From Flavobacterium sp. J372 (GTDB taxonomy: Bacteria; Bacteroidota; Bacteroidia; Flavobacteriales; Flavobacteriaceae): a stretch of DNA of 64,000 bases. Under the pieces are notes generated by a model. That model ran no database searches, was not told the origin of the DNA, and saw nothing but the letters and a program-made list of their open reading frames with translations. The DNA lies in assembly GCF_024699965.1 (NCBI RefSeq), contig NZ_JAJOMZ010000004.1, positions 1,300,001 to 1,364,000 of the forward strand. The letters are read 5' to 3'. Positions 1 to 64,000 of this stretch are shown in pieces; positions within the stretch are counted from its first letter, which is position 1, and each line of letters starts with the position of its first letter. Both the position numbers and the translations under genes were made by a program.

Positions 1-254
1 CTTTCAATTGAATCTACAGCTACCGGAGCAGCAGCCTCTTGGTGCGCTTCTGCAGAAGGTTCCTCTACAACATCATCTTCTCTATATTGGAAAATCTGTC
101 CTTCGGTTTCTCTTACGGCAGATATATCTTCCTGTTCATCAGTGCTTTCAGGTACTTCAGGGTTAAGCCCCGGTACTAAAGGCTGCGATGCATTAATACC
201 TTCATTTTCACTTCCGTCTGCATTATGCAGGTTATCATTCTTTTCTTCTAACAT
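1..254 (-). CDS. DUF349 domain-containing protein, N-terminal part (runs off window)
   Basis: An ATG on the minus strand (252-254) opens a frame that stays open to the left edge, about 84 residues. The visible part begins MLEEKNDNLHNADG and is an acidic, Glu/Asp/Pro-rich, low-complexity segment without a signal peptide. I identify it from memory of flavobacterial genomes, where a long DUF349 repeat protein with such an acidic head sits next to aroE. No DUF349 repeat is inside the window, so the domain call rests on the N-terminal sequence and neighbourhood only. The function of the family is unknown. Confidence 0.6.
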   Translation of the reverse strand, partial: MLEEKNDNLHNADGSENEGINASQPLVPGLNPEVPESTDEQEDISAVRETEGQIFQYREDDVVEEPSAEAHQEAAAPVAVDSIE

Positions 255-369
255 TGTTTAAATGCTTAAGTTTATACTGTTTAATGCCGAAAGATAGTAA
301 AGCCTGCCAACAATTCAAAGAAAAACATGAACGATGGCATATTTTAAAATGTTTGGCAAATAATTACTG

Positions 370-1110
370 TTATTTTTTATTCCAGATTTTCCAGGCTTTT
401 TCGGCTTGGTACACCAGCATTTCATAACCGTTTTTAGTGGAGGCGCCATATTGTGCGGCACGCTTCATAAATTCGGTTTCAGACGGGTTGTATGTAAGGT
501 CAAACGCGATATGGTTTCTTGTAAAAAGGCTGTAATCTATTGGCGGATATTCAACTACGTTTGGATACGTGCCGATAGGGGTAGAGTTGATTATAATCTG
601 GTATTCATCAAAAACTTCCTTATTCAGGCATTCGTATGAGAAAATCACATCTGTAGCCGTACGTGATACAAAATCATATTCGATCCTTAGTTTACGAAGT
701 GCATAGGCTACTGCTTTTGCTGCACCGCCGGTTCCTAAAATCAATGCCTTTTTATGATGAATATCAAGCATTGGTTTTAATGCTTTACGAAAACCATACT
801 GGTCTGTATTATAGCCCTTAAGCCCTTTTTTGGAGATTACAATAGTATTGACTGCCCCAATTGCATTTGCCGTTTTTGATAAGGAGTCCAGCAACGGAAT
901 AACTTCTTCTTTATACGGAATAGTTACATTAAGTCCGCGCAGGCCTTCAGTGTTTTCAATAATTTCAGGCAATTCGCGAATGTCATCAATGTCAAAATTG
1001 TGGTACCGGCAGTTGGCAAGTCCCTCTTCAGCAAATTTTTTAGCAAAATATCCTTCAGAAAAAGAATAGCCTATATTCCTGCCCACCAGGCCGTAAACTT
1101 TCTTTTTCAT
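370..1110 (-). CDS. aroE: Shikimate dehydrogenase
   Basis: Reduces 3-dehydroshikimate to shikimate with NADPH in the aromatic amino acid pathway (cytoplasm). At 246 residues it is slightly shorter than the E. coli enzyme. Visible motifs are the shikimate-binding YSFS near residues 15-18, NVTIPYK with the catalytic Lys near 67, NTD near 101-103, the nucleotide-binding GTGGAAKA near 126-133 and NSTPIGTYP. The C-terminal GYEMLVYQA is the usual AroE tail. It lies just downstream of the DUF349 gene on the same strand, and the next upstream gene ends one base before its start, so it probably shares a transcript. Confidence 0.95.
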   Translation of the reverse strand: MKKKVYGLVGRNIGYSFSEGYFAKKFAEEGLANCRYHNFDIDDIRELPEIIENTEGLRGLNVTIPYKEEVIPLLDSLSKTANAIGAVNTIVISKKGLKGYNTDQYGFRKALKPMLDIHHKKALILGTGGAAKAVAYALRKLRIEYDFVSRTATDVIFSYECLNKEVFDEYQIIINSTPIGTYPNVVEYPPIDYSLFTRNHIAFDLTYNPSETEFMKRAAQYGASTKNGYEMLVYQAEKAWKIWNKK

Positions 1111-1111
1111 T

Positions 1112-1537
1112 TTAATTGTGTCGTATTAAGATAGGTAAGGAGTATAGTGTTCTTACCGGATAGTTTTTGATAAAGCCCGGTATCCATTTGGCTTTAATTG
1201 ATTGTATAATTCTTTCTGCAATAATTACAATTTCACTTTTGTTACCATAGTGACCAATTTTTACGCCTGAAATTGTGCCATTACGTTCTATCACAAAACT
1301 TGTGTATAATCTGTGAGGTGTGTTTTTGTTTAACTTATATTGTTTGTGAAGTTTTGAGATAAATTCTTCACGAAAATTATCAATCCCACTTGTAACTATT
1401 GGTAAACGGTCAACGTCATTTGGATTGTATATCGTTATGCTGTCAGGGATTATGTTTTTATTAGGCTCGTCAATTGTCAGTACGCACTGTGCATTGGACG
1501 AAATGGCAGCCAGTGAAAAGAGAATCAAAAATTTCAT
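1112..1537 (-). CDS. Small exported protein with a TonB C-terminal-like domain
   Basis: 141 residues with an N-terminal signal peptide (MKFLILFSLAAISSNA). The last 80 residues resemble the TonB/TonB-like fold: a strand with the Asn-Gly turn of VIERNGTISGVKIG, a helix with AERIIQSIKAKWIPG and a terminal strand VRTLYSLPILI. The end closely matches that of the full TonB at 59243-60074 (AVRTAYSLPILVNIK). It lacks the membrane anchor and proline-rich linker of a working TonB. It is separated from aroE by one base and preceded by a second protein of the same type. Role unknown; a free periplasmic TonB-C domain is the best description. Confidence 0.7.
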   Translation of the reverse strand: MKFLILFSLAAISSNAQCVLTIDEPNKNIIPDSITIYNPNDVDRLPIVTSGIDNFREEFISKLHKQYKLNKNTPHRLYTSFVIERNGTISGVKIGHYGNKSEIVIIAERIIQSIKAKWIPGFIKNYPVRTLYSLPILIRHN

Positions 1538-1642
1538 AATTAAAAGCGTTTCACAATAATAACAATTATTACAACTTAAAACGTTACTTTATTGTTATGA
1601 TTGGTGTCAATTTCAATGAAATAACTATAAGGTCAACAAATG

Positions 1643-2026
1643 TTAGGTCTTAATATTTATCGTGACGGGCACGCTTATATAATCTTTCATTCCCTGTCTT
1701 CGTGTTCTCAACTTTTCAATTAAATCAGGATAGGCTTTCGGCATTGAGAGCACAATTTTTTCTATATGTTTTTTGAGACCATAGCCAGGATCATTTTTAA
1801 TGCTGACATTGCTAATTACTTTATTTTCTATTTCAAAAGAAACGACAATTCTGTAAGTACCTGCTGGCATATCTTCTGGTGCAACAAAGCGGTGATCAAA
1901 TACGTATGATTGAAACATAGAAATTGTTTCAGTTGATATCTTGTTTTCAGGATTTTGATTTACCTTTTGCTGCCCAAAAACAACGGAAGATATCAAAAAA
2001 CTTCCGAGATATAATAAGATTTTCAT
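1643..2026 (-). CDS. Small exported protein with a TonB C-terminal-like domain (second copy)
   Basis: 127 residues with a signal peptide ending near VVFGQ. The remainder follows the same plan as the neighbour at 1112-1537: a strand (GTYRIVVSFEIE), a turn, VSNVSIKNDPGYG, a helix (IEKIVLSMPKAYPDL) and a closing strand (YISVPVTINIKT). The DPGY motif and terminal INIK are shared with the full-length TonB of this window. No transmembrane anchor or Pro-rich linker is present. It sits downstream of the TPR gene behind a terminator, so it probably has its own promoter. Function not known. Confidence 0.65.
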   Translation of the reverse strand: MKILLYLGSFLISSVVFGQQKVNQNPENKISTETISMFQSYVFDHRFVAPEDMPAGTYRIVVSFEIENKVISNVSIKNDPGYGLKKHIEKIVLSMPKAYPDLIEKLRTRRQGMKDYISVPVTINIKT

Positions 2027-2032
2027 ATAGAT

Positions 2033-2060
2033 AAAAAGCCTGATGGCTAAACATCAGGCT
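2033..2060 (-). terminator. Rho-independent terminator of the TPR gene
   Basis: A perfect 9-bp stem (agcctgatg 2037-2045, catcaggct 2052-2060) with a 6-base loop, followed on the minus strand by a run of T. It lies 9 bases after the TPR gene's stop. Confidence 0.85.
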
Positions 2061-2068
2061 CAAATGAG

Positions 2069-3469
2069 TTATTTCTTTTTCCTTTGTTTATCTATAGCTT
2101 CCTGCACAATCCGCAAATCCCATATTACAGGAAATTGCTCTTCAAGAATCGTGTGGTTCTTAAAGTTGTGCCTTAAGCCATTGCTCAGGTGGAAAATTCC
2201 TTTGTCATGCTCATTTTGCATGAAATAAAGCCCGGCAAGGCGGTACTCAATTTCATATTCTTCAGGGAAATATTCACTCGCCTGAAGCAACGTATTGATT
2301 GCAGTATCAAACTCACCCAGAAATTGTAGCGTATCAGTCCAGAACAGCCATGTATCTAGCTGGTAATCGCCAAACTCTACAGCTTTGCGGTAGCCTTCTT
2401 CAGCCTCTTCGTGGAAGCCAAGCGCTTTGTTGATTACGGCGTAGCGCTTCCAGTACAGCTTATTCTCGTTGTCTATACCCAAAGCTTTATTTACGTAATA
2501 CAAAGCCTTCTGGTGATTTTTGCGGCGGATGTAGAAATCTGTAATCGCAATCCACGCCTTGTCCAGCAATGGGTCTTCATGTACTGTCTTTAAGTAAAAC
2601 TTCAGCGCCTTCTCATGTTCACCCAGCTTTTCATGGCATTTGCCCACGCGCAGCAAAGCGTATGATGTTGGGTCGTCAAGTTCCATAGTCATGTTATAGC
2701 ATGCAATGGCTTCTTCATAACGTTTTAGCCTTTCCAAACACTTCGCTTTTTCAAGGAATGCTCCAAGAAAATGCTCATCAATAAGTGTAGCATAATCAAA
2801 TGCACGCAAGGCGCCTTCATAATCTTTTATGGCGTAATACTGGCGGCCCAGCTGGTGCCATGCTACTTCGCTATACGGATTCCTGTCTATAAAGCTGTTT
2901 AGAAAGTCTATGGCCTCAAGGTTCTGGTCAAGAAAATCAAAACAGTACACTACATTATACAGTGCTGAATGGTCTTCGGTATCTTCCTCAAGGCACTTTA
3001 TGAAATTCTCCTTAGCAAGCTCAAGATTATCCATAAAAAGATATTCCATTCCGATGAGTGAATATACATCGGCATAATCATCAGTATATTTCAGGGCAAT
3101 CTTCAGCAGGTCAACTGCTTTTTGGTGCTCATCTCTTTTACTGTAAATATTTGCTTTCTGAATGTATATCTCCTCGTTGGTAGGCTCCAGGGCATAAAGC
3201 TCGTTAAGAAGCCTCTCTGCCAGGTCAAGTTTATCGTCAAATACTAATAATTCTACCTGAACTAATTTTAAGCCTGTTGACCTGGGATGTTGTTCCAGGC
3301 CGAGTTTTAAGGCCTTTTTCGCAAGGTTGATTTTTCCGGTGTCGAGGTAATGAAGTATGATGTCTTCAAACTCTTCAGAATCGAAGAAAAGAACTTTGTT
3401 GGTCTTCAGCATCGATTCAAACTTTGATAAGGATAAACTGTTTTCTTCTTCTTCGTGACTCAAATTCAT
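2069..3469 (-). CDS. Tetratricopeptide repeat protein
   Basis: 466 residues with at least nine TPR-like helical pairs (for example SALYNVVYCFDFLDQNLEAI, AWHQLGRQYYAIKDYEGALR and AYALLRVGKCHEKLGEHEKA-type units) and no signal peptide, so probably a cytoplasmic scaffold. The N-terminus is acidic and Ser-rich. It is encoded alone between a terminator and the aminotransferase gene, with 112 intergenic bases upstream. Such long TPR proteins are conserved beside aroE and ostA in Flavobacteriaceae, but no partner or activity is known to me. Confidence 0.85.
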   Translation of the reverse strand: MNLSHEEEENSLSLSKFESMLKTNKVLFFDSEEFEDIILHYLDTGKINLAKKALKLGLEQHPRSTGLKLVQVELLVFDDKLDLAERLLNELYALEPTNEEIYIQKANIYSKRDEHQKAVDLLKIALKYTDDYADVYSLIGMEYLFMDNLELAKENFIKCLEEDTEDHSALYNVVYCFDFLDQNLEAIDFLNSFIDRNPYSEVAWHQLGRQYYAIKDYEGALRAFDYATLIDEHFLGAFLEKAKCLERLKRYEEAIACYNMTMELDDPTSYALLRVGKCHEKLGEHEKALKFYLKTVHEDPLLDKAWIAITDFYIRRKNHQKALYYVNKALGIDNENKLYWKRYAVINKALGFHEEAEEGYRKAVEFGDYQLDTWLFWTDTLQFLGEFDTAINTLLQASEYFPEEYEIEYRLAGLYFMQNEHDKGIFHLSNGLRHNFKNHTILEEQFPVIWDLRIVQEAIDKQRKKK

Positions 3470-3581
3470 ACTCCTTATGTTTAAAATTATCCTTCTTAAA
3501 GTTACTAAATGTTAATGCTAAAAAGAATTAATTTATAATTGTTTTAAACAAAATAATTAACAACTATATTATTTGTTTTCT

Positions 3582-4769
3582 CTATAGCTCTCTAAGAACT
3601 TCATTCATAACTTCAATAATGATGCCACAGCCCTCGCGTATTTCTTCTTCAGAAATTGTAAGTGGCGGGGTAATTCTTATAGCGCATCCTTCAAACAAAA
3701 GCCAGAACAATATCAGCCCGCGTTCGTGGCATCGCAGTATCACTTTATCAGTAATATCAGGCCTTTCCGTCATAGCGGCAAGCATCAGTCCTTTACCGCG
3801 TACTTCTTTTATAAGCGGATGTACAAGCAGTTCCCTGAACAGCTTTTCCTTCTCCAGAGCCTGCGCCATTATGTCAGTCTCTGTTATTTCCCGCAGCGTT
3901 GCCAAACACGCCGCAGCAATTACCGGATGTCCGCCAAAGGTGGTTATATGTCCCAGCTTAGGGTCGTGGCTCAGCAAATCCATCATTTCTGCCGATGCTG
4001 TAAAAGCACCAACCGGCATACCGCCACCCATGCCTTTACCCATTATAACTACGTCAGGTACAACATTATAGTTTTCAAAACCAAATAGTTTTCCTGTGCG
4101 CCCGAAGCCCGGCTGAATCTCGTCAAGTATCATTACCGCGCCCACTTCATCACAGCGCTGGCGAACTTTCTTCAGGAAGTCGTTTTCAGGCTGAATGAAG
4201 CCTGCACCACCCTGTATGGTTTCCAAGATAATGCCTGCAGTTTTTGTCGTTATTTTTTTAAGGTCCTCTTCGTTGTTAAATGTTATAAAATCTACATCCG
4301 GCACCAGCGGCCGGAATATTTGCTTACGCTCTTCATGGCCCATCACGCTCATAGAGCCCATGGTATTACCGTGGTAGGCATGCTTGCATGAAATAAGCTG
4401 GCTGCGGCCTGTAACACGGCGGGCTAATTTTAATGCACCTTCTGTAGCTTCCGTGCCGGAGTTGGTCAGGTAGGTTTTGTTAAGCTTTGGTGGCATATGT
4501 TCAGCCAAAAGCCTGCACAATTCCGTAGCCGGGTGCTGTGCGTATTCGCCATACACCATTACATGCGAATAGGTGTTAAGCTGGTGTATAATCGCCTGGT
4601 TTACCCGTGGGTGCTTATGCCCAAGGCTGGTTGCGGAAACACCCGCTACAAAATCAAGATGTGGTTTTCCGTTGGTGTCGTATATATAAGAACCTTCAGC
4701 GCGGGATACTTCCATTGCCAGAGGGTGCGGCGATGTCTGCGCCTGGTATTTATAAAAATCGTTGATCAT
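3582..4769 (-). CDS. Class III PLP-dependent aminotransferase
   Basis: 395 residues, the normal length for ornithine/acetylornithine-type aminotransferases. Visible features are SGTEATEGALKLARR (PLP phosphate region), ILDEIQPGFGRTGKLF with the PLP-contacting Asp, and VIMGKGMGGGMPVGA containing the Schiff-base Lys. Flavobacterial genomes carry this gene as an 'aspartate aminotransferase family' protein. The true substrate (acetylornithine, succinylornithine, 4-aminobutyrate or other) cannot be read from sequence, and there are no arginine biosynthesis genes nearby. It follows the OstA-like gene on the same strand with about 47 bases between. Confidence 0.85.
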   Translation of the reverse strand: MINDFYKYQAQTSPHPLAMEVSRAEGSYIYDTNGKPHLDFVAGVSATSLGHKHPRVNQAIIHQLNTYSHVMVYGEYAQHPATELCRLLAEHMPPKLNKTYLTNSGTEATEGALKLARRVTGRSQLISCKHAYHGNTMGSMSVMGHEERKQIFRPLVPDVDFITFNNEEDLKKITTKTAGIILETIQGGAGFIQPENDFLKKVRQRCDEVGAVMILDEIQPGFGRTGKLFGFENYNVVPDVVIMGKGMGGGMPVGAFTASAEMMDLLSHDPKLGHITTFGGHPVIAAACLATLREITETDIMAQALEKEKLFRELLVHPLIKEVRGKGLMLAAMTERPDITDKVILRCHERGLILFWLLFEGCAIRITPPLTISEEEIREGCGIIIEVMNEVLREL

Positions 4770-4816
4770 TTTAATTGAATCAGTTGTGACTGAAAAATTG
4801 CAACTGCGATTGGAAA

Positions 4817-6465
4817 CTACTCTGCAGGTGGAGGTGGTGTTACAGCAGTTTTTGGTTTCGGGTTCTTTTTATCGTAATCCAGAGTTTGCTGCAGCGGATC
4901 CATAGGCTTGTCGACTTTTTTCGCGTCTTTTTGCTGGCATTCATCATTTTATCATGCAATTCCTGCTCTTCAGGTGGGAAAATGTCATCCTTGCTTTTTA
5001 TCATTTCATCACCACGCCAGGTAAAGCCGCGTAGCTTCCGTACGTTTTGAGGCAATTCCTTGTCAGGGTAAATCTGGCTCTCTATTTTTTTGATAAGTGT
5101 AGCAGTAGTTATCTTGTTATCTTCAATTTCCAGATGAATTTTACTGCCAACGCCTTTATCTATTCCGAAAAGCTCAGTCTTATCATACATGTAGATAATT
5201 TTTTCAGCATTGCCTACCATATCTACTTCATACAGCTTGTTATCCCGGAATTTGCCATATAGGTTTTTGCCTTTAATCTGGTTATACCCTGTGCCGATTG
5301 TATCGGGCTGTATGATGAATGCATTACCCATAACCTTAAGCGAATCAATCTTCTCTGTTTTGGTATTGGCTATAATATGGATGATGTCGCCCGTCATCTG
5401 GTTTTGGCCCTGCCATACTACGGGTTTTTTTATAAGCTGCGTAAGCCCGCGCTTCTCGTCGCTATGGATGGAATCACATTTGCCATTCATATCACTTTTA
5501 TAGAACCTTGCATTGTTATACCCCCGCATTATCCTGCTTCCGGGTTTGCCTGTTACCACAAGACGTTTAGCATGTGTATACAAAGTGTCCTGCTCCACTA
5601 ATGTTGCTGCCAGCGCGCGCTTGGTTATCATTAGCGAGTCTTTATTGCGGTAAACTTCTGCATAGTGTCCCGTAACCTTGAACTTGTTGACGGTATCTGT
5701 AACCCGCACATTTCGGGTTGCAGACGAAAATTGCTTTACCCTGTCATAATATAAACTATCACCCCGGATTATTTGGGTATCATATTTTATATACGAATTC
5801 GTGAGTAAATGCGCCTTGTTCTTTTTGGTGTCATAAAAGCCTTTCTCAGTGTAGATGTAATCCGTTTTACTGGTGATTGTTGATGGCCCAAAAACATACG
5901 CGTGCCCTGAATTGGTGTAATAATCAAGGTGATTCGATTTCAGTACATACTTAGGGTTTGTAAGCGTTACCGCGGTTGTGAACTGGTATTTTTTCTGGTT
6001 GAGAAAAGACCTACCCGACTTACTCCTAAGCGTGTTTTCGCCATTTACAATCGTCCCGTAACTATTATAATATGCCTGCTGTATATTCCTGTCGAAGTTG
6101 ATAGTGTCTGTAGTCAGCGTCATGTCTGTCGAACGCATCATAACATTACCGGTGGCATAAGCAAACTTCTTGTTACCGTTGTATTCTGCATAGCGGCTGT
6201 TCATATACAGCGTATCGCCCTGATTCATCTGCACATTACCAAACAGCTTGGCGTAGTTCTCGTCCTTAAAGTGATAGGCTTTGTTGCACTTTATGCGAAC
6301 GCCGTCATGTAGTATCGTAACATTTCCGGTAAACACAATAGCTCCCGGAATCTCGGTCTGGTTCATGTCAATAAAATCCGAATGCTCTATGAGTATAGGC
6401 TTTTTCTGCTGGGCAAAGGCGCTCAGCGTCATGAAACTCAGTATAATGAAAAATAGTTTTTTCAA
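4817..6465 (-). CDS. OstA/LptA-like LPS-transport family protein, frameshifted near its C-terminus
   Basis: About 549 residues: a signal peptide (FMTLSAFAQ) and repeated OstA-type beta-jellyroll strands (FTGNVTILHDGVRIKCNKAYHF, GNVQMNQGDTLYMNSRYAEY). Proteins of this family bridge or bind lipopolysaccharide in the periplasm. Flavobacterial 'OstA-like' proteins are longer than E. coli LptA, and their exact step is unproven. The open frame ends at 4840 with an atypical tail. A T5 run at 4928-4932 appears to have lost one base: with A6 on the coding strand the protein continues KKDAKKVDKPMDPLQQTLDY and ends TPPPPAE at 4817. It is downstream of purA, as in related genomes. Confidence 0.8.
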
Positions 6466-6568
6466 TGCTCAAAAATTAAGTGGCAAATTTACGGCAATTT
6501 GCATTACAATAACCGCGCCGTTACTATTTAATAACGTACGCAAATTATTAATAGTATCTTGCTTCTAC

Positions 6569-6650
6569 AAGCTCAGTCTGACTGTCTTAGCAAGTTATAG
6601 CATAAAAAAAAACAGTCACACTGAGCTTGTCAAAGTGGACTGTTTTTTGA
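6569..6650. repeat. Intergenic inverted repeat, probable bidirectional terminator
   Basis: Arms 6569-6585 and 6612-6628 pair over 17 bp with one mismatch. Overlapping them is a second hairpin made of aaaaaacagtc (6607-6617) and gactgtttttt (about 6638-6648). The core ctgagcttgtcaaagtg resembles short palindromic words I have seen scattered between flavobacterial genes. It is placed just after purA's 3' end, so it probably terminates purA. Confidence 0.6.
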
Positions 6651-6665
6651 AAGTGAACTTAAAAT

Positions 6666-7938
6666 CTATTTCAGTATAGTCTGTGTCCTGTCAGGACCCA
6701 ACCGAAATTACTTTAATAGGTACTTCAAGCTCTTTTTCTATAAACTCAATGTACTCTTTAAGTTCTTTTGGAAGTTCATCATATGTGGTCATACTGGTTA
6801 AATCTGCCGCCCAGCCCTTTTTCTCTACAAAAACCGGAGTTACATTTTCAGGCTCTATGTTATAAGGCAGGTGATCAAGTTTTTCACCTTTATATTCATA
6901 CGCCGTACAAACTTTTAACGTATCAAAACCAGAGAGTACATCGCCCTTCATCATGTACAGTTGTGTAACACCATTTACCTGTACCGCATATTTAAGCGCT
7001 ACAAGGTCAAGCCAGCCGCAGCGCCTTGCACGGCCTGTAACCGACCCGAATTCGTTGCCTACCCTGGCCATAGTCTCTCCGTCTTTATCAAAAAGCTCGG
7101 TAGGGAAGGGGCCACTGCCAACACGGGTAGTATATGCCTTAAATATCCCGAACACATCTTTCACCCTGTTTGGTGCTATACCAAGGCCGGTACATGCCCC
7201 GGCTGCAGTGGTATTTGATGATGTTACAAATGGGTATGTGCCAAAATCAATATCCAAAAGCGAACCCTGTGCGCCTTCCGCAAGGATTGATTTACCTTCT
7301 TTCATGGCTTTATTTAGGTACTCTTCGCTATCGATGAATTTAAGGGTTTTTAATACTTCTACTGCCGCAAAGAATTCTGCCTCAAGCTCCTCAAGATCAT
7401 ACTCAAGTTCAACCCCGTAAAAATCTATCATTGCCTGGTGCTTGTCTGCCAGCGTACGATAACGCTCTTTAAAGTCATCAAGCTCAATATCACCCACACG
7501 GATACCATTCCTGCCGGTTTTGTCCATATATGTAGGGCCAATGCCTTTTAAGGTAGAGCCTATTTTAGCTTTGCCTTTTGATGTTTCAGAAGCGGCATCA
7601 AGCAGGCGGTGGGTTGGGAGGATAAGATGTGCTTTTCGCGAAATAAAAAGTCGCGATTGTATATCAATATCGAATTTTTCAAGGCCTTCCAGCTCTTTCT
7701 GGAAGACAACAGGGTCTATTACCACTCCGTTGCCTATAATGTTTACCGAATTTTTGTGGAAAATACCTGAAGGGATGGTGCGCAATACATGCTTTATGCC
7801 ATCAAACTCAAGTGTGTGGCCTGCGTTTGGCCCGCCCTGAAAACGGGCAATAATGTCGTACTTCGAAGTGAGGACGTCAACAATTTTTCCTTTGCCTTCG
7901 TCACCCCACTGCAAGCCTAATAAAAGATCTACGGTCAT
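6666..7938 (-). CDS. purA: Adenylosuccinate synthetase, frameshifted at the last codons
   Basis: Joins IMP and aspartate with GTP to make adenylosuccinate, the first committed AMP step. It shows the GDEGKGK P-loop near residue 12, the GPNAGHT IMP-binding motif, GSTLKGIGPTY, LAEGAQGSLLDIDFGTYPFVTSS and the terminal ISVG. The open frame stops at 6691, about 8 residues before the conserved end. A CCC run at 6697-6699 seems to carry one extra base: with CC the frame reads VGPDRTQTILK and stops at 6666, the standard PurA C-terminus that binds the nucleotide. PurA is essential for AMP synthesis, so the lesion is probably a sequence error. It follows fur by 36 bases. Confidence 0.95.
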
Positions 7939-7974
7939 TCGTTGTTTGTGTTGTTGTGTGTAGTTATGTAAAAA

Positions 7975-8460
7975 TCAGTGTGTTTCATGTTGTGGCATGT
8001 CGGTGGCAGGGGTTTCAGCAACTGCTGCTTTCCTGTGACCGTACAAATAGAGTGAATGGTTATGTATTTCAATACCGAAAATTTCCTCTATGGTCTTTTT
8101 GATGGATTGAATGCGCGGGTCGCAGAACTCGATAACCTCACCGGTGTCAGTCATGATAATATGGTCATGCTGCTTATCAAAGTATGATTTTTCGTAATGG
8201 CTTTGGTTTTGCCCAAACTGGTGCCTGCGCACAAGGCCGCACTCCAACAGTAATTCAATGGTGTTGTAAAGCGTGGCACGGCTTACGCGGTAATTTTTGT
8301 TCTTCATTTTGATATACAGCGACTCAATGTCAAAATGTTCCTGGCTGTTATATATCTCCTGAAGTATGGCGTAGCGTTCCGGAGTCTTGCGGTGGCCTTT
8401 ATCTTCAAGGAATTTTGTAAAGACATTCTTTACAATATCCTGATTTTTATTATTTTCCAT
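7975..8460 (-). CDS. Fur-family transcriptional regulator
   Basis: 161 residues. A winged helix ([34 protein letters not shown]) is followed by a dimerisation domain with the metal ligands of [16 protein letters not shown]. The usual CxxC structural zinc motif after HDH is absent here (MTDT in its place), and the tail lacks a second CxxC, so the zinc site differs from E. coli Fur. Whether it senses iron, peroxide (PerR-like) or zinc cannot be settled from sequence. It lies between the (p)ppGpp enzyme and purA. A palindrome in its own leader suggests autoregulation. Confidence 0.9.
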
Positions 8461-8467
8461 GACGGGT

Positions 8468-8490
8468 GGGTATCAATACCCGCAAAGATA
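8468..8490 (-). promoter_or_regulatory. Promoter -7 element and palindromic leader of the Fur-family gene
   Basis: On the minus strand TATCTTTG (8483-8490) fits the Bacteroidota -7 consensus TAnnTTTG. Immediately downstream lies the palindrome GGGTAT-CA-ATACCC (8468-8481), between the promoter and the start codon at 8460, a good place for an operator. No clear -33 TTG was found. Confidence 0.5.
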
Positions 8491-8516
8491 ATTCAAAATT
8501 TCTGAAGTGGAAATGT

Positions 8517-10751
8517 TTAGCTCTTGTTAATCCGCGTCACTTTTTCAACCCCGTCAATCTGCTTAATCTTTTCAATCAGCTTCTTCAGGATGGAATTATT
8601 TTGAACAATAACGGTAAGCTGCCCGTTAAATATCCCGGCATCACCACTAAGCGATATACTTTGTATGTTCACATTCATGTTATTTGAAATAACCTTAGTT
8701 AGTTCATTGGTAAGGCCTAATGAGTCCATACCTGTAATTTTCAGCGTGGCCTTAAATTCTTCCTGAGATGAATCTATCCATTTGGCTTTAATGATACGAT
8801 AGGCATAGTTGCTCTGCAGCCTTATAGCATTAGGGCAGTCTTTTTTATGGACTTTTATACCCTCATTGATAGTAATAAACCCAAAAACATCATCGCCCGG
8901 AATAGGGTTACAGCAGTTTGCAAGTTTGTAGTCAAGTTTTTCCTGCTCTTTACCGAAAACCAATAGGTCATAATTATGGCTTATTTCTTCACGCTGGACC
9001 TGTTCTGCCGGCAGGTTTGGCGTACGCTTTATCCTGTTCTTGAAGAAGTTCATAAACGTATTGCTCTTCAGTGCGGCGTAGTCTTTAAGCTGTTGGTTTT
9101 CAATAGATCCTGTGCCCACACGATAGAACAAGTCAAGGCTTGTTTTGAGTTTAAAGTAGTTAACCAGTTCGTTTACAGTAGCTTCATTCAATGTAATCTT
9201 AAGGTGGCGAAGCTTACGGGTAAGCAGTTCTTTACCTTCCTCCGCAATGCGTTTGGTGCTCTCGTTTAATACGTTTTTAATTTTATTTTTGGCGCGTGAT
9301 GTGGTAACATAATCAAGCCAGTGGCTGTTCGGTTTTTGATTGGGAGAGGTTATTACCTCTACCTGGTCACCGCTGTTAAGTACATGGTTGAGCGGAACTA
9401 GCTTGCCATTTACCCTTGTTCCCCGGGTGCGCATGCCAATCTCGGAGTGTATACTGAAAGCAAAATCCAGTGACGTGGCGCCTTTTGGCAGCGACTTTAT
9501 CTCACCTTTAGGGGTAAAAACATATATCTCCTTTGCATAAAGGTTTAGCTTGAAGTCTTCTACAAAATCTACAGCATTACCCGATGTGTTTTCCAAAGCT
9601 TCCTTCAGTAAGTTAAGCCAGGTTTCAAGGCCATGTTCTTCATTGTTGGCGCCTTGCTTGTATTTGTAATGAGCCGCATAACCCTTTTCGGCAATTTCAT
9701 CCATACGTTCGCTGCGTACCTGGATTTCTACCCAACGGCCTTTCGGGCCCATTACAGTAATGTGCAGAGCCTCATAACCCGTTGACTTTGGTGATGATAT
9801 CCAATCGCGCAGCCTGCTTGGACTGGGGCGGTAGTGGTCGGTTACAATAGAGTATATTTTCCAGGCAAGGAATTTTTCTTCCGAAGGTTTCGCCTTATAA
9901 ATAATGCGAAGCGCGAACTTGTCATATACTTCCTCAAACGTTACATTCTGTGCAAGCATCTTACGTCTAATGGAATAAATGCTCTTCGGACGTCCTTTTA
10001 TTGTATATTCAATGCCTTCTGCATCAAGCGACTCTTTGAGCACATCGGAAATTGACTTTATATAAGCATCCTGCTCTTCCTTTGTCTCTTTTATCTTGCT
10101 TACGATATTTTCATAAACAGCCGGTTCAGTGTATTTCAGTCCAAGGTCTTCCAGCTCATTTTTAATGTTGTATAATCCCAGCCTATGGGCTAGCGGAGCG
10201 TAGATATATAGAGTTTCAGACGCTATTTTAGCCTGCTTGTAATCGGCCATTGAGCCCATGGTTTGCATGTTGTGCAGCCTGTCAGCGATTTTTATGAGGA
10301 TAACACGCACATCATCATTCAGGGTAAGCAGCATCTTGCGGAAATTTTCCGCCTGCATTGATATTTCCTGGTCGGTCTTTACCTGCGCGATTTTAGTAAG
10401 CCCCTCAACAATCTTTGCAATCTTAGGGTTGAACATCCTCTCGATATCCTCAACAGTGATGTCGGTGTCTTCAACCACATCATGCATCAGTGCCGATGCA
10501 ATAGACGTTGCACCCAGCCCGATTTCACTTGCCACGATCTTTGCAACAGCAATGGGGTGGAAGATGTAGGCTTCTCCACTTTTACGGCGTTGGTCCTTAT
10601 GGGCATCAACAGCAACATCAAAAGCTTTGCGTATCAGCTTTTTATCATCTTCGCTAAGCGTTTGGTAGCTTATGCGCAGTAGTTCTTTATATTCTTTGGC
10701 AATTGCCTTGTTTTCCTGCTCAATATCGATTTCGGTCATATCCTGTAACAA
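8517..10751 (-). CDS. spoT: Bifunctional (p)ppGpp synthetase/hydrolase, RelA/SpoT family
   Basis: 744 residues with the full long-Rel architecture. An N-terminal HD hydrolase contains HPIAVAKIVA and the catalytic HDVVEDT. It is followed by the synthetase (RPKSIYSIRRKM, DKFALRII, STGYEALHITVMGP, IEIQVRS-type end), a TGS domain (EIYVFTPKGEIKSLPKGATSLDFA), a zinc-finger-like CCNPIPGDD segment and a C-terminal ACT domain. The HD residues are intact, so both degradation and synthesis of the alarmone are expected. As the only long Rel in the window it probably governs the stringent response. It is the head of the rel-fur-purA group. Confidence 0.95.
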   Translation of the reverse strand: MLQDMTEIDIEQENKAIAKEYKELLRISYQTLSEDDKKLIRKAFDVAVDAHKDQRRKSGEAYIFHPIAVAKIVASEIGLGATSIASALMHDVVEDTDITVEDIERMFNPKIAKIVEGLTKIAQVKTDQEISMQAENFRKMLLTLNDDVRVILIKIADRLHNMQTMGSMADYKQAKIASETLYIYAPLAHRLGLYNIKNELEDLGLKYTEPAVYENIVSKIKETKEEQDAYIKSISDVLKESLDAEGIEYTIKGRPKSIYSIRRKMLAQNVTFEEVYDKFALRIIYKAKPSEEKFLAWKIYSIVTDHYRPSPSRLRDWISSPKSTGYEALHITVMGPKGRWVEIQVRSERMDEIAEKGYAAHYKYKQGANNEEHGLETWLNLLKEALENTSGNAVDFVEDFKLNLYAKEIYVFTPKGEIKSLPKGATSLDFAFSIHSEIGMRTRGTRVNGKLVPLNHVLNSGDQVEVITSPNQKPNSHWLDYVTTSRAKNKIKNVLNESTKRIAEEGKELLTRKLRHLKITLNEATVNELVNYFKLKTSLDLFYRVGTGSIENQQLKDYAALKSNTFMNFFKNRIKRTPNLPAEQVQREEISHNYDLLVFGKEQEKLDYKLANCCNPIPGDDVFGFITINEGIKVHKKDCPNAIRLQSNYAYRIIKAKWIDSSQEEFKATLKITGMDSLGLTNELTKVISNNMNVNIQSISLSGDAGIFNGQLTVIVQNNSILKKLIEKIKQIDGVEKVTRINKS

Positions 10752-10805
10752 TAGCCCTAAATTTAGTGAAATTGTTTTGCATTTGCAATAGAATGTGTAG
10801 AATAC

Positions 10806-10830
10806 AAAAAGGCAGGGAAATAACCCTGCC
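10806..10830 (-). terminator. Rho-independent terminator after the SDR gene
   Basis: A perfect 7-bp stem ggcaggg/ccctgcc (10811-10817, 10824-10830) with a 6-base loop and a T run on the minus strand, 24 bases past the SDR stop codon. Confidence 0.8.
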
Positions 10831-10853
10831 TCGCCTCAATTTAAATCAAAAAA

Positions 10854-11600
10854 TTAACGCAATCCGCCTGCAGCGTTGATGCGCTCACCGGTTATCCAGC
10901 CTGCATCATCACTTGCTAAAAATGCTACAGCACCTGCAATATCTTCAGGCTGGCCTACACGCCCTAGCGGGGTATTAGCCACAATGCTTTTTTCAAGTTC
11001 ACTGCCGCGAATGCCGGCCGTATCGCCACCCTCGGTTGCTGTCAACCCAGGTGACACCGTGTTTACGCGTATGTTTTTAGGCGCAAGTTCTGCCGCCAGT
11101 TGCCTTGTTAGTGTATCAAGCGCACCTTTGGTTGATGAGTATACCGCAGTACCCGCACTGGGGCTTTCTGATATTACAGAACTTATGTTTACCACGCTGC
11201 CGCCCTGGGCAGGAAAGTACTTCAACGCTTCTTTTGTGGTGAGGATAGGGCCCAGCACGTTAATGCCAAATTGCCTGTTGTACTCATCGATTGTTACGTC
11301 CTCAAGCGCCTGGAAGCCATACACGCCGGCATTATTAACTAATATGTCGATTTTACCAAAAGCTGCGGCGGTTTCATTGAAAATACGTGCCACATCTTCA
11401 ACATTTGCCACACTTCCCTGTACTGCAATTGCCCTGCCGCCGTCAGCTTCAATCTGGCTTACTGTTTTGTCTGCACCGGCTTTATCGGAAGCATAATTTA
11501 CGGCTACTGCTGCGCCTTCTGCTGCTAATTTCTTTGCGATGGCAACACCTATACCTTTTGATGCGCCTGTTACTAATGCTATTTTTCCTTTAAGTTTCAT
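10854..11600 (-). CDS. Short-chain dehydrogenase/reductase (3-oxoacyl-ACP reductase-like)
   Basis: 248 residues of classical SDR type: TGASKGIG cofactor motif near residue 12, NNAG near 90, catalytic Ser in NISSV, Tyr/Lys in YSSTK, and a PG turn with NTVSPG. Single-domain and cytoplasmic. It resembles FabG or glucose-dehydrogenase-like stress SDRs, but the lone context (no acyl carrier or fatty-acid genes) argues against housekeeping FabG. The ArsR-type regulator gene lies directly upstream on the same strand and may control it. The physiological substrate is unknown. Confidence 0.9.
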   Translation of the reverse strand: MKLKGKIALVTGASKGIGVAIAKKLAAEGAAVAVNYASDKAGADKTVSQIEADGGRAIAVQGSVANVEDVARIFNETAAAFGKIDILVNNAGVYGFQALEDVTIDEYNRQFGINVLGPILTTKEALKYFPAQGGSVVNISSVISESPSAGTAVYSSTKGALDTLTRQLAAELAPKNIRVNTVSPGLTATEGGDTAGIRGSELEKSIVANTPLGRVGQPEDIAGAVAFLASDDAGWITGERINAAGGLR

Positions 11601-11664
11601 TGTATTAATATATTTAAATTATTCGATATTTTTAATTGTAACCAGTTCCGGATGATTTACGGAG

Positions 11665-11672
11665 CAAAGATA
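11665..11672 (-). promoter_or_regulatory. Candidate -7 promoter element of the SDR gene
   Basis: TATCTTTG on the minus strand matches TAnnTTTG, 65 bases upstream of the start codon. No convincing -33 TTG at the expected distance. Confidence 0.4.
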
Positions 11673-11707
11673 ATAATTAATTTAATATATCGAAATATTT
11701 CTATATA

Positions 11708-11977
11708 TTATTTTAAAGCGGAAAGGTAAGTGATGTAATTATCTAATATTTCGCGGTCCAACCTGTACTTGATATTGCGCCCTTCTTTTTCAGGAATAAT
11801 TAAGCCGGCATCAACTAATTGCTTGAGATGGTGTGATATAGAGGGCTGTGACAGCTGGATAATATTGGTGACACATGCACACTTCAACTCTCCGGCCTGC
11901 TTCATTTCATTGAGTATGCGCAGCCTGTGTGGGTCTCCCAATGCTTTTGCTATACGTTCTGCTTCTTTGTGTGTCAT
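11708..11977 (-). CDS. ArsR-family winged-helix regulator
   Basis: 89 residues, a complete minimal ArsR fold: LGDPHRLRILNEM (helices 2-3), a recognition helix SQPSISHHLKQLVDAGLI and a wing EKEGRNIKYRLD. A Cys-Ala-Cys pair (ELKCACV) lies at the end of helix 3, where ArsR/SmtB proteins carry metal- or arsenite-binding cysteines, so thiol or metal sensing is possible. No arsenic or efflux gene is adjacent; the neighbour downstream is an SDR. It has its own -7 element. Confidence 0.9.
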   Translation of the reverse strand: MTHKEAERIAKALGDPHRLRILNEMKQAGELKCACVTNIIQLSQPSISHHLKQLVDAGLIIPEKEGRNIKYRLDREILDNYITYLSALK

Positions 11978-11993
11978 GATAAATTGAAAAATG

Positions 11994-12001
11994 CAAATGT
12001 A
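11994..12001 (-). promoter_or_regulatory. Candidate -7 promoter element of the arsR-like gene
   Basis: TACATTTG on the minus strand fits TAnnTTTG and lies 16 bases before the ATG. Confidence 0.4.
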
Positions 12002-12022
12002 TCAATTTATTGCCTAAAAAAA

Positions 12023-12811
12023 CTAAAACCCTCTTTGCCTTTTGGCTTCAAATATAAGTATTGCCGCGGCTACAGATACATTCATAGAATCTATTTCGCC
12101 GCTCATGGGTATGATGATGTTTTTGTTTGATGCCTCGCGCCAGGCGGCACTTAAGCCGGTAGCTTCAGTACCTACAACCAAAGCTGTTGGCATAGTGAAA
12201 TTTTGTGTATGGTAAGATGTGGAATCCTGTAGTGTGGCACAATAAATATTAATATGGCTCTCTTTAAGAAAAGCAATTACTTCATCTGTAGTACCGGTTG
12301 CAATATTGTTGGTAAATAAGCATCCTACACTTGAACGTACAATGTTAGGATTATAAAGGTCACCTTTTGGGTCGGCTATAATTACGGCATCAACGCCTGC
12401 TGCATCTGCAGTACGGAGTAAGGCTCCAATATTTCCCGGTTTTTCAGGAGATTCTGCAACCAAAATAAGTGGATTGTCAGTAAGTTGTAAATCACCCAGT
12501 TCAAGTCTTTTACTTTTTGCTACTGCAATAATGCCTTCTGTTGTATCACGGTAGGCTAGTTTCTGATATACATCCCGAGATATCTCAATCAGTTCGGTAT
12601 GTCTCCCTGCTAGGTTTTTTACATCTGCTTCAGTAATCATTTCAGGAACAAACAAAACTGATACAATTTCATAACCGCCCTTTCGCGCCAGCTGAATCTC
12701 ACGCTGGCCTTCAATAAGGAAAGTACTGCTTTGCCTGCGCGCTTTCGCTTTTTCCTGTAGTTGGAGTAACGATTTTATATATGAGTTTTGCGGACTGGTA
12801 ATTTGTTTCAT
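12023..12811 (-). CDS. TrmH/SpoU-family RNA 2'-O-methyltransferase
   Basis: 262 residues. An N-terminal RNA-binding substrate domain (SSTFLIEGQREIQLA) precedes the trefoil-knot SPOUT domain with motif 1 (NIGALLRTADAAGVDAVI), motif 2 (VVGTEATGLSAAW) and motif 3 (IPMSGEIDSMNVSVAAAILIFE). This organisation is that of RlmB/TsnR-type enzymes that methylate a ribose in rRNA or tRNA using S-adenosylmethionine. The precise nucleotide is not predictable. It stands alone between the arsR-like gene and the MoxR operon. Confidence 0.9.
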   Translation of the reverse strand: MKQITSPQNSYIKSLLQLQEKAKARRQSSTFLIEGQREIQLARKGGYEIVSVLFVPEMITEADVKNLAGRHTELIEISRDVYQKLAYRDTTEGIIAVAKSKRLELGDLQLTDNPLILVAESPEKPGNIGALLRTADAAGVDAVIIADPKGDLYNPNIVRSSVGCLFTNNIATGTTDEVIAFLKESHINIYCATLQDSTSYHTQNFTMPTALVVGTEATGLSAAWREASNKNIIIPMSGEIDSMNVSVAAAILIFEAKRQRGF

Positions 12812-12904
12812 GTTCGGGTTGCGCGTTGCAGGTTGCTCGTTGTGTGTGCAAAAATAATGAATATGTTCTTTTACTGTGAGTATGTTACGGCAACTCCCAA
12901 CCTG

Positions 12905-14233
12905 CTAAATCATCCCCCTCGATTTTATCTCAAGGTATTTGTTTATCGTATCAATCGTAAGGTTTTCGGGCTGGGTAAGTATAGGGTGTATACCATATTT
13001 GCTGAGTTCACTCACAATCAGCCTCTTTTCATAAGCAAACTTTTCAGCTACGGCTTTGTCATAAATTTCCTGTACGGTTGCAGCTTTTTGCTTAATAAAT
13101 GTATTCAGTTCTGTGTTGTCAAAGAATATCACTACCAGCAGATGGCTTTTGGCAATGCCTTTCAGGTAGGGCAGCTGCCTGTGCAGCCCGTCAAGTGTCT
13201 CAAAATTGGTGTAAAGCAAAATAAGGCTGCGCTGGGTAATGTTTCGTTTAATGTCAGCATACAATCGCCCGTAATCACTTTCAAAATAGTCAGTGCTGAC
13301 GTTGTAAAGCGATTCCATAATTTTCTGCATTTGTGCCTGCCTGCGTTCTGCTGCCACGCGGTTTGTAATCTGCTTCGAGAAAGCAAATAATCCCGCTTTA
13401 TCACCTTTCTTCAGTACGATATCACTCAGCACCAGCGATGCATTTATGGCATAGTCGAGAAGGCTCAGCCCGCCAAATGGCATCTTCATCATACGCCCTT
13501 TGTCAATAGCCATATAAATATTCTGTGATCGCTCATCCTGAAACTGGTTTACCATAAGCTTGTTGCGCCTGGCGGTGGCATTCCAGTTTATGGTACGGAG
13601 GTCATCTCCCCGTGTATAATCTTTTATCTGCTCAAATTCCATGGTATGGCCAAGCCTTCTTATTTTCTTAAGCCCGTGCTTGAAAAGCCTGTTGGAAAAA
13701 GCTATAAGTCCGTATTTCTTTAGCTGTAGATAAGAAGGATAGGTTGGCACCATTCGGCCTTCATCAAAAACAAATCTCCGCGAAACAAGCCGTAGCGGAG
13801 AGGTCGCATAAACATTAAGCTTCCCGAAATGATATCCACCGCGCTCTACAGGCCGTAGTGTATATTCTGTTGCGATAGTTTTGCCGGCATCAAGTGTTCT
13901 GTCAATAGTAAAGTCGCGCAACTGGAACTGGAACGGAACTTCATCAATAATCCTGATTCTTATATTAAAAGAATAGTTATTATTTACAGTGACAATCATT
14001 GCATTTTCATCACCATTACTGAATTTTTCGGGTGTGGTACGGTTTGCGTTAATATTACCGGTCGCAAAAACAAGCAGTATATCTATTAATGCAAAGGCCA
14101 TATAAATGTAGAGCAAAAACCACATGGCGTTGTACATTGCAGGGAATATAAAGGCAAGCACAAAGCCGCCTACAATACCTGCAAGTATGTAGAAAAAGAA
14201 ATTGGTAAGGTATATCTTATGAAACCATTTCAT
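12905..14233 (-). CDS. DUF58 (VWA-like) protein of the MoxR operon
   Basis: 442 residues. Two N-terminal transmembrane segments (about 10-55) are followed by a beta-rich periplasmic or cytoplasmic part and a C-terminal DUF58 domain whose signature RRLGHTMEFEQIKDYTRGDD-IRTINWNATARRNKL spans about residues 195-230. A VWA-like region (MAIDKGRMMKMPF, then a metal-site-like LLDYAINASLVLS) follows. DUF58 proteins pair with MoxR AAA+ ATPases. Its start codon overlaps the moxR stop (TAATG), indicating translational coupling. It is the last gene of the operon. Confidence 0.9.
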   Translation of the reverse strand: MKWFHKIYLTNFFFYILAGIVGGFVLAFIFPAMYNAMWFLLYIYMAFALIDILLVFATGNINANRTTPEKFSNGDENAMIVTVNNNYSFNIRIRIIDEVPFQFQLRDFTIDRTLDAGKTIATEYTLRPVERGGYHFGKLNVYATSPLRLVSRRFVFDEGRMVPTYPSYLQLKKYGLIAFSNRLFKHGLKKIRRLGHTMEFEQIKDYTRGDDLRTINWNATARRNKLMVNQFQDERSQNIYMAIDKGRMMKMPFGGLSLLDYAINASLVLSDIVLKKGDKAGLFAFSKQITNRVAAERRQAQMQKIMESLYNVSTDYFESDYGRLYADIKRNITQRSLILLYTNFETLDGLHRQLPYLKGIAKSHLLVVIFFDNTELNTFIKQKAATVQEIYDKAVAEKFAYEKRLIVSELSKYGIHPILTQPENLTIDTINKYLEIKSRGMI

Positions 14234-15252
14234 TAGCGCGGAACTTCAACACCATCAATTATCTGCCTGATAATTTCAGGGCTTGTAAGGCCTTCCATTT
14301 CACGCTCGGGCGCTACAACAACCCTGTGCTGTAAAACAGGCACGGCAGCCTCTCGAACATCATCAGGTGTTACAAAGTCGCGACCGTTTAGTGCCGCAAA
14401 GCCTTTGCTGGCGTTTAATATCGCAATAGATGCCCTTGGCGAAGCACCAAGATACAGGAAGGCATTATCGCGAGTACCTGTTACAATTTTTGCGATATAT
14501 TCCAGCAATTGCGGTTCAGCAACAACCTGTTTCACGAGTGACTGGTATTGCAATATAGCCTCGCGCGTAAGCACAGGTTTAACATTGCCCAGCTTATCCC
14601 TGTCCTGCAAGGCATTCTCACGCTGAAGTATTACAATCTCTTCGTTGAGTGTAGGGTAGTCAATGTTTATCTTGAAAAGGAAACGGTCAAGTTGGGCCTC
14701 CGGCAGGCGGTAGGTGCCCTCCTGCTCAATAGGGTTTTGCGTTGCTATCACGATAAAAGGCGCGTCCATGCTGCGTGTCTCGCCGTCAATGGTTATCTGT
14801 CGTTCTTCCATCACTTCAAACAAGGCGGCCTGTGTTTTAGCCGGTGCACGGTTAATCTCATCAATTAATATGAAGTTTGAGAAGATAGGCCCATGCTTAA
14901 ACTCAAATTCCGACTTTGAAAGGTCAAATACCGATGTTCCCAAAATATCACCAGGCATCAGGTCAGGGGTAAATTGTATCCTGCCAAACCCAAGCGACAA
15001 GGTTTTGGCCAGCAGTTTTGCTGTGATGGTTTTTGCTACGCCCGGTACGCCTTCAATCAGTACGTGTCCGCCGCATAACAGCGCCACCAGCAGCCTGTCA
15101 GCCATTTTTTCCTGCCCAACGATTACTGACCGTATTTCGGTACGCACATCTGCCAGGCTTTGCTGCAGCGCACTAAGGTCTATCCGTGAACTGAAGTTTA
15201 CACTTTCATTTTCAACAGGAATATTCTCATTGTTATTCTCAAATTCTGTCAT
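14233..15252 (-). CDS. MoxR-family AAA+ ATPase
   Basis: 339 residues. Walker A is HVLIEGVPGVAKT near residue 63-75, Walker B is FILIDEINRAPAKTQ near 128, sensor 1 is VIATQNPIEQEG, and an arginine-finger/lid region sits at ASPRASIAIL. MoxR ATPases act as chaperones that mature or activate VWA/DUF58 partners, here almost certainly the overlapping DUF58 protein. It overlaps both neighbours (4 bases with the DUF4350 gene, 1 base with the DUF58 gene). Confidence 0.95.
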   Translation of the reverse strand: MTEFENNNENIPVENESVNFSSRIDLSALQQSLADVRTEIRSVIVGQEKMADRLLVALLCGGHVLIEGVPGVAKTITAKLLAKTLSLGFGRIQFTPDLMPGDILGTSVFDLSKSEFEFKHGPIFSNFILIDEINRAPAKTQAALFEVMEERQITIDGETRSMDAPFIVIATQNPIEQEGTYRLPEAQLDRFLFKINIDYPTLNEEIVILQRENALQDRDKLGNVKPVLTREAILQYQSLVKQVVAEPQLLEYIAKIVTGTRDNAFLYLGASPRASIAILNASKGFAALNGRDFVTPDDVREAAVPVLQHRVVVAPEREMEGLTSPEIIRQIIDGVEVPR

Positions 15253-16430
15253 AACATTATATTTTCAATTGCTTTACTTATGTCTATCACATCTGCTTCG
15301 GTACTTTGTGTACGTACACGATGTTTTTTTATAGCCGATACCAGTTTAACGGCATCTTCTCTTGGTTTATCTGTTTTTTGCGCAAGCTTATCAATGAATG
15401 CCTCATCAAGCACAGTGGTATCTATTTTCAGTTCGTTACGCACCCGTTCAAAAAAGTACACAAGCATCCTGTCAATAGTATTATGGTGGTCACCTGAATT
15501 ATAGTACAGATTGCCTATAGTCTTTGTAAAATCTATAGTTGTGTTGCGTAATGGTGATATAACAGGCACAATACGCTGCCGGCGTTTTGCATTGAAGAAC
15601 ATGAACACCAGTAACCCAAGCAGTGCTATCCAAAAAGCAGATTTAAGTGCGGGCTGGCCCATAATGTATCGTAAAGACGAGCCTGATATTCTTTTTTCAT
15701 GTCCTGAAGAAAACAAATAGATATCTCCTTCAGGTATATAAGAAAGTACACTCGCCGCATAGGCATTGTAATTGTCTTTCAAAAGATAATAATTACTAAA
15801 AGCCGCCGGTTGGGTATGCAGGAGGAAACGGCCATTGCCGTAAGTGACAGCTATAAAGTTTGGCTGTAGTTCCTGTTTTTGGCCTATGCGCTGGTAGCCA
15901 AGAATACTGCCGGTACTATCCGCATTTTTAAAGTAGCTGATGCCGCTGCCTTCATTTAAAATAAATTCTTCTGAAGTATTGGTTTTCACCACAACAGAAT
16001 CTTTGATATTAAACGCCTGAGGCATTTCTACCCCAAGTGAATCGAGCAGAACATCAGGGAAATATTTAGCACTAATGAAGATGGTATTGCCGTGTTGGGC
16101 AAAATACAGTAATTCCTGCGCTGATTCACCATCCAGCATAGCACCCTCATTTATATGTATAAAAGTGCCTTTAGCCCTGTATTCGCTTTTTTTGTAGTCA
16201 TATTTTGGCTCGAGGTACTCATATGGTGTTACGTTCAGCTCATGGATACTGTCGCCTTCAAAAAGGCTTGCCATTTCCTGCCTGAAGACATACAGCCCTA
16301 GAGGATTTTTATGTTCAGTCCCGTAGGTAGGCCGCCAATCTACAGGCTTTGGCTGCTGCGAATCAGCATAAAACATCAGCCCTACTATACAGACTATAAG
16401 CGCACCGCATATTACTAATGTCCTGTTCAT
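15249..16430 (-). CDS. DUF4350 domain-containing membrane protein
   Basis: 393 residues: an N-terminal membrane anchor (LVICGALIVCIVGLMFYA), a periplasmic domain with the DUF4350 core (ELLYFAQHGNTIFISAKYFP near 125-145), a second membrane segment near 262-280 (AFWIALLGLLVFMFF) and a cytosolic tail with RRQRIVPVISPLRNTT. The topology (anchored at both ends of the periplasmic domain) is as for the family. It overlaps moxR by 4 bases and the DUF4129 gene by 4 bases. Function unknown; association with MoxR/DUF58 is typical in both Bacteroidota and Actinobacteria. Confidence 0.85.
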   Translation of the reverse strand: MNRTLVICGALIVCIVGLMFYADSQQPKPVDWRPTYGTEHKNPLGLYVFRQEMASLFEGDSIHELNVTPYEYLEPKYDYKKSEYRAKGTFIHINEGAMLDGESAQELLYFAQHGNTIFISAKYFPDVLLDSLGVEMPQAFNIKDSVVVKTNTSEEFILNEGSGISYFKNADSTGSILGYQRIGQKQELQPNFIAVTYGNGRFLLHTQPAAFSNYYLLKDNYNAYAASVLSYIPEGDIYLFSSGHEKRISGSSLRYIMGQPALKSAFWIALLGLLVFMFFNAKRRQRIVPVISPLRNTTIDFTKTIGNLYYNSGDHHNTIDRMLVYFFERVRNELKIDTTVLDEAFIDKLAQKTDKPREDAVKLVSAIKKHRVRTQSTEADVIDISKAIENIML

Positions 16431-17173
16431 CGCTTCAGCCTGTTTATTGTTTCTGTAAATGCCTTTGCAGCTTTGGCGTAATCAGCTTCATTTACCGCGA
16501 ATTCACCATACCAGCTATAGTCATAAATGTATGACAGGTATCGGAACTTCGAACGCAGTGCTTCATCTTTAATTTCATATAGATAATCACTGTTCGTTTT
16601 ATCACTATGCCACTTTATGATGTTATTGTATGCCAGAATTTTGAGAAGCCATAGGTAATAATACCTGATGCCCATCCTGTAATCACCGGCCTGCTGGGTA
16701 TTGCTGATAAGTGACTGGAAATCGGCTGTTTCAATGTTTTCAATACCAATATCTTTGGCGGCAATGTTTTTACGCGCTTTGCCAAATATCCAGTAACCTT
16801 CTTTTTTCAACAAAGCCCGGGCTATAATGTAAACTACAACCAGAATAATAATTCCGGCAGCAATAGCCTTTACTATTTGCCCAATTGAAAAGCCTTTACC
16901 ATCACCACTCCCTTCAAAAGAAAACAAATCTGACAACCACCTGAGAAATTGCTGAAGTTTTGAAAGCTGTTTGTTGTTTTCTTTTCGCTTGTAATCAAAT
17001 TCAGGAGCTTTATACTTTTCCTTGTACGCGGGTGAAAAATTTCGCGAAACTGGTGTTATTGATGCAGTATCTGTATGTTGCTGCACGATTGTTTCAGCAA
17101 GCGTATCCCGGACTGCAGCCCTTGCGGGTAAGGCAAGGATAAGTAAAATAAAAAGGCTAAATAGTTTATTCAT
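16427..17173 (-). CDS. DUF4129 domain-containing membrane protein
   Basis: 248 residues with a signal peptide (FILLILALPARA), a periplasmic Lys-rich stretch, one transmembrane helix near 90-115 (IVKAIAAGIIILVVVYIIARAL) and a C-terminal DUF4129 helical domain with the family hallmark YYLWLLKILAYNNIIKW and DYSWYGEF. DUF4129 often closes transglutaminase-like membrane proteins and recurs in MoxR operons. It overlaps the SpoIIM-like gene by 8 bases and the DUF4350 gene by 4, so it is clearly one operon. Confidence 0.85.
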   Translation of the reverse strand: MNKLFSLFILLILALPARAAVRDTLAETIVQQHTDTASITPVSRNFSPAYKEKYKAPEFDYKRKENNKQLSKLQQFLRWLSDLFSFEGSGDGKGFSIGQIVKAIAAGIIILVVVYIIARALLKKEGYWIFGKARKNIAAKDIGIENIETADFQSLISNTQQAGDYRMGIRYYYLWLLKILAYNNIIKWHSDKTNSDYLYEIKDEALRSKFRYLSYIYDYSWYGEFAVNEADYAKAAKAFTETINRLKR

Positions 17174-18137
17174 GCAGCCCCATTATTTTTTTGTTGACCT
17201 GGAAAGGATATATCAGGAAATACCAGGATATGGCAGAAAGCGTGCCCAGAATTATCACAAGGTTGAGTACAATTGGCATATCAGGTGAATACCTTGTAAC
17301 AAAGCCTTCTAATAGTCCTGCCGCAACAGTAAAAGGCATAGTGGCAAGCACTATTTTAAGCCCGTCTTTAAAGCCTCTTTTTAATGATTCTGTACGTGAA
17401 TATGTTTTTGGGAAAAGTATTGATGCGCCGAGTATTAGGCCCGCACCGGCTTCTATTACCATTGCAAAAATTTCCATAGCCCCATGTATCCATATGCCAC
17501 GCACACTGGCCCAGAATACTTTTTGCTCATAAAAGAAATATTGAAATGCGCCCAGCATTATTGAATTTTGAAATAGTGACCACACCGTACCTATACCCCC
17601 TGTAAACCCAAGTACAAAAGACATTAGCCCAACTTTAAGGTTGTTAAGCGTGATGCCGATAGCTGACCCCCAGTTTGAACCGCTTTTATAAACTGCGACA
17701 GGATTGCCTTTGCGAATGTTTTCAAGGGTCATGTTTACATATTCATCTCCCAGTATAAGCCTTACAAAATCAGCGTCATTTGCCGCTGATAATGTGCCTG
17801 TTGCCACAAATATTATGAAGAAAATGAATGCATACAGTATATACTTTCTGTAGCTATAAACGATAAGCGGTACCTCTGTTATAAAAAAATGCTTTAGCCT
17901 GTTGGTGTCTTCTCTTTTGGTACGGTAAATCTGTTGATAGGTGAGTGATGCAATGTGATTAAGGTAGGTAACTGTTTTGCTGCGCGGATAATAGGTTTGC
18001 GCAAAAGCGAGGTCATTTACCAGGTGAATATACAGCGAAGCAAGCTCATCAGGATTTTTTTGTATTTTGCCAAAGATTGCCTGCTCAAATTCGAGCCATT
18101 TTTCTTTATTTTGTTTGATGAAGGCAACTTCTCTCAT
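17166..18137 (-). CDS. SpoIIM-like (DUF95) integral membrane protein
   Basis: 323 residues from the ATG at 18135-18137 (MREVAFIKQNKEKWLEFE). An in-frame extension to 18242 would overlap the divergent RDD gene and is less likely. A cytosolic helical head (about 1-90) is followed by four or five transmembrane helices, with the family's conserved region FVLGFTGGIGTVWSLFQNSIMLG and the HGAMEIFAMVIEAGAGLILG segment. It belongs to the stage II sporulation M family, here in a non-sporulating organism. First gene of the operon, 19 bases from the divergent RDD gene. Confidence 0.85.
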   Translation of the reverse strand: MREVAFIKQNKEKWLEFEQAIFGKIQKNPDELASLYIHLVNDLAFAQTYYPRSKTVTYLNHIASLTYQQIYRTKREDTNRLKHFFITEVPLIVYSYRKYILYAFIFFIIFVATGTLSAANDADFVRLILGDEYVNMTLENIRKGNPVAVYKSGSNWGSAIGITLNNLKVGLMSFVLGFTGGIGTVWSLFQNSIMLGAFQYFFYEQKVFWASVRGIWIHGAMEIFAMVIEAGAGLILGASILFPKTYSRTESLKRGFKDGLKIVLATMPFTVAAGLLEGFVTRYSPDMPIVLNLVIILGTLSAISWYFLIYPFQVNKKIMGLHE

Positions 18138-18156
18138 ATAGGCTAAAATATAAAAT

Positions 18157-18906
18157 ATGTCAGAACTTTCAATAACCACTACCCAAAATGTGAATATAAA
18201 TTTCAATGCTGCGGGCGTGGGTGAAAGGGTGCTTGCATACATATTTGACGCTGTTATAAAAACAGCCTATTCTCTTATCATCTATTTGGTTGTATATGAG
18301 TATTTTGGGTTGGAAAAATTTGTTGCACCTATGGATTTTTGGTCGCAGGCAGCCATCATGATTATTCTATACCTGCCCTGTATTTTTTATACATTGGTTC
18401 TTGAAAGTGTTTTTCAGGGTCAGACCATAGGCAAGCGGCTTATGCGTATACGCGTTATTAAAATTGACGGCTATGAGGCCGGATTTGGAGATCACCTTAT
18501 GCGTTGGCTTTGCAGGCTTGTCGATATTTTTTTATTGCTGAATACGGGTATTGTCGGTTTAGGATTTATGCTGGCGACCGATAAAACGCAGCGCCTAGGA
18601 GACCTTGCTGCCGGTACGGCTGTAATTTCGCTCAAAAATGATATAAGCATAGACCATACTATTTTACGTGAGGTTGAAAGCGATTACAGGCCAATCTATC
18701 CGTTGGTTATCAAGCTGACCGATAATGATATACGTATTATAAAGGAGACATATGAGCATGCTTTAAAGGCTGCTGATTTTGAGCAGATGCAAAAACTTCA
18801 GGATAAGGTGATTCAGGTAACAGGTATAAAATCTGTATCGCAAAATGCCACAGCTTTTATAGATACGCTGCTGAATGACTATAACTACTATACCCAAAAA
18901 ATGTAA
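18157..18906 (+). CDS. RDD-family membrane protein
   Basis: 249 residues. The RDD domain (about 15-160) starts with GVGERVLAYIFDAVI, where Arg and Asp are the family residues, has three or four membrane helices and the motif GQTIGKRLMRIRV. A charged C-terminal tail of about 90 residues is predicted to be cytosolic (KLTDNDIRIIKETYEHALKAADFEQ). It is divergent from the SpoIIM-like gene with only 19 bases between, so the two start regions overlap and are probably co-regulated. RDD proteins accompany MoxR/DUF58/SpoIIM sets in other phyla. Confidence 0.9.
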   Translation: MSELSITTTQNVNINFNAAGVGERVLAYIFDAVIKTAYSLIIYLVVYEYFGLEKFVAPMDFWSQAAIMIILYLPCIFYTLVLESVFQGQTIGKRLMRIRVIKIDGYEAGFGDHLMRWLCRLVDIFLLLNTGIVGLGFMLATDKTQRLGDLAAGTAVISLKNDISIDHTILREVESDYRPIYPLVIKLTDNDIRIIKETYEHALKAADFEQMQKLQDKVIQVTGIKSVSQNATAFIDTLLNDYNYYTQKM

Positions 18907-18909
18907 TTC

Positions 18910-19404
18910 ATGATTGAAGTTATAAAAGCTGATTTAGCTGATTTTGAAACCGTAAATAGCCTGGCAAGGCGGGTATGGGGGCCAACTTATAAGCATATTC
19001 TCTCTGAACCACAGCTGGAATATATGTTTGATATGATGTACAGCAGCAAATCTTATAATGAGCAGATTACCATTAAAAATCATCATTTTTTGCTCGTAAA
19101 AGATGGCGAAGAATTTCTCGGGTTTGCATCATATGAACTTAATTACCGTTTTGAAACTACCAAAGTTCATAAATTATATATTTTGCCCGAAGCACAGGGT
19201 AAAGGCGTAGGTAGAATTCTTATGAACCGAATAATAATGCTGGCTAAGAAACACCAAAACGATAAAATCACGCTCAATGTAAATCGTTACAATACAGCTG
19301 TTAAGTTCTACGAAGGGCTAGGTTTTGTAAAAATTGGCGAGGAAGATATTGATATCGGGAACGGTTATCTTATGGAAGATTTCATCATGCAGCTGGTTTT
19401 TTAA
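18910..19404 (+). CDS. GNAT-family N-acetyltransferase
   Basis: 164 residues with the GNAT fold: the acetyl-CoA loop LYILPEAQGKGVGRILMNRI near 105-125 (Q/RxxGxG/A motif as QGKGVG) and a C-terminal strand with LNVNRYNTAVKFYEGLGF. It begins 3 bases after the RDD stop and is probably co-transcribed. The acceptor substrate is unknown. It resembles small-molecule acetyltransferases annotated only at family level. Confidence 0.9.
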   Translation: MIEVIKADLADFETVNSLARRVWGPTYKHILSEPQLEYMFDMMYSSKSYNEQITIKNHHFLLVKDGEEFLGFASYELNYRFETTKVHKLYILPEAQGKGVGRILMNRIIMLAKKHQNDKITLNVNRYNTAVKFYEGLGFVKIGEEDIDIGNGYLMEDFIMQLVF

Positions 19405-19466
19405 TATTAAGTTTTCTTTTGTTAATTATTGTGATATCAATAACATACGTTGAATATCATATAGGG

Positions 19467-19474
19467 TAATTTTG
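19467..19474 (+). promoter_or_regulatory. Candidate -7 promoter element of the STAS-like gene
   Basis: TAATTTTG fits TAnnTTTG and lies 25 bases before the ATG at 19500. A TTG at 19450-19452 lies upstream, but the 14-base spacing is shorter than usual. Confidence 0.4.
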
Positions 19475-19499
19475 ATTGTATAACAAAATACAACCAATC

Positions 19500-19874
19500 A
19501 TGATAACCCAGATAACAGACTTACCCCAAAATATGGTCGGCTTCCGTTCGGAAGGTGAAGTGACAAAAGAAGATTTTGAAATGGTGCAGGCTAAAGTTGC
19601 ATCGCTTGTCGAAAAAACAGGTAAGCTTAACTACCTTCTATTTCTTGACAATTCACCTAAAGATTTCACATTTGGCGCGTGGTTGCAGGATGCCTTACTC
19701 GGCATAAAAAACCTCACAAAGTGGAATCGTGCTGCTATAGTTACTGATATTGATGGCGTTATCACTTTTACAGATGCCTTCAGTAAAGTTATGCCGGGCG
19801 AGTTCCGCGGATATAAAAAATCAGAATACGATGAAGCAGTTGCCTGGGTGAGCGAGGGTGCAGAAACAATTTAA
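19500..19874 (+). CDS. SpoIIAA-like STAS-fold protein
   Basis: 124 residues from the ATG at 19500; a TTG eight codons upstream extends the frame but is unlikely. The sequence follows the SpoIIAA-like family: an N-terminal strand NMVGFRSEGEVTKEDFEMV, LNYLLFLDN, and W-rich FTFGAWLQDALLGIKNLTKWNRAAIVTD. These small cytosolic proteins have a STAS-related fold with no proven function. It has its own -7 element. Confidence 0.75.
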   Translation: MITQITDLPQNMVGFRSEGEVTKEDFEMVQAKVASLVEKTGKLNYLLFLDNSPKDFTFGAWLQDALLGIKNLTKWNRAAIVTDIDGVITFTDAFSKVMPGEFRGYKKSEYDEAVAWVSEGAETI

Positions 19875-19897
19875 GGCTTAACATAATTTTATGAACT

Positions 19898-20425
19898 ATG
19901 AGCGACGCACTTTCAAAAGATAATTTTAAGGATTTATACAATCAGGAAGCCATTGCCAAACTGAAAGAACTGGCTGAAGATATAAAGACATGCATGTTTT
20001 GCACTGAACTTTCACAAAGGCCGTTTCCTACCCGTCCTATGGTCTTGCAGGAAGTTGACGACAATGGTAATCTCTGGTTTTTGAGTTCAGCAAAAAGCAA
20101 CAAAAATTTTGAGATAAAAGAAGATAATGAGGTACAGCTCATTTTTGCCAAGAATGAAGATATTCATTTCCTTTCAATTTATGGGCAGGCCACTATTTAT
20201 AAAGATAAAGCCCACATAGATCAGGTCTGGAATACTGTTGCAAAAGCCTGGTTTGAAGAAGGCAAAGACGACCCGGAGATAACAGTAATAAAAGTTACCC
20301 CGACAGATGCATACTACTGGGACACAAAGTATGGCAAAATGGTATCTTACGTAAAAATGATTGCCGGCATGATAACCGGCAGCATGAAAAGTGATGGCGG
20401 TGTAGAGGGCCGTCTTAATGTATAG
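19898..20425 (+). CDS. Pyridoxamine 5'-phosphate oxidase-like (general stress protein 26) flavoprotein
   Basis: 175 residues with a split-barrel FMN-binding fold: PMVLQEVDDNGNLWFLSSAKSN, EVQLIFA, and YYWDTKYGKMVSYVKM near the C-terminus. It is closest to the general-stress 26 subgroup rather than PdxH. It lies 23 bases after the STAS-like gene, so one transcript is plausible. The terminator hairpin follows. The substrate is unknown (flavin or F420-type redox or sequestration roles are described for the family). Confidence 0.85.
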   Translation: MSDALSKDNFKDLYNQEAIAKLKELAEDIKTCMFCTELSQRPFPTRPMVLQEVDDNGNLWFLSSAKSNKNFEIKEDNEVQLIFAKNEDIHFLSIYGQATIYKDKAHIDQVWNTVAKAWFEEGKDDPEITVIKVTPTDAYYWDTKYGKMVSYVKMIAGMITGSMKSDGGVEGRLNV

Positions 20426-20451
20426 CCCCTTTTAATATCTGTATATAAAAG

Positions 20452-20488
20452 AAAAAGCTCCGACATTTCTAAAGGAGCTTTTTCTGTT
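20452..20488. terminator. Bidirectional terminator, copy 1 of a duplicated hairpin
   Basis: A perfect 10-bp stem aaaaagctcc/ggagcttttt (20452-20461, 20474-20483) between two converging genes. An almost identical hairpin is found at 21085-21121, in the same orientation. Confidence 0.85.
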
Positions 20489-20510
20489 ACAGCTACCATT
20501 GCTGCTGATG

Positions 20511-21023
20511 TTATAATTTTTTACCAAAGGATAGCAGAATATCAAAATAATGCGATATAAGCTTTTCTTCCTCTGCATCCGTACTCGAAGATTTTGAAAC
20601 TTTTCCCTTTGTGATGACATAATTTGCAGACTGGCTATTATGTAGTTCGGGCTTATCGTAATCAGATATCTCAATCTCAAATCCGCAGATGCAATATCTG
20701 CATTTGGCTAACAAATCGGTCAGGAGATTTTTATGTACACTGATATCTTCTTCAGGATAAAAACCAAACCAGGCCTCCGCACTTCCAGACCGGAGTTCAC
20801 TAATTAAGAACCTGAATGGCTCAAGTTTATAATAGGTAGTGAGTGACGCAAAGGCTCCATTCGTTTTAAGAGTAATATATTCACCATCACTTATGGCTAA
20901 AGAATGGTCTTTTACAATATCGCTGATTTCAAATTTTGATACCAGTTTATATAAATAAGCTCGGTGCTGACTATTAAATACAAAGTGAAAACCTAAAAGT
21001 CCGTGCTTTTTAATTTCTCCCAT
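20511..21023 (-). CDS. Hypothetical protein, family not recognised
   Basis: 170 residues with no signal peptide or transmembrane helix; a cytosolic mixed alpha/beta protein. It has a Cys-rich spot CRYCICGF near 107-114 and ends in a helix LISHYFDILLSFGKKL. I recognise no domain. The gene converges on the PNPOx-like gene and sits exactly between two near-identical terminator hairpins (20452-20488 and 21085-21121), with low GC compared with its neighbours. This suggests it entered between copies of one hairpin or that the hairpin was copied with it. Confidence 0.7.
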   Translation of the reverse strand: MGEIKKHGLLGFHFVFNSQHRAYLYKLVSKFEISDIVKDHSLAISDGEYITLKTNGAFASLTTYYKLEPFRFLISELRSGSAEAWFGFYPEEDISVHKNLLTDLLAKCRYCICGFEIEISDYDKPELHNSQSANYVITKGKVSKSSSTDAEEEKLISHYFDILLSFGKKL

Positions 21024-21082
21024 GATGAAGGACAGTTTTAATGTACGCGGTTTTAAGTTTGGTTATGTTATATTCAAAAAGT

Positions 21083-21121
21083 AAAAAAAGCTCCGACATT
21101 TCTGAAGGAGCTTTCTCTGTT
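21083..21121 (-). terminator. Terminator, copy 2 of the duplicated hairpin
   Basis: An 8-bp stem aaagctcc/ggagcttt (21087-21094, 21107-21114) with a poly-A/T flank, located 16 bases past the PPIase stop on the minus strand. The loop gacatttctgaa differs by one base from copy 1. Confidence 0.8.
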
Positions 21122-21136
21122 TATTTATACAACAAT

Positions 21137-22243
21137 TTATTTTGCTGAAGGTGTCATTTCAAGTTCAAAAATGATGTTGGCGTTTGGAGGGATAACTCCG
21201 CCTGCGCCGCGTTCACCATAGCCAAGGTGTGAAGGGATAAAAATCACTGCTTTATCACCAACGTTCATCTGCTCAATACCTTCAATGAAGCCCGGTATTA
21301 GTCCATCTTTAGTTCCTATTTTAAAAGGAATTGGGGTATATGCATTTGCCGCAGCCCTGGCCGGGTCGTGCTTGCCGTACTGCTTAGCTACCGCTTCAAT
21401 GCTGCTGTCGAAAAGCATACCATTTTCCAGATAACCTGCATAGTGTACGCCTACTTCGCTGCCATCTAAAGGTTTGCCGCCATTACCTTTTTTCACGATT
21501 TTGTACTGCAGCCCTGAAGGAAGTTTTGTAGCGCCTGCTTTCACATCAGCCAGGTAAGCTACTTTATCTGCCATTACTTTTGCGTTGGCTGCTTCCTGTT
21601 TTTTAACTTCTGCAGCAGCTTTCTCATAATATTCCCGGAAAACTTTAGGGGCGTCAAATTTCTTGGCTTCAGCGCCTATGCGCACAATCTTCACGCTTTT
21701 CATTTCATCACCCTGAACTATGGTGTTTACCACATCCTGGCCTTGTACAACATGCCCGAATACTGTATGCTTGCCGTCAAGGTGCGGGGTAGGTACATGG
21801 GTAATAAAGAACTGGCTTCCGTTTGTGCCTTTTCCTGCATTAGCCATAGATAATATCCCCGGCTTGTCATGCTTCAGGTCGGTAATCTCGTCGGCAAATT
21901 TATAGCCCGGCCCGCCTGAACCGTCGCCCTTAGGATCGCCCGTTTGTATCATAAACTGCTGAATCACGCGGTGGAATTTAAGCCCGTCATAGTAGGGTTT
22001 GCCCTTTTTGTCGGCTATGGTAACCATATCATTTTTACCTTCGGCAAGCGTTACAAAGTTTGCCACGGTAAGCGGCGTCTTCTTATATTCAAGCTGAAGT
22101 ACAATTTTACCTTTATTTGTTTCAATTTCGGCGTAGAGCCCATCGCCAAGCTTCACATCTTCTGCGGCAGCTTTGCTTGTTACGGGGTTGCACGAAAAAA
22201 ATATGGCAACCAGGCTTAAAAATAAACTTGTCATCGGTTTCAT
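21137..22243 (-). CDS. Cyclophilin-FKBP fusion peptidyl-prolyl isomerase, lipoprotein
   Basis: 368 residues. A lipoprotein signal with Cys near 18 (AIFFSCNP), then a cyclophilin domain (about 40-195: [36 protein letters not shown]), a helical linker rich in Ala/Lys, and a C-terminal FKBP domain (about 255-366: [40 protein letters not shown]). Both isomerase cores look complete. It is expected in the periplasm, attached to a membrane, folding exported proteins. It is followed upstream by gldI, another FKBP-type lipoprotein, on the same strand. Confidence 0.9.
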
Positions 22244-22256
22244 TTATAGTTTTAAA

Positions 22257-22826
22257 TTAATCTTTCACTTCGCCTTCAGGCTTAATATCGTTTAGCGTTA
22301 CGGTGCATATAAGCGGTTCGTTCACGCCAATTTTTTTATTATCACCATGATACCCGTACCCCATGTGGCTCGGGAACAGGAATGTTACAGTCTCGCCCTC
22401 GTTCATCAGTTTTATGCCATAGCGAAGCCCCATCATTATATTTTCTTTGTCAACATAATATTTCTGCGGGCGCAGCTCAACTTCGCTGTAAATCACATTG
22501 CCTTTCAGGTCTTTTACTTCGTAATCAAAAAAAGCAACATCACCGCGCTTAGGCGTAACTGTATCATTGGTTTTCTCAACCTCATAGTGGTACCAATAGC
22601 CCTTATCGCTTGCAATGTACTTTATTTGCGGATTGCTTTTTATGATAGAGTCTATCATACCTTCTTCGCTGGCAACAAGCTTTTTATTACGCTCAACAGA
22701 TTCCTTCATAAAAGTGCCCCCGCTTTCACTTATGGGCCTGCGCGCCTGTGGCTGGCTGCACCCTATAATAAGTGCACCAATGCAAAGCGCTGTCACAACT
22801 ATCCTCTTCTTCATGATCTTATGCAA
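22257..22826 (-). CDS. gldI: Gliding motility lipoprotein GldI (FKBP-type isomerase)
   Basis: 189 residues. A lipoprotein signal peptide ends at LIIGCSQ, followed by a linker and an FKBP-like domain with YHYEVEKTNDTVTPKRGD, ENIMMGLRYGIKLMNEGETVTF and FPSHMGYGYHG. In Flavobacterium johnsoniae GldI is required for gliding and supports the type IX secretion apparatus. The start could be the ATG at 22826, overlapping the phosphoesterase gene, or four codons in (MKKRIVV); the latter is the better signal-peptide start. Neighbours (PPIase, NrnA-type gene) match flavobacterial gldI loci. Confidence 0.9.
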   Translation of the reverse strand: MHKIMKKRIVVTALCIGALIIGCSQPQARRPISESGGTFMKESVERNKKLVASEEGMIDSIIKSNPQIKYIASDKGYWYHYEVEKTNDTVTPKRGDVAFFDYEVKDLKGNVIYSEVELRPQKYYVDKENIMMGLRYGIKLMNEGETVTFLFPSHMGYGYHGDNKKIGVNEPLICTVTLNDIKPEGEVKD

Positions 22827-23852
22827 TTTTTGTGCTGGCTAATGTAGCAATAAATTTTTGTATGGTAGCATCCAGCGACTCTGTTGATTTACCCCCGGCA
22901 GCGTTAATATGCCCGCCGCCGCTGAAATGCTCCCGTGCATACTTGTTCACATCAAAATCGCCTTTGGAGCGGAATGATATCTTGATGATGCCTTCTTCTT
23001 TATTTTCCGTAAAAAATGCTGTAAACGCTATCCCTTTCATGCTCAGGCCATAATTTACAATGCCTTCAGTATCACCTTTACTATGGTTCATGCTGTTTAA
23101 TTCTTCCTGCGTGAGCCACATGTATGATGTGTTGTGCTGCGGCAATACCCTCATGTTCTGCAAAGCCCTTGCCAAAATTTGTATGCGGTTGTGGCTGTGG
23201 TTGTCAAAAAGGTTACTGTGTATCGCGCTGTTGTCAATTCCTTTGTCAATAAACTCAGCTACAATGCGGTGTGTAGTACCTGTTGTGGAAGGATATCTGA
23301 AAGAGCCGGAATCTGTCACAATGCCTGTGTATAAACAGGTTGCAATAGTGCTGTCTATCAGGTTATTTTCGCCTAAAGCATTTATAAAATGGTACACCAT
23401 TTCGCAGGTAGAGCCGTAAGATGTATCGCTGAAAGTCACCACAGCATAATCGTCCGGACTCTGGTGATGGTCTATCATTACAAAAGGAACATCAAGCTTA
23501 CGCAGTTCAGGCTCCATTGCATCGCCCACCCGGTTCAGGAAATTGAAGTCGAGCGTAAAAACAAGTTCAGCCTGTTCCATAACTGCAACGGCAGCATCAC
23601 GCTCGCGCTCAAAAACTTTTACAGTATCGCTGGCAGGAAGCCATGCCAGGAAATCAGGGAATTCGTTGGGAGAGATAACTGTTGGAGTATGGCCTTTTTT
23701 AGCAGGTAATGGTATAATCCTAAAGTTGAACCCATGGCATCACCATCGGGGTTGCGGTGTGGTATTATCACTATTTTTTTAGGTGAAGCCAAGAGGCTTT
23801 GCACCTTCTCAATATCAGCATTTGTCATTTTGCGAAGGTAAGGTATTTTCAA
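22819..23852 (-). CDS. DHH/DHHA1 phosphoesterase (NrnA-type), frameshifted
   Basis: About 345 residues when read through a break. The N-terminal part has HRNPDGDAMGSTLGLYHYLLKK. A T6 run at 23695-23700 appears one base short; with A7 on the coding strand it continues GHTPTVISPNEFPDFLAWLP into the second open frame with DFNFLNRVGD, MIDHHQSPDD (DHH) and FSGGGHINAAGG (DHHA1). Such proteins degrade nanoRNA and pAp. The break lies at A AAA AAG in the zero frame, so -1 slippage would restore the reading frame. It overlaps the gldI start by up to 8 bases. Confidence 0.85.
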
Positions 23853-23867
23853 TTTAAGAAGAAGATT

Positions 23868-23918
23868 TAAGATTTAAGATTGGCTTCACTCGTTGCCGCA
23901 AGTCAATCTTAAATCTTA
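23868..23918. repeat. Intergenic inverted repeat with low-complexity arms
   Basis: A perfect 15-bp inverted repeat (23868-23882, 23904-23918) built from the word gatttaa/ttaaatc, with a 21-base loop. A further copy of the word follows (aaatcttaaatcc to 23938). It sits between the PhnA-like gene and the phosphoesterase start. Confidence 0.6.
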
Positions 23919-23940
23919 TCTCATAAATCTTAAATCCAAA

Positions 23941-24150
23941 CTATTGCTTCTTCAAAAATTCAGTTTTAAGCACCATTACGGTTTTTTCTACTTTGCCTTC
24001 AATTTCTTTTGCATCACCAGTAAGGCGGATGTTCTTCACCACAGTCCCTCTTTTAATAACTGATGATGAACCTTTTACTTTCAGGTCTTTTATTACGGTT
24101 ACGCTGTCACCTTCGTTTAATAGTGTCCCATTGCTGTCTTTTACGTCCAT
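23941..24150 (-). CDS. PhnA/YjdM-like domain protein, short form
   Basis: 69 residues from MDVKDSNG; a longer start at 24186 adds [12 protein letters not shown], which looks non-homologous. The sequence is the C-terminal PhnA domain alone: [56 protein letters not shown]. coli YjdM has an additional zinc-ribbon half, missing here, as in many Bacteroidota homologues. The 'alkylphosphonate utilization' label is historical and not supported by context. Small SH3-like cytosolic protein. Confidence 0.75.
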
Positions 24151-24293
24151 TTTGTAATTAGGTTTTTGTTTTGGTAAAAATACCATAATCTTTCAATCCA
24201 TTAAATTTTAATAGTCAATCAACAAAAAGTTAACCTTCTTCCATCCCGTATTAATCCTTAGTAACTTTAAACAAACCATAAAATTATAAGATT

Positions 24294-24477
24294 ATGAGTG
24301 ATGACAAAAACAACCGCGGCCCACAGGGACCGTTCCCGCATCAATACCAGTGAAGATTATGAATTTGACTACTGGACAGCTAAATTCGGAGTGTCAAGGG
24401 ATGAACTTCGCAACGCCGTGGACCAGGTAGGCAGCAGCGCTGACGCTGTAGAAGAATACCTCAAAAATAACAGATAA
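24294..24477 (+). CDS. DUF3606 domain-containing protein, frameshifted
   Basis: Starts MSDDKNNRGPQ and stops early after 19 codons. If one G of the run GGG at 24326-24328 is removed, the frame continues DRSRINTSEDYEFDYWTAKF and on to AVEEYLKNNR, a normal 60-residue DUF3606 protein with the family's WTxKFGVS core. DUF3606 proteins are tiny and of unknown role. A strong terminator follows the stop directly. Confidence 0.8.
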
Positions 24478-24497
24478 GAGCCGAAAGGCTCTTTTTT
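24476..24497 (+). terminator. Rho-independent terminator of the DUF3606 gene
   Basis: Stem aagagcc/ggctctt with loop gaaa and a following T run, overlapping the stop codon region. Confidence 0.85.
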
Positions 24498-24606
24498 AGT
24501 TCTTGGCCTTATAGTTTAAAAAATCTGCAATTATCCACTCAATCAGTGTCATCACCGCCTGTACCATTCGGGCAGGCGCGTTCCATATCATCCGGTCAAA
24601 TAATCG

Positions 24607-24630
24607 AAAATTCTAAAATTCTAAAATTCT
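24607..24630. repeat. Tandem repeat of AAAATTCT, three units
   Basis: Three perfect 8-base copies lie directly upstream of guaA. The word is A/T-rich and might affect promoter spacing, but no further function can be read. Confidence 0.6.
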
Positions 24631-24635
24631 TTGAT

Positions 24636-24643
24636 TATTTTTG
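24636..24643 (+). promoter_or_regulatory. Candidate -7 element of guaA
   Basis: TATTTTTG fits TAnnTTTG but ends only 3 bases before the ATG, so it would imply a leaderless mRNA. Low certainty. Confidence 0.25.
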
Positions 24644-24646
24644 CCC

Positions 24647-26176
24647 ATGCAACACAACGTACTTATTTTAGACTTCGGGTCGCAATACACACAACTTATT
24701 GCGCGAAGGGTTAGGGAGCTCAATATCTTCTGCGAGATTTTCCCGTACAACAACCCGCCAAAAGATTTATCAACCTATAAAGCCGTTATTCTATCAGGAA
24801 GCCCGTTTTCAGTTCGTGCCGAAGATGCCCCGCACCCTGACCTTAGCGAAATTCGCGGGAAACTACCTCTGCTTGCCGTATGTTATGGTGCGCAATACCT
24901 GGCGCATTTCCACGGGGGTGAAGTGGCGCCAAGCAACATCCGCGAGTATGGCCGGGCTAACCTCTCTTATATTAAAGAAGATGAGCCTTTTCTAAACGGA
25001 GTAAGTGAAGACAGCCAGGTATGGATGAGCCACAGCGATACCATAAAGCAGCTGCCAACAGGCGCTGTAAGGCTTGCCAGCACAAAAGATGTGGAGAACG
25101 CAGCGTATAAAATTGAAGGTGAAACCACATATGCAATACAGTTTCACCCGGAAGTTTACCATAGTACAGACGGCGCTAAGATGCTTGCCAACTTTTTGGT
25201 TGGTATAGCCCAGGTACCACAAAACTTCACGCCAAACTCTTTTGTGGAAGACATCGTGGCCGAATTGAAAACAAAAATTCAGGATGACAAGGTAGTGCTC
25301 GGGCTTTCGGGTGGGGTAGATTCTACCGTGGCTGCAGTGCTTTTAAATAAAGCCATCGGCAAAAACCTGTACTGCATTTTTGTTAACAACGGGCTGTTGC
25401 GCAAAGATGAGTTTGAGAATGTACTGCACCAGTATAAAGATATGGGGCTCAACGTAAAAGGTGTAGATGCAGGTGAGAGATTCCTTTCTCAACTTGCAGG
25501 CATAGACGACCCTGAAACAAAGCGTAAGACTATAGGCCGGGTATTCATTGAGGTTTTTGATGATGAAGCCCACCAGCTTACCGATGTAAAATGGCTGGCA
25601 CAGGGTACAATATACCCGGATGTTATTGAGTCGGTTTCCGTAAAAGGGCCGTCAGCAACCATAAAGTCGCACCACAATGTTGGCGGATTGCCCGATTTTA
25701 TGAAGCTGCAGGTGGTAGAACCTTTACGTATGCTTTTTAAAGATGAGGTAAGAAGGGTAGGGGCAACGCTGGGTATCGACCCTGAATTACTGGGACGCCA
25801 CCCATTCCCGGGGCCGGGACTTTCTATCAGGATTTTGGGCGACATAACACCTGAGAAAGTTCGCATTTTGCAAGAGGTTGACCATATTTTCATACAAGGG
25901 TTAAAAGACCATGGGCTGTATAACAAAGTATGGCAAGCGGGCGCAATATTGCTGCCGGTAAACAGCGTAGGTGTTATGGGCGATGAGCGTACTTATGAAA
26001 AAGTAGTGGCGCTGAGGGCGGTAGAGTCAACAGACGGTATGACAGCCGATTGGGTACACCTGCCATATGATTTCCTTATGAAAATATCAAATGAAATAAT
26101 TAATAAAGTGAAAGGTGTGAACAGGGTTGTGTATGACATTAGCTCTAAACCGCCGGCCACGATTGAATGGGAATAA
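24647..26176 (+). CDS. guaA: GMP synthase (glutamine-hydrolysing)
   Basis: Converts XMP to GMP with glutamine and ATP. From the ATG at 24647 (a TTG two codons earlier is less likely) the protein has 509 residues. It carries a class I glutamine amidotransferase domain with nucleophile Cys79 in AVCYGAQ and HPEVYH, an ATP-pyrophosphatase domain with the PP-loop [16 protein letters not shown], and a dimerisation domain ending [19 protein letters not shown]. All catalytic motifs are intact. With purA in the window it represents the second branch of purine nucleotide synthesis. Monocistronic, with terminator. Confidence 0.97.
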
Positions 26177-26186
26177 ATTTATAACG

Positions 26187-26213
26187 AAAAGAGCCTGGAA
26201 AGGCTCTTTTTTA
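26187..26213 (+). terminator. Rho-independent terminator of guaA
   Basis: Stem aaaagagcc/ggctctttt (26187-26195, 26202-26210) and T tail, 11 bases after the stop. Confidence 0.85.
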
Positions 26214-26328
26214 TTGCTAAAAGTTAAAGTTATGCTGCTAATCGGTTTTTTGATGCTGTTGGTCGATTACAAAACTTACGAATTAATCTACTTGCTACTT
26301 TTATGAAAAGTTTAACGCGAAAAAAGAG

Positions 26329-27411
26329 ATGAGGATGAGGACACAACTACTATTGGCAGGATTTCTTTTGATGGCTTGTGCAAATATTTCTCTTGCACAG
26401 ATGCAGCAGCAGCAGCAGCAACAAGTAAATGAGCAGGTAGCTGTACACCGGGTTAAAACCGGTGAAACTGTAGTGCTCGTTGCCAAAAAATATATGGTGA
26501 CCCCACACGATATTTATGAATTGAACCCTGATGCGGTAAATGGCATTGCAGCAGGCCAGGGGCTAAGGATACCGGTAAGCCGTAAAGTAAAAGAAGAAAT
26601 AGAGGCCAAAAACCTGAATTACGAATTAGTCTCTATTGATGAAATACGCAAGCCTGCTGAAAAGAAACAGGAAGCTGAAAAGACATACACGGCTTCGGTT
26701 ATTAATGCGCCTTCAGCAACGGCGTCAACTTTAAAAAGCGAAAGGCAGGTTACAGCAACTGAAGCATCTTCTGCGATGGCAGTAACTACTGCAACATCAC
26801 ATAAAGTAGGGGCGGGAGAAACCCTTACGGGACTTGCCCGTAAGTACAATACTACCGTAGAAGCTATAACGGCCGCAAACCAGTCAAAGCTGAAAAAAGG
26901 GCTTCAGGCTGGTCAGGAGCTTACAATACCGGCATCACGCGAACTTTTTGCTACTACCATTCCTGATGTAAGAGAAGAACCTGTGCCGGCAAAAACAAGA
27001 GAGGCAATTACTGAAAATGCAACTGAAACTGTAAACACCGGTACGCATAAAGTTGTACCCGGCGAAACGCTGATTGGGCTTTCAAGAAAGTATAACACCA
27101 CTGTTGAGGCAATTACCGAAGCTAACCAGAAGACGCTTCGCCGCGGACTACAGGCTGGGCAAACACTGGTTATTCCCGGTGCAAATGATATTGCCACGGC
27201 TGAACCTGCGATACCATCGGAAAATGGAGCAACAGTATATAATGCAGGCGAAACTATTGAACATCGTGTAGCTTCAGGCGAAACCCTTACAGGCCTTGCT
27301 CGTAAATACAACACTACCATTGATGCAATTACTGAAAACAACAAAAATAAGCTGAAGAGAGGCTTGCAGGCAGGCCAGGTATTGAGCATCACAGCACACG
27401 CATCCAACTAA
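26329..27411 (+). CDS. Exported protein with four LysM domains
   Basis: 360 residues. After a signal peptide (LLLAGFLLMACANISLA) and a Gln run come four LysM domains: VHRVKTGETVVLVAKKY (about residues 41-86), HKVGAGETLTGLARKYNTTV, HKVVPGETLIGLSRKYNTTV and HRVASGETLTGLARKYNTTI. Domains 2-4 are near copies of each other, joined by Thr/Glu/Ala-rich linkers, which points to recent internal duplication. No catalytic domain is present, so it is a peptidoglycan-binding protein of the periplasm or envelope. A second LysM protein follows behind a terminator. Confidence 0.9.
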   Translation: MRMRTQLLLAGFLLMACANISLAQMQQQQQQQVNEQVAVHRVKTGETVVLVAKKYMVTPHDIYELNPDAVNGIAAGQGLRIPVSRKVKEEIEAKNLNYELVSIDEIRKPAEKKQEAEKTYTASVINAPSATASTLKSERQVTATEASSAMAVTTATSHKVGAGETLTGLARKYNTTVEAITAANQSKLKKGLQAGQELTIPASRELFATTIPDVREEPVPAKTREAITENATETVNTGTHKVVPGETLIGLSRKYNTTVEAITEANQKTLRRGLQAGQTLVIPGANDIATAEPAIPSENGATVYNAGETIEHRVASGETLTGLARKYNTTIDAITENNKNKLKRGLQAGQVLSITAHASN

Positions 27412-27431
27412 AAATTATATTAATAACCATT

Positions 27432-27475
27432 AATAAGTCGTTACAAAGGTTAACTTTGTAGCGGCTTATTTTTTT
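27432..27475 (+). terminator. Rho-independent terminator of the first LysM gene
   Basis: A 17-bp stem (27432-27448, 27454-27470) with two G-U pairs, loop gttaa, followed by TTTTT. A TAnnTTTG-like word inside it is incidental. Confidence 0.85.
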
Positions 27476-27489
27476 AAAGTATATCTATT

Positions 27490-29415
27490 ATGAAATATCG
27501 GTTATTGCTGGTTTTTTTAGTGATGCTCATGTCGGTTTCGGCAATGGCACAGGGTTACAGGAAGCATAAAGTAGCTAAAGGCGAGACGGTTGCCGACATC
27601 GCCAAAAAATATAAGGTTACGCCTTATGACATTTACAGGCTGAACCCTGACTCAAAAAACGGCGTGAAGGAGAACAGCATCATCCTTGTGCCTAATGAGT
27701 CAAAACCTGCAACAACTGCCCCTGTTGCTGAAAAACCTACAAAAGTTGTAAATACCGAACATGTTGTTGCAGCCAAAGAAAGCCTGTACAGCCTCTCTAA
27801 AAAATATGGCGTAACTGTAGATGAGATAAAAAAAGCCAACGGTACGAGTGTTGACAATGGCTTGCAGATAGGACAGAAGGTAATCATCCCTATAAAAGGC
27901 AGCGCTGTTGCCGCCGAGGTAAAAGAAGCAGCAAAGGCCGAAAAGAAAGCTACGCCGCCATCTTATTTCTTCCATACCGTTGCCGCTGGTGAAACCAAAT
28001 ATTCTATCGCAAAACAATATGGCATGAGCCTGCAGCTGCTTGAGGCGCTTAACCCTGAAGCCAAAGATACCCTTGCCATAGGACAGAAACTAAAGCTGGA
28101 CCCGTAATGCAGTTATCGAAAAAGAAACACAGCCGGCACCACAGGTAACAGCACCTAAACCTGCCGAACCTGCAATGCAGAAAGTTTATTCAGAATATAC
28201 CATTCAGCCAAAAGAAACACTTTTCAGCCTTTCACGCCGTGCAGGTATTTCAGAAGAAGAGTTCATAGCTCTTAATCCGCAATTGAAAGATGGCGTTAAA
28301 GAAGGTATGGTGATAAAATGGCCGGTAAATGTGCCTGTGCCGCCAAAAGGCATTGCAGCAAACCTTGCCACTTCCTTAAATAAATCGACACCGAAAGAGC
28401 TTGCTATACTTATCCCGTTCAACCTTACAAAAACAGAGTCCGATACAGTTCGCAAACAGCGCCTTCGTTCAGAGAAATTCCTGAACATGACGCTTGATTT
28501 CTACTCCGGTGCACTAATGGCGATAGATTCTGCTAAAGCTATGGGGCTTCCCTTAAAGGTGAGAATACTAGACTCTAAAGAAAGCCGTAACACCAGTGAT
28601 GTTGCAAACTTTAAAACTAACCTTACAGGAGCCAATACTATCATAGGGCCTTTCTTCCAGAGCAACGTAGAAACCACTGCATCACTGTTCCCAAATACGC
28701 CGGTAATTTCACCGCTATCAAAAGAAACCGGTACGGCATACGGCAACCTGTATAACTCTGTACCATCACCCGATATGGTAAAGATTGGGATGCTGAACTG
28801 GCTGAAAGTGAAAGGCGGCAATGTGCTGGCAATTGTAGATTCAAAAAAGCAAGCTCAAGGCAGCTAATAAAAAACACATCGCCTGAAGTCAAATTTATAG
28901 AAGGTGGTGTGACGGATGCTTCCGTACGTGCCCAACTATCTAAAGACGTGATGAACTATGTTATCATGGAAACTGAAAGTACCAATATGGTGCTAAATGT
29001 AACCAAAGTGCTTGCTACATTACAATCAGAATACCAAATTCAGCTTGTGGTGCTGGAGCGGACAGATACGCTTGACTTTGATGAAATTCCGCTTGAAAGG
29101 CTTACAGCGCTTAAAATGCTGTACCCATCTGTAAACAATGAGGCTGAAACGCCCGGTTCACAGCTTTTTAACAGGCTTTATCGCGAAAAGAATAATATTG
29201 CACCGAGCCAGTTTGCTACACGTGGATTCGATGTGACGTTTGATGCGATTATGAGGCTTTTCCAGAATGAAGAGTTTTCAGACGTGATGACTAGTGCGGC
29301 GACAGAGTATGTGGAGAACAAATTCATCTACACAAAATCTGACGAGGGCAACAACAACACAGGCGTGTATATATTACAGTATAACCCTGACCTTTCAGTA
29401 ACACAGGCACAATAA
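27490..29415 (+). CDS. LysM protein fused to a periplasmic-binding-protein-like domain, two frameshifts
   Basis: About 642 residues if two breaks are repaired. A signal peptide (SVSAMAQ) is followed by LysM domains (KHKVAKGETVADIAKKY, EHVVAAKESLYSLSKKY, FHTVAAGETKYSIAKQY, EYTIQPKETLFSLSRRAG) and then a type-1 periplasmic binding domain (LAILIPFNLTKTESD, FYSGALMAIDSAK, TIIGPFFQSNVE). Break 1: CCC at 28101-28103 has one base too many (then NAVIEKETQPAPQ). Break 2: A6 at 28843-28848 is one short (then KKASSRQLIKNTSPE). The domain mix is known in Bacteroidota; the ligand is unknown. Break 2 is at A AAA AAG. Confidence 0.8.
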
Positions 29416-29418
29416 GCT

Positions 29419-29817
29419 ATGACATCAAAAGTAACCTACCTTGGCGAACTTCGCACATCGTCAATACACATTGCATCAAATGCGGAGATAATTTCAGATG
29501 CGCCGCTTGACAATCATGGCAAAGGCGAGGCATTTTCTCCAACAGATACTGTTGCCAATGCATTGGCCAGCTGCATGTTCACCGTAATGGGCATTAAAGC
29601 CAGGGACATGGGTGTTGACTTCAGTGGCAGTACAGCCGAAGTAACAAAGATTATGCAGGCTGAACCGCGCAGAATTGCAAAAATCATCATTGTAATGAAC
29701 ATGAAGGCAGATGCCGATGAAAAAACGCGCACCATCCTGGAACGTACCGCAATGACCTGCCCTGTTTTCCTCAGCCTCAACCCTGATATTGAGAAAGACG
29801 TTACTTTTAACTGGTAG
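29419..29817 (+). CDS. OsmC-family peroxiredoxin-like protein
   Basis: 132 residues with both redox cysteines: ALASCMFTVMGIKARDMG near residues 49-60 and MTCPVFLSLNP near 113-122. OsmC/Ohr proteins reduce organic hydroperoxides in the cytoplasm. Lacking Ohr-specific hallmarks, it belongs to the general YhfA/OsmC group. It starts 3 bases after the LysM protein's stop. Confidence 0.9.
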   Translation: MTSKVTYLGELRTSSIHIASNAEIISDAPLDNHGKGEAFSPTDTVANALASCMFTVMGIKARDMGVDFSGSTAEVTKIMQAEPRRIAKIIIVMNMKADADEKTRTILERTAMTCPVFLSLNPDIEKDVTFNW

Positions 29818-29823
29818 TTTTTT

Positions 29824-30054
29824 TTGGACGAGCAGCAAAAACTCCTGATAAAACTGGCGCATACTAAAATGCCTTTCGGTAAATATGAAGGCCGTTATCT
29901 TATAGACCTGCCTGAATATTATGTAGTATGGTACCACAACAAAGGCTTCCCGAAAGGCCAATTGGGCGACCAGCTCCGGCTTGTGTATGAACTTAAGCTA
30001 AACGGCCTGGAGCATATCATCAGGAATATAAAGGCGCAGTACCCAAAGCAGTAG
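29824..30054 (+). CDS. DUF3820 family protein
   Basis: 76 residues of the DUF3820 family: a helical segment, the motif KMPFGKYEGRYLIDLPEYYVVWY, and FPKGQLGDQL. An in-frame stop lies at 29815-29817, and the only start before the conserved region is TTG at 29824, unusual in this phylum. A T8 run precedes it, so a lost ATG by homopolymer error is possible. Follows osmC by 6 bases. Function unknown, nucleic-acid-related by association only. Confidence 0.7.
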   Translation: MDEQQKLLIKLAHTKMPFGKYEGRYLIDLPEYYVVWYHNKGFPKGQLGDQLRLVYELKLNGLEHIIRNIKAQYPKQ

Positions 30055-30102
30055 ATCGCATGATTTCATATTATTTCTTATTTTTACAAAAATATTTCCG
30101 TG

Positions 30103-30347
30103 ATGGACAATGCGGCACTTAAATTGGAATTATTAGACTGGCTCATCCATCTTAATGATGAGTCGAAAATACGAGCGATTGAATCTATCAAGAATCAATC
30201 AAATGATGTAGTGGCATATACTGTCTTTGGTGAGCCGCTTACCGAAGCGCAATATCAGAAGGAAATAGATAAGGGTGTTGCTGATGTACAAGCTGGTCGT
30301 GTGAAACCCTTATCAGAGATTAAAAAAAATATAGCAGGAATGAATAA
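30103..30347 (+). CDS. Antitoxin of a type II toxin-antitoxin pair, frameshifted
   Basis: About 81 residues from the ATG at 30103: a helical LELLDWLIHLNDESKIRAIESI followed by YTVFGEPLTEAQYQKEIDKGVADVQAGRVKPLSEIKKK. This is the usual shape of ParD/RelB-like antitoxins of Bacteroidota. The A8 run at 30322-30329 is probably one base short: with A9 the reading is EIKKKYSRNE and stop (30345-30347), overlapping the toxin start at 30340. As given, the antitoxin runs straight into the toxin frame as one ORF. Confidence 0.7.
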
Positions 30348-30622
30348 ACCTGAAGTATTTTTAAGTAGTGAAGCCGAATATGATTTAGATGCGATTTATG
30401 AATATTATTTTGGAAAGTCTCCACAGGCTGCAAATAATATAATTAACAATATAATAGTTCAGATTGAAACGCTTGTTTTTAATGAACAATTCCAAAAAGA
30501 GCCTTCCAGGCTAGAATTGAGAAGAATTATCAGGAAATTACAAGATACTTTATCAGGTTAGAGAAAATTCAGCTTATATAATCCGTATTTTCGACAGCCG
30601 TCGTGATTCCTCACACCTCTAA
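30340..30622 (+). CDS. RelE/ParE-family toxin, frameshifted
   Basis: About 94 residues from MNKPEVFLSSEAEYDLDAIYEYY. The frame derails near 30520: dropping one A around 30522-30523 restores LRELSGNYKILYQV and RENSAYIIRIFDSRRDSSHL, the typical ParE/RelE core and C-terminal Arg-rich end. The stop is then 30620-30622. The toxin either inhibits gyrase (ParE) or cleaves mRNA (RelE); sequence alone does not tell. It overlaps the antitoxin by 8 bases. The region is AT-rich relative to the neighbours. Confidence 0.7.
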
Positions 30623-30664
30623 AACTTTCTTCTCCAAACCCCAATATTCAGTTAAGACAGATAA

Positions 30665-32365
<1,701 letters not shown>

Positions 32366-32412
32366 GGCTTTAAAATAAACAGGCGAAAAGCCTGAGGTAA
32401 CAATAAATATAA

Positions 32413-34317
32413 ATGGAAGAAAAGAAGTTAGACGTTAAGTCGATTATCGGTTTTGTGATCATTGCCCTTTTGATGGTGTATATGATTTATAATCAGTCAC
32501 CATCACAGGAAGAAGTAAACAAAGAAAAAGCCAAGAAAGAGCAGATAGAGAAAGCCAAAGCTACGCAGATACCTGAGCAGCAGTCGGCAGCGGCAATGCC
32601 TGCAGATTCTACAGTTGCTGATTCTGTAAAACTGCAGCAGCTAAGAGGCTCTTTGGGCGCCTTTGCTTACAGCGCTACCCTGCCATCAGCAAAAGGTAAC
32701 GTTACAGAACTTAAGAACCCGTTATTAACCCTTCGCATCTCCAATAAAGGCGGTTATATTGCAGAGGCCAACATCAACAGTTTTGAGCAGTTTGAAAAGG
32801 GCTCAAAGCAGCGTGTCGAGCTTATCAAAAAGAATAACGCCGACCTGAATATCCAGATAAAGACTAAGGATAACCGCATACTTAATACACGTGACATGTA
32901 TTTTGAGCCTGTGGTTACCAAAGAAGGTGAAAACCAGGTGCTGACCATGCGGCTTAAAGCAGGGGCAAACCAGTTCCTTGAGTACCGCTACGTGATGAAG
33001 CCAAATGATTATATGCTTGACTTCTCAATCCGTACACAGGGATTGTCGCAGGTACTGAATACATCTGCCCCGGCTGACCTTGAGTGGCAGCTGAAGGCCT
33101 TCCGCAATGAAAAGAGTGTAAGCTATGAAAATCGCTATACAGAGCTTGTGTTTGAATATGAAGATGGTAAAGACAACTATCTTGGCCAGGGGAAAGATGA
33201 GGCTGACAAGGCTGAGGATGTTACCTATGTGGCTTTTAAGCAGCATTTCTTCACATCAATATTATTGACTGATACTCCGTTCAAAACAGCTGACCTGACA
33301 TCGGAAAATCTTGTGAAAGATGAAAAGCTGGATACCACTTACACTAAGAACTTTACCGCTAAAATGCCGCTTGAGTTTAAAGGCGGTGAACTTAGCTACA
33401 ATATGAACATGTACTACGGCCCGGCCGACTTCAAAATACTTGATAGTTATAACAAGAACCTTGATGAGGTAATGCCGCTTGGCTGGGGTATTTTCGGGTG
33501 GATCAATAAATGGTTGTTCATACCGTTCTTTACCATGCTGCTCAACTTCATGCCACACGGTATAGCAATTATCTTCTTTACGATTATCGTGAGGCTGGCT
33601 ATGTCGCCGGTTACGTATAAATCATATGTATCTCAGGCTAAAATGAAGGTGCTTCGCCCGGAAATAGCTGAACTTAACGCGAAGTATTCTAAAGACCCGA
33701 TGAAGAAACAGCAGGAAACAATGAAGCTGTACAACAAGGCAGGCGTAAATCCTATGGCAGGATGTTTACCGGCGCTTATGCAGATCCCGATTTTCTATGC
33801 GTTATTCCAGTTCTTCCCGTCGTTCTTCGACCTTAGGCAAAAAAACTTCCTTTGGGCAGACGACCTTTCATCGTATGACTCGATCGCGCACCTGCCATTC
33901 TATATTCCATTCTACGGCAACCACGTGAGCTTATTCCCAATATTGGCATCAGTAGCTATATTCTTCTACATGAAGATGACCACAGGAGACCAGGCCATGT
34001 CTGCACCGCCGCAAGACGGTATGCCGGATATGAGCAAGATCATGAAGATAATGATATACATATCGCCGATTATGATGCTAATCTTCTTCAATAACTATGC
34101 ATCAGGACTCAGCTTGTACTACTTCATTTCAAACCTCATTACAATTGGGATTATGCTTGTTATCAAGAAATACATTGTGAGTGAAGAGAAAATACACGCC
34201 CGCATAGAGGAGAACAAAAGCAAGCCGAAAAAGCAGAGCAGGTTTGCCCAGAAAATGCAGGAAATGATGGAGCAGGCGCAGGAACAGCAAAACCAGCGCA
34301 ACCAAAACAGGAAATAA
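32413..34317 (+). CDS. yidC: Membrane protein insertase YidC
   Basis: 634 residues. An N-terminal membrane helix (IIGFVIIALLMVYMI), a large periplasmic beta-sandwich domain (about 95-350), then five transmembrane segments containing the conserved hydrophilic-groove motif MSPVTYKSYVSQAKMKVLRPEI with its Lys/Arg-rich loop, and a basic C-terminal tail (KKQSRFAQKMQEMM). Inserts and folds inner-membrane proteins alone or with SecYEG. Ends before a good terminator. Confidence 0.96.
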   Translation: MEEKKLDVKSIIGFVIIALLMVYMIYNQSPSQEEVNKEKAKKEQIEKAKATQIPEQQSAAAMPADSTVADSVKLQQLRGSLGAFAYSATLPSAKGNVTELKNPLLTLRISNKGGYIAEANINSFEQFEKGSKQRVELIKKNNADLNIQIKTKDNRILNTRDMYFEPVVTKEGENQVLTMRLKAGANQFLEYRYVMKPNDYMLDFSIRTQGLSQVLNTSAPADLEWQLKAFRNEKSVSYENRYTELVFEYEDGKDNYLGQGKDEADKAEDVTYVAFKQHFFTSILLTDTPFKTADLTSENLVKDEKLDTTYTKNFTAKMPLEFKGGELSYNMNMYYGPADFKILDSYNKNLDEVMPLGWGIFGWINKWLFIPFFTMLLNFMPHGIAIIFFTIIVRLAMSPVTYKSYVSQAKMKVLRPEIAELNAKYSKDPMKKQQETMKLYNKAGVNPMAGCLPALMQIPIFYALFQFFPSFFDLRQKNFLWADDLSSYDSIAHLPFYIPFYGNHVSLFPILASVAIFFYMKMTTGDQAMSAPPQDGMPDMSKIMKIMIYISPIMMLIFFNNYASGLSLYYFISNLITIGIMLVIKKYIVSEEKIHARIEENKSKPKKQSRFAQKMQEMMEQAQEQQNQRNQNRK

Positions 34318-34320
34318 CTA

Positions 34321-34345
34321 AAAGCACTCTACGGAGTGCTTTTTT
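34321..34345 (+). terminator. Rho-independent terminator of yidC
   Basis: Stem aaagcactc/gagtgcttt with a 4-base loop and a T run, 3 bases beyond the yidC stop. Confidence 0.9.
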
Positions 34346-34392
34346 GATACTAAACATGAAGTTTTTAAGTTTGTACAACAGATAATTTAAGT

Positions 34393-35079
34393 ATGAAAAG
34401 CATAATAGTTACCTTATTACTATTTTTTATAAGCCTTGTTGGAAGGGCACAGGATATTAATAAAATGGATGCTGAAGGTAAGCGCCACGGTTTGTGGAAA
34501 GGTATATATGAAGACACAAAGCTTCCACGCTACGAAGGCACTTTTGAACATGGTAAAGAAACGGGAGTATTCCGGTTTTTCGAGAATTCAAAAAAATCAC
34601 CGCTGGCAGCCACACGAGAGTTTTCAGCAAAAGATAACTCATGCTACACTATTTTTTACGGAGAGAAAGAAAAGAAAACAGGCGAAGGGCGAGAAGTGAA
34701 TAAGATACGCCAGGGCGAATGGAAATTTTATCATCCTGACGGAAAAACAATCATGTCTGTTGAGAATTACAAAGACGGAAAAATTATCGGCACCCGTAAA
34801 GTTTATTTCCCTGACGGAAAGATTGCAGAAGAAACGGTCTACACAGATGGTATAAAAAACGGCCCCTATAAAAAGTACACCGAAAAAGGGCTTGTGCTTG
34901 AAGAAGCGGTGTATGTAAAAGACCAGTTTCACGGCCCCGCAACTTACCGTAATGACGCAGGACAGGTGGTAAGTACAGGCCAGTACAAAAATGGCAAGAA
35001 AGCCGGCCTTTGGAAGTTTTATAAAGACAGAAAGCTGGAAAAGGAAGTTGATATGAGTGCTTCCAGAAAACGGCCGTAA
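34393..35079 (+). CDS. Exported MORN-repeat-like (YwqK-type) protein
   Basis: 228 residues with a signal peptide (LLFFISLVGRAQ). Repeated 20-24-residue units of the form GxRHGLWKGIY, RQGEWKFYHPDGKTIM, IIGTRKVYFPDGKIAEET, KNGPYKKYTEKGLVLEE and KKAGLWKFYKD-RKLEKE make antiparallel beta hairpins like MORN repeats. Automatic pipelines call this the 'YwqK family antitoxin', but the secretion signal argues against that. Role unknown; protein- or surface-binding is plausible. Confidence 0.8.
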   Translation: MKSIIVTLLLFFISLVGRAQDINKMDAEGKRHGLWKGIYEDTKLPRYEGTFEHGKETGVFRFFENSKKSPLAATREFSAKDNSCYTIFYGEKEKKTGEGREVNKIRQGEWKFYHPDGKTIMSVENYKDGKIIGTRKVYFPDGKIAEETVYTDGIKNGPYKKYTEKGLVLEEAVYVKDQFHGPATYRNDAGQVVSTGQYKNGKKAGLWKFYKDRKLEKEVDMSASRKRP

Positions 35080-35100
35080 ACACTTTACCTGTTTTTGTTT

Positions 35101-35108
35101 TACCTTTG
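35101..35108 (+). promoter_or_regulatory. Candidate -7 promoter element of mnmA
   Basis: TACCTTTG is an exact TAnnTTTG match, 19 bases before the mnmA ATG. Confidence 0.5.
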
Positions 35109-35127
35109 CAAAAATAAATGAAGTAAG

Positions 35128-36315
35128 ATGAAACGTGTTGTTGTAGGGCTTTCGGGTGGTGTAGATTCAAGTGTGGCGGCATACCTGCTGAAAGAGCAGG
35201 GTTATGAAGTTATTGGCTTGTTCATGAAGAACTGGCATGATGATTCGGTTACCATATCAAATGAATGTCCGTGGCTTGAGGACAGCAATGACGCACTTCT
35301 TGTAGCCGAAAAACTCGGCATCCCTTTCCAGACGGTTGACCTTAGCGAAGAGTATAAAGAGCGTATTGTGGACTATATGTTCAATGAATACGAGAAAGGC
35401 CGCACGCCAAATCCGGACGTGCTTTGCAACCGCGAAATCAAGTTTGATGTTTTCATGAAGATTGCCTTGAGCCTCGGCGCTGACTATGTTGCCACAGGCC
35501 ACTATTGCCGTAAAGGAACAATAGAAAAAGACGGGCAGGAAATATACCAGTTGCTTGCAGGAGTTGATGGTAATAAAGACCAGTCCTACTTTTTGTGCCA
35601 GCTTTCGCAAGAACAGCTCAGCAAAGCTTTATTCCCTATCGGCGAACTAACAAAGCCACAGGTTCGCGAAATAGCGGCCAGGATGGGGCTTGCCACAGCC
35701 GAGAAGAAAGATTCACAAGGCCTTTGCTTTATTGGTAAAGTAAGATTGCCTGAATTTCTTCAGCAGCAGCTGCAGCCGAAAGAAGGGCTTATTTATGAGG
35801 TAGATGCTGATGTGGAGACTTTCAAGGCTGAACGTCCTCAATTCTCGTCGGTAAAAGAAAGGCTTGCCTACGAAGCCAGGAATATCGACTACAAACCCGA
35901 AATGGGTAAAGTGGTAGGGAAGCACCAGGGCGCCCATTATTATACCATAGGCCAGCGTAAAGGGCTGAATGTTGGCGGAACTAAAGAGGCACTGTTTATC
36001 ATTGCGACCGATGTTGAAACTAATAGTATATACACAGGACAAGGGCACAACCACCCTGGACTGTTCCGTAAAGCATTATTCATCCAGGAAAGCGAAATCC
36101 ATTGGATACGTGAAGACCTTGCTCTGAAAGATGGCGAGACAATGGATGTTATGGTGCGCATACGCTACCGTCAGCCGTTGCAGAAAGCTACCCTGCATAA
36201 GTTTGATGACGGTATGTACATTTCTTTTGAACAACCGCAAAGCGCTATTACCGAAGGCCAGTTTGCCGCATGGCATATTGGTGAGGAGTTGGTGGGTAGT
36301 GGAGTGATATCTTAA
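35128..36315 (+). CDS. mnmA: tRNA-specific 2-thiouridylase MnmA
   Basis: 395 residues. PP-loop [17 protein letters not shown], the first catalytic Cys in [15 protein letters not shown] near residue 101, the second in SQGLCFIGK near 200, and a C-terminal RNA-binding domain. It thiolates U34 at C2 in the anticodon of tRNA Lys/Glu/Gln. The later mnmD gene of this window methylates the same nucleotide. An ORF of unknown type follows after 4 bases. Confidence 0.96.
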
Positions 36316-36319
36316 TCTT

Positions 36320-36811
36320 ATGAATTTCAATTTTCAATCTTCACTTCCAGGAAATTATGTCGACACTCCAATTGTTATTTCCGGCGAAAAGTCTTTGCAA
36401 TTAAAAGGTGTCGAATATCTCGTAATTGATGATGTTGAAGAAGTATATGAAATACGCTATGAAGCTCATACAGGACCTTTTCGAGATGCTATAATTCATG
36501 AAAATGTTCTGGCTGTTGGTCATGAAGAGCATTTTTATTTATTTGATATTGTAGCAAAAAGGTGCTTACTAACTATACATCTATCAGGTTACTTTGGAAA
36601 TCTCTTCATGCACCAACATGAATTTTATATATGTGACGCTAATGGAATTCGATGCGTCGATCTTTCAGGTTCAGTGATTTGGAACAATGATAGATTAGCA
36701 ATAGATGGCATTTTCATTACAGAATTTACATCAAATCAAATACTGGGAGAAGCAGAAATTGATCCACCTGGAGGCTGGAAGGACTTTGTGCTAAGTCTAC
36801 AGGTAAATTAA
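36320..36811 (+). CDS. Hypothetical protein, family not recognised
   Basis: 163 residues, no signal peptide, no transmembrane helix. It looks mainly beta-stranded (short strands with VLAVGHEEHFYLFDI, FYICDANGIRCVDL and GSVIWNND), reminiscent of a small beta-propeller or WD-like half. Its base composition is noticeably AT-richer than mnmA and TatD on either side, and it starts 4 bases after mnmA. Possibly a later insertion (an immunity-like protein is one guess, unsupported). Confidence 0.65.
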   Translation: MNFNFQSSLPGNYVDTPIVISGEKSLQLKGVEYLVIDDVEEVYEIRYEAHTGPFRDAIIHENVLAVGHEEHFYLFDIVAKRCLLTIHLSGYFGNLFMHQHEFYICDANGIRCVDLSGSVIWNNDRLAIDGIFITEFTSNQILGEAEIDPPGGWKDFVLSLQVN

Positions 36812-36824
36812 TAAGGATAGATTA

Positions 36825-37469
36825 ATGCTCCACAACCTCCACACACATAATTACACCGCAAATCCCGGCATCCTTCAGATAGTCAACCGCTATCCTGATG
36901 ATGAAATTGATGTGCCGTATTTCTCAACCGGCATTCATCCGTGGTACATTGATGAAAGCAAATTAGATGAGCATCTGCATATAATTGAGCAGCGTTTACA
37001 GTTTGAAAATTGCCTGGCACTTGGTGAATGCGGACTCGATAAACGCATTGAAACCCCGCTCTACATTCAGTTAAATGTTTTTGAAAAGCAGCTTGTACTT
37101 GCGGTGAAATACAATAAACCTGTAATTTTGCATTGTGTGGCTGCCTATGAAGAGGTTATGGCCATAAAGAAAAAGCTGAAAATTGAAGTTCCGATGATCA
37201 TTCACGGGTTCTCAAAGAATAACCAGGTAGCAAAACAATTGCTTGATAATGGCTTTTATCTTTCGTTTGGTAAGTATCTGTTGCGAAATCTGGAGTTGTC
37301 AGGTGTATTAGCGCAAGTGCCTTCCGACAGGTTTTTCCTTGAGACTGATACGATTGAAGAGGGGATAGCACAGGTGTACGAAAAGGCAGCACAGGCACGA
37401 AATATTTCTATAGAACAAGTGCAACAGCTTGTTGCACAAAATTTTAAAACTGTTTTCAATAATGGCTGA
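36825..37469 (+). CDS. TatD-family metal-dependent hydrolase
   Basis: 214 residues, shorter than classical TatD (about 260). Motifs: HTHNY with the metal His pair, FSTGIHPWYID, ALGECGLDKR, VILHCV, PMIIHGFSKN and LETDT with the catalytic Asp. TatD proteins are 3'-5' DNases or D-aminoacyl hydrolases. The stop overlaps the tcdA start by 8 bases (ATGGCTGA), suggesting translational coupling. Confidence 0.9.
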   Translation: MLHNLHTHNYTANPGILQIVNRYPDDEIDVPYFSTGIHPWYIDESKLDEHLHIIEQRLQFENCLALGECGLDKRIETPLYIQLNVFEKQLVLAVKYNKPVILHCVAAYEEVMAIKKKLKIEVPMIIHGFSKNNQVAKQLLDNGFYLSFGKYLLRNLELSGVLAQVPSDRFFLETDTIEEGIAQVYEKAAQARNISIEQVQQLVAQNFKTVFNNG

Positions 37470-38178
37470 ATGGACAGAGCGCGCCCAACTTCTATTTAAG
37501 AAAGAAGGCTTAGATAAATTAAAGAATTCTCATGTAATGGTTGTGGGCCTTGGTGGCGTAGGCTCTTTCGCAGCCGAATTTCTTGCCCGTGCGGGTGTGG
37601 GTACTATGACCATTGTAGATGGTGATGTGGTGGATATTACAAACATAAATCGCCAGCTACCTGCATTGCATTCTACGATAGGCATGCCTAAGGTTGATGT
37701 GGTAGGCGACAGGCTGATGGATATTAACCCTGAGATTAATCTTATCCGTGTTAAAGAATTTCTTTCGCCGGAGCGTGCCTATGAGCTTGTAACGCCCCAA
37801 TATGATTATGTGCTTGATTGTATTGACAGCATCACGCCAAAATTGAATCTTATCATTTCTGCCCGCAGGCAGAAAGTTAAAATAATCAGCAACATGGGTG
37901 CAGGTGGTAAATATGAAGCAGGCAAGGTAAAGGTGGCTGATATTTCTAAAACCGATGTTTGCCCTCTTGCTAAAACAGTTCGTAAAAGGCTCCGTAAAGA
38001 GGGTGTATCTAAAGGCGTAAAAGTGGTTTTCTCAACAGAAGCGCCTGACGAAACGAGCCTTAAAATGACCGACGGCACTAACTTCAAAAAATCATTCTTT
38101 GGTACAAACAGCTGGATTCCGGCAGTATTCGGACTTCATTCTGCCGAGACAGTAGTAAAGTATATTATCAAAAAATAA
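37462..38178 (+). CDS. tcdA: tRNA threonylcarbamoyladenosine dehydratase (TcdA)
   Basis: 238 residues from the ATG at 37462; an in-frame upstream start at 37429 has no support. An E1-like ThiF/HesA fold with nucleotide-binding VVGLGGVGSFAAEFLARAGVG, IVDGDVVDITNINRQ, and Arg/Lys-rich loops. TcdA cyclises t6A37 to ct6A in tRNAs reading ANN codons. Overlaps the TatD gene by 8 bases. It converges with the SRPBCC gene with only 15 bases between. Confidence 0.9.
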   Translation: MAEWTERAQLLFKKEGLDKLKNSHVMVVGLGGVGSFAAEFLARAGVGTMTIVDGDVVDITNINRQLPALHSTIGMPKVDVVGDRLMDINPEINLIRVKEFLSPERAYELVTPQYDYVLDCIDSITPKLNLIISARRQKVKIISNMGAGGKYEAGKVKVADISKTDVCPLAKTVRKRLRKEGVSKGVKVVFSTEAPDETSLKMTDGTNFKKSFFGTNSWIPAVFGLHSAETVVKYIIKK

Positions 38179-38193
38179 GCACAGATATAGCGA

Positions 38194-39438
38194 TTACTTA
38201 TTAGTAACAGGCGTAGGTGTCGTTTTTGCAGGTTGTGCCTGAGCAGGAGTGCTGTTAGTTGCAGGCGTACGCCTTGGGGTAGCGGTTGTGCCTGCAGGCC
38301 TTGACTGGGTAGACGGCAATGCTGTGTTAGCCGCAGGTTTTGAAGGTACAGGTTCACGCTGCGTCCCTTCCTGCCTTCTTTCTACCGGTGTTTGCTGAAC
38401 AGTATCCCTTACAATCCCGGTATTTGGCCCTAATGGAGTATAAATATCCGTTATCCAGCCTGAAGGTTTTTTAGTTTGCTGTACGTTGCGGGTGTAAACC
38501 TCAATGTACTGGCCACCGGTGTTTTCCTGTAATGCTTTTGTCCTGACTTCTTTCGCCGAAGCATCCCAGGCTTTTTTAAGATGCGAGTAGTCTCCGTGAA
38601 GTGTAGTTTTAAGCGCCTGGAAGCCTTCCAGCCTCCCGCCTTCATACTCACTGCCCGGCATTGTGAAAATCTCTTCTTTAATAGGAATGCACACTGCAAA
38701 CTGCATTTCGGCACCCTGCCTGCCGGTATTTGTATAAATCACAAATGGCGCACCATTCAGGGCTATTTTATTTGTCTTGGCAAAATCTGTAAGCTTAGCC
38801 GTAATTTCATTGATGCGGGTAGTGGCATCTTTAGCCGGAACTTTTACAGCCTGCTGCAGGTAATAGGTGCCGGTTTTACTCACAACACCAATAACATCTA
38901 CCTTATAAGTTCCAAGTTCATGCACAAGGAATTTGTTAAGATTTTCTAGTCCCTTGTCAAGAGTAGATTCCAAACGCTCCTGCACACCGCCCTGTAAAAC
39001 AGCATAGGCTTTATCTTTAAAGCTCAGCTCACCCTTAATGCGAACAGAAACTTTTGTAGCGCTGCCCGCCTTTTTAAAGGCCCATGCTATATCACTGGGA
39101 TATCCATTTATAACGGCCTTTTGTATGATAGAGTCGTTTTCTGCAACGCGTACAGTCTCAACGCTGCCATCACTTCCGTCAAGTTTCCATGAAGTTTTTG
39201 CACCCTGCCCAAATGCCACATCAGAAAATGAATAAACCGCTGTGGTATCATTGTTTGTAAGTATTCCTACATTTTCCCAATTACGGTAATCATTGATGTA
39301 GTTGAAGATAACAGGCGCCTGAACACTGATGGTTTTTTCTTTCCTGATGTCATATTTTCCTTCCTGGGTGGCAATAAACACTGTAAGCGCTATTGCAACC
39401 AAAAGCAGTAAAAGGAAAATATATTTAAGGATTCTCAT
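38194..39438 (-). CDS. SRPBCC protein with effector-binding domain and Pro/Thr-rich tail
   Basis: 414 residues. An N-terminal membrane anchor (LLLLLVAIALTVFIATQ) is followed by an SRPBCC polyketide-cyclase-like domain (about 35-170: ISVQAPVIFNYINDYRNWENV), a GyrI/SOUL-type effector-binding domain (about 200-320: MQFAVCIPIKEEIFTMPGSEYEGG) and a low-complexity Pro/Thr/Ala tail of about 80 residues. The anchored SRPBCC-effector combination resembles ligand-binding proteins with unknown ligands. The tail would be flexible and outside a membrane. Confidence 0.8.
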   Translation of the reverse strand: MRILKYIFLLLLLVAIALTVFIATQEGKYDIRKEKTISVQAPVIFNYINDYRNWENVGILTNNDTTAVYSFSDVAFGQGAKTSWKLDGSDGSVETVRVAENDSIIQKAVINGYPSDIAWAFKKAGSATKVSVRIKGELSFKDKAYAVLQGGVQERLESTLDKGLENLNKFLVHELGTYKVDVIGVVSKTGTYYLQQAVKVPAKDATTRINEITAKLTDFAKTNKIALNGAPFVIYTNTGRQGAEMQFAVCIPIKEEIFTMPGSEYEGGRLEGFQALKTTLHGDYSHLKKAWDASAKEVRTKALQENTGGQYIEVYTRNVQQTKKPSGWITDIYTPLGPNTGIVRDTVQQTPVERRQEGTQREPVPSKPAANTALPSTQSRPAGTTATPRRTPATNSTPAQAQPAKTTPTPVTNK

Positions 39439-39521
39439 CCGGGTGGTTTGGGTGTTGAGTTTGCCTGTAAAATTAGGAATAAACTGTAAGAAACCAAAAC
39501 TTTGTTTCAGGCAGCTTAGGC

Positions 39522-39899
39522 TTATTTTCCATCACATTCCACAAAATTTTCAGGATATGGCGTCATACTTACTTTATCTGCCAATATATAGATATCCTGA
39601 CTTTTGGTGTATAAATCAATTTCTTCGCTTACCTGCCCCTGATGTAGCGCTTTACGGTGTGTTGTTGTTGTGTATTTACCCACCTTATCTGTGACATGGT
39701 AATTAAAAGAAATAATATTGTCATAATCATTCCTGAATTGTATTTTCCAGCGGTATTGCTCACCATGTTTGCCCAGCTCAAGCAGGCGATACGAAATATT
39801 GCTGTAGCAGCTGGTTTTCTGCCATTCATCCCACTGCGGTTCCTGTGCAGAGGCACAAAGTCCGAATAGAAGCAAAAGTAAGGCGGCTATTTTTTTCAT
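39522..39899 (-). CDS. Small exported protein of the lpoB operon
   Basis: 125 residues with a signal peptide (LLLLFGLCASAQ). The mature part, beginning EPQWDEWQKTSC, is beta-rich and contains two cysteines (near residues 31 and 122) that may form a disulfide. It starts 2 bases after the COG3014 gene stop, so it is in the lpoB-COG3014 operon. No domain recognised. Confidence 0.75.
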   Translation of the reverse strand: MKKIAALLLLLFGLCASAQEPQWDEWQKTSCYSNISYRLLELGKHGEQYRWKIQFRNDYDNIISFNYHVTDKVGKYTTTTHRKALHQGQVSEEIDLYTKSQDIYILADKVSMTPYPENFVECDGK

Positions 39900-39901
39900 G
39901 A

Positions 39902-41386
39902 TTATTTTGGTTGTGGTTGGGTTTGTTGCATATGGTTGACAGAAGCAGGCTGCGTTTTAGTATCAGGTATGATTTGTGTCCTGCCCAGGTCATAAAAGTT
40001 TACCAACTGCAGTCCCGGTCTGAAAGGAATAGTTATTTGCTCAGTATCAATTACACCATCCTGGCCATATTTCCTGATTACGAAATTATTATAGCTCTCT
40101 TTCAGTGAAACACGTGTATAACAAATTGTTGATGGTAACGTTTGCCAGTTGCGCGTGTCTGCCTTTTCGGTAGATGCCCCTGCAATATCAGCCCCTGCCT
40201 GTATTACATCACCCCAGCCTTTGCCCAGTGTTTGGTCGGCAATGGCACCCAATCCCGCACCGGTAGCTTTTTTTGCTGCAAAACGCACCGCAATGTCAAT
40301 AGCCTCCCGCAGCATACGGTCTTTAAGGCATTGCTTGGCAATAGGGTAAAAATCCTGCCCAAGCTCCAGTGGCTGTTCATTTCCATTTACAACTACGGTT
40401 GCCTTAGTATAATATGTTGGCCTAACCCTGTATTTAGGAATGGCAATTGCATTAATAACACCAAGATTTGCATCAGGAGGAATTGGTATAATGATAGGTT
40501 CAGAAACTTCGCCGTCATTATAAGTGCCTACAAAAGCACCACCGGCACCCGAAGCAGTTATTACAACCTGGTCTTTCGCAGCGATAAGCCCATTTTCCCA
40601 AAAAATGATGGCTTCGCCTGCAGGCCTCTGCTGCGGAAGGTTTGGTTCGCCATATTTCTTTACATACTTTTCGTATTCCTCACGGAAGCCCATAATCCTT
40701 GCAGTCCGCATCAGGTCGGTTTTAAGCTGCTGCGGCATGGGTGTGCCAAAGAATTTGCCTTCGTTTTTAGCATAAATTTCCTCGGCATTACGATAGGCGA
40801 TGAAGGCATTGTTCACATCGCCGGTAGACTCATAAATTATTCCCTGAAGTATCTGTGAAAAGGCATCTTCGCTATATTTATTCTTATTCTCCTTGTACTT
40901 TTCATTAAGCTCATACAGCTTAATATTGATGCGTTTTGCCTCGACCAATGCATCTGCAGGTCTGCCTAAATGAAAGTAATTCAGGGCCTTGTAATAATGT
41001 ATAGATACTTTTTCAAAGTCCTCACCTTTGTAAGGTTCGGCCATTGGGTTAGTAAACTTAGCCGCAACATATTGGCCCGCATTGGTTTTAATCTTATCAT
41101 CAACCATTATATAGGCCTGCTCAAGATAATTATTGCTGGCTTCATAATTACCAAGAAGATGCTCAACTTTACCTTTTTCTAAAAGATATAATAGTTTATT
41201 TCGCTCTTTTTGCAAAAGGCGGTTACCGTCAAGGCCTGCGCTGGCTTCTTTAAAATTACCATTGTATAGGTTTACTTCAATGTCGGCGGTCTTTGAATTA
41301 TAGGTGCTGCATGAAGCTGCGGCAGCAAGCAAAACAGTAAGTGCCAGGCTGCGTGCTGCCCTGTAAATGCTCCCGGCTGGTATCAT
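39902..41386 (-). CDS. COG3014 family lipoprotein
   Basis: 494 residues. A lipoprotein signal with Cys in AAAASCSTYNS, a helical TPR-like N-terminal half (EKGKVEHLLGNYEASNNYLEQAY, YYKALNYFHLGRPADALVEAKR) and a C-terminal half with a conserved GEAIIFWENGLIAAKDQ and LGAIADQTLGKG region. COG3014 proteins neighbour LpoB in many Gram-negatives. It lies 1 base after lpoB and 2 bases before the small exported protein. Outer-membrane lipoprotein, role unproven; it may help LpoB reach its synthase. Confidence 0.85.
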   Translation of the reverse strand: MIPAGSIYRAARSLALTVLLAAAASCSTYNSKTADIEVNLYNGNFKEASAGLDGNRLLQKERNKLLYLLEKGKVEHLLGNYEASNNYLEQAYIMVDDKIKTNAGQYVAAKFTNPMAEPYKGEDFEKVSIHYYKALNYFHLGRPADALVEAKRINIKLYELNEKYKENKNKYSEDAFSQILQGIIYESTGDVNNAFIAYRNAEEIYAKNEGKFFGTPMPQQLKTDLMRTARIMGFREEYEKYVKKYGEPNLPQQRPAGEAIIFWENGLIAAKDQVVITASGAGGAFVGTYNDGEVSEPIIIPIPPDANLGVINAIAIPKYRVRPTYYTKATVVVNGNEQPLELGQDFYPIAKQCLKDRMLREAIDIAVRFAAKKATGAGLGAIADQTLGKGWGDVIQAGADIAGASTEKADTRNWQTLPSTICYTRVSLKESYNNFVIRKYGQDGVIDTEQITIPFRPGLQLVNFYDLGRTQIIPDTKTQPASVNHMQQTQPQPK

Positions 41387-41387
41387 A

Positions 41388-41984
41388 TTACTTTGATATT
41401 ACCTTCTTAATCTTCCTGTCGCCAATCCATACTTTATCGTTGGTCTGGATATTAGTAAGTTCAAGGTCAATCTGGTAGAAAACAGTTTTTTGTTTGCCCG
41501 CCTGGTCAACAATAGAGTTGAGGGTACCCTGAAGCATAAAATCAGCACCGTTTTCAAGACCGAATTTTTTCATGGTAGATTGAGATGCAAAATTCTGTTG
41601 GTCAGCTCTTTCAGCGCGTATTTCTTCACGCATTGCACCCGCCTGTACAAGTTTCATGCGGCCTGAATTGATTATTTGCTTCTCAATATCTTTCGAGAAA
41701 GTTTCGGCAGGAATATGTTCGTGCGATTTATTAGTGATCATCCCCACAATTATAACGGGCTTCTTACCATTATTTTCTGCGGCATAAGTGCTGTACCAAG
41801 AGTGTGACATAAGCTCTGCGGTGATTTCTTCAGCGGTAATGCGTGAGTCGGTTTCGTTCCAGCGGCCGCTAAGGTCGGTTACAGAATTTTCATCTACGCG
41901 CTGAACAGCTGGAGTTGATTTGCAGCTGTTTAAAGTTAAAACAGTGGCTGCCATAATTGCGATTGAAGTAATGATGCGTTTCAT
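41388..41984 (-). CDS. lpoB: LpoB-like penicillin-binding protein activator
   Basis: 198 residues. A lipoprotein signal ends LTLNSCKS; the core has TDLSGRWNETDSRITAEEITAEL and PVIIVGMITNKSHEHI, then SGRMKLVQAG and ADFMLQGTLNSIVDQ, the alpha/beta fold of LpoB. In E. coli LpoB is an outer-membrane lipoprotein that reaches through the peptidoglycan to activate PBP1B. First gene of a three-gene operon with a clear promoter and palindrome upstream. Confidence 0.9.
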   Translation of the reverse strand: MKRIITSIAIMAATVLTLNSCKSTPAVQRVDENSVTDLSGRWNETDSRITAEEITAELMSHSWYSTYAAENNGKKPVIIVGMITNKSHEHIPAETFSKDIEKQIINSGRMKLVQAGAMREEIRAERADQQNFASQSTMKKFGLENGADFMLQGTLNSIVDQAGKQKTVFYQIDLELTNIQTNDKVWIGDRKIKKVISK

Positions 41985-42011
41985 TTTACTGACTGATGTT
42001 TTTTTGTTTTA

Positions 42012-42040
42012 CAAAGGTACAGAATTTAAGAGACTCTTAA
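42012..42040 (-). promoter_or_regulatory. lpoB operon promoter and palindromic candidate operator
   Basis: TACCTTTG on the minus strand (42012-42019) fits TAnnTTTG. Directly upstream, in the -7/-33 spacer, is the perfect 15-base palindrome TTAAGAG-A-CTCTTAA (42026-42040). Position and symmetry suggest a repressor site. Confidence 0.5.
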
Positions 42041-42116
42041 CATTCTATGTTTTAATTGGCATAAACATATACCGTGCCAAAAATTAACAGGAAAGCACTT
42101 TGTAAAAAAAAATATT

Positions 42117-42305
42117 TTAATGCTTAAGATATGTTTTGATAAAAAATAATGCGAGTATAAAAATAATGAAGCCAATCAGAATCCAGTAGCTGCCCTTATA
42201 ATATTTTTTATGCAGAATGGCATCCTGGCGATATACGTATACCATAACCCCGATGAAAACAATGATAAAAAGTACTGCAAAAACAAGCTGTCCTGTTGTA
42301 AACAT
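42117..42305 (-). CDS. Small two-helix membrane protein
   Basis: 62 residues. Two hydrophobic helices (QLVFAVLFIIVFIGVMVYVY and SYWILIGFIIFILALFFI) joined by a polar, Lys-rich loop. No domain recognised; similar tiny membrane proteins are common in Flavobacteriaceae. The coding is supported by the helix pattern and Lys/Arg placement only. Confidence 0.55.
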   Translation of the reverse strand: MFTTGQLVFAVLFIIVFIGVMVYVYRQDAILHKKYYKGSYWILIGFIIFILALFFIKTYLKH

Positions 42306-42378
42306 GTTGAAATCTTTTTGGGGCGAAGTTACGGCTTAACTTCCTGTTTTACTACATTTATCACCTAAATATGTAGTT

Positions 42379-42766
42379 ATGAAAAACCAGTTGGAAGCCG
42401 TACAGCTTTTTCACGAATCGTTTGGATTGGGGGGTGGGGCAGGCGCCGAAAGCAAGCCTTGGCGAAGCAGTGAACATGCTTCGCTATAACCTGATGAAAG
42501 AAGAGAATGAAGAATATCTTGAAGCTGTGCAAAATAATGACCTCACCGAAGTTGCCGATGCGCTGGGAGATATGCTTTATATTTTATGTGGAACAATCAT
42601 ATCGCATGGGCTGCAGCATAAAATAACAGAAGTGTTTGAAGAAATACAGCGAAGCAACATGAGCAAGCTGGGCCATGACGGCAAGCCTATATATCGTGAA
42701 GACGGTAAAGTGATGAAAGGGCCGAATTATTTCAAGCCTGATTTCAGGGTTATTTTAGAATTATAG
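42379..42766 (+). CDS. MazG-like nucleotide pyrophosphohydrolase, frameshifted
   Basis: About 128 residues. Starts MKNQLEAVQLFHESFG, then the G6 run at 42429-42434 seems to have one base too many. With G5 it continues LGVGQAPKASLGEAVNMLRY and the second open part NLMKEENEEYLEAVQNNDLTEVADALGDMLYILCGTII, which is the EExxE ... ExxDGxxD-type helix pair of all-alpha NTP pyrophosphatases (Glu near 42-45, Asp near 63 and 67). Such enzymes clean non-canonical NTPs. The ATG lies after a promoterless 73-base gap. Confidence 0.75.
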
Positions 42767-42841
42767 CCAAAAGGCATAAGCCACTAGCTGCTGACTCGGG
42801 ATGAGTGAGAACTAGTGGCTTATGGCTAAATTCTTTTGGCT
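42765..42841. repeat. Nested inverted repeat between converging genes, probable terminator
   Basis: Outer arms agccaaaag/cttttggct (42765-42773, 42833-42841) enclose 13-bp inner arms cataagccactag/ctagtggcttatg (42775-42787, 42812-42824). It fills the gap between the MazG-like gene and ilvE, so it may end both transcripts. Confidence 0.65.
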
Positions 42842-42845
42842 GAAG

Positions 42846-43912
42846 CTATATTTTTACTGTCCACCCAAAGGTATCATCAGCCAGCTTATATTGTATGTTG
42901 GTGAGTTTTTCTTTTATTTCAAGTGCTACAGGCTTTTCCAACTTCGGCAATTCGTAGTATTTGTCTTTGTACGAGAAGCCCACAATAGGGTTCACTACAG
43001 CTGCCGTACCTGCCCCGAAAATCTCCTGTAGTATTCCGTTTTCGGCGGCAGCAATAAGCTCATCAACCAGAACCGGACGTACTTCAACTTTAATATTTTC
43101 ACGCTCTGCAAGCTCAATGATGCTCTTGCGTGTCACACCGTCAAGAATCCTTTCACTGGTTGGCGCAGTGTATAATGTGTCTCCAATACGGAAAAATACA
43201 TTCATTGTTCCAGCCTCCTCAAGCTTGGTATGTGTAGCATCATCCGTCCATATTATCTGCTGGAAGCCCTGCTCATTGGCAAGCTTTGTAGGGTAAAACT
43301 GTGCCGAATAATTTCCCGCAGCCTTGGCCGCACCAATACCACCGTTTGCCGCACGGCTGTAGTGCTCGGCAATGATAACTTTCACTTCGCCGCTATAATA
43401 AGCCCGGGCAGGGGAGAGGATTATCATAAACCGGTATTGTGTAGAAGGCGCTGCGATAACGCCAGGGCCAATAGCAATCATGAAAGGGCGTATGTACAAC
43501 GAGTTACCTTTGCCTTTTTTACCCATGCACGCTCCATATCAAGCAGCCTCTGCATACCTCCCAGAAAGATTTCTTCAGGAACTTCAGGCATGGCAAGGCG
43601 CGTGGCCGACATGTTGAAACGCTCATGGTTCTGGTCGGGGCGGAAAAGCCATACATCATCATGCTCATCTTTATACGCTTTCATTCCTTCAAAAATGGCC
43701 TGCCCGTAATGGAAAACCTTTGCTGAAGGATCTATAAGGAAGGGTTCATATGGTTTTATTACAGGCGTTTCCCACTCATCGTTGCGGTAATCGCATACCA
43801 GCATGTGGTCAGTAAACGTATTGCCGAAGGTGAGGTTTTCAAAATCTACATCGCCTATTTTTGTATTTTCAGCGCGTTGGATACTAATATTGAGAGGAGA
43901 ATTATTAATCAT
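42846..43912 (-). CDS. ilvE: Branched-chain amino acid aminotransferase, frameshifted
   Basis: 355 residues when joined. The N-terminal part has HMLVCDYRNDEWETPVI and VFHYGQAIFEGMKAY with the region near the catalytic Lys side, then RLLDMERAWVKK. A T6 run at 43515-43520 appears one base short; the continuation is GKGNSLYIRPFMIAIG and SGEVKVIIAEHYSRAANGGIGAAKAAGNYSAQ with the PLP Lys in AAKAAGNY. Transfers amino groups between branched amino acids and 2-oxoglutarate. In the printed frame the codon boundary is A AAA AAG, so -1 slippage would restore it. Confidence 0.9.
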
Positions 43913-43946
43913 CTCGGGTAGGTTGTGTTAGTTTAAGTTGTACTGG

Positions 43947-43954
43947 CAAAATTA
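43947..43954 (-). promoter_or_regulatory. Candidate -7 promoter element of ilvE
   Basis: TAATTTTG on the minus strand fits TAnnTTTG, 35 bases upstream of the ilvE start. Confidence 0.4.
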
Positions 43955-44102
43955 CTAAAAAATGATGCCGCGGTTTCCTGAATGTTAAAAAAATAGTTTT
44001 CAGTTGCAGTCTCAGTTTCATACCACCGCGTTTCAAGGGCCGTTATTTAAAGTTATTCTCGTGATTTACTGTAAACTGTGACTGCGAGTGCTCACTAAAA
44101 TT

Positions 44103-44131
44103 TTGCTGTTTCGTTTTTCTATTTACCTTTG
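44103..44131 (+). promoter_or_regulatory. Promoter of the DUF4920 / haem lipoprotein operon
   Basis: TTG (44103-44105) and TACCTTTG (44124-44131) are spaced by 18 bases, the Bacteroidota arrangement TTG-N18/20-TAnnTTTG. The best complete promoter in the window, 23 bases before the ATG. Confidence 0.7.
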
Positions 44132-44154
44132 TCCTTTAACCGTTTAATCATCTC

Positions 44155-44826
44155 ATGAAAAAAATAGCAATTGCGGCTGCTGCACTTATTACACTTGCGG
44201 CCTGCCAGAATAAAGAATCTAAAGAGACTACTGTTACAACTGAAGAGACTGTTATTGAGGGTAAAGCTGATACTACAATAGTAGATACGGATACCGTAGT
44301 GTCAACAGAAACTGGTATTGAAGAAGGTGCTGTGCCTGCTGTAGAAGCTGACGCTAAAAAAGCTGATGAAAAGCCTTCAGATAAAAAAGTAACCGCTGTA
44401 AAGCCCGCTGCAGAAGTTAAGGTAGAATATGCATCGTTCGGTGATAAAATTGCGGCTGTAAATGCGCTTTCTAAAGATGAGATGCTGAAGAAATACAGGA
44501 CAATGAAGCCGGGTGATACCATCGCGGTGAAATTTAAATCGAAAGTAAAAGATGTTTGCCAGAAGAAAGGCTGCTGGATGGCAATGGAACTACCGGGTGG
44601 TAAAGAATCTTTCGTAAAGTTTAAAGATTATGCATTTTTTGTACCGCTTAACGCTGCCGAAAGTGAAGCAATTGTAAGCGGAAAGGCTTTTGTAAGCGAA
44701 ACATCGGTAGCGGCGCTAAGGCACTATGCCAAGGATGGCGGCCAGAGCGATGCTGAAATTGCAAAAATCACTGAGCCAAAAGTGGAATATAAATTCATGG
44801 CTGACGGCGTACTGATAAGCAAATAA
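44155..44826 (+). CDS. DUF4920 domain lipoprotein
   Basis: 223 residues. Lipoprotein signal with Cys in ALITLAACQNKES, then an acidic Thr/Glu/Val-rich linker (about 25-85) and a DUF4920 domain with YRTMKPGDTIAVKFKSKVKDVCQKKGCWMAMELPGG and YEDYAFFVPLN-type strands. Two cysteines in VCQKKGCW could ligate a metal. The stop codon overlaps the next start by one base (TAATG), so both products come from one operon. Function unknown. Confidence 0.8.
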   Translation: MKKIAIAAAALITLAACQNKESKETTVTTEETVIEGKADTTIVDTDTVVSTETGIEEGAVPAVEADAKKADEKPSDKKVTAVKPAAEVKVEYASFGDKIAAVNALSKDEMLKKYRTMKPGDTIAVKFKSKVKDVCQKKGCWMAMELPGGKESFVKFKDYAFFVPLNAAESEAIVSGKAFVSETSVAALRHYAKDGGQSDAEIAKITEPKVEYKFMADGVLISK

Positions 44827-45284
44827 TGAAGAAGCTGATAACCGCTGCTTTGTGCTGCACATTTCTTTTTGCCTGTGATAAAAAGGCAGATGTAGCTGAA
44901 AAACTTATTACAGATACGATAGCCAAAGCTCCTAAAGCCAAAAAGGAATTTAAGATGTATGAGATGAGCGAAATGGCAGCGCTTATGGAGCAGATGTATG
45001 TGGATAACCAGCGCCTGAAAGAGCGTATTATCTCGGGCGATACGATTGGGACTTTCCCGGAGCATATTTTGAAAATGCACTCGTCTGCAATGACCGACCC
45101 GAGTGAGAATGACGCATTTTTCAAAGAACAGGCGGCTAAGTTCATCGCGGCACAGCGAAAGATTTATGCGGACCCGAAGAACGCAAAACAGCATTTCAAC
45201 GATGCGGTCCAGTCTTGCGTAGCCTGCCATGAGCAAAAGTGTGAAGGCCCAATACCGAGGATAAAGAAATTGTATATAAAGTAA
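44826..45284 (+). CDS. Lipoprotein with a CxxCH haem-binding motif
   Basis: 152 residues. Lipoprotein signal with Cys near 17 (CCTFLFACDKK), a four-helix-like body (MYEMSEMAALMEQMYVDNQRLKERI) and, near the C-terminus, the c-type haem motif CVACHEQ followed by KCEGPIPRIKKLY. This arrangement resembles cytochrome c' (haem motif on the last helix). Coupled to the DUF4920 protein, whose Cys pair may serve as a redox or metal partner. Periplasmic, membrane-anchored. Confidence 0.75.
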   Translation: MKKLITAALCCTFLFACDKKADVAEKLITDTIAKAPKAKKEFKMYEMSEMAALMEQMYVDNQRLKERIISGDTIGTFPEHILKMHSSAMTDPSENDAFFKEQAAKFIAAQRKIYADPKNAKQHFNDAVQSCVACHEQKCEGPIPRIKKLYIK

Positions 45285-45332
45285 ACAAAGGCCTGTCTGT
45301 TAAGATGGGCTTTCTGGTTTATGAGTGAAGTT

Positions 45333-45428
45333 CCATTTCGACCGGAGCGCAAGGCAGTGAAGCGAAGTGGAGAAATCTCTAGCCCATTAAAGAATTCACG
45401 GCTACGCAAGCTCCGCTCGAAATGGAAA
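45333..45428. repeat. REP-like palindromic element, left of the GIY-YIG gene
   Basis: Starts with ccatttcga (45333-45341) and ends with its complement tcgaaatgg (45417-45425). Between them are gcgaagtggagaaat and a 24-base segment cgcaagctccgctcgaaatg-gaaa (45405-45428) that is identical to the right copy (45839-45862). Confidence 0.75.
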
Positions 45429-45455
45429 CACAGTATAGAGAAAAACAGTAGCCAA

Positions 45456-45764
45456 ATGTTTCAGACAAAAGGTACACACAACTACTATGTTTATATAATT
45501 ACAAACAAAGCTAAAACGGTACTGTATATTGGATTTACCAATGATTTAAAAGAGAGGTTGTACTACCATCAAAATCCCGAAGCACATTCAAAGGCTTTTT
45601 CAGCCAAATATAACTGTAGATATTTATTGTATTGGGAGAAGTACGCAGATGTACAAACTTCAATTGACAGAGAAACACAGTTAAAAAAGTGGAATAGGGA
45701 GAAGAAGGAAGCATTAATTACAGACTTTAATCCTGAATGGAAATTTTTAAACGATGATATTTGA
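45456..45764 (+). CDS. GIY-YIG nuclease family protein
   Basis: 102 residues from MFQTKGTHNYYVYII; an in-frame opening further upstream lies within the repeat. GIY-YIG signature as YYVYIITNKAKT-VLYIGFTNDLKERLYYH with Tyr, Gly and catalytic Arg, and the C-terminal Glu of RETQLKKWNREKKEALI. Single-domain URI-type nucleases are found in many copies in Bacteroidota. It is bracketed by two copies of one palindromic repeat, which is unusual for a housekeeping gene. Confidence 0.85.
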   Translation: MFQTKGTHNYYVYIITNKAKTVLYIGFTNDLKERLYYHQNPEAHSKAFSAKYNCRYLLYWEKYADVQTSIDRETQLKKWNREKKEALITDFNPEWKFLNDDI

Positions 45765-45786
45765 GTGGTGAGCCAAAGTGAAGTGG

Positions 45787-45862
45787 ATTTCGACCGAAGT
45801 GGAGAAATTTCTGAATTAAAACTGAGATTTCTCGGCTCCGCAAGCTCCGCTCGAAATGGAAA
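45787..45862. repeat. REP-like palindromic element, right of the GIY-YIG gene
   Basis: Same build as the left copy in the same orientation: atttcgaccgaagtggagaaat, a spacer, and the shared 24-base block at 45839-45862. It is shorter by about 20 bases in the first half. Confidence 0.75.
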
Positions 45863-45880
45863 AGCGTAATTTTGACTTAG

Positions 45881-46543
45881 ATGAAAAGAGAAATAATAAA
45901 AACCGCTGACGGCTCTGTTACCATCCACATCCCGGAGATGAAGGAAAGCTATCACTCCAAATTTGGGGCGATACAGGAAGCACAGCATGTTTATATACAG
46001 AATGGGCTGGCGATGTTTGAAGGTAAAGATATAGATATACTGGAATGTGGTTTTGGCACCGGGTTAAACGCCTTTATGACATTTCTTGAAGCGCAGAAAT
46101 CAGGGCAGCAAATTAAATATACAGGTGTAGAGGCTTACCCGGTTTCCGAAGAAGAAATTGCACAACTGAATTATGTAAACGAACTGCAAGCTCATAATTG
46201 CAAAGATTTTTTCGTTAAAATGCATACCGCACCATGGGGAGATGAAGTTAAAGTTTCCGCAAATTTTACGTTAACAAAGCGGCAGCAGCATTTTCAGGAA
46301 ATAGAAGATGTAAATTTGTATGATTTGGTATATTATGATGCTTTCGGATACCATGCCCAGCCCGAGCTCTGGGGTGAAGATATATTCAGGCTCATGTATA
46401 CAGCTCTGAAACCGAATGGTGTACTCATAACTTATGCCTGCCGTACTGTTATCAAAAACGCAATGACAGCAGCGGGCTTTACTGTAAAAAAGTTAGCGGG
46501 GCCACCCGGCAAGCGTGAAATTCTGCAAGCAATTAAGTATTAA
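45881..46543 (+). CDS. mnmD: tRNA (5-methylaminomethyl-2-thiouridine)-methyltransferase MnmD
   Basis: 220 residues. Class I methyltransferase with ILECGFGTGLNAFMTFLEA (SAM-binding), VYYDAFGYHAQPELWGEDIFR and YACRTVIKNAMTAAGFTV, the MnmC2/MnmD signature. It completes mnm5 on U34. The FAD-dependent MnmC1 half of E. coli MnmC is absent, consistent with a stand-alone MnmD. Works on the same tRNA base as MnmA at 35128-36315. Confidence 0.9.
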   Translation: MKREIIKTADGSVTIHIPEMKESYHSKFGAIQEAQHVYIQNGLAMFEGKDIDILECGFGTGLNAFMTFLEAQKSGQQIKYTGVEAYPVSEEEIAQLNYVNELQAHNCKDFFVKMHTAPWGDEVKVSANFTLTKRQQHFQEIEDVNLYDLVYYDAFGYHAQPELWGEDIFRLMYTALKPNGVLITYACRTVIKNAMTAAGFTVKKLAGPPGKREILQAIKY

Positions 46544-46690
46544 ATTTTAGTTAATAAATTAAGTAATTGTGAATGTTAAATAAAAATATATGAATAATTT
46601 GTTTTACGAAAACGTTTTATGAGTATATTTGTTGAAACGTTCTTATCACCTATAACTTTAATTATTCACTTAGAAAGAATGCCAAGACCT

Positions 46691-46876
46691 ATGTTTAGCT
46701 ACACTAAAAAGATTCTGGAAAGCGTAAGCTTCGACCCGAAACTTTTTAGTAAGGAACTGGAAAAAGCAATAAAAGTTTTATTGCCTTATGAGATAGAGCA
46801 ACTGATAGACTGGCTTCACGGTTTTGTTACAGAAAAGCCGGAATTAAAAGATTGCCTTATCTACGTTGAACAATAA
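46691..46876 (+). CDS. Small conserved hypothetical protein
   Basis: 61 residues from MFSYTKKILESVSF; longer in-frame starts at 46679 and 46619 exist but look less natural. All-helical, with LFSKELEKAIKVLLPYEIEQLIDWLHGF and CLIYVEQ. I recall similar 60-65-residue proteins in many Flavobacteriia, no function known. Strong terminator follows immediately. Confidence 0.7.
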   Translation: MFSYTKKILESVSFDPKLFSKELEKAIKVLLPYEIEQLIDWLHGFVTEKPELKDCLIYVEQ

Positions 46877-46877
46877 A

Positions 46878-46909
46878 AAAGGAGCCCTGACCGGGCTCCT
46901 TTCTTTTTT
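46878..46909. terminator. Bidirectional Rho-independent terminator
   Basis: Stem aaaggagccc/gggctccttt (10 bp, 5-base loop) with A and T flanks, between the small protein gene and the convergent oxyR. Confidence 0.9.
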
Positions 46910-46922
46910 ATAGATGTGAAAA

Positions 46923-47869
46923 TTATTTTTTCTGCATCGGGCTGGTTATATCCACGTTATGGAAGGCGATGGCGCCTTTAACTACGCCGGCAATGGTGCT
47001 GCGCAGTGCTTCAATAATATGAAGCTTCAGTTCTTTCTTACCGTATATAAGGCTCACTTCGCGTGATGGCTTCGGCTCTTTAAAATGGCGTAGTTTTGCG
47101 GCCGATTTTGGCGGCATATCCATAGTATGCAGGTAGGGCAGCATGGTCATTCCCAAGCCTTCATCTGCAAGCTTTACCATAGTTTCAAAGCTTCCGCTCT
47201 CAATCTGGAAATGGTTATCATTCATCAGCGCTGTGTTTCGGCAAACGTTCAGCACATTATTTCGGAAACAGTGTCCGTCCTGCAACAATAATATGTTATC
47301 AAGGTTTTCTTCAAGGTCTTGCACCTCAAACTCTTTCTTTTAAAAGAAGGATTGTTTTCGGGTACATAGGCAACAAACGGCTCATAGTACAATACCACCT
47401 CCTTAATGCTTTCTTCGCCAAGCGGTGTAGCGGCTATGGCGGCATCAAGCTGGTCGTTCTTAAGCATGTAAATAATTTCAGATGTAGTGCGCTCCTCAAT
47501 TATAAGGTTAACCTTAGGGTATTTCTTTATAAAGTTATTCATGAACATCGGCAACAGCGTAGGCATGATAGTAGGAATGATGCCAACCTTAAAATCACCG
47601 CCAATAAAGCCTTTTTGCTGGTCAACAATGTCTTTAATGCGGCCTGATTCATTCACTATATTTTTGGCCTGAACTACAATCATCTGCCCCACTTCGGTAA
47701 GCTGTATGGGTTTTTTGCTGCGGTCAAAAATCTGGATGCCAAGTTCTTCTTCAAGTTTTTGTATCTGCATGCTAAGTGTTGGCTGTGTTACAAAGCATTT
47801 TTCGGCAGCAAGGGTAAAGTTCTTATGTTCGGCAACGGCCAGCACATAATGTAACTGGGTAATGGTCAT
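46923..47869 (-). CDS. oxyR: OxyR-like LysR-family peroxide regulator, frameshifted
   Basis: About 315 residues from MTITQLHYVLAVAEHKNF (start at 47869, 13 codons inside a longer frame). Winged HTH (FTLAAEKCFVTQPTLSMQIQKLEEEL), then the ligand domain with EVVLYYEPFVAYVPENN. The frame breaks near 47334-47336: one extra A restores KRKEFEVQDLEENLDNILLLQ and LLQDGHCFRNNVLNVC, containing the first redox Cys. The second Cys would be the one in that loop (GHCFRNNVLNVC), as in OxyR. The gene is divergent from dps, the classic regulon partner. Confidence 0.85.
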
Positions 47870-47929
47870 AAAATAGATTTTGACTATAAAAATATAAAAA
47901 GGTTTCATAAAATGTATGGAAGCACGGGT

Positions 47930-47947
47930 TAATTTTGATTAATTTTG
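47930..47947 (+). promoter_or_regulatory. Two overlapping -7-like elements upstream of dps
   Basis: TAATTTTG occurs twice (47930-47937, 47940-47947), ten bases apart, 31 bases before the dps ATG. One is probably the dps -7. The oxyR-dps gap is about 108 bases and would hold the OxyR site. Confidence 0.45.
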
Positions 47948-47977
47948 AAATTCAACTAACCTATAAAAACATAAAAC

Positions 47978-48478
47978 ATGGCAAATAAAAATCAACAGCC
48001 GGAGACGAATATACTGGGCTTACCTACCAAAGAATCTGAAGTTATTGCAGCAGAATTGAACATACTGCTTTCAAATTTCCAGATATATTACCAAAACCTT
48101 CGCGGTGTGCACTGGAATATTCGCGGTAAACGTTTTTTTCAGCTTCACGTGAAGTTTGAGGAGCTTTATAACGATGCCCAGGAAAAAATTGACATGATTG
48201 CAGAGCGTGTGCTTACACTTGGTAAAACACCGTTGCATACATTTGAAGATTACATAAAAAATAACCGCCTTGAAGTAGGCCGTGATGTAAGCCGCGATAC
48301 AGAAGCTGTACACCTTGTGATGAACTCACTTGCAGACCTGCTAAAGATTGAGCGCGTGATACTTGACGAATCGGGCAAGATAGGAGATGAAGGTACAAAC
48401 AGCATGATGAGCGACTTTATCAAAGAGCAGGAAAAGACTATCTGGATGCTTAAGGCCTGGTGTGAGGAAGAAATATAA
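47978..48478 (+). CDS. dps: Dps-family DNA-protecting ferritin
   Basis: 166 residues, single ferritin-like four-helix domain: LNILLSNFQIYYQNLRGVHWNIRGKRFFQLHVKFEEL and YNDAQEKIDMIAERVLTLGKTP carry the inter-subunit ferroxidase residues (His in HWNIRG, Asp/Glu in the DMIAERV helix). Forms a 12-subunit shell that oxidises iron with H2O2 and shields DNA. Divergent from the OxyR-like gene. Confidence 0.95.
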   Translation: MANKNQQPETNILGLPTKESEVIAAELNILLSNFQIYYQNLRGVHWNIRGKRFFQLHVKFEELYNDAQEKIDMIAERVLTLGKTPLHTFEDYIKNNRLEVGRDVSRDTEAVHLVMNSLADLLKIERVILDESGKIGDEGTNSMMSDFIKEQEKTIWMLKAWCEEEI

Positions 48479-48502
48479 CACTTACTTTAACCGGATCGGT
48501 TC

Positions 48503-48510
48503 TATTTTTG
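48503..48510 (+). promoter_or_regulatory. Candidate -7 promoter of the small exported gene
   Basis: TATTTTTG fits TAnnTTTG, 15 bases before the ATG at 48526. Confidence 0.4.
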
Positions 48511-48525
48511 CGTATATTCGCACAA

Positions 48526-48813
48526 ATGAAAATTCTGGTAAACATAGTTTTAATAATGTTTCTGTCATTCCTGGCGGCTCCTACAGTTGTGAGCCTGATA
48601 GATAATGATGATGCAGACATATCTATGGTTTACAGCCTTACTGAAGAAGAAATACAGAAAGAGATAAAAGAAGTAAAGGCATACGCAGAATATGAATACC
48701 AGCCGGTATTTTTTGAGACAGCAAAGCAATCTTCAGAAATAAAATCAGAAAATCTTCAAAGGCATGGCAATGTCTTTGAAGAAATTTTCTCTCCCCCACC
48801 CGAAACAGTATAG
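48526..48813 (+). CDS. Small exported hypothetical protein
   Basis: 95 residues from the ATG at 48526; the frame can be extended 6 codons, but that start is unnatural. Signal peptide (NIVLIMFLSFLAAPTVVSL), then an acidic helical segment (LTEEEIQKEIKEVKAYAEY) and a C-terminal SPPPETV. No domain recognised. It lies before the SulP transporter gene, with which it may share regulation. Confidence 0.6.
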   Translation: MKILVNIVLIMFLSFLAAPTVVSLIDNDDADISMVYSLTEEEIQKEIKEVKAYAEYEYQPVFFETAKQSSEIKSENLQRHGNVFEEIFSPPPETV

Positions 48814-48888
48814 TACTTAAATGAGCCTATCTGGCAGCCGCAGGCAATTTTACCTGCACAATTTATCGTATTATATTTTATCGGGTTT

Positions 48889-50484
48889 ATGACAAAAAAC
48901 ACAAACATTTTTGCAAACCTCAGGTCAGATTTTCCTTCAGGCCTTGTGGTTTTCCTTGTGGCTTTACCGCTATGTCTCGGTATTGCCCTGGCGTCTGGTG
49001 CGCCGCCGCTTTCAGGTATTATTGCAGGTGTAATAGGCGGTATCGTTATAGGCAGCCTCAGCCGTTCGCATATCAGCGTATCTGGCCCTGCTGCGGGCCT
49101 TACATCAATTGTACTTGCAGCAATAACCTCATTCGGCTCTTTTGAGCTTTTCCTTCTTGCTGTGGTGCTTGCCGGTTTTTTCCAGGTAATCCTGGGCTTT
49201 TTAAAGGCGGGCAGCATATCTAATTATTTTCCTGCCAATGTTATTGAAGGCATGCTTGCGGGCATTGGGGTGATCATCATCATCACTCAGTTGGAGCATG
49301 CGGTGGGATATGATAAAGATTATGAGGGAGATGAACAATTCTTCAGGCTTGACGGGACCAATCCGTTTTCAGACATACCAGTGATTTTAGAACGTTTTGA
49401 AACAGGTGCAATTATAATATCACTTGTGTCGCTTGCCATACTCATAGCCTGGGATAAAATACCTGCGCTTAAAAGGCTCAGGCTTATACCAGGTGCACTT
49501 GTAGCCGTTGCAGCAGGTATTGCGATAAACCAGATATTTATTGCTACAGGCAGTTTTGCTCTCGGGATTGAACATCTTGTTAAGCTGCCTCAGCTAAGGT
49601 CGTTTCAAGATTTCAGCAATGTACTTGTTATGCCCGACTTTACAGGTATAGGCAATACACAGGTATGGATTACAGCCCTTACAATCGCTGTGGTGGCTTC
49701 TATTGAAACATTACTATGTATTGAGGCCAGTGACCGCATGGATGTGCAAAAGCGTTATACTGACACTAATATTGAACTTAAGGCGCAGGGTATAGGCAAT
49801 ATATTGAGCGGATTTATAGGCGGCCTGCCCATGACATCGGTTGTGGTACGGTCTTCGGCTAATGCTGCAGCCGGCGCGCGAAGCAAAATGTCAACCATCA
49901 TACATGGTTTCCTGCTCTTAATTTGTGTTCTGGCAATCCCTATGATACTAAATATGATACCGCTTGCTACGCTGGCTGCCGTACTTTTAATGGTTGGCTA
50001 TAAACTGGCAAGCCCTTCAAAACTTAAGTATTTCTGGGCTAAGGGTAAATACCAGTTCATACCGTTCATAGCCACACTGGTAGTTGTAGTGGCCTTCGGG
50101 TTACTGTATGGTGTTGCCATTGGTATGTTTATAAGTATTATATTTATCATGCGCGGCAATATGAAACGGGCTTATAATTTCCGCAGAGATGAATATTCAG
50201 CCGGTGATGTGATACATATAGATTTGGCGCAGGAGGTTTCTTTCCTGAACAAAGCAGCAATTAAATCAACACTTAATGAAATACCTGAAAATTCTAAGGT
50301 TATCATCAATGCATCAGATACTGTGTATATAGCTCATGATGTTCTTGAGCTTATTGAAGAGTTTCGGGATGTGAAGGCTAAAGAAGAAAATATTGAAGTA
50401 ATACTGCTTGGCTTTAAAGAAGCGTATGAACTTGAAAATACCGGTGATTATGTTTCTATAGAACATCCGGACAATAAAAAATAA
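48889..50484 (+). CDS. SulP-family anion transporter (possible bicarbonate uptake)
   Basis: 531 residues: about 12 membrane helices, conserved SulP segments LALPLCLGIALASGAPPLSGIIAG and SISVSGPAAGLTSIV, GLPMTSVVVRSSANAAAGARSKMSTI, and a C-terminal STAS domain (about 440-531, VSFLNKAAIKSTLNEIP). Directly followed by a beta-carbonic anhydrase gene (46 bases), a pairing that in other bacteria goes with BicA/SulP bicarbonate transporters. Substrate nevertheless not proven (sulfate is an alternative). Confidence 0.9.
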   Translation: MTKNTNIFANLRSDFPSGLVVFLVALPLCLGIALASGAPPLSGIIAGVIGGIVIGSLSRSHISVSGPAAGLTSIVLAAITSFGSFELFLLAVVLAGFFQVILGFLKAGSISNYFPANVIEGMLAGIGVIIIITQLEHAVGYDKDYEGDEQFFRLDGTNPFSDIPVILERFETGAIIISLVSLAILIAWDKIPALKRLRLIPGALVAVAAGIAINQIFIATGSFALGIEHLVKLPQLRSFQDFSNVLVMPDFTGIGNTQVWITALTIAVVASIETLLCIEASDRMDVQKRYTDTNIELKAQGIGNILSGFIGGLPMTSVVVRSSANAAAGARSKMSTIIHGFLLLICVLAIPMILNMIPLATLAAVLLMVGYKLASPSKLKYFWAKGKYQFIPFIATLVVVVAFGLLYGVAIGMFISIIFIMRGNMKRAYNFRRDEYSAGDVIHIDLAQEVSFLNKAAIKSTLNEIPENSKVIINASDTVYIAHDVLELIEEFRDVKAKEENIEVILLGFKEAYELENTGDYVSIEHPDNKK

Positions 50485-50529
50485 TCAGTTATAATAAACA
50501 ACATAAACCCATAAAAGCAAATCTAACCT

Positions 50530-51168
50530 ATGAGTACAGACTTTTATAAAAAGATTTTAGACAATAACAGGATCTGGAGCGAAACGAAACTTAAAGACGA
50601 CCCGGAATATTTTGAGCGCCTTTCAAAAGGGCAGTCGCCACCATTGCTTTGGATAGGCTGCAGCGACAGCCGTGTGCCCGCCAATGAAGTAATTGGCGCG
50701 CAGCCGGGCGAGGTATTTGTACACCGCAATATTGCCAATATGGTAATACACAGTGATATGAATATGCTTAGCGTTCTTGACTATGCAGTAAACGTATTGA
50801 AAGTAAAGCATGTAATTGTTTGCGGACACTACGGTTGTGGTGGGGTTAAAGCTGCAATGGGCAGTGACCATATAGGACTTATAGATAACTGGATAAGGCA
50901 CATAAAAGATGTGTACAGGCTTAACAGCCAAGAACTTGACGCCATTGAAGATGAAACCGCACGCTTTAATGCCTTTGTTGAAATAAATGTGAAGGAGCAG
51001 GTTACAGACCTTGCCAAAACATCTATTGTACAAAATGCATGGCGCAACGGCCAGGAACTTTGCCTTCATGGGTGGGTTTACGGCCTTGATACAGGCATAG
51101 TAAAAGACCTGCAGGTAAACTTTTGCGGAAATGAAGATCTTGATAAAACTGACCGTTTAAAATTTTAG
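50530..51168 (+). CDS. can: Beta-class carbonic anhydrase
   Basis: 212 residues. Zinc ligands and gate: Cys44-x-Asp46-x-Arg48 in CSDSRVPAN, then His100 and Cys103 in CGHYGCGG. Interconverts CO2 and bicarbonate in the cytoplasm, supplying carboxylases of fatty-acid and nucleotide synthesis. Located after the SulP transporter on the same strand, consistent with a bicarbonate uptake/hydration unit. Confidence 0.95.
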   Translation: MSTDFYKKILDNNRIWSETKLKDDPEYFERLSKGQSPPLLWIGCSDSRVPANEVIGAQPGEVFVHRNIANMVIHSDMNMLSVLDYAVNVLKVKHVIVCGHYGCGGVKAAMGSDHIGLIDNWIRHIKDVYRLNSQELDAIEDETARFNAFVEINVKEQVTDLAKTSIVQNAWRNGQELCLHGWVYGLDTGIVKDLQVNFCGNEDLDKTDRLKF

Positions 51169-51195
51169 TTTGGTAAATAGAATTTAAATGTGTGT

Positions 51196-51223
51196 AAAAG
51201 GCTCCTCTATGAGGGGCTTTTTT
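51196..51223. terminator. Terminator between carbonic anhydrase and LETM1-like genes
   Basis: Stem aaaaggctcctc/gaggggctttt with G-U pairs and a 3-base loop, T run downstream. Confidence 0.75.
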
Positions 51224-51225
51224 TA

Positions 51226-52466
51226 TTATTCATTTTCAAGGTTTTCATTAAAAGCCGATGGCAAGAGCTGTGGTATAAATTTTATAAGCAATGGCAGCAG
51301 CAGGCTTCCGCCGGGCAGCAGGAATATGGTTAGCGATGGTACTGTTTTGCATATTTCGAGCAGCTGTTTGCGTACTTTTTTCTTTTCTTTGGGGCTTAAG
51401 CTGCGGTGGGTAGAATGGGTGAGCAGTACCATAAGCTCGCCATTGTTGGCAAGCTCTTTAACCAGGCGTTTTTTATTCCTGTTTATAAGTGTGATAACAA
51501 ATTGTGACGTGTGGTCATAAAAATGCTTTACCGGGTTTGAGTATTTAAAGTAGGCAATGTTTTTTTGTGCAGCTTTATAAACACATCAAAAGCGGCAATA
51601 CTGTCGGCGGTGGCTTCTTCATCTATGCCCAGCCATTCCGCCAGGCGGTATACAAATTCAAGGTCGGCATTTTCAACACTGCCTTCTTTCCATATAGCCA
51701 TAACTGCCATATCAAGCAAGTACGCTTTTTCAAGGTATGTATTAAAATAATCAGTATCGATTATACTTATATCGGCCGGGCCGGTTTGGGAAAGCCTTGT
51801 GTAACGTACCGATGCTTCAAAGAGCTTTTCAAGCAATGTGTCATATTCTGTCGTGTTAGGCTTTGCTTTAAGTGCAAGCATTGCTGTACCTACTACAGTT
51901 TCTTCAAGCTTACGGATATGTACAGCAGGGTCATTATTCCCTTCAAGGAATTTGGCGAAAGCAGGCACGTCCATATACAATAGCGCATTCGTAATTACGT
52001 GCGAGAAATTCCGTGTTAGTATGTTATCGTTCGTGTGTACACGTTCATCTATAAAGCCTTCAAGTTCATGGCTTTGCTGAGATGATGGCAATACTTTTTT
52101 GAGGAGGCCAAACCCCTGAGGAGTGATTTGCCTGTAAAACTTAAGCGCAGCATCTAAAAAAAACTGTTTATCAAGCTGGCCTGTTTTATTGCAACACGTG
52201 CAATATAGTGCACCAAGCAGTGCTACCTTGGCCTTCTCTTCATCTGTCCAGCCACTAATCTCACTTGATTCAAAACCTTGCGGGGCTATTATATGCCCAT
52301 ATATGAGGCCTGTATTACGTATTTTTAGGTATAGTGCATCCTCTGCGGCATCGTTGATTGCTGCAGCTTTTTGTGCAAAATACTTGTCTATCCAGCCGTG
52401 GGCTGACGGGTTGATCATCTCTTTAAGAATGTAATGCAAAGCTACGGATTGATTTAAATTCAACAA
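51226..52466 (-). CDS. LETM1-related protein, frameshifted
   Basis: About 413 residues when joined. The first part is helical with IKEMINPSAHGWIDKYFAQKAA-type start and a long alpha-helical core. A T7 run at 51560-51566 seems one base short; with A8 the frame continues HKKNIAYFKYSNPVKHFYDH, then the LETM1-like C-terminus KRLVKELANNGELMVLL, SPKEKKKVRKQLLEICK and LLLPLLIKFIPQLLPSAFNENLENE. Flavobacterial 'LETM1-related biofilm-associated' proteins look like this. Function unclear; mitochondrial LETM1 affects K+/H+ exchange. Confidence 0.7.
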
Positions 52467-52523
52467 GCGTTAAAAATGCAATATCTATATGTTAAGTATA
52501 GATGATGAAGATGTAGAAGAAAA

Positions 52524-52531
52524 TACTTTTG
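52524..52531 (+). promoter_or_regulatory. Candidate -7 promoter of the FAD oxidoreductase gene
   Basis: TACTTTTG fits TAnnTTTG, 18 bases before the ATG. Confidence 0.4.
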
Positions 52532-52549
52532 TAAGTAAACTCAACGGTT

Positions 52550-53755
52550 ATGACACTAAAATCAGGCTATCCTTTTTGGTTGGTTAAAAACGGCCTTCCA
52601 TTTACTTTTCCAAAACTTGACCATGACATCACTACAGATGTTGTTATTATAGGGGCAGGCATATCAGGTGCGCTGGTACGCTACTACCTTGTAAATGAGG
52701 GAATAGATTGTGTAACTCTCGATGCCCGTACTATAGGCCTGGGCAGTACCAGCGCAAGCACATCTTTGCTTCAGTATGAAATAGACAGGCCGCTGTGTAA
52801 ACTTATTGATACTGTTGGTAAAGAAAAAGCGGAACGCGCCTACCAGCTTTGTGGCGAAGCCATCACCAAGATAGGAAAGATATCAAAGGAGCTTGGGCTG
52901 GATGATTTTGAATATAAGCAAAGCATCTACTATGCAGCTTTTAAAAAGGATGTGCCAATGCTGAAGAAAGAATTTGAGGCACGAAAGGCAGCAGGGTTTG
53001 AAGTGGAATATCTTGAGCCGGATGAATTATTGAAGCAATACGGTTTTAAGGGCCATGGCGCCATACGCTCAAAACTTGCTGCACAAACAAACGCCTACAT
53101 GTTTACGCACTGCCTGCTGCAGCACCGGAGGAATAAAAAAGATAACGTCAATATTTATGACAGGACTGAGGTTACAACGATAAAACATAATAAAAACGGT
53201 GTTACACTTAAAACGGAATCAGGTTACACTGTAAAGTGCAATAAGCTTGTATACGCAACGGGATATGAAGTTGTAAACTTTATAGATAAAAAGATTGTTG
53301 ACCTGCAATCTACTTATGCAGTAATAAGCGAGCAGTATAATGAGCGCCCATTCTGGAAAGATGAAGCGCTTATATGGAACACGGCAAATCCTTACTTATA
53401 CCTGCGCACAACGCCGGATAACCGTGTGCTGATAGGCGGGAGGGATGTATGGTTTCATGATCCTGCCAAAAGAGATAAATTAATGAAATATAAGGCTAAG
53501 CACCTGGTTGAAGATGCAAACAAGCTGTTTCCTCATCTCAACTTTAAACCTGAATTTACCTGGTGCGGCACATTTGGCTCTACAAAAGATATGCTGCCCT
53601 ACATTGGTGAGTACAAACCTTTGCCTAACAGTTATTTTTCACTCGGGTTCGGCGGCAACGGAATTACCTTCAGCCTCATTGGGGCTGAGATTATAAGAGA
53701 TTTAATACTTGGCCGTGATAATAAAGACGCTGAAATCTTTAAATTTGACAGGTAA
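52550..53755 (+). CDS. FAD-dependent oxidoreductase, DAO/GlyOx type
   Basis: 401 residues. A dinucleotide-binding motif TDVVIIGAGISGALVRYYL near residues 28-46, GLGSTSASTSLLQYEID (FAD contact), an internal NAYMFTHCLLQH segment and a C-terminal FSLGFGGNGITFSLIGAEII with the GxGxxG end motif. DAO-family enzymes oxidise amines or sarcosine-like substrates. Some relatives carry a C-terminal Rieske domain, which is absent here. The next gene (YihY) starts 13 bases later. Confidence 0.85.
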   Translation: MTLKSGYPFWLVKNGLPFTFPKLDHDITTDVVIIGAGISGALVRYYLVNEGIDCVTLDARTIGLGSTSASTSLLQYEIDRPLCKLIDTVGKEKAERAYQLCGEAITKIGKISKELGLDDFEYKQSIYYAAFKKDVPMLKKEFEARKAAGFEVEYLEPDELLKQYGFKGHGAIRSKLAAQTNAYMFTHCLLQHRRNKKDNVNIYDRTEVTTIKHNKNGVTLKTESGYTVKCNKLVYATGYEVVNFIDKKIVDLQSTYAVISEQYNERPFWKDEALIWNTANPYLYLRTTPDNRVLIGGRDVWFHDPAKRDKLMKYKAKHLVEDANKLFPHLNFKPEFTWCGTFGSTKDMLPYIGEYKPLPNSYFSLGFGGNGITFSLIGAEIIRDLILGRDNKDAEIFKFDR

Positions 53756-53768
53756 ACTGCAATGACAT

Positions 53769-54695
53769 ATGAAAATCAGGAAGGGTGCAACAAAAACCTG
53801 GAAAGTCTTAAAGAAAACCGCAGCTGAATTTAATGAAGACAATGCTATTAAGCTAAGCGCATCTTTAGCCTATTACACTATATTTTCCATAGCGCCGCTG
53901 TCTATAATCATCTTGTCTTTGTGCGGCGTATTTTTTGGTGAAGATGCCGTAAACGGGCAATTTTACGGCCAGATAAAAAACCTTGTGGGCAATCAGGCTG
54001 CCATCCAGATACAGGAGACCATAAAAAATATGGAGCTAAACCATAACAATGTATTTGCCATGACAGTAGGTATTGTAATACTGCTTGTAGGGGCTTCAGG
54101 TGTTTTTGCCGAGATACAAAGCTCAATAAATTACATCTGGGGGCTGCGTGCAAAGCCAAAACGCGGCCTTTCAAAATTCCTGCTTAACAGGCTTATGTCT
54201 TTTTCTATGATAGGTGTAATGGGGTTTATTTTACTGGTAAGCCTGGTAGCCAATACCATACTTGACCTGATTAGCGATGAGCTTATAGGGTTTCTTCCCA
54301 ATGCAACTGTATATCTGTTATATGGTCTAAATTTAGGGGTGGTGCTGGCAATAATTACTTTATTGTTTGCGGTAATCTTTAAAACACTGCCCGATGGGAA
54401 GCTCGCCTGGAAAGATACGCTGATAGGCTCGGGCGTTACAGCCGTGTTGTTTATGATAGGTAAATTCGGCATCAGCTTTTATCTCGGCACTTCAACTGTG
54501 GCTACGGCTTATGGGGCAGCAGGCTCAGTAGTTATAATTTTAGTGTGGGTTTATTATTCAGCCATCATACTATACTTTGGTGCAGAGTTTACAAAAGTAT
54601 ATGCTACCATGTATGGAAAGAGTATAGTGCCGAACGGTTACGCCGTGACAATACAAAAAGAAGTGTTTGAAATAGAAGAGGATGTAAAATCCTGA
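53769..54695 (+). CDS. YihY/BrkB-family membrane protein
   Basis: 308 residues with six transmembrane helices and family motifs LSASLAYYTIFSIAPLSIIILSLCG, GVFAEIQSSINYIWG and GSVVIILVWVYYSAIILYFGAEFTKVY. The 'ribonuclease BN' name is obsolete. An integral inner-membrane protein of unknown transport function. Co-oriented with the upstream oxidoreductase (13-base gap), probably one operon. Confidence 0.9.
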   Translation: MKIRKGATKTWKVLKKTAAEFNEDNAIKLSASLAYYTIFSIAPLSIIILSLCGVFFGEDAVNGQFYGQIKNLVGNQAAIQIQETIKNMELNHNNVFAMTVGIVILLVGASGVFAEIQSSINYIWGLRAKPKRGLSKFLLNRLMSFSMIGVMGFILLVSLVANTILDLISDELIGFLPNATVYLLYGLNLGVVLAIITLLFAVIFKTLPDGKLAWKDTLIGSGVTAVLFMIGKFGISFYLGTSTVATAYGAAGSVVIILVWVYYSAIILYFGAEFTKVYATMYGKSIVPNGYAVTIQKEVFEIEEDVKS

Positions 54696-54800
54696 TTTTA
54701 AGATTTCTGTAACACTTATTGTGATAATGGTAACATAGCGGTAAGCATTTCCGCGTTAAATTCGTATTTCCAAACAATATAAATTTAAACACTAACCATT

Positions 54801-55400
54801 ATGAAAAAAGTATCAATTTTCGCGAAAATGCTTTTGGGTGCCGCAGTATTTGCTATGGCGCTTGGTACAGTATCATGTAAAGACGAAAACAAAGCTGAAG
54901 ACCCTAAAGAAGTTGCTGAAGACCAGAACGAAGCAAAATTTGACGATGCTAATGACGAGATGGAGGATGACTCACAATATCTTGTTGATGCTGCAGAAAC
55001 TGACATGAAAGAAATTGAACTGGGTAAACTGGCACTTTCAAAAAGTACAAATGCAGATATAAAAGGCCTTGCCCAGATGATGATTGATGAGCATACAAAA
55101 GCATCAGAAGAAACTAAAGCGCTTGCTACTAAGAAAAATATCACCTTGCCAGCTGCGGTTACTGAAAAAGTGCAGGAGAAATATGCTGACATGAATGACA
55201 AAACCGGAACTGATTTTGACAAAGCGTATGCTGACAAGATGGTTGACGGCCACGAGAAGATGATTGACAAAATGGAAAAAGCTTCTGAAAAAGCTGCCGA
55301 TGCTGATATAAGGGCATGGGCTGCAAAAATGCTTCCTACACTTCGTAAGCATCTTGACCATTCAAAAATGGTAAAAGAGAAAGTTGATGCAATGAAATAA
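54801..55400 (+). CDS. DUF4142 (ferritin-like fold) lipoprotein
   Basis: 199 residues: lipoprotein signal with Cys in LGTVSCKDEN, acidic linker, then the DUF4142 domain with DAAETDMKEIELGKLALSKS, ADIKGLAQMMIDEHTKASEE and KMVDGHEKMIDKMEKASEK. The family is four-helix-bundle-like, periplasmic, often stress-induced. Followed after 13 bases by a tiny lmo0937-like membrane protein gene. Confidence 0.85.
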   Translation: MKKVSIFAKMLLGAAVFAMALGTVSCKDENKAEDPKEVAEDQNEAKFDDANDEMEDDSQYLVDAAETDMKEIELGKLALSKSTNADIKGLAQMMIDEHTKASEETKALATKKNITLPAAVTEKVQEKYADMNDKTGTDFDKAYADKMVDGHEKMIDKMEKASEKAADADIRAWAAKMLPTLRKHLDHSKMVKEKVDAMK

Positions 55401-55412
55401 TTGTAATTGCAT

Positions 55413-55571
55413 ATGAGAAACGCACTTTACATACTGGCTGTTATACTTATAATAATCTGGGCGGTGGGCAGCTTTGCCTATCATGTAGGCAGCGCACTTA
55501 TACATCTTTTACTGGTGGTTGCCTTTATAGCAATACTTGTAAACCTGTTTAAACGCCGAAGGAGATTATAG
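55413..55571 (+). CDS. lmo0937-family membrane protein
   Basis: 52 residues: MRNALYILAVILIIIWAVG with a first helix, HVGSALIHLLLVVAFIAILVN with a second, and a basic tail FKRRRRL. The size and helix pattern match the lmo0937 family of general-stress-associated small membrane proteins. Short gene, 13 bases after the DUF4142 gene, ending before a strong terminator. Confidence 0.8.
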   Translation: MRNALYILAVILIIIWAVGSFAYHVGSALIHLLLVVAFIAILVNLFKRRRRL

Positions 55572-55589
55572 TATTAATGCCATTTATAT

Positions 55590-55624
55590 AAAAACCCGCT
55601 GTGATATATCGCAGCGGGTTTTTA
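55590..55624. terminator. Bidirectional Rho-independent terminator
   Basis: A near-perfect 13-15-bp stem aaacccgctg.../...cagcgggttt with A and T flanks, between the small membrane gene and the convergent gap. Confidence 0.9.
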
Positions 55625-55631
55625 TTTATAC

Positions 55632-56639
55632 TTATTTGGCATTCTTCTTTAAATGCATTACTAAATCAATTAATCTCGATGAATACCCAATCTCATTATC
55701 ATACCAGCCTACAACTTTCACCATCCTGCCGATAACTGATGTAAGCTGAGCATCAAAAAGGCAGGAGTGCCGGTTGCCAAGCACATCTACCGAAACTATT
55801 GGGTCTTCTGTGTACGCTAAGATGCCTTTAAGCTCATTTTCAGAAGCAGCTTTAAAAGCGGCATTAATCTCTTCAATAGACGCTTCACGCTTTACATAGC
55901 AGGTAATATCGGTAAGCGAACCATCAGGTACGGGTACGCGTATGCCGCCGCCGCCTATTTTCCCTTCAAACTCTGGGAAAACTTTTGTAAGGGCTTTAGC
56001 TGCGCCGGTAGTTGTCGGCACTATAGATTGTGATGCCGCACGGGCACGGCGCAGGTCTTTATGCGGCTGGTCATGCAGGCTTTGGTCGGTTGTGTAAGAG
56101 TGTACTGTCGTAATATATGCCTGCTCAATTCCGCAAAGCTCATTAATGATCTTCATCATTGGGGCGGCGTTATTTGTAGTACAGCTTGCATTAGATATTA
56201 CAACCTCTGTACCGTCAAGCATTTGCTCGTTTACGCCGAGCACAATGGTTTTAATCCTGTCATCTTCAGGCGGGGCAGACAGGATAACCTTTTTAGCGCC
56301 GGAGTCGATATGCTTCTGCGCCTCTTCAAGCTTTTTTATCCTTCCGGTAGATTCTATAACTACATCAATGTTAAGCGATGCCCAGTCCAGGCTTTCAATA
56401 TTTTTTTCAGAAAGGTATGCATATGATATACCATCAACAATCAGGCTGTCAAAGGTGTGCTTTACTTCAAAAGGAAGGATACCGTGTATACTGTCATACT
56501 TCAGCAAGTGTGCCATCGTAGCGGCATCAGCAATATCGTTTATGGCGACAACTTCTATTTGCTGGTGATTTATAAGCAGCCTGAAAAGGTTACGGCCTAT
56601 ACGCCCAAAGCCATTAATGGCAATTCGTGTTTTAGTCAT
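55632..56639 (-). CDS. gap: Glyceraldehyde-3-phosphate dehydrogenase, type I
   Basis: 335 residues. NAD-binding RIAINGFGRIGRNLFR at the N-terminus, catalytic Cys near 152 in SNASCTTNNAAPM, catalytic His in THVHSYTTDQ, and the C-terminal WYDNEIGYSSRLIDL. Glycolytic/gluconeogenic enzyme, full length. Located head-to-tail with lipA, 29 bases between. Confidence 0.96.
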   Translation of the reverse strand: MTKTRIAINGFGRIGRNLFRLLINHQQIEVVAINDIADAATMAHLLKYDSIHGILPFEVKHTFDSLIVDGISYAYLSEKNIESLDWASLNIDVVIESTGRIKKLEEAQKHIDSGAKKVILSAPPEDDRIKTIVLGVNEQMLDGTEVVISNASCTTNNAAPMMKIINELCGIEQAYITTVHSYTTDQSLHDQPHKDLRRARAASQSIVPTTTGAAKALTKVFPEFEGKIGGGGIRVPVPDGSLTDITCYVKREASIEEINAAFKAASENELKGILAYTEDPIVSVDVLGNRHSCLFDAQLTSVIGRMVKVVGWYDNEIGYSSRLIDLVMHLKKNAK

Positions 56640-56668
56640 TCAACTTGAAACTTTAAACCTGAAACCAA

Positions 56669-57559
56669 TTAAAGTATATGCTTTTGCGCTTTGTATGATG
56701 AACGCACCAGTGCACCGCTTTCCACATGGCGGAAACCAAGGTCAAGGCCTATCTGCTCATATTTCTGGAATTGTTCCGGCGTTATGAACTCTTTCACCGG
56801 CAAGTGCTTTTTGCTTGGCTGCAGGTATTGTCCTATGGTTAGTACGTCAAGGTTTACAGCACGAAGGTCGTGCATTGTCTGTATTACTTCTTCCTCAGTT
56901 TCGCCAAGCCCAAGCATGATGCCTGATTTAGTGCGGTTAATGCCTGTATCTTTCAGGTAGCGCAATACCTCGAGGCTGCGCTCATATTTTGCCTGGATGC
57001 GTACTTCGCGGGTAAGGCGTTTTACAGTTTCCATGTTGTGTGAAACCACTTCAGGTGCTACTGCAACAATCCGGTCTATGTTACGCTCAATACCCTGGAA
57101 ATCCGGGATAAGTGTTTCAAGGGTGGTTGTAGGGTTCATCCTGCGGATTGCCTTTACAGTCTCTGCCCAGATGATAGAGCCTCCATCCTTAAGGTCGTCA
57201 CGGTCAACGCTGGTTATTACCGCGTGCTTTATATTCATCAGCTTTATAGAACGGGCTACTTTTTCAGGTTCATCCCAGTCCACAGTCTCAGGCCTGCCGG
57301 TTTTTACCCCGCAAAAGCCGCATGATCGGGTGCAGATGTTTCCGAGTATCATGAAGGTTGCAGTACCTTCGCCCCAGCATTCACCCATATTTGGGCAGCT
57401 GCCCGATGTACATATGGTATGCAGCTTGTATTTATCTACAAGTCCGCGCAGTTCAGTATATTTTTGGCCCGTTGGCAGCTTTACGCGCAGCCATTTGGGC
57501 TTTGGCGTAAGCAATCCGCCTTGTGCTACCGGGCGTGCAGTGTCAAGTACAGTCTCCAT
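56669..57559 (-). CDS. lipA: Lipoyl synthase
   Basis: 296 residues. Auxiliary 4Fe-4S cluster motif Cys50-x4-Cys55-x5-Cys61 and radical-SAM motif Cys76-x3-Cys80-x2-Cys83, plus the final RSSYKA serine. Inserts sulfur at C6 and C8 of octanoyl groups on lipoyl domains. Upstream of gap on the same strand with its own -7 element. Confidence 0.96.
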
Positions 57560-57581
57560 CCAACATTCACTTTAAGTGCTA

Positions 57582-57589
57582 CAAAGATA
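57582..57589 (-). promoter_or_regulatory. Candidate -7 promoter element of lipA
   Basis: TATCTTTG on the minus strand fits TAnnTTTG, 23 bases before the lipA start. Confidence 0.45.
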
Positions 57590-57655
57590 ACGTAAATTTC
57601 AATTGAATGTGTTTTTGTGGCGATTACTGTAACGGCACTGCTTATGCAGAATTAC

Positions 57656-59125
57656 TTAGTTAACTATCAGCTTTTGGTAAAATGATTTGTTGCCTATTGT
57701 ACTCTTCAGGATATATACGCCTTGAGATAAATCAAGCCGGAGTTGATTTTCTCCTGCGGTGAGCATGCATTCACGTAATAATTGCCCTGAAATGCTGTAA
57801 ATCGTAACAGAGCCATCTTTTACAGTTTCTATATTCAACACGCCATTTGTAGGATTAGGATACAAGATAGGTTGAGCAATTGCAAAGTCTACCGTACCAA
57901 GTGTACACCCATAAGGGGTGTAATTTACCAGTCCTTTTGAAGCGTCATCCGCCTGGTGGTATATAACAGCTTCAACCTGTGCAGGGGTGGGCTCGGTTCC
58001 TTCAATCCAGCAATTGTTCATGGCTGATACAGCCTGGGTGGTATTGTTGTAGAGGGCATAGGTAACCCCGCCATTGCCGTTGTCTGAAAATATATTCCCA
58101 CCGGGTGACGCATCTGAGCCGTCGCCGAGATTGATATGGCCTTCAGTAACCAGGGTTATCCCCCAAAGGTTACCCCTAATTTCGTTATTCGAGGCAATAA
58201 TGTTCATGCCTACACCTGCTGCTGAAAGCGAAATGCCACTGCCGCCAAGCGCAGGATTATTTTGCGTATTGTTGTTGTATAATATATTTCCACGGATGTA
58301 TCCTGATGATGTGGTTCCTGCCACTGTGATGCCGTACCTGTTATCAAACACGGTATTATTATCAATTATCACCTTGCTTGGGTTGCCCAGCAATGCAGCG
58401 ACTGCAATACCGCCAACCATGGTGTTTGCAGGATTCCCCTTTACGATATTTCCAATAATGCGTATCGTGTCGTTCCCTCCTGGCCCCATATTTATTTGCG
58501 GGCGGTTCCCGTTTGACTGGCTGTTCCATTCCAGGTAGTTATTTTCGATTAACGCTGCAACCTCCTGGTTTGCCCCAGAGGCGAGTGCCGGCATTTTATT
58601 GAATTTAAATGTTGAGTTCTTTACCACGGGGCTTCCCTTTGAAAATGAAATAGCGGCCGAGGTTGAAATTAAATCAGTATGATAAGATACCGTACAATTG
58701 TCCATTGTAAAGTTGGCCGTAAGCACCCTTATGCCGCCACCATATGTAATCGTGGTATTTTTAAAACTGCCAACAGAATTATCCTCAAGCCTAATCCCCT
58801 GAAAGTAGGATTGCGGATTTGCGGGTGTAGCTGTTATTGTTATATTCTGTGCATTTGTGACTAAACTGCCAAAAACAGTTATGAGTACACCTGCATTAAC
58901 ATATACCGTTGTATTGTCGGCCTCAATACGCAAAGCATCTGTTGCAGCGATTGTAATGTCTTGTGATATAGTATAAATCCCGCCGTTTAGCGATACTGAT
59001 GCAGGCGCATTTGTTATCAGGTCATCAAGAGTCCAGTTTACGCCTGTGCCGGGAGTTGTATATTGTGAAAAGGCAATTGTTTGTACAAAAAGTAAAAGAA
59101 CTGCAAAGAGTAATTGTTTACGCAT
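57656..59125 (-). CDS. Secreted right-handed beta-helix protein with type IX sorting domain
   Basis: 489 residues. Signal peptide (LLLFVQTIAFSQ), then a parallel beta-helix with many Asn-rich turns (NTTITYGGGIRVL, IDNNTVFDNRYGITVAG, IIASNNEIRGNLWGI) from about 50 to 375, and a C-terminal type A sorting domain beginning ILYPNPTNGVLNIE and ending KSFYQKLIVN. The sorting domain sends it through the type IX system, so it is surface-attached or released. No active-site signature (polysaccharide lyase-like folds are common). Its presence agrees with gldI in the window. Confidence 0.9.
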   Translation of the reverse strand: MRKQLLFAVLLLFVQTIAFSQYTTPGTGVNWTLDDLITNAPASVSLNGGIYTISQDITIAATDALRIEADNTTVYVNAGVLITVFGSLVTNAQNITITATPANPQSYFQGIRLEDNSVGSFKNTTITYGGGIRVLTANFTMDNCTVSYHTDLISTSAAISFSKGSPVVKNSTFKFNKMPALASGANQEVAALIENNYLEWNSQSNGNRPQINMGPGGNDTIRIIGNIVKGNPANTMVGGIAVAALLGNPSKVIIDNNTVFDNRYGITVAGTTSSGYIRGNILYNNNTQNNPALGGSGISLSAAGVGMNIIASNNEIRGNLWGITLVTEGHINLGDGSDASPGGNIFSDNGNGGVTYALYNNTTQAVSAMNNCWIEGTEPTPAQVEAVIYHQADDASKGLVNYTPYGCTLGTVDFAIAQPILYPNPTNGVLNIETVKDGSVTIYSISGQLLRECMLTAGENQLRLDLSQGVYILKSTIGNKSFYQKLIVN

Positions 59126-59242
59126 AACTGTGTTTTTTAGGATGTACCATAAAGTTATCTAATTGTAAAAATGCCCTCGTTAACCAAAAGTTAATACTTT
59201 CGCATGCATGCTCAATAAAAAAATCCCCTTTCGGGGAGATTG

Positions 59243-60074
59243 TTATTTTATGTTGACTAAAATTGGCAGGCTGTAAGCTGTACGAACTGCCTTGCCTTTT
59301 TTCTTACCGGGTTTCCACTTGGTTTTAATGGATTTTAGTACACGCTCCGCTTCAGCGGCAAGATTATAGCCAGGATCGCGGCCAACTTTTATATTTGTCA
59401 TGGTTCCGTCGGGCTCTACCACAAACGATACATATACCCGCACCTGCATCACACGGTTTACCTCAGGTATCCTGAATTTATTGCCTACGGTTTTCAGGAA
59501 ATTGTCAACGCCACCCGGGAATTCAGGCATTTCATCAACAAAGGTTTCTATAGTTTCCGGTCCTGTCCCGGTAGTTGGTTTTTCAGATGTGCCTGTGCCT
59601 TCCGGCGTACCTGTAGGTGATGATGGCCCTATTACTATTTCACGGCCTTCACCTTCATCGGTGACATTACTTATTTCTGTTTCCTGAACTTGCTTTGTTG
59701 TAGGTACATCAACCGAAGTTGGGTCAGATGTAGCCATCGGCTTAACGAACCGTATTGTTTTATTAGGATTTTTTGTGCCGGTGCTTCAGGTTCAGCTTTA
59801 GGCGGCTCCAATGGTTTTGGTGGTTCAAGAGGTAATATTTCCGGGCTCACCTCTATTACCGTCCCCGGGTCTTTGGCAGTTTCAGGCGCCGGTTTAAACG
59901 AATTCATTACAACAGGTATCGCTACCAGTAAACTCATAAAACCAACACCTGAAAAAAGGCTTTCATCGTGGTTTTTCCGTCATCCTTGCGCAGCTGATAC
60001 GCGCCGTACGCTTTGTTGCGGCCTTCAAACACGAGGTCTATCCAGCCCCGCTCAAACACACTTACTTTTGGCAT
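59243..60074 (-). CDS. tonB: Energy transducer TonB, with two frameshifts
   Basis: About 277 residues from MPKVSVFERGWIDLVFEGRN, typical of flavobacterial TonB with a cytosolic head and AYGAYQLRKD motif. Break 1: A6 at 59952-59957 (plus strand) one short; then KAFFSGVGFMSLLVAIPVVM gives the membrane anchor. Break 2: T6 at 59769-59774 one short; then APAQKNPNKTIRFVKPMATS. A Pro/Glu linker and the C-terminal TonB domain (DGTMTNIKVGRDPGYNLAAEAERVLKSIKTKW, AVRTAYSLPILVNIK) follow. Couples the proton-motive force to outer-membrane receptors. Confidence 0.85.
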
Positions 60075-60168
60075 AACATTAAAGTTTTAAGGTTGGTATT
60101 AAAATATATCAACTATAATGTTATAGTATATGCGAATATTGCAGTGTGTAAGTGGAGTGGCTGAAGAA

Positions 60169-60738
60169 TCAGCAATTGTTTTTTTGTATGATTTCAGCAA
60201 GTAACTTTTTTGCGCGAAGAAGCTTGACCTTTACATTGTTTAAGGGTTCATGTACGGTGTCGGCAATTTCCTGGTAGCTAAGTTCCTGGAAATAGCGCAG
60301 CTGTATCATTTCCTGGTATTGAGGCTTAAGCTGCTTTACGCAAGACAGCAAAGAGGAGAGGTTTTGGTCTTTAATCAACTGGTCTTCGGCTGTAAGGCTG
60401 GTGTCTGCTACATTGTAAGCCTTATCATCTTCTTCATCTGTTATTTCAATAAAAAGTGACGATTTCTTTTTGCGAAGAAGGTCAATATGTACATTCTTGG
60501 CGATTGCGATAAGCCATGTATTAAAGGCATATTCCGGATTGTAAGTACTTATCCTGTCAAAAGCCTTAGCAAAAGTTTCAATTACAATATCTTCAGTATC
60601 TGTTTCATTTTCCGTGCGTTTCAGCATAAAGCCATATACCTCATTCCAGAAAAAATCAAGCAAAAAAGTAAATGCCACCTGGTCACCCTCCCGGGCTTTA
60701 CTAATATTTTGCTGAATGAGTTCGGATGTTACTTCCAA
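60169..60738 (-). CDS. RNA polymerase sigma-70 factor, ECF subfamily
   Basis: 189 residues. Region 2 (FTFLLDFFWNEVYGFMLKRTENETDTEDIVIETFAKAFDRI) and region 4 (YQEMIQLRYFQELSYQEIADTV ... LLRAKKLLAEIIQ) with the helix-turn-helix, no region 3. No anti-sigma factor gene is adjacent. It starts within the end of the glycosyltransferase gene (10-base overlap), so it is translated from the same message. Confidence 0.9.
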   Translation of the reverse strand: MEVTSELIQQNISKAREGDQVAFTFLLDFFWNEVYGFMLKRTENETDTEDIVIETFAKAFDRISTYNPEYAFNTWLIAIAKNVHIDLLRKKKSSLFIEITDEEDDKAYNVADTSLTAEDQLIKDQNLSSLLSCVKQLKPQYQEMIQLRYFQELSYQEIADTVHEPLNNVKVKLLRAKKLLAEIIQKNNC

Positions 60739-61835
60739 TGTGCAGATTTTGAAAACAGGTTGCTTATAAATACATTAAGTTGAGTGAAGGTAACAATTAT
60801 TTCGATAATCGGATAGAAGTACACCGTGTCTTTTTCTTTTAGTTTACCGGCGCTGTAGCCCATCACAATCCAGGTAATGATATACCTGAACACGATCACC
60901 GGTACCAAAAACATCCAGTTATATTGCAAAGCTCCAAGCACAATTGCCATGATAATGAAAGCAAGCTGGGTAAAAGCAAATAGCTTAAGTTGCAGCTTAT
61001 CCTCAATTTTAAAGAATGATGCTGTGTAAGCGCCACGCCTTTTGTGGGTGAACCATTCTTTAAAACTATGTTTAGGTTCGCTGTAAGTAAAGCTTTCGGG
61101 AACATCACAAACAGTTGTATTCTTCTTATTTGCTGATTGGTTAATAAAAAGCGCGTCTTCCCCTGTGCGTATATTCATATGGTCTATGAATCCGTTAACT
61201 TTAAAGAATTCCTCTTTTTTGTATGCCAGGTTACGCCCTTCCCCCGAAAATGGCATACCTGCCTTTGCCCAGGAAAATTGCTGTGTGGCAGTAAGCATGG
61301 CATCAAAACGTATAATTTTATTAAGAAATGAGCCTTTTATCTTTTCATACGCTCCGTAGCCAAGAATGATTGTTTTGCTCATAGTAAATTGCGAGCTCAT
61401 TGTCTTTATCCACTGGTCAGAGTCAGGGTAGCAGTCGGCATCGGTAAAAAGCAGGTATTCTTTTTTAGCAGCTTTGATGCCAAGTGTTAGTGCGAATTTT
61501 TTATTACCCCAAAACGCTTCGTTATTCTCAACTTTTACAAGACGAATGTTGCTATACTGCTTTTCAAATTCTTCGAAAATGTCCAAGGTTTCATCTGATG
61601 AAGCATCATCAATTAAGACAATTTCATAGTCCGGATAATCCTGCGTAGCCAGTAGCGGCACAAATTGCTTTACTTTCTCTGCTTCATTTTTTGCACAAAC
61701 TATTACCGAAATGGGGATACGTTTTGGCGTTACCTGCTGCGGTTTCGAGAAGGCGAATTTCGAGAATATCCCCAGGTAATACACAAGCTGTATAAGTACT
61801 ATCGCGACAAAAATGTAGAAAATAATGTTCAGCAT
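60729..61835 (-). CDS. Family 2 glycosyltransferase, membrane-bound
   Basis: 368 residues: N-terminal membrane helix (IFYIFVAIVLIQLVYYL), GT-A fold with PISVIVCAKNEAEKV, IVLIDDASSDETLDIFEE and the DxD-like LLFTDADCYPD motif, acceptor region and FSGEGRNLAY, then three C-terminal transmembrane helices. Adds sugars to a lipid or glycan on the cytosolic face. Substrate not predictable. Overlaps the ECF sigma gene. Confidence 0.85.
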   Translation of the reverse strand: MLNIIFYIFVAIVLIQLVYYLGIFSKFAFSKPQQVTPKRIPISVIVCAKNEAEKVKQFVPLLATQDYPDYEIVLIDDASSDETLDIFEEFEKQYSNIRLVKVENNEAFWGNKKFALTLGIKAAKKEYLLFTDADCYPDSDQWIKTMSSQFTMSKTIILGYGAYEKIKGSFLNKIIRFDAMLTATQQFSWAKAGMPFSGEGRNLAYKKEEFFKVNGFIDHMNIRTGEDALFINQSANKKNTTVCDVPESFTYSEPKHSFKEWFTHKRRGAYTASFFKIEDKLQLKLFAFTQLAFIIMAIVLGALQYNWMFLVPVIVFRYIITWIVMGYSAGKLKEKDTVYFYPIIEIIVTFTQLNVFISNLFSKSAHWK

Positions 61836-61857
61836 ATAGGCGGTGGTTTTGCTGTTG

Positions 61858-61865
61858 CAAATTTA
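61858..61865 (-). promoter_or_regulatory. Candidate -7 promoter element of the glycosyltransferase-sigma operon
   Basis: TAAATTTG on the minus strand fits TAnnTTTG, 23 bases before the glycosyltransferase start. Confidence 0.4.
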
Positions 61866-61897
61866 CATTCAATTATTAAATTGGCTTGTAAAAAACA

Positions 61898-62911
61898 CTA
61901 AATAATATTTACTTCAGCTTCAATACTAATCCCGAATTTTTCTTTTACCGTCGACTGAATTTTTCTTGATAAATCGAGTAATTCCTGGCCCGTAGCATTA
62001 CCGTAATTTACCAGCACCAATGCCTGTTTTGCATGTACTCCCGCATCGCCGAAGCGGCTGCCCTTAAATCCGGCCTGCTCAATAAGCCAGCCCGCAGGCA
62101 CTTTTACCTCAGTATCGCTAACCGTATAGTGCGGCATCTGCGGATGTTGTAGAAACGCTTTTTCGAATTCTTCGCTAGTAATGATTGGGTTTTTGAAGAA
62201 ACTGCCACTGTTACCCAGTTCTTTTGGGTCGGGTAGTTTGCTGCGGCGTATAGCTGTTACAGCATTACTCACATCTTTTATGGTTGGAACCACAATGCCA
62301 TTTTTAGTCAGTTCGGCAGCTATGTCACCGTAGGAAGTATTGATTTTATGGTTCTCTGTAGTAAGCCTGAAGGTTACTGAAGTAATGATGTATTTACCTT
62401 TCAGTTCGCCTTTAAAAATACTTTCGCGGTAAGCAAATTCACACTCTTCTTTAGTGAACGTGCGCAGCTGCTGTGTCGTTATTTCCATTGCTTCGCAAGA
62501 AACAAAAGTGTCCTTTATCTCAGTGCCATATGCGCCTATATTTTGTATAGGAGTAGTCCCTACATTACCCGGAATCAACGACAGGTTCTCAAGTCCGCCA
62601 AGATTATTGTCAATACAATACAATACAAACTCATGCCAGTTTTCGCCCGCCATTGCCATAACATCTGCCGTACCATTAGCATTGTTTGTAATAGTTTTAC
62701 CCTTTATATCTACATGGATAACCAACGCGTCAATATCCTTAGTTAAAAGCATGTTGCTGCCGCCACCAAGTATAAAAAGTTCTTTGCCGGCAGTTTCACG
62801 AAGCACTTCGGTAAGTTCGTCAACACTGTGTACAGCTACAAATTCTTTTGCAAAAGCGCTAAGGCCGAAGGTGTTGTGTTGTTTTAACGGATAATTTTTA
62901 AGGATTTCCAT
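61898..62911 (-). CDS. murB: UDP-N-acetylenolpyruvoylglucosamine reductase
   Basis: 337 residues, type I MurB. FAD domain with LFILGGGSNMLL and SLIPGNVGTTPIQNIGAYG, substrate domain with Tyr/Arg residues, LGNSGSFFKNPI with the catalytic Ser, and the C-terminal GDAGVHAKQALVLVNYGNATG. Reduces enolpyruvyl-UDP-GlcNAc to UDP-MurNAc for peptidoglycan. Complete. Confidence 0.95.
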   Translation of the reverse strand: MEILKNYPLKQHNTFGLSAFAKEFVAVHSVDELTEVLRETAGKELFILGGGSNMLLTKDIDALVIHVDIKGKTITNNANGTADVMAMAGENWHEFVLYCIDNNLGGLENLSLIPGNVGTTPIQNIGAYGTEIKDTFVSCEAMEITTQQLRTFTKEECEFAYRESIFKGELKGKYIITSVTFRLTTENHKINTSYGDIAAELTKNGIVVPTIKDVSNAVTAIRRSKLPDPKELGNSGSFFKNPIITSEEFEKAFLQHPQMPHYTVSDTEVKVPAGWLIEQAGFKGSRFGDAGVHAKQALVLVNYGNATGQELLDLSRKIQSTVKEKFGISIEAEVNII

Positions 62912-62950
62912 GCAGTAGATATGCAGTTGATTTGCTGCCGTAAAAGTAAT

Positions 62951-63032
62951 TTTTTGCCACGAATTACACTAATTTCCACCAATTTTAAAACCACAATATA
63001 TTTTGTGCAATTCGTGAAATTCGTGGCAAAAA
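62951..63032. repeat. Intergenic inverted repeat, REP-like
   Basis: Arms 62951-62974 and 63009-63032 pair over 24 bases with 2 mismatches, with the word attcgtg repeated in tandem. It lies between the murB start and the DUF2461 stop; this type of palindrome is common between flavobacterial genes. Confidence 0.65.
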
Positions 63033-63045
63033 TGATGCAAAAGAA

Positions 63046-63717
63046 TTATTCCGTAGTCAGCGCCCGGTTTATAAACTCAACCAGTGGCTGCAAAACCAAC
63101 AGTTTCTCTGATGTTGCCTTAACGAAATCTTTCGCCTGCACTTCTTTGTCTGTAAGCTTTGCCGTAGCTGTAAAACTTTTCAGGCGTAAGAATTGAATTG
63201 CAGGATGGTCTTTGTCGAAATCTTTGGGTGCCGATTTCAGCGTATTGTTTTCATCGCTGTCAAGCGCACCATATATCTTTTTAAATTGAGGTTCAGCCAC
63301 TATTTCTTCAAGGTCTTCGTAAAACCCTTTAATTTCGCGTCGTATTTTCCTGAGGTCGGCCGCGTCAGGATAGTGTATACCTGCCGCGATAAAACTTGCT
63401 CCCGGTTCAATATGCACGTAATAACCCGCGAGGTTAGTGTTTTTGGTACCTTCGCTCAGCCATATCGCCATATTGGTTTTGTACGGAGTCTTATCTTTGC
63501 TGAAGCGTATATCGCGGTTTATACGAAACGAGACGTCCTTAAAATCAAGCTGACTAAGCGATTCGTCGACCTTGCTCATTTCGGCTATGAAAGCCTCCCC
63601 GAGCTGCCTGTAGTTTTTCTTGTACTCTTCATAGCACTTCGCCTGCGAAATAAACCATTCGCGATTATTGTTTTGTTTTAAGTCTTTAAGGAATTGAAAG
63701 CTTTCGGGTTGCAGCAT
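63046..63717 (-). CDS. DUF2461 family protein
   Basis: 223 residues with the family signature NNREWFISQAKCYEEYKKNYRQL, FRINRDIRFSKDKTPYKTNMAIWLS and PGASFIAAGIHYPD. DUF2461 proteins are cytosolic, mixed alpha/beta, of unknown function. Separated by 12 bases from the toxin-like gene at its upstream side. Confidence 0.9.
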   Translation of the reverse strand: MLQPESFQFLKDLKQNNNREWFISQAKCYEEYKKNYRQLGEAFIAEMSKVDESLSQLDFKDVSFRINRDIRFSKDKTPYKTNMAIWLSEGTKNTNLAGYYVHIEPGASFIAAGIHYPDAADLRKIRREIKGFYEDLEEIVAEPQFKKIYGALDSDENNTLKSAPKDFDKDHPAIQFLRLKSFTATAKLTDKEVQAKDFVKATSEKLLVLQPLVEFINRALTTE

Positions 63718-63729
63718 TGGTTTAATTAT

Positions 63730-64000
63730 TTATCTTGTATTCCAGTCTTTTGGATTTAATGATGTATGGAAAATGCCAACGATAACTATGTTTTCAGCAT
63801 CTGTATCAATATAAAAATGTATCATATAGGGAAAAACTGTAACTACCGCTGTTCTGATGTTTTTATATCTAAATGAAGTTTGTTGGGGATTTTGTGATAT
63901 GATTTTAAGTTCTCTTCGTATAGTAGAAGTAAACCTTTTACCAAGGCCTTTTTGCTGATTTTCATACCACTCAGCGGCAGTTTTTAAATCTAATTTTGCT
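63730..64000 (-). CDS. RelE/ParE-family toxin, C-terminal part (runs off window)
   Basis: 90 residues visible, open at the right edge. Reading is AKLDLKTAAEWYENQQKGLG, FRYKNIRTAVVTVFPYMIHF, IVIVGIFHTSLNPKDWNTR, the RelE/ParE fold with the basic centre and YMIHFYID-type strand. Start and antitoxin are outside the window (antitoxin expected upstream on the minus strand). The open frame is unbroken, unlike the pair at 30103-30622. Confidence 0.75.
   Translation of the reverse strand, partial: AKLDLKTAAEWYENQQKGLGKRFTSTIRRELKIISQNPQQTSFRYKNIRTAVVTVFPYMIHFYIDTDAENIVIVGIFHTSLNPKDWNTR

Follow-up and report, generated by a model that had tools for sequence, protein, structure and literature searches.

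REP elements have been sorted into two superfamilies, GTAG and CGTC (Di Nocera, De Gregorio and Rocco, 2013; PMC3733652). In the parts of that survey drawn on here, CGTC REPs are reported from five phyla, with Azospirillum lipoferum, Sinorhizobium meliloti, Novosphingobium, and Neisseria named as carriers, and dRS3 of Neisseria and RPE-4/RPE-6 of Rickettsia are placed by the authors in the same superfamily. According to the same parts of the survey, CGTC REPs "apparently lack a dedicated transposase," and none of the IS200-type genes of the surveyed species is flanked by CGTC units (PMC3733652). Within the literature covered, which left preprints and most subscription papers outside its scope, no report linking GIY-YIG nucleases with REP elements was found, and no mention of palindromes was found in the consulted parts of a 2006 survey of GIY-YIG proteins (PMC1564403).

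The window analyzed here is a stretch of 64,000 nucleotides from Flavobacterium sp. J372 (contig NZ_JAJOMZ010000004.1, positions 1,300,001–1,364,000). Its forward strand carries a single-domain GIY-YIG nuclease gene of 102 amino acids (45456–45764; PF01541, 57 bits against a cut-off of 22.6), which lies between two inverted repeat dimers, in agreement with the original prediction of a GIY-YIG gene bracketed by copies of a palindromic repeat. The ATG at 45456 is the start that agrees with the starts of relatives, and the gene stops at 45764. An ORF called from 45321 runs through the left repeat; this longer ORF would add an N-terminal extension encoded by the repeat (45321–45455), and automatic annotation of other genomes may include similar false GIY-YIG starts that read into a repeat. 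The upstream neighbor is a small lipoprotein-like gene (44826–45284) with a weak, below-cut-off match to cytochrome c′, and the other neighbor is a gene of the Methyltransf_30 family (45881–46543), which we take to be MnmD-like. The 596 bp between the stop of the former and the start of the latter (45285–45880, no strand assigned) constitute a putative inserted cassette, judged from the arrangement in relatives (see below), with the exact ends of the insertion undefined.

Residues Y13, Y24, R34, H38, E73, and N92 of the window protein are invariant in all 78 aligned sequences, an alignment that comprises 80 named loci (the best 80 of 567 confirmed relatives), minus three with inner stops, plus the window. 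We take Tyr, Tyr, Arg, His, Glu, and Asn to be the conserved catalytic set of the GIY-YIG nuclease superfamily, and the same residues are presumably catalytic in GIY-YIG homing endonucleases. Given the invariance of these six predicted catalytic residues, the window-type enzyme is probably active. The closest solved sequences are the UPF0213/YazA proteins PDB 1zg2 (E 1.6e-8) and 1ywl (E 1.3e-7); among the Pfam hits, the protein belongs to GIY-YIG (PF01541), and a match to Y1 HUH (IS200/IS605) is absent. A role of the nuclease in defence was considered and rejected, as its only PADLOC matches have E ~0.01.

On each flank of the gene, a single type of unit, TTCCATTTCGA...GAGAAATCTC, forms an inverted dimer, the left one at 45331–45428 and the right one at approximately 45785–45861. 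The unit can be written TTCC-ATTTCGA...GAGAAAT-CTC, and the TTCC ends point outward. In the left dimer, the REP-like unit TTCCATTTCGACCGGAGC...GAAGTGGAGAAATCTC (45331–45379, forward strand) is followed by a degenerate, inverted second unit (45391–45428, reverse strand; repeat families D1 and D2, inverted pair I1); in the right dimer, a degenerate first unit, GGATTTCGACCGAAGTGGAGAAATTTC (45785–45811, forward strand; repeat families D3 and D5), precedes an inverted second unit (45824–45861, reverse strand). The 24-base block CGCAAGCTCCGCTCGAAATGGAAA, which the original prediction had pointed out, is identical at 45405–45428 and 45839–45862 and forms part of the inverted unit in each dimer, and the words ATTTCGACC and CGAAGTGGAGAAAT are present in both flanks in the same order and orientation, as had been stated. 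The left copy had also been proposed to fold, and as single-stranded DNA the left dimer does so far better than its own shuffles (z −4.66); the right dimer (z −0.75) and two single units tested alone (z −0.27 and +1.69) show no unusual hairpin stability relative to shuffles.

With up to 3 mismatches allowed, the core 16-mer of the repeat occurs three times in the window, each time at the GIY-YIG locus; 100 shuffles gave a mean of 0.34 matches and never reached three. When the whole genome (3.53 Mb, 7 contigs) is searched with the full unit pattern CATTTCGA...GAGAAATC, 15 matches are obtained, two of them at the window locus, vs. 0 for a reversed control. The window repeat is a small dispersed family; an even spread over hundreds of sites, unconnected with GIY-YIG genes, which had been named as the outcome that would speak against the idea, is not what the genome contains. 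When 2 mismatches are allowed, the 16-mer core has 16 matches genome-wide, three at the window locus; the other 13 include two inside ORFs without a unit and one half unit. On the main contig, five of the places are bordered by converging ORFs. The copies include dispersed inverted doublets (dimers at L013, L016, L020, and L024; a wider-spaced pair, L014/L019) as well as single units (L018, L022, and L025). A small contig, C6, duplicates at L017 (C6:57388) the main-contig stretch around the repeat dimer L016 (C4:2136903), and C6 may therefore be a duplicated or variant assembly piece.

PF01541 has nine matches in this genome, which has three longer GIY-YIG genes in addition to single-domain ones, and the single-domain genes sit among differing repeat families. 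Six of the 28 CTGAGCYTGTCGAAGC matches of the genome lie within about 200 bp of the domain of one of them (L001), three of the seven GTCATTGCGAG matches lie within about 80 bp of another (L007), and L003 and L008/L009 lie among tRNA-derived copies. Flank-to-flank alignment scores are 33 (L001), 31 (L002), 79 (L003), and 15 (L007). L003 (C4:63319–63531) and L008/L009 (C4:1121927–1122123) are both of the tRNA type described below. The former is located beside tRNA-Arg-like copies carrying a palindromic insert; the latter is a broken GIY-YIG gene enclosed by a tRNA-Met gene and its 3′-half copy with a hairpin.

Matching flanks surround GIY-YIG genes far beyond this genome. In 60 genomes of relatives, 96 single-domain GIY-YIG genes and 20 uvrC genes among the matches listed were collected with their surroundings, up to 15 kb per stretch; at least 14 further single-domain rows were unfetched (contig ends, inner stops, or lower rank), the choice having been made before flanks were read. 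The 300 bp upstream of each gene were compared with the 300 bp downstream by best local alignment, with a threshold score of 15. Among the matches listed, 82 of the 96 single-domain genes reach the threshold vs. 16 of 467 other ORFs located in these stretches; the 82 of 96 is a total that mixes two branches into which the protein tree splits the GIY-YIG genes of relatives. The branch that holds the window gene and is associated with palindromic repeats (the REP branch) has matching flanks in 44 of 53 genes (42 of 51 stretches), and the branch associated with duplicated tRNA 3′ halves (the tRNA branch) has them in 38 of 43, again among the matches listed. uvrC was rejected as part of the system, with matching flanks at 0/20 genes and a unit within 400 bp, measured from gene ends, at 1/20.

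A second, named set was obtained by scanning 84,980 species genomes with the subfamily of the window protein and taking the best 80 of 567 confirmed relatives. Three of these 80 were dropped from the flank count for a flank that was too short, and 67 of the remaining 77 have matching flanks vs. 18 of 337 control ORFs (Fisher p 4e-49 against all local ORFs, uncorrected for relatedness). The expectation that repeats flank GIY-YIG genes more often than other genes thus holds in both sets (44/53 vs. 16/467 among the matches listed; 67/77 vs. 18/337 among the best 80), and the association is general: it is strong against local controls, tied to enzyme clade (see below), and found in several phyla. 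Scores below 15 are seen in 9/53 REP-branch genes of relatives (among the matches listed), 10/77 named loci (best 80 of 567), and 8/21 loci of a plasmid collection introduced below.

The sister, tRNA-type branch sits in tRNA genes. At L105 (4875–6700, genome G022), five 350-bp units stand in tandem behind a tRNA-Pro gene, and every unit contains a terminator, a GIY-YIG gene of 85 amino acids, a hairpin, and a duplicate of the tRNA 3′ half; L117, L128, L095, and L125 are further loci of this type. Such arrays look like the product of repeated insertion of a minimal cassette into a tRNA gene.

The repeats of the REP branch share a common formula, (C/T)GTC-ATnnn...n′n′n′AT-C, and for counting, a unit was defined as GTC, a five-base stem starting with A, its complement, and then C. 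In the named set (best 80 of 567), the density of units is 6.5/kb within 100 bp of the gene vs. 0.11/kb at 3–5 kb, and that of units with the control tag CTG is 0.89/kb vs. 0.06/kb over the same distances. A tagged unit is present within 400 bp of 69/80 named genes (best 80 of 567) vs. 38/306 control ORFs, and of 31/53 REP-branch genes of relatives (among the matches listed) vs. 18/228 controls. The leading stems are ATTTC, ATTCC, ATTCT, ATCCT, ATGCT, ATCCC, and ATTGC. Where both flanks carry units, the stem is shared at 46/50 named loci (best 80 of 567), 16/19 loci of relatives, and 7/9 plasmid loci, and the nearest units are inverted at 33/50, 14/19, and 8/9 of these loci, respectively, and otherwise in the same orientation. 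In several genomes (G029, G025, and G002; L056, L058, L061, and similar loci), the C-terminal tail of the GIY-YIG protein, e.g., KDGSSTSSD, is apparently encoded by the repeat (CTTCGACAAGCTCAG in frame), as judged by eye.

This formula brings the repeats close to CGTC REPs, and GIY-YIG genes lie between CGTC-type or related repeats in carriers that the earlier survey named (Azospirillum lipoferum, Sinorhizobium, Novosphingobium, and Neisseria). In the plasmid collection (13, 18, 10, and 32 overlapping records), 21 loci were read, mostly one per species, and 13 have a flank score of at least 15. CGTC units are present on both sides of the gene in Azospirillum lipoferum 4B (for example, CGTCATCCCCGCGAAGGCGGGGATCCAG), Neisseria gonorrhoeae, Rhizobium, Neorhizobium, two Shinella strains, and Aeromonas; the Sinorhizobium locus has a CCTC form of the repeat, and other palindromes lie on both sides in Novosphingobium, two Methylobacterium, Sphingomonas parapaucimobilis, and the cyanobacterium Planktothrix. 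The gene occupies the spacer position of a REP dimer in Rhizobium, Neorhizobium, Shinella, and Aeromonas, where the units to either side of it are inverted and have their tails inward. In Photobacterium and Spirosoma, only one flank of the gene has units, and of the 21 loci, those of Rhizobium tumorigenes, Sphingobium, Sphingomonas paeninsulae, two Cupriavidus, and B. subtilis (yazA) lack matching repeats at the gene. Downstream of the GIY-YIG gene of Photobacterium sp. GJ3, fourteen CGTC units of alternating orientation extend over about 2.1 kb as a regular array of REP dimers (L281, 3448–5592).

A CGTC, TGTC, or CCTC tag followed by an AT stem is found at loci of the relatives and of Proteobacteria; the family of the window itself has the AT stem and a TTCC tag, so that for it the CGTC tag is only approximate. 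A stem of 8–9 bp, a loop of 4–5 bp, and a CCA tail are seemingly present in Azospirillum, Rhizobium, Shinella, and Neisseria, and flavobacterial units have outer stems of about 5 bp, longer middles, and CTC-like tails.

Judged from the sequence comparisons, repeat type follows GIY-YIG clade. A tree was built by a quick method from 170 proteins and 74 columns, with 86 of its 165 inner branches open; 84 of the 170 rows have a clear stem, 73 of these carry one of the eight commonest stems, and 72 remain after removal of one duplicate. Stem type on this tree requires 30 changes, vs. 41.5 ± 1.7 when shuffled (0/500 shuffles), and for the named loci (best 80 of 567) with the window alone, where the signal is weaker, 24 changes vs. 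28.3 ± 1.4 (3/500). The four labeled ATTGC loci form one clade, and the nearest tree row to the window protein, L072 (genome G024), has the same repeat family as the window.

The ATTGC clade also allows copy number to be compared. In 150 congeneric genomes, GTCATTGCGAG...GCAATCTC units were counted and the ATTGC-clade enzyme was sought, membership being set by our own cut at 57% identity or more, or 70% or more for fragments. The 32 genomes with the clade have a median of 5 ATTGC units (units present in 28), vs. a median of 0 in the 118 genomes without it (units present in 44; Mann-Whitney p 6.5e-11, uncorrected for relatedness). The median is also 0 in the 86 genomes that lack the ATTGC clade and have another GIY-YIG hit. 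Counting against the pairing, 11 genomes without the clade hold 5–13 units. Four of the 32 ATTGC-clade genomes hold no units, among them G019 and G140, which have stops inside the gene; G017 has an inner stop in its ATTGC-clade gene, yet holds 3 units.

The original prediction had also raised the question of whether empty sites exist, and such sites were found in 12 relatives of the window and in four Azospirillum genomes. At 12 of the 29 relatives' loci, the lipoprotein and methyltransferase genes lie side by side with their aligned ends 3–40 nt apart, and tblastn with the window nuclease gave no match at any of the 29 relatives' loci that have the methyltransferase neighbor. Because the neighbors nearly abut in these 12 relatives, the repeats must have arrived or disappeared along with the gene. 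The window site is also empty in G024, which holds the nearest GIY-YIG gene elsewhere in its genome. In A. lipoferum 4B, the sufB–sufC gap is 617 bp and contains dimer, gene, and dimer; the gap is 91 bp in A. ramasamyi, 87 bp in A. oryzae, 129 bp in strain B510, and 55 bp in A. thermophilum, and the matching parts are 96.8, 95.8, 95.4, and 90.8% identical, respectively, to A. lipoferum 4B. By alignment, both gene and REP are missing at sufB–sufC in these four genomes, so that gene and repeats are gained or lost as one. In this Azospirillum comparison, neither a target-site duplication nor an exact insertion junction was found. In a Shinella strain (L290), a GIY-YIG gene is likewise missing from the annotation at the place occupied in L277.

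It is fairly probable that CGTC-type REPs have single-domain GIY-YIG nucleases as their dedicated partners, much as GTAG REPs have RAYTs, with gene and repeats constituting one selfish module that the nuclease spreads. The basis is comparative and consists of the association, the tie between repeat and clade, the joint gain and loss of gene and repeats, and the intact predicted catalytic residues; binding, cutting, and movement by the nuclease are what we infer from these. In the proposed mechanism, the single-domain nuclease would recognize its cognate CGTC-type REP through a GTC-like tag beside an AT-starting stem and would cut there, probably when the REP is single-stranded or extruded as a hairpin. 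The cut would start a break-and-copy event in which repair copies the REP dimer to new intergenic sites, and the gene itself, lying between copies of that REP, would move now and then.

The best-surviving alternative, which is nevertheless unlikely, is that the GIY-YIG gene is a homing-type mobile gene targeting pre-existing REPs, so that the repeats are its landing site rather than its cargo and have spread by other means. GIY-YIG homing endonucleases are known mobile genes, as described in the consulted parts of their survey (PMC1564403), a repeat type that follows clade would be expected if the targets of clades differ, and ATTGC repeats occur also in genomes without the ATTGC clade. Against homing into REPs, the four Azospirillum empty sites have no REP at the place, the neighbors of the window gene nearly abut in 12 relatives, and the copy number of ATTGC units rises with the ATTGC clade.

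It is less probable again that the repeats owe their movement to another enzyme, for instance a RAYT or a different transposase of the IS200 type, and that GIY-YIG genes are carried along or survive well among them. GTAG REPs do have RAYTs according to the parts of the reports used here (PMC2817692; PMC3116915), and the genome of the window has two Y1 genes (three matches). A RAYT was rejected as the mover in this genome, however, as both Y1 genes have flank scores of at most 10 and the window repeat is not nearby. The lack of any IS200-type gene flanked by CGTC units among the surveyed species, in the parts of that survey cited above (PMC3733652), also argues against such an enzyme, which would moreover leave the repeat–clade tie and the ATTGC copy numbers unexplained.

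Slx1 and UvrC are GIY-YIG enzymes that act on branched or damaged DNA, and the nuclease might instead serve the host by trimming hairpins or keeping REPs in check, the adjacent repeats being its own regulatory or terminator elements. The closest solved relatives belong to the functionally uncharacterized UPF0213 proteins, and yazA-type genes stand in operons without repeats, both of which would suit a host role. On the other hand, patchy presence, several clades per genome, and gain and loss with the repeats look selfish, and a limiting role predicts fewer repeats where the gene is present, the opposite of the ATTGC data; we therefore regard a host factor as quite improbable. It is highly improbable that the association merely reflects wide spaces between genes in genomes rich in repeats: control ORFs whose gaps measure 80 bp or more on both sides do match more often than others, in 9/86 and 12/88 cases, but this shows wide gaps alone to be insufficient for the 44/53 (among the matches listed) and 67/77 (best 80 of 567) seen with GIY-YIG genes, and both sets disfavor it.

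The reading of nuclease and repeats as one selfish module can be extended, and the extension is narrowly favored: in Bacteroidota, Pseudomonadota, Cyanobacteriota, and others, single-domain GIY-YIG proteins would serve the CGTC REP superfamily as its dedicated mobilizing enzymes and would be a second, independently evolved REP-spreading system beside RAYTs, in which hairpin repeats are moved by a nuclease of about 100 residues, with a sister branch specialized on tRNA 3′ halves that builds tandem cassettes of about 350 bp. Of the original prediction of an undescribed REP-mobilizing system, the general link between gene and repeat stands (44/53 among the matches listed; 67/77 of the best matches) and mobilization remains the proposed interpretation, whereas the repeat class itself is already described, since it fits the CGTC-tagged REPs of the survey parts cited here, for which no enzyme was then known (PMC3733652). 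The candidate enzyme is a strong candidate for the spreader of a common class of bacterial repeats that previously had no known enzyme, and a clade-matched nuclease makes the question of the missing enzyme of CGTC REPs directly testable. If cutting moves the repeats, a minimal nuclease would be a means of spreading non-autonomous DNA; the proposal, if true, would also give meaning to many genes named only "GIY-YIG nuclease family protein."

Among known systems, UPF0213/YazA proteins resemble the window protein in having a single domain and are its closest solved sequences, but yazA of B. subtilis lies in an operon without flanking repeats. The homing endonucleases, as presented in the consulted parts of their survey, have the catalytic domain in common with the window-type nuclease and are likewise mobile genes (PMC1564403); the latter differs in having about 100 residues, no added DNA-binding domain, and no intron, and in repeats that travel with the gene. 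CGTC REPs, as far as the relevant parts of their survey describe them, share with the loci found here the CGTC (TGTC, CCTC) tag, the complementary AT start of the stem, the short tail, and the inverted dimers, and the same parts report no associated enzyme (PMC3733652). The flavobacterial units differ from them in having shorter stems and longer middles, and the family of the window in having TTCC for CGTC. The RAYT/REPIN system, in the parts of its descriptions used here, is similar in that a gene is enclosed by its own palindromic repeats, inverted dimers are dispersed, and several enzymes per genome each have their own repeat (Nunvar, 2010, PMC2817692; Bertels and Rainey, 2011, PMC3116915). 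In contrast to that system, the enzyme at the loci described here is a GIY-YIG nuclease rather than a Y1 HUH transposase, and the repeats are of the CGTC type rather than GTAG.
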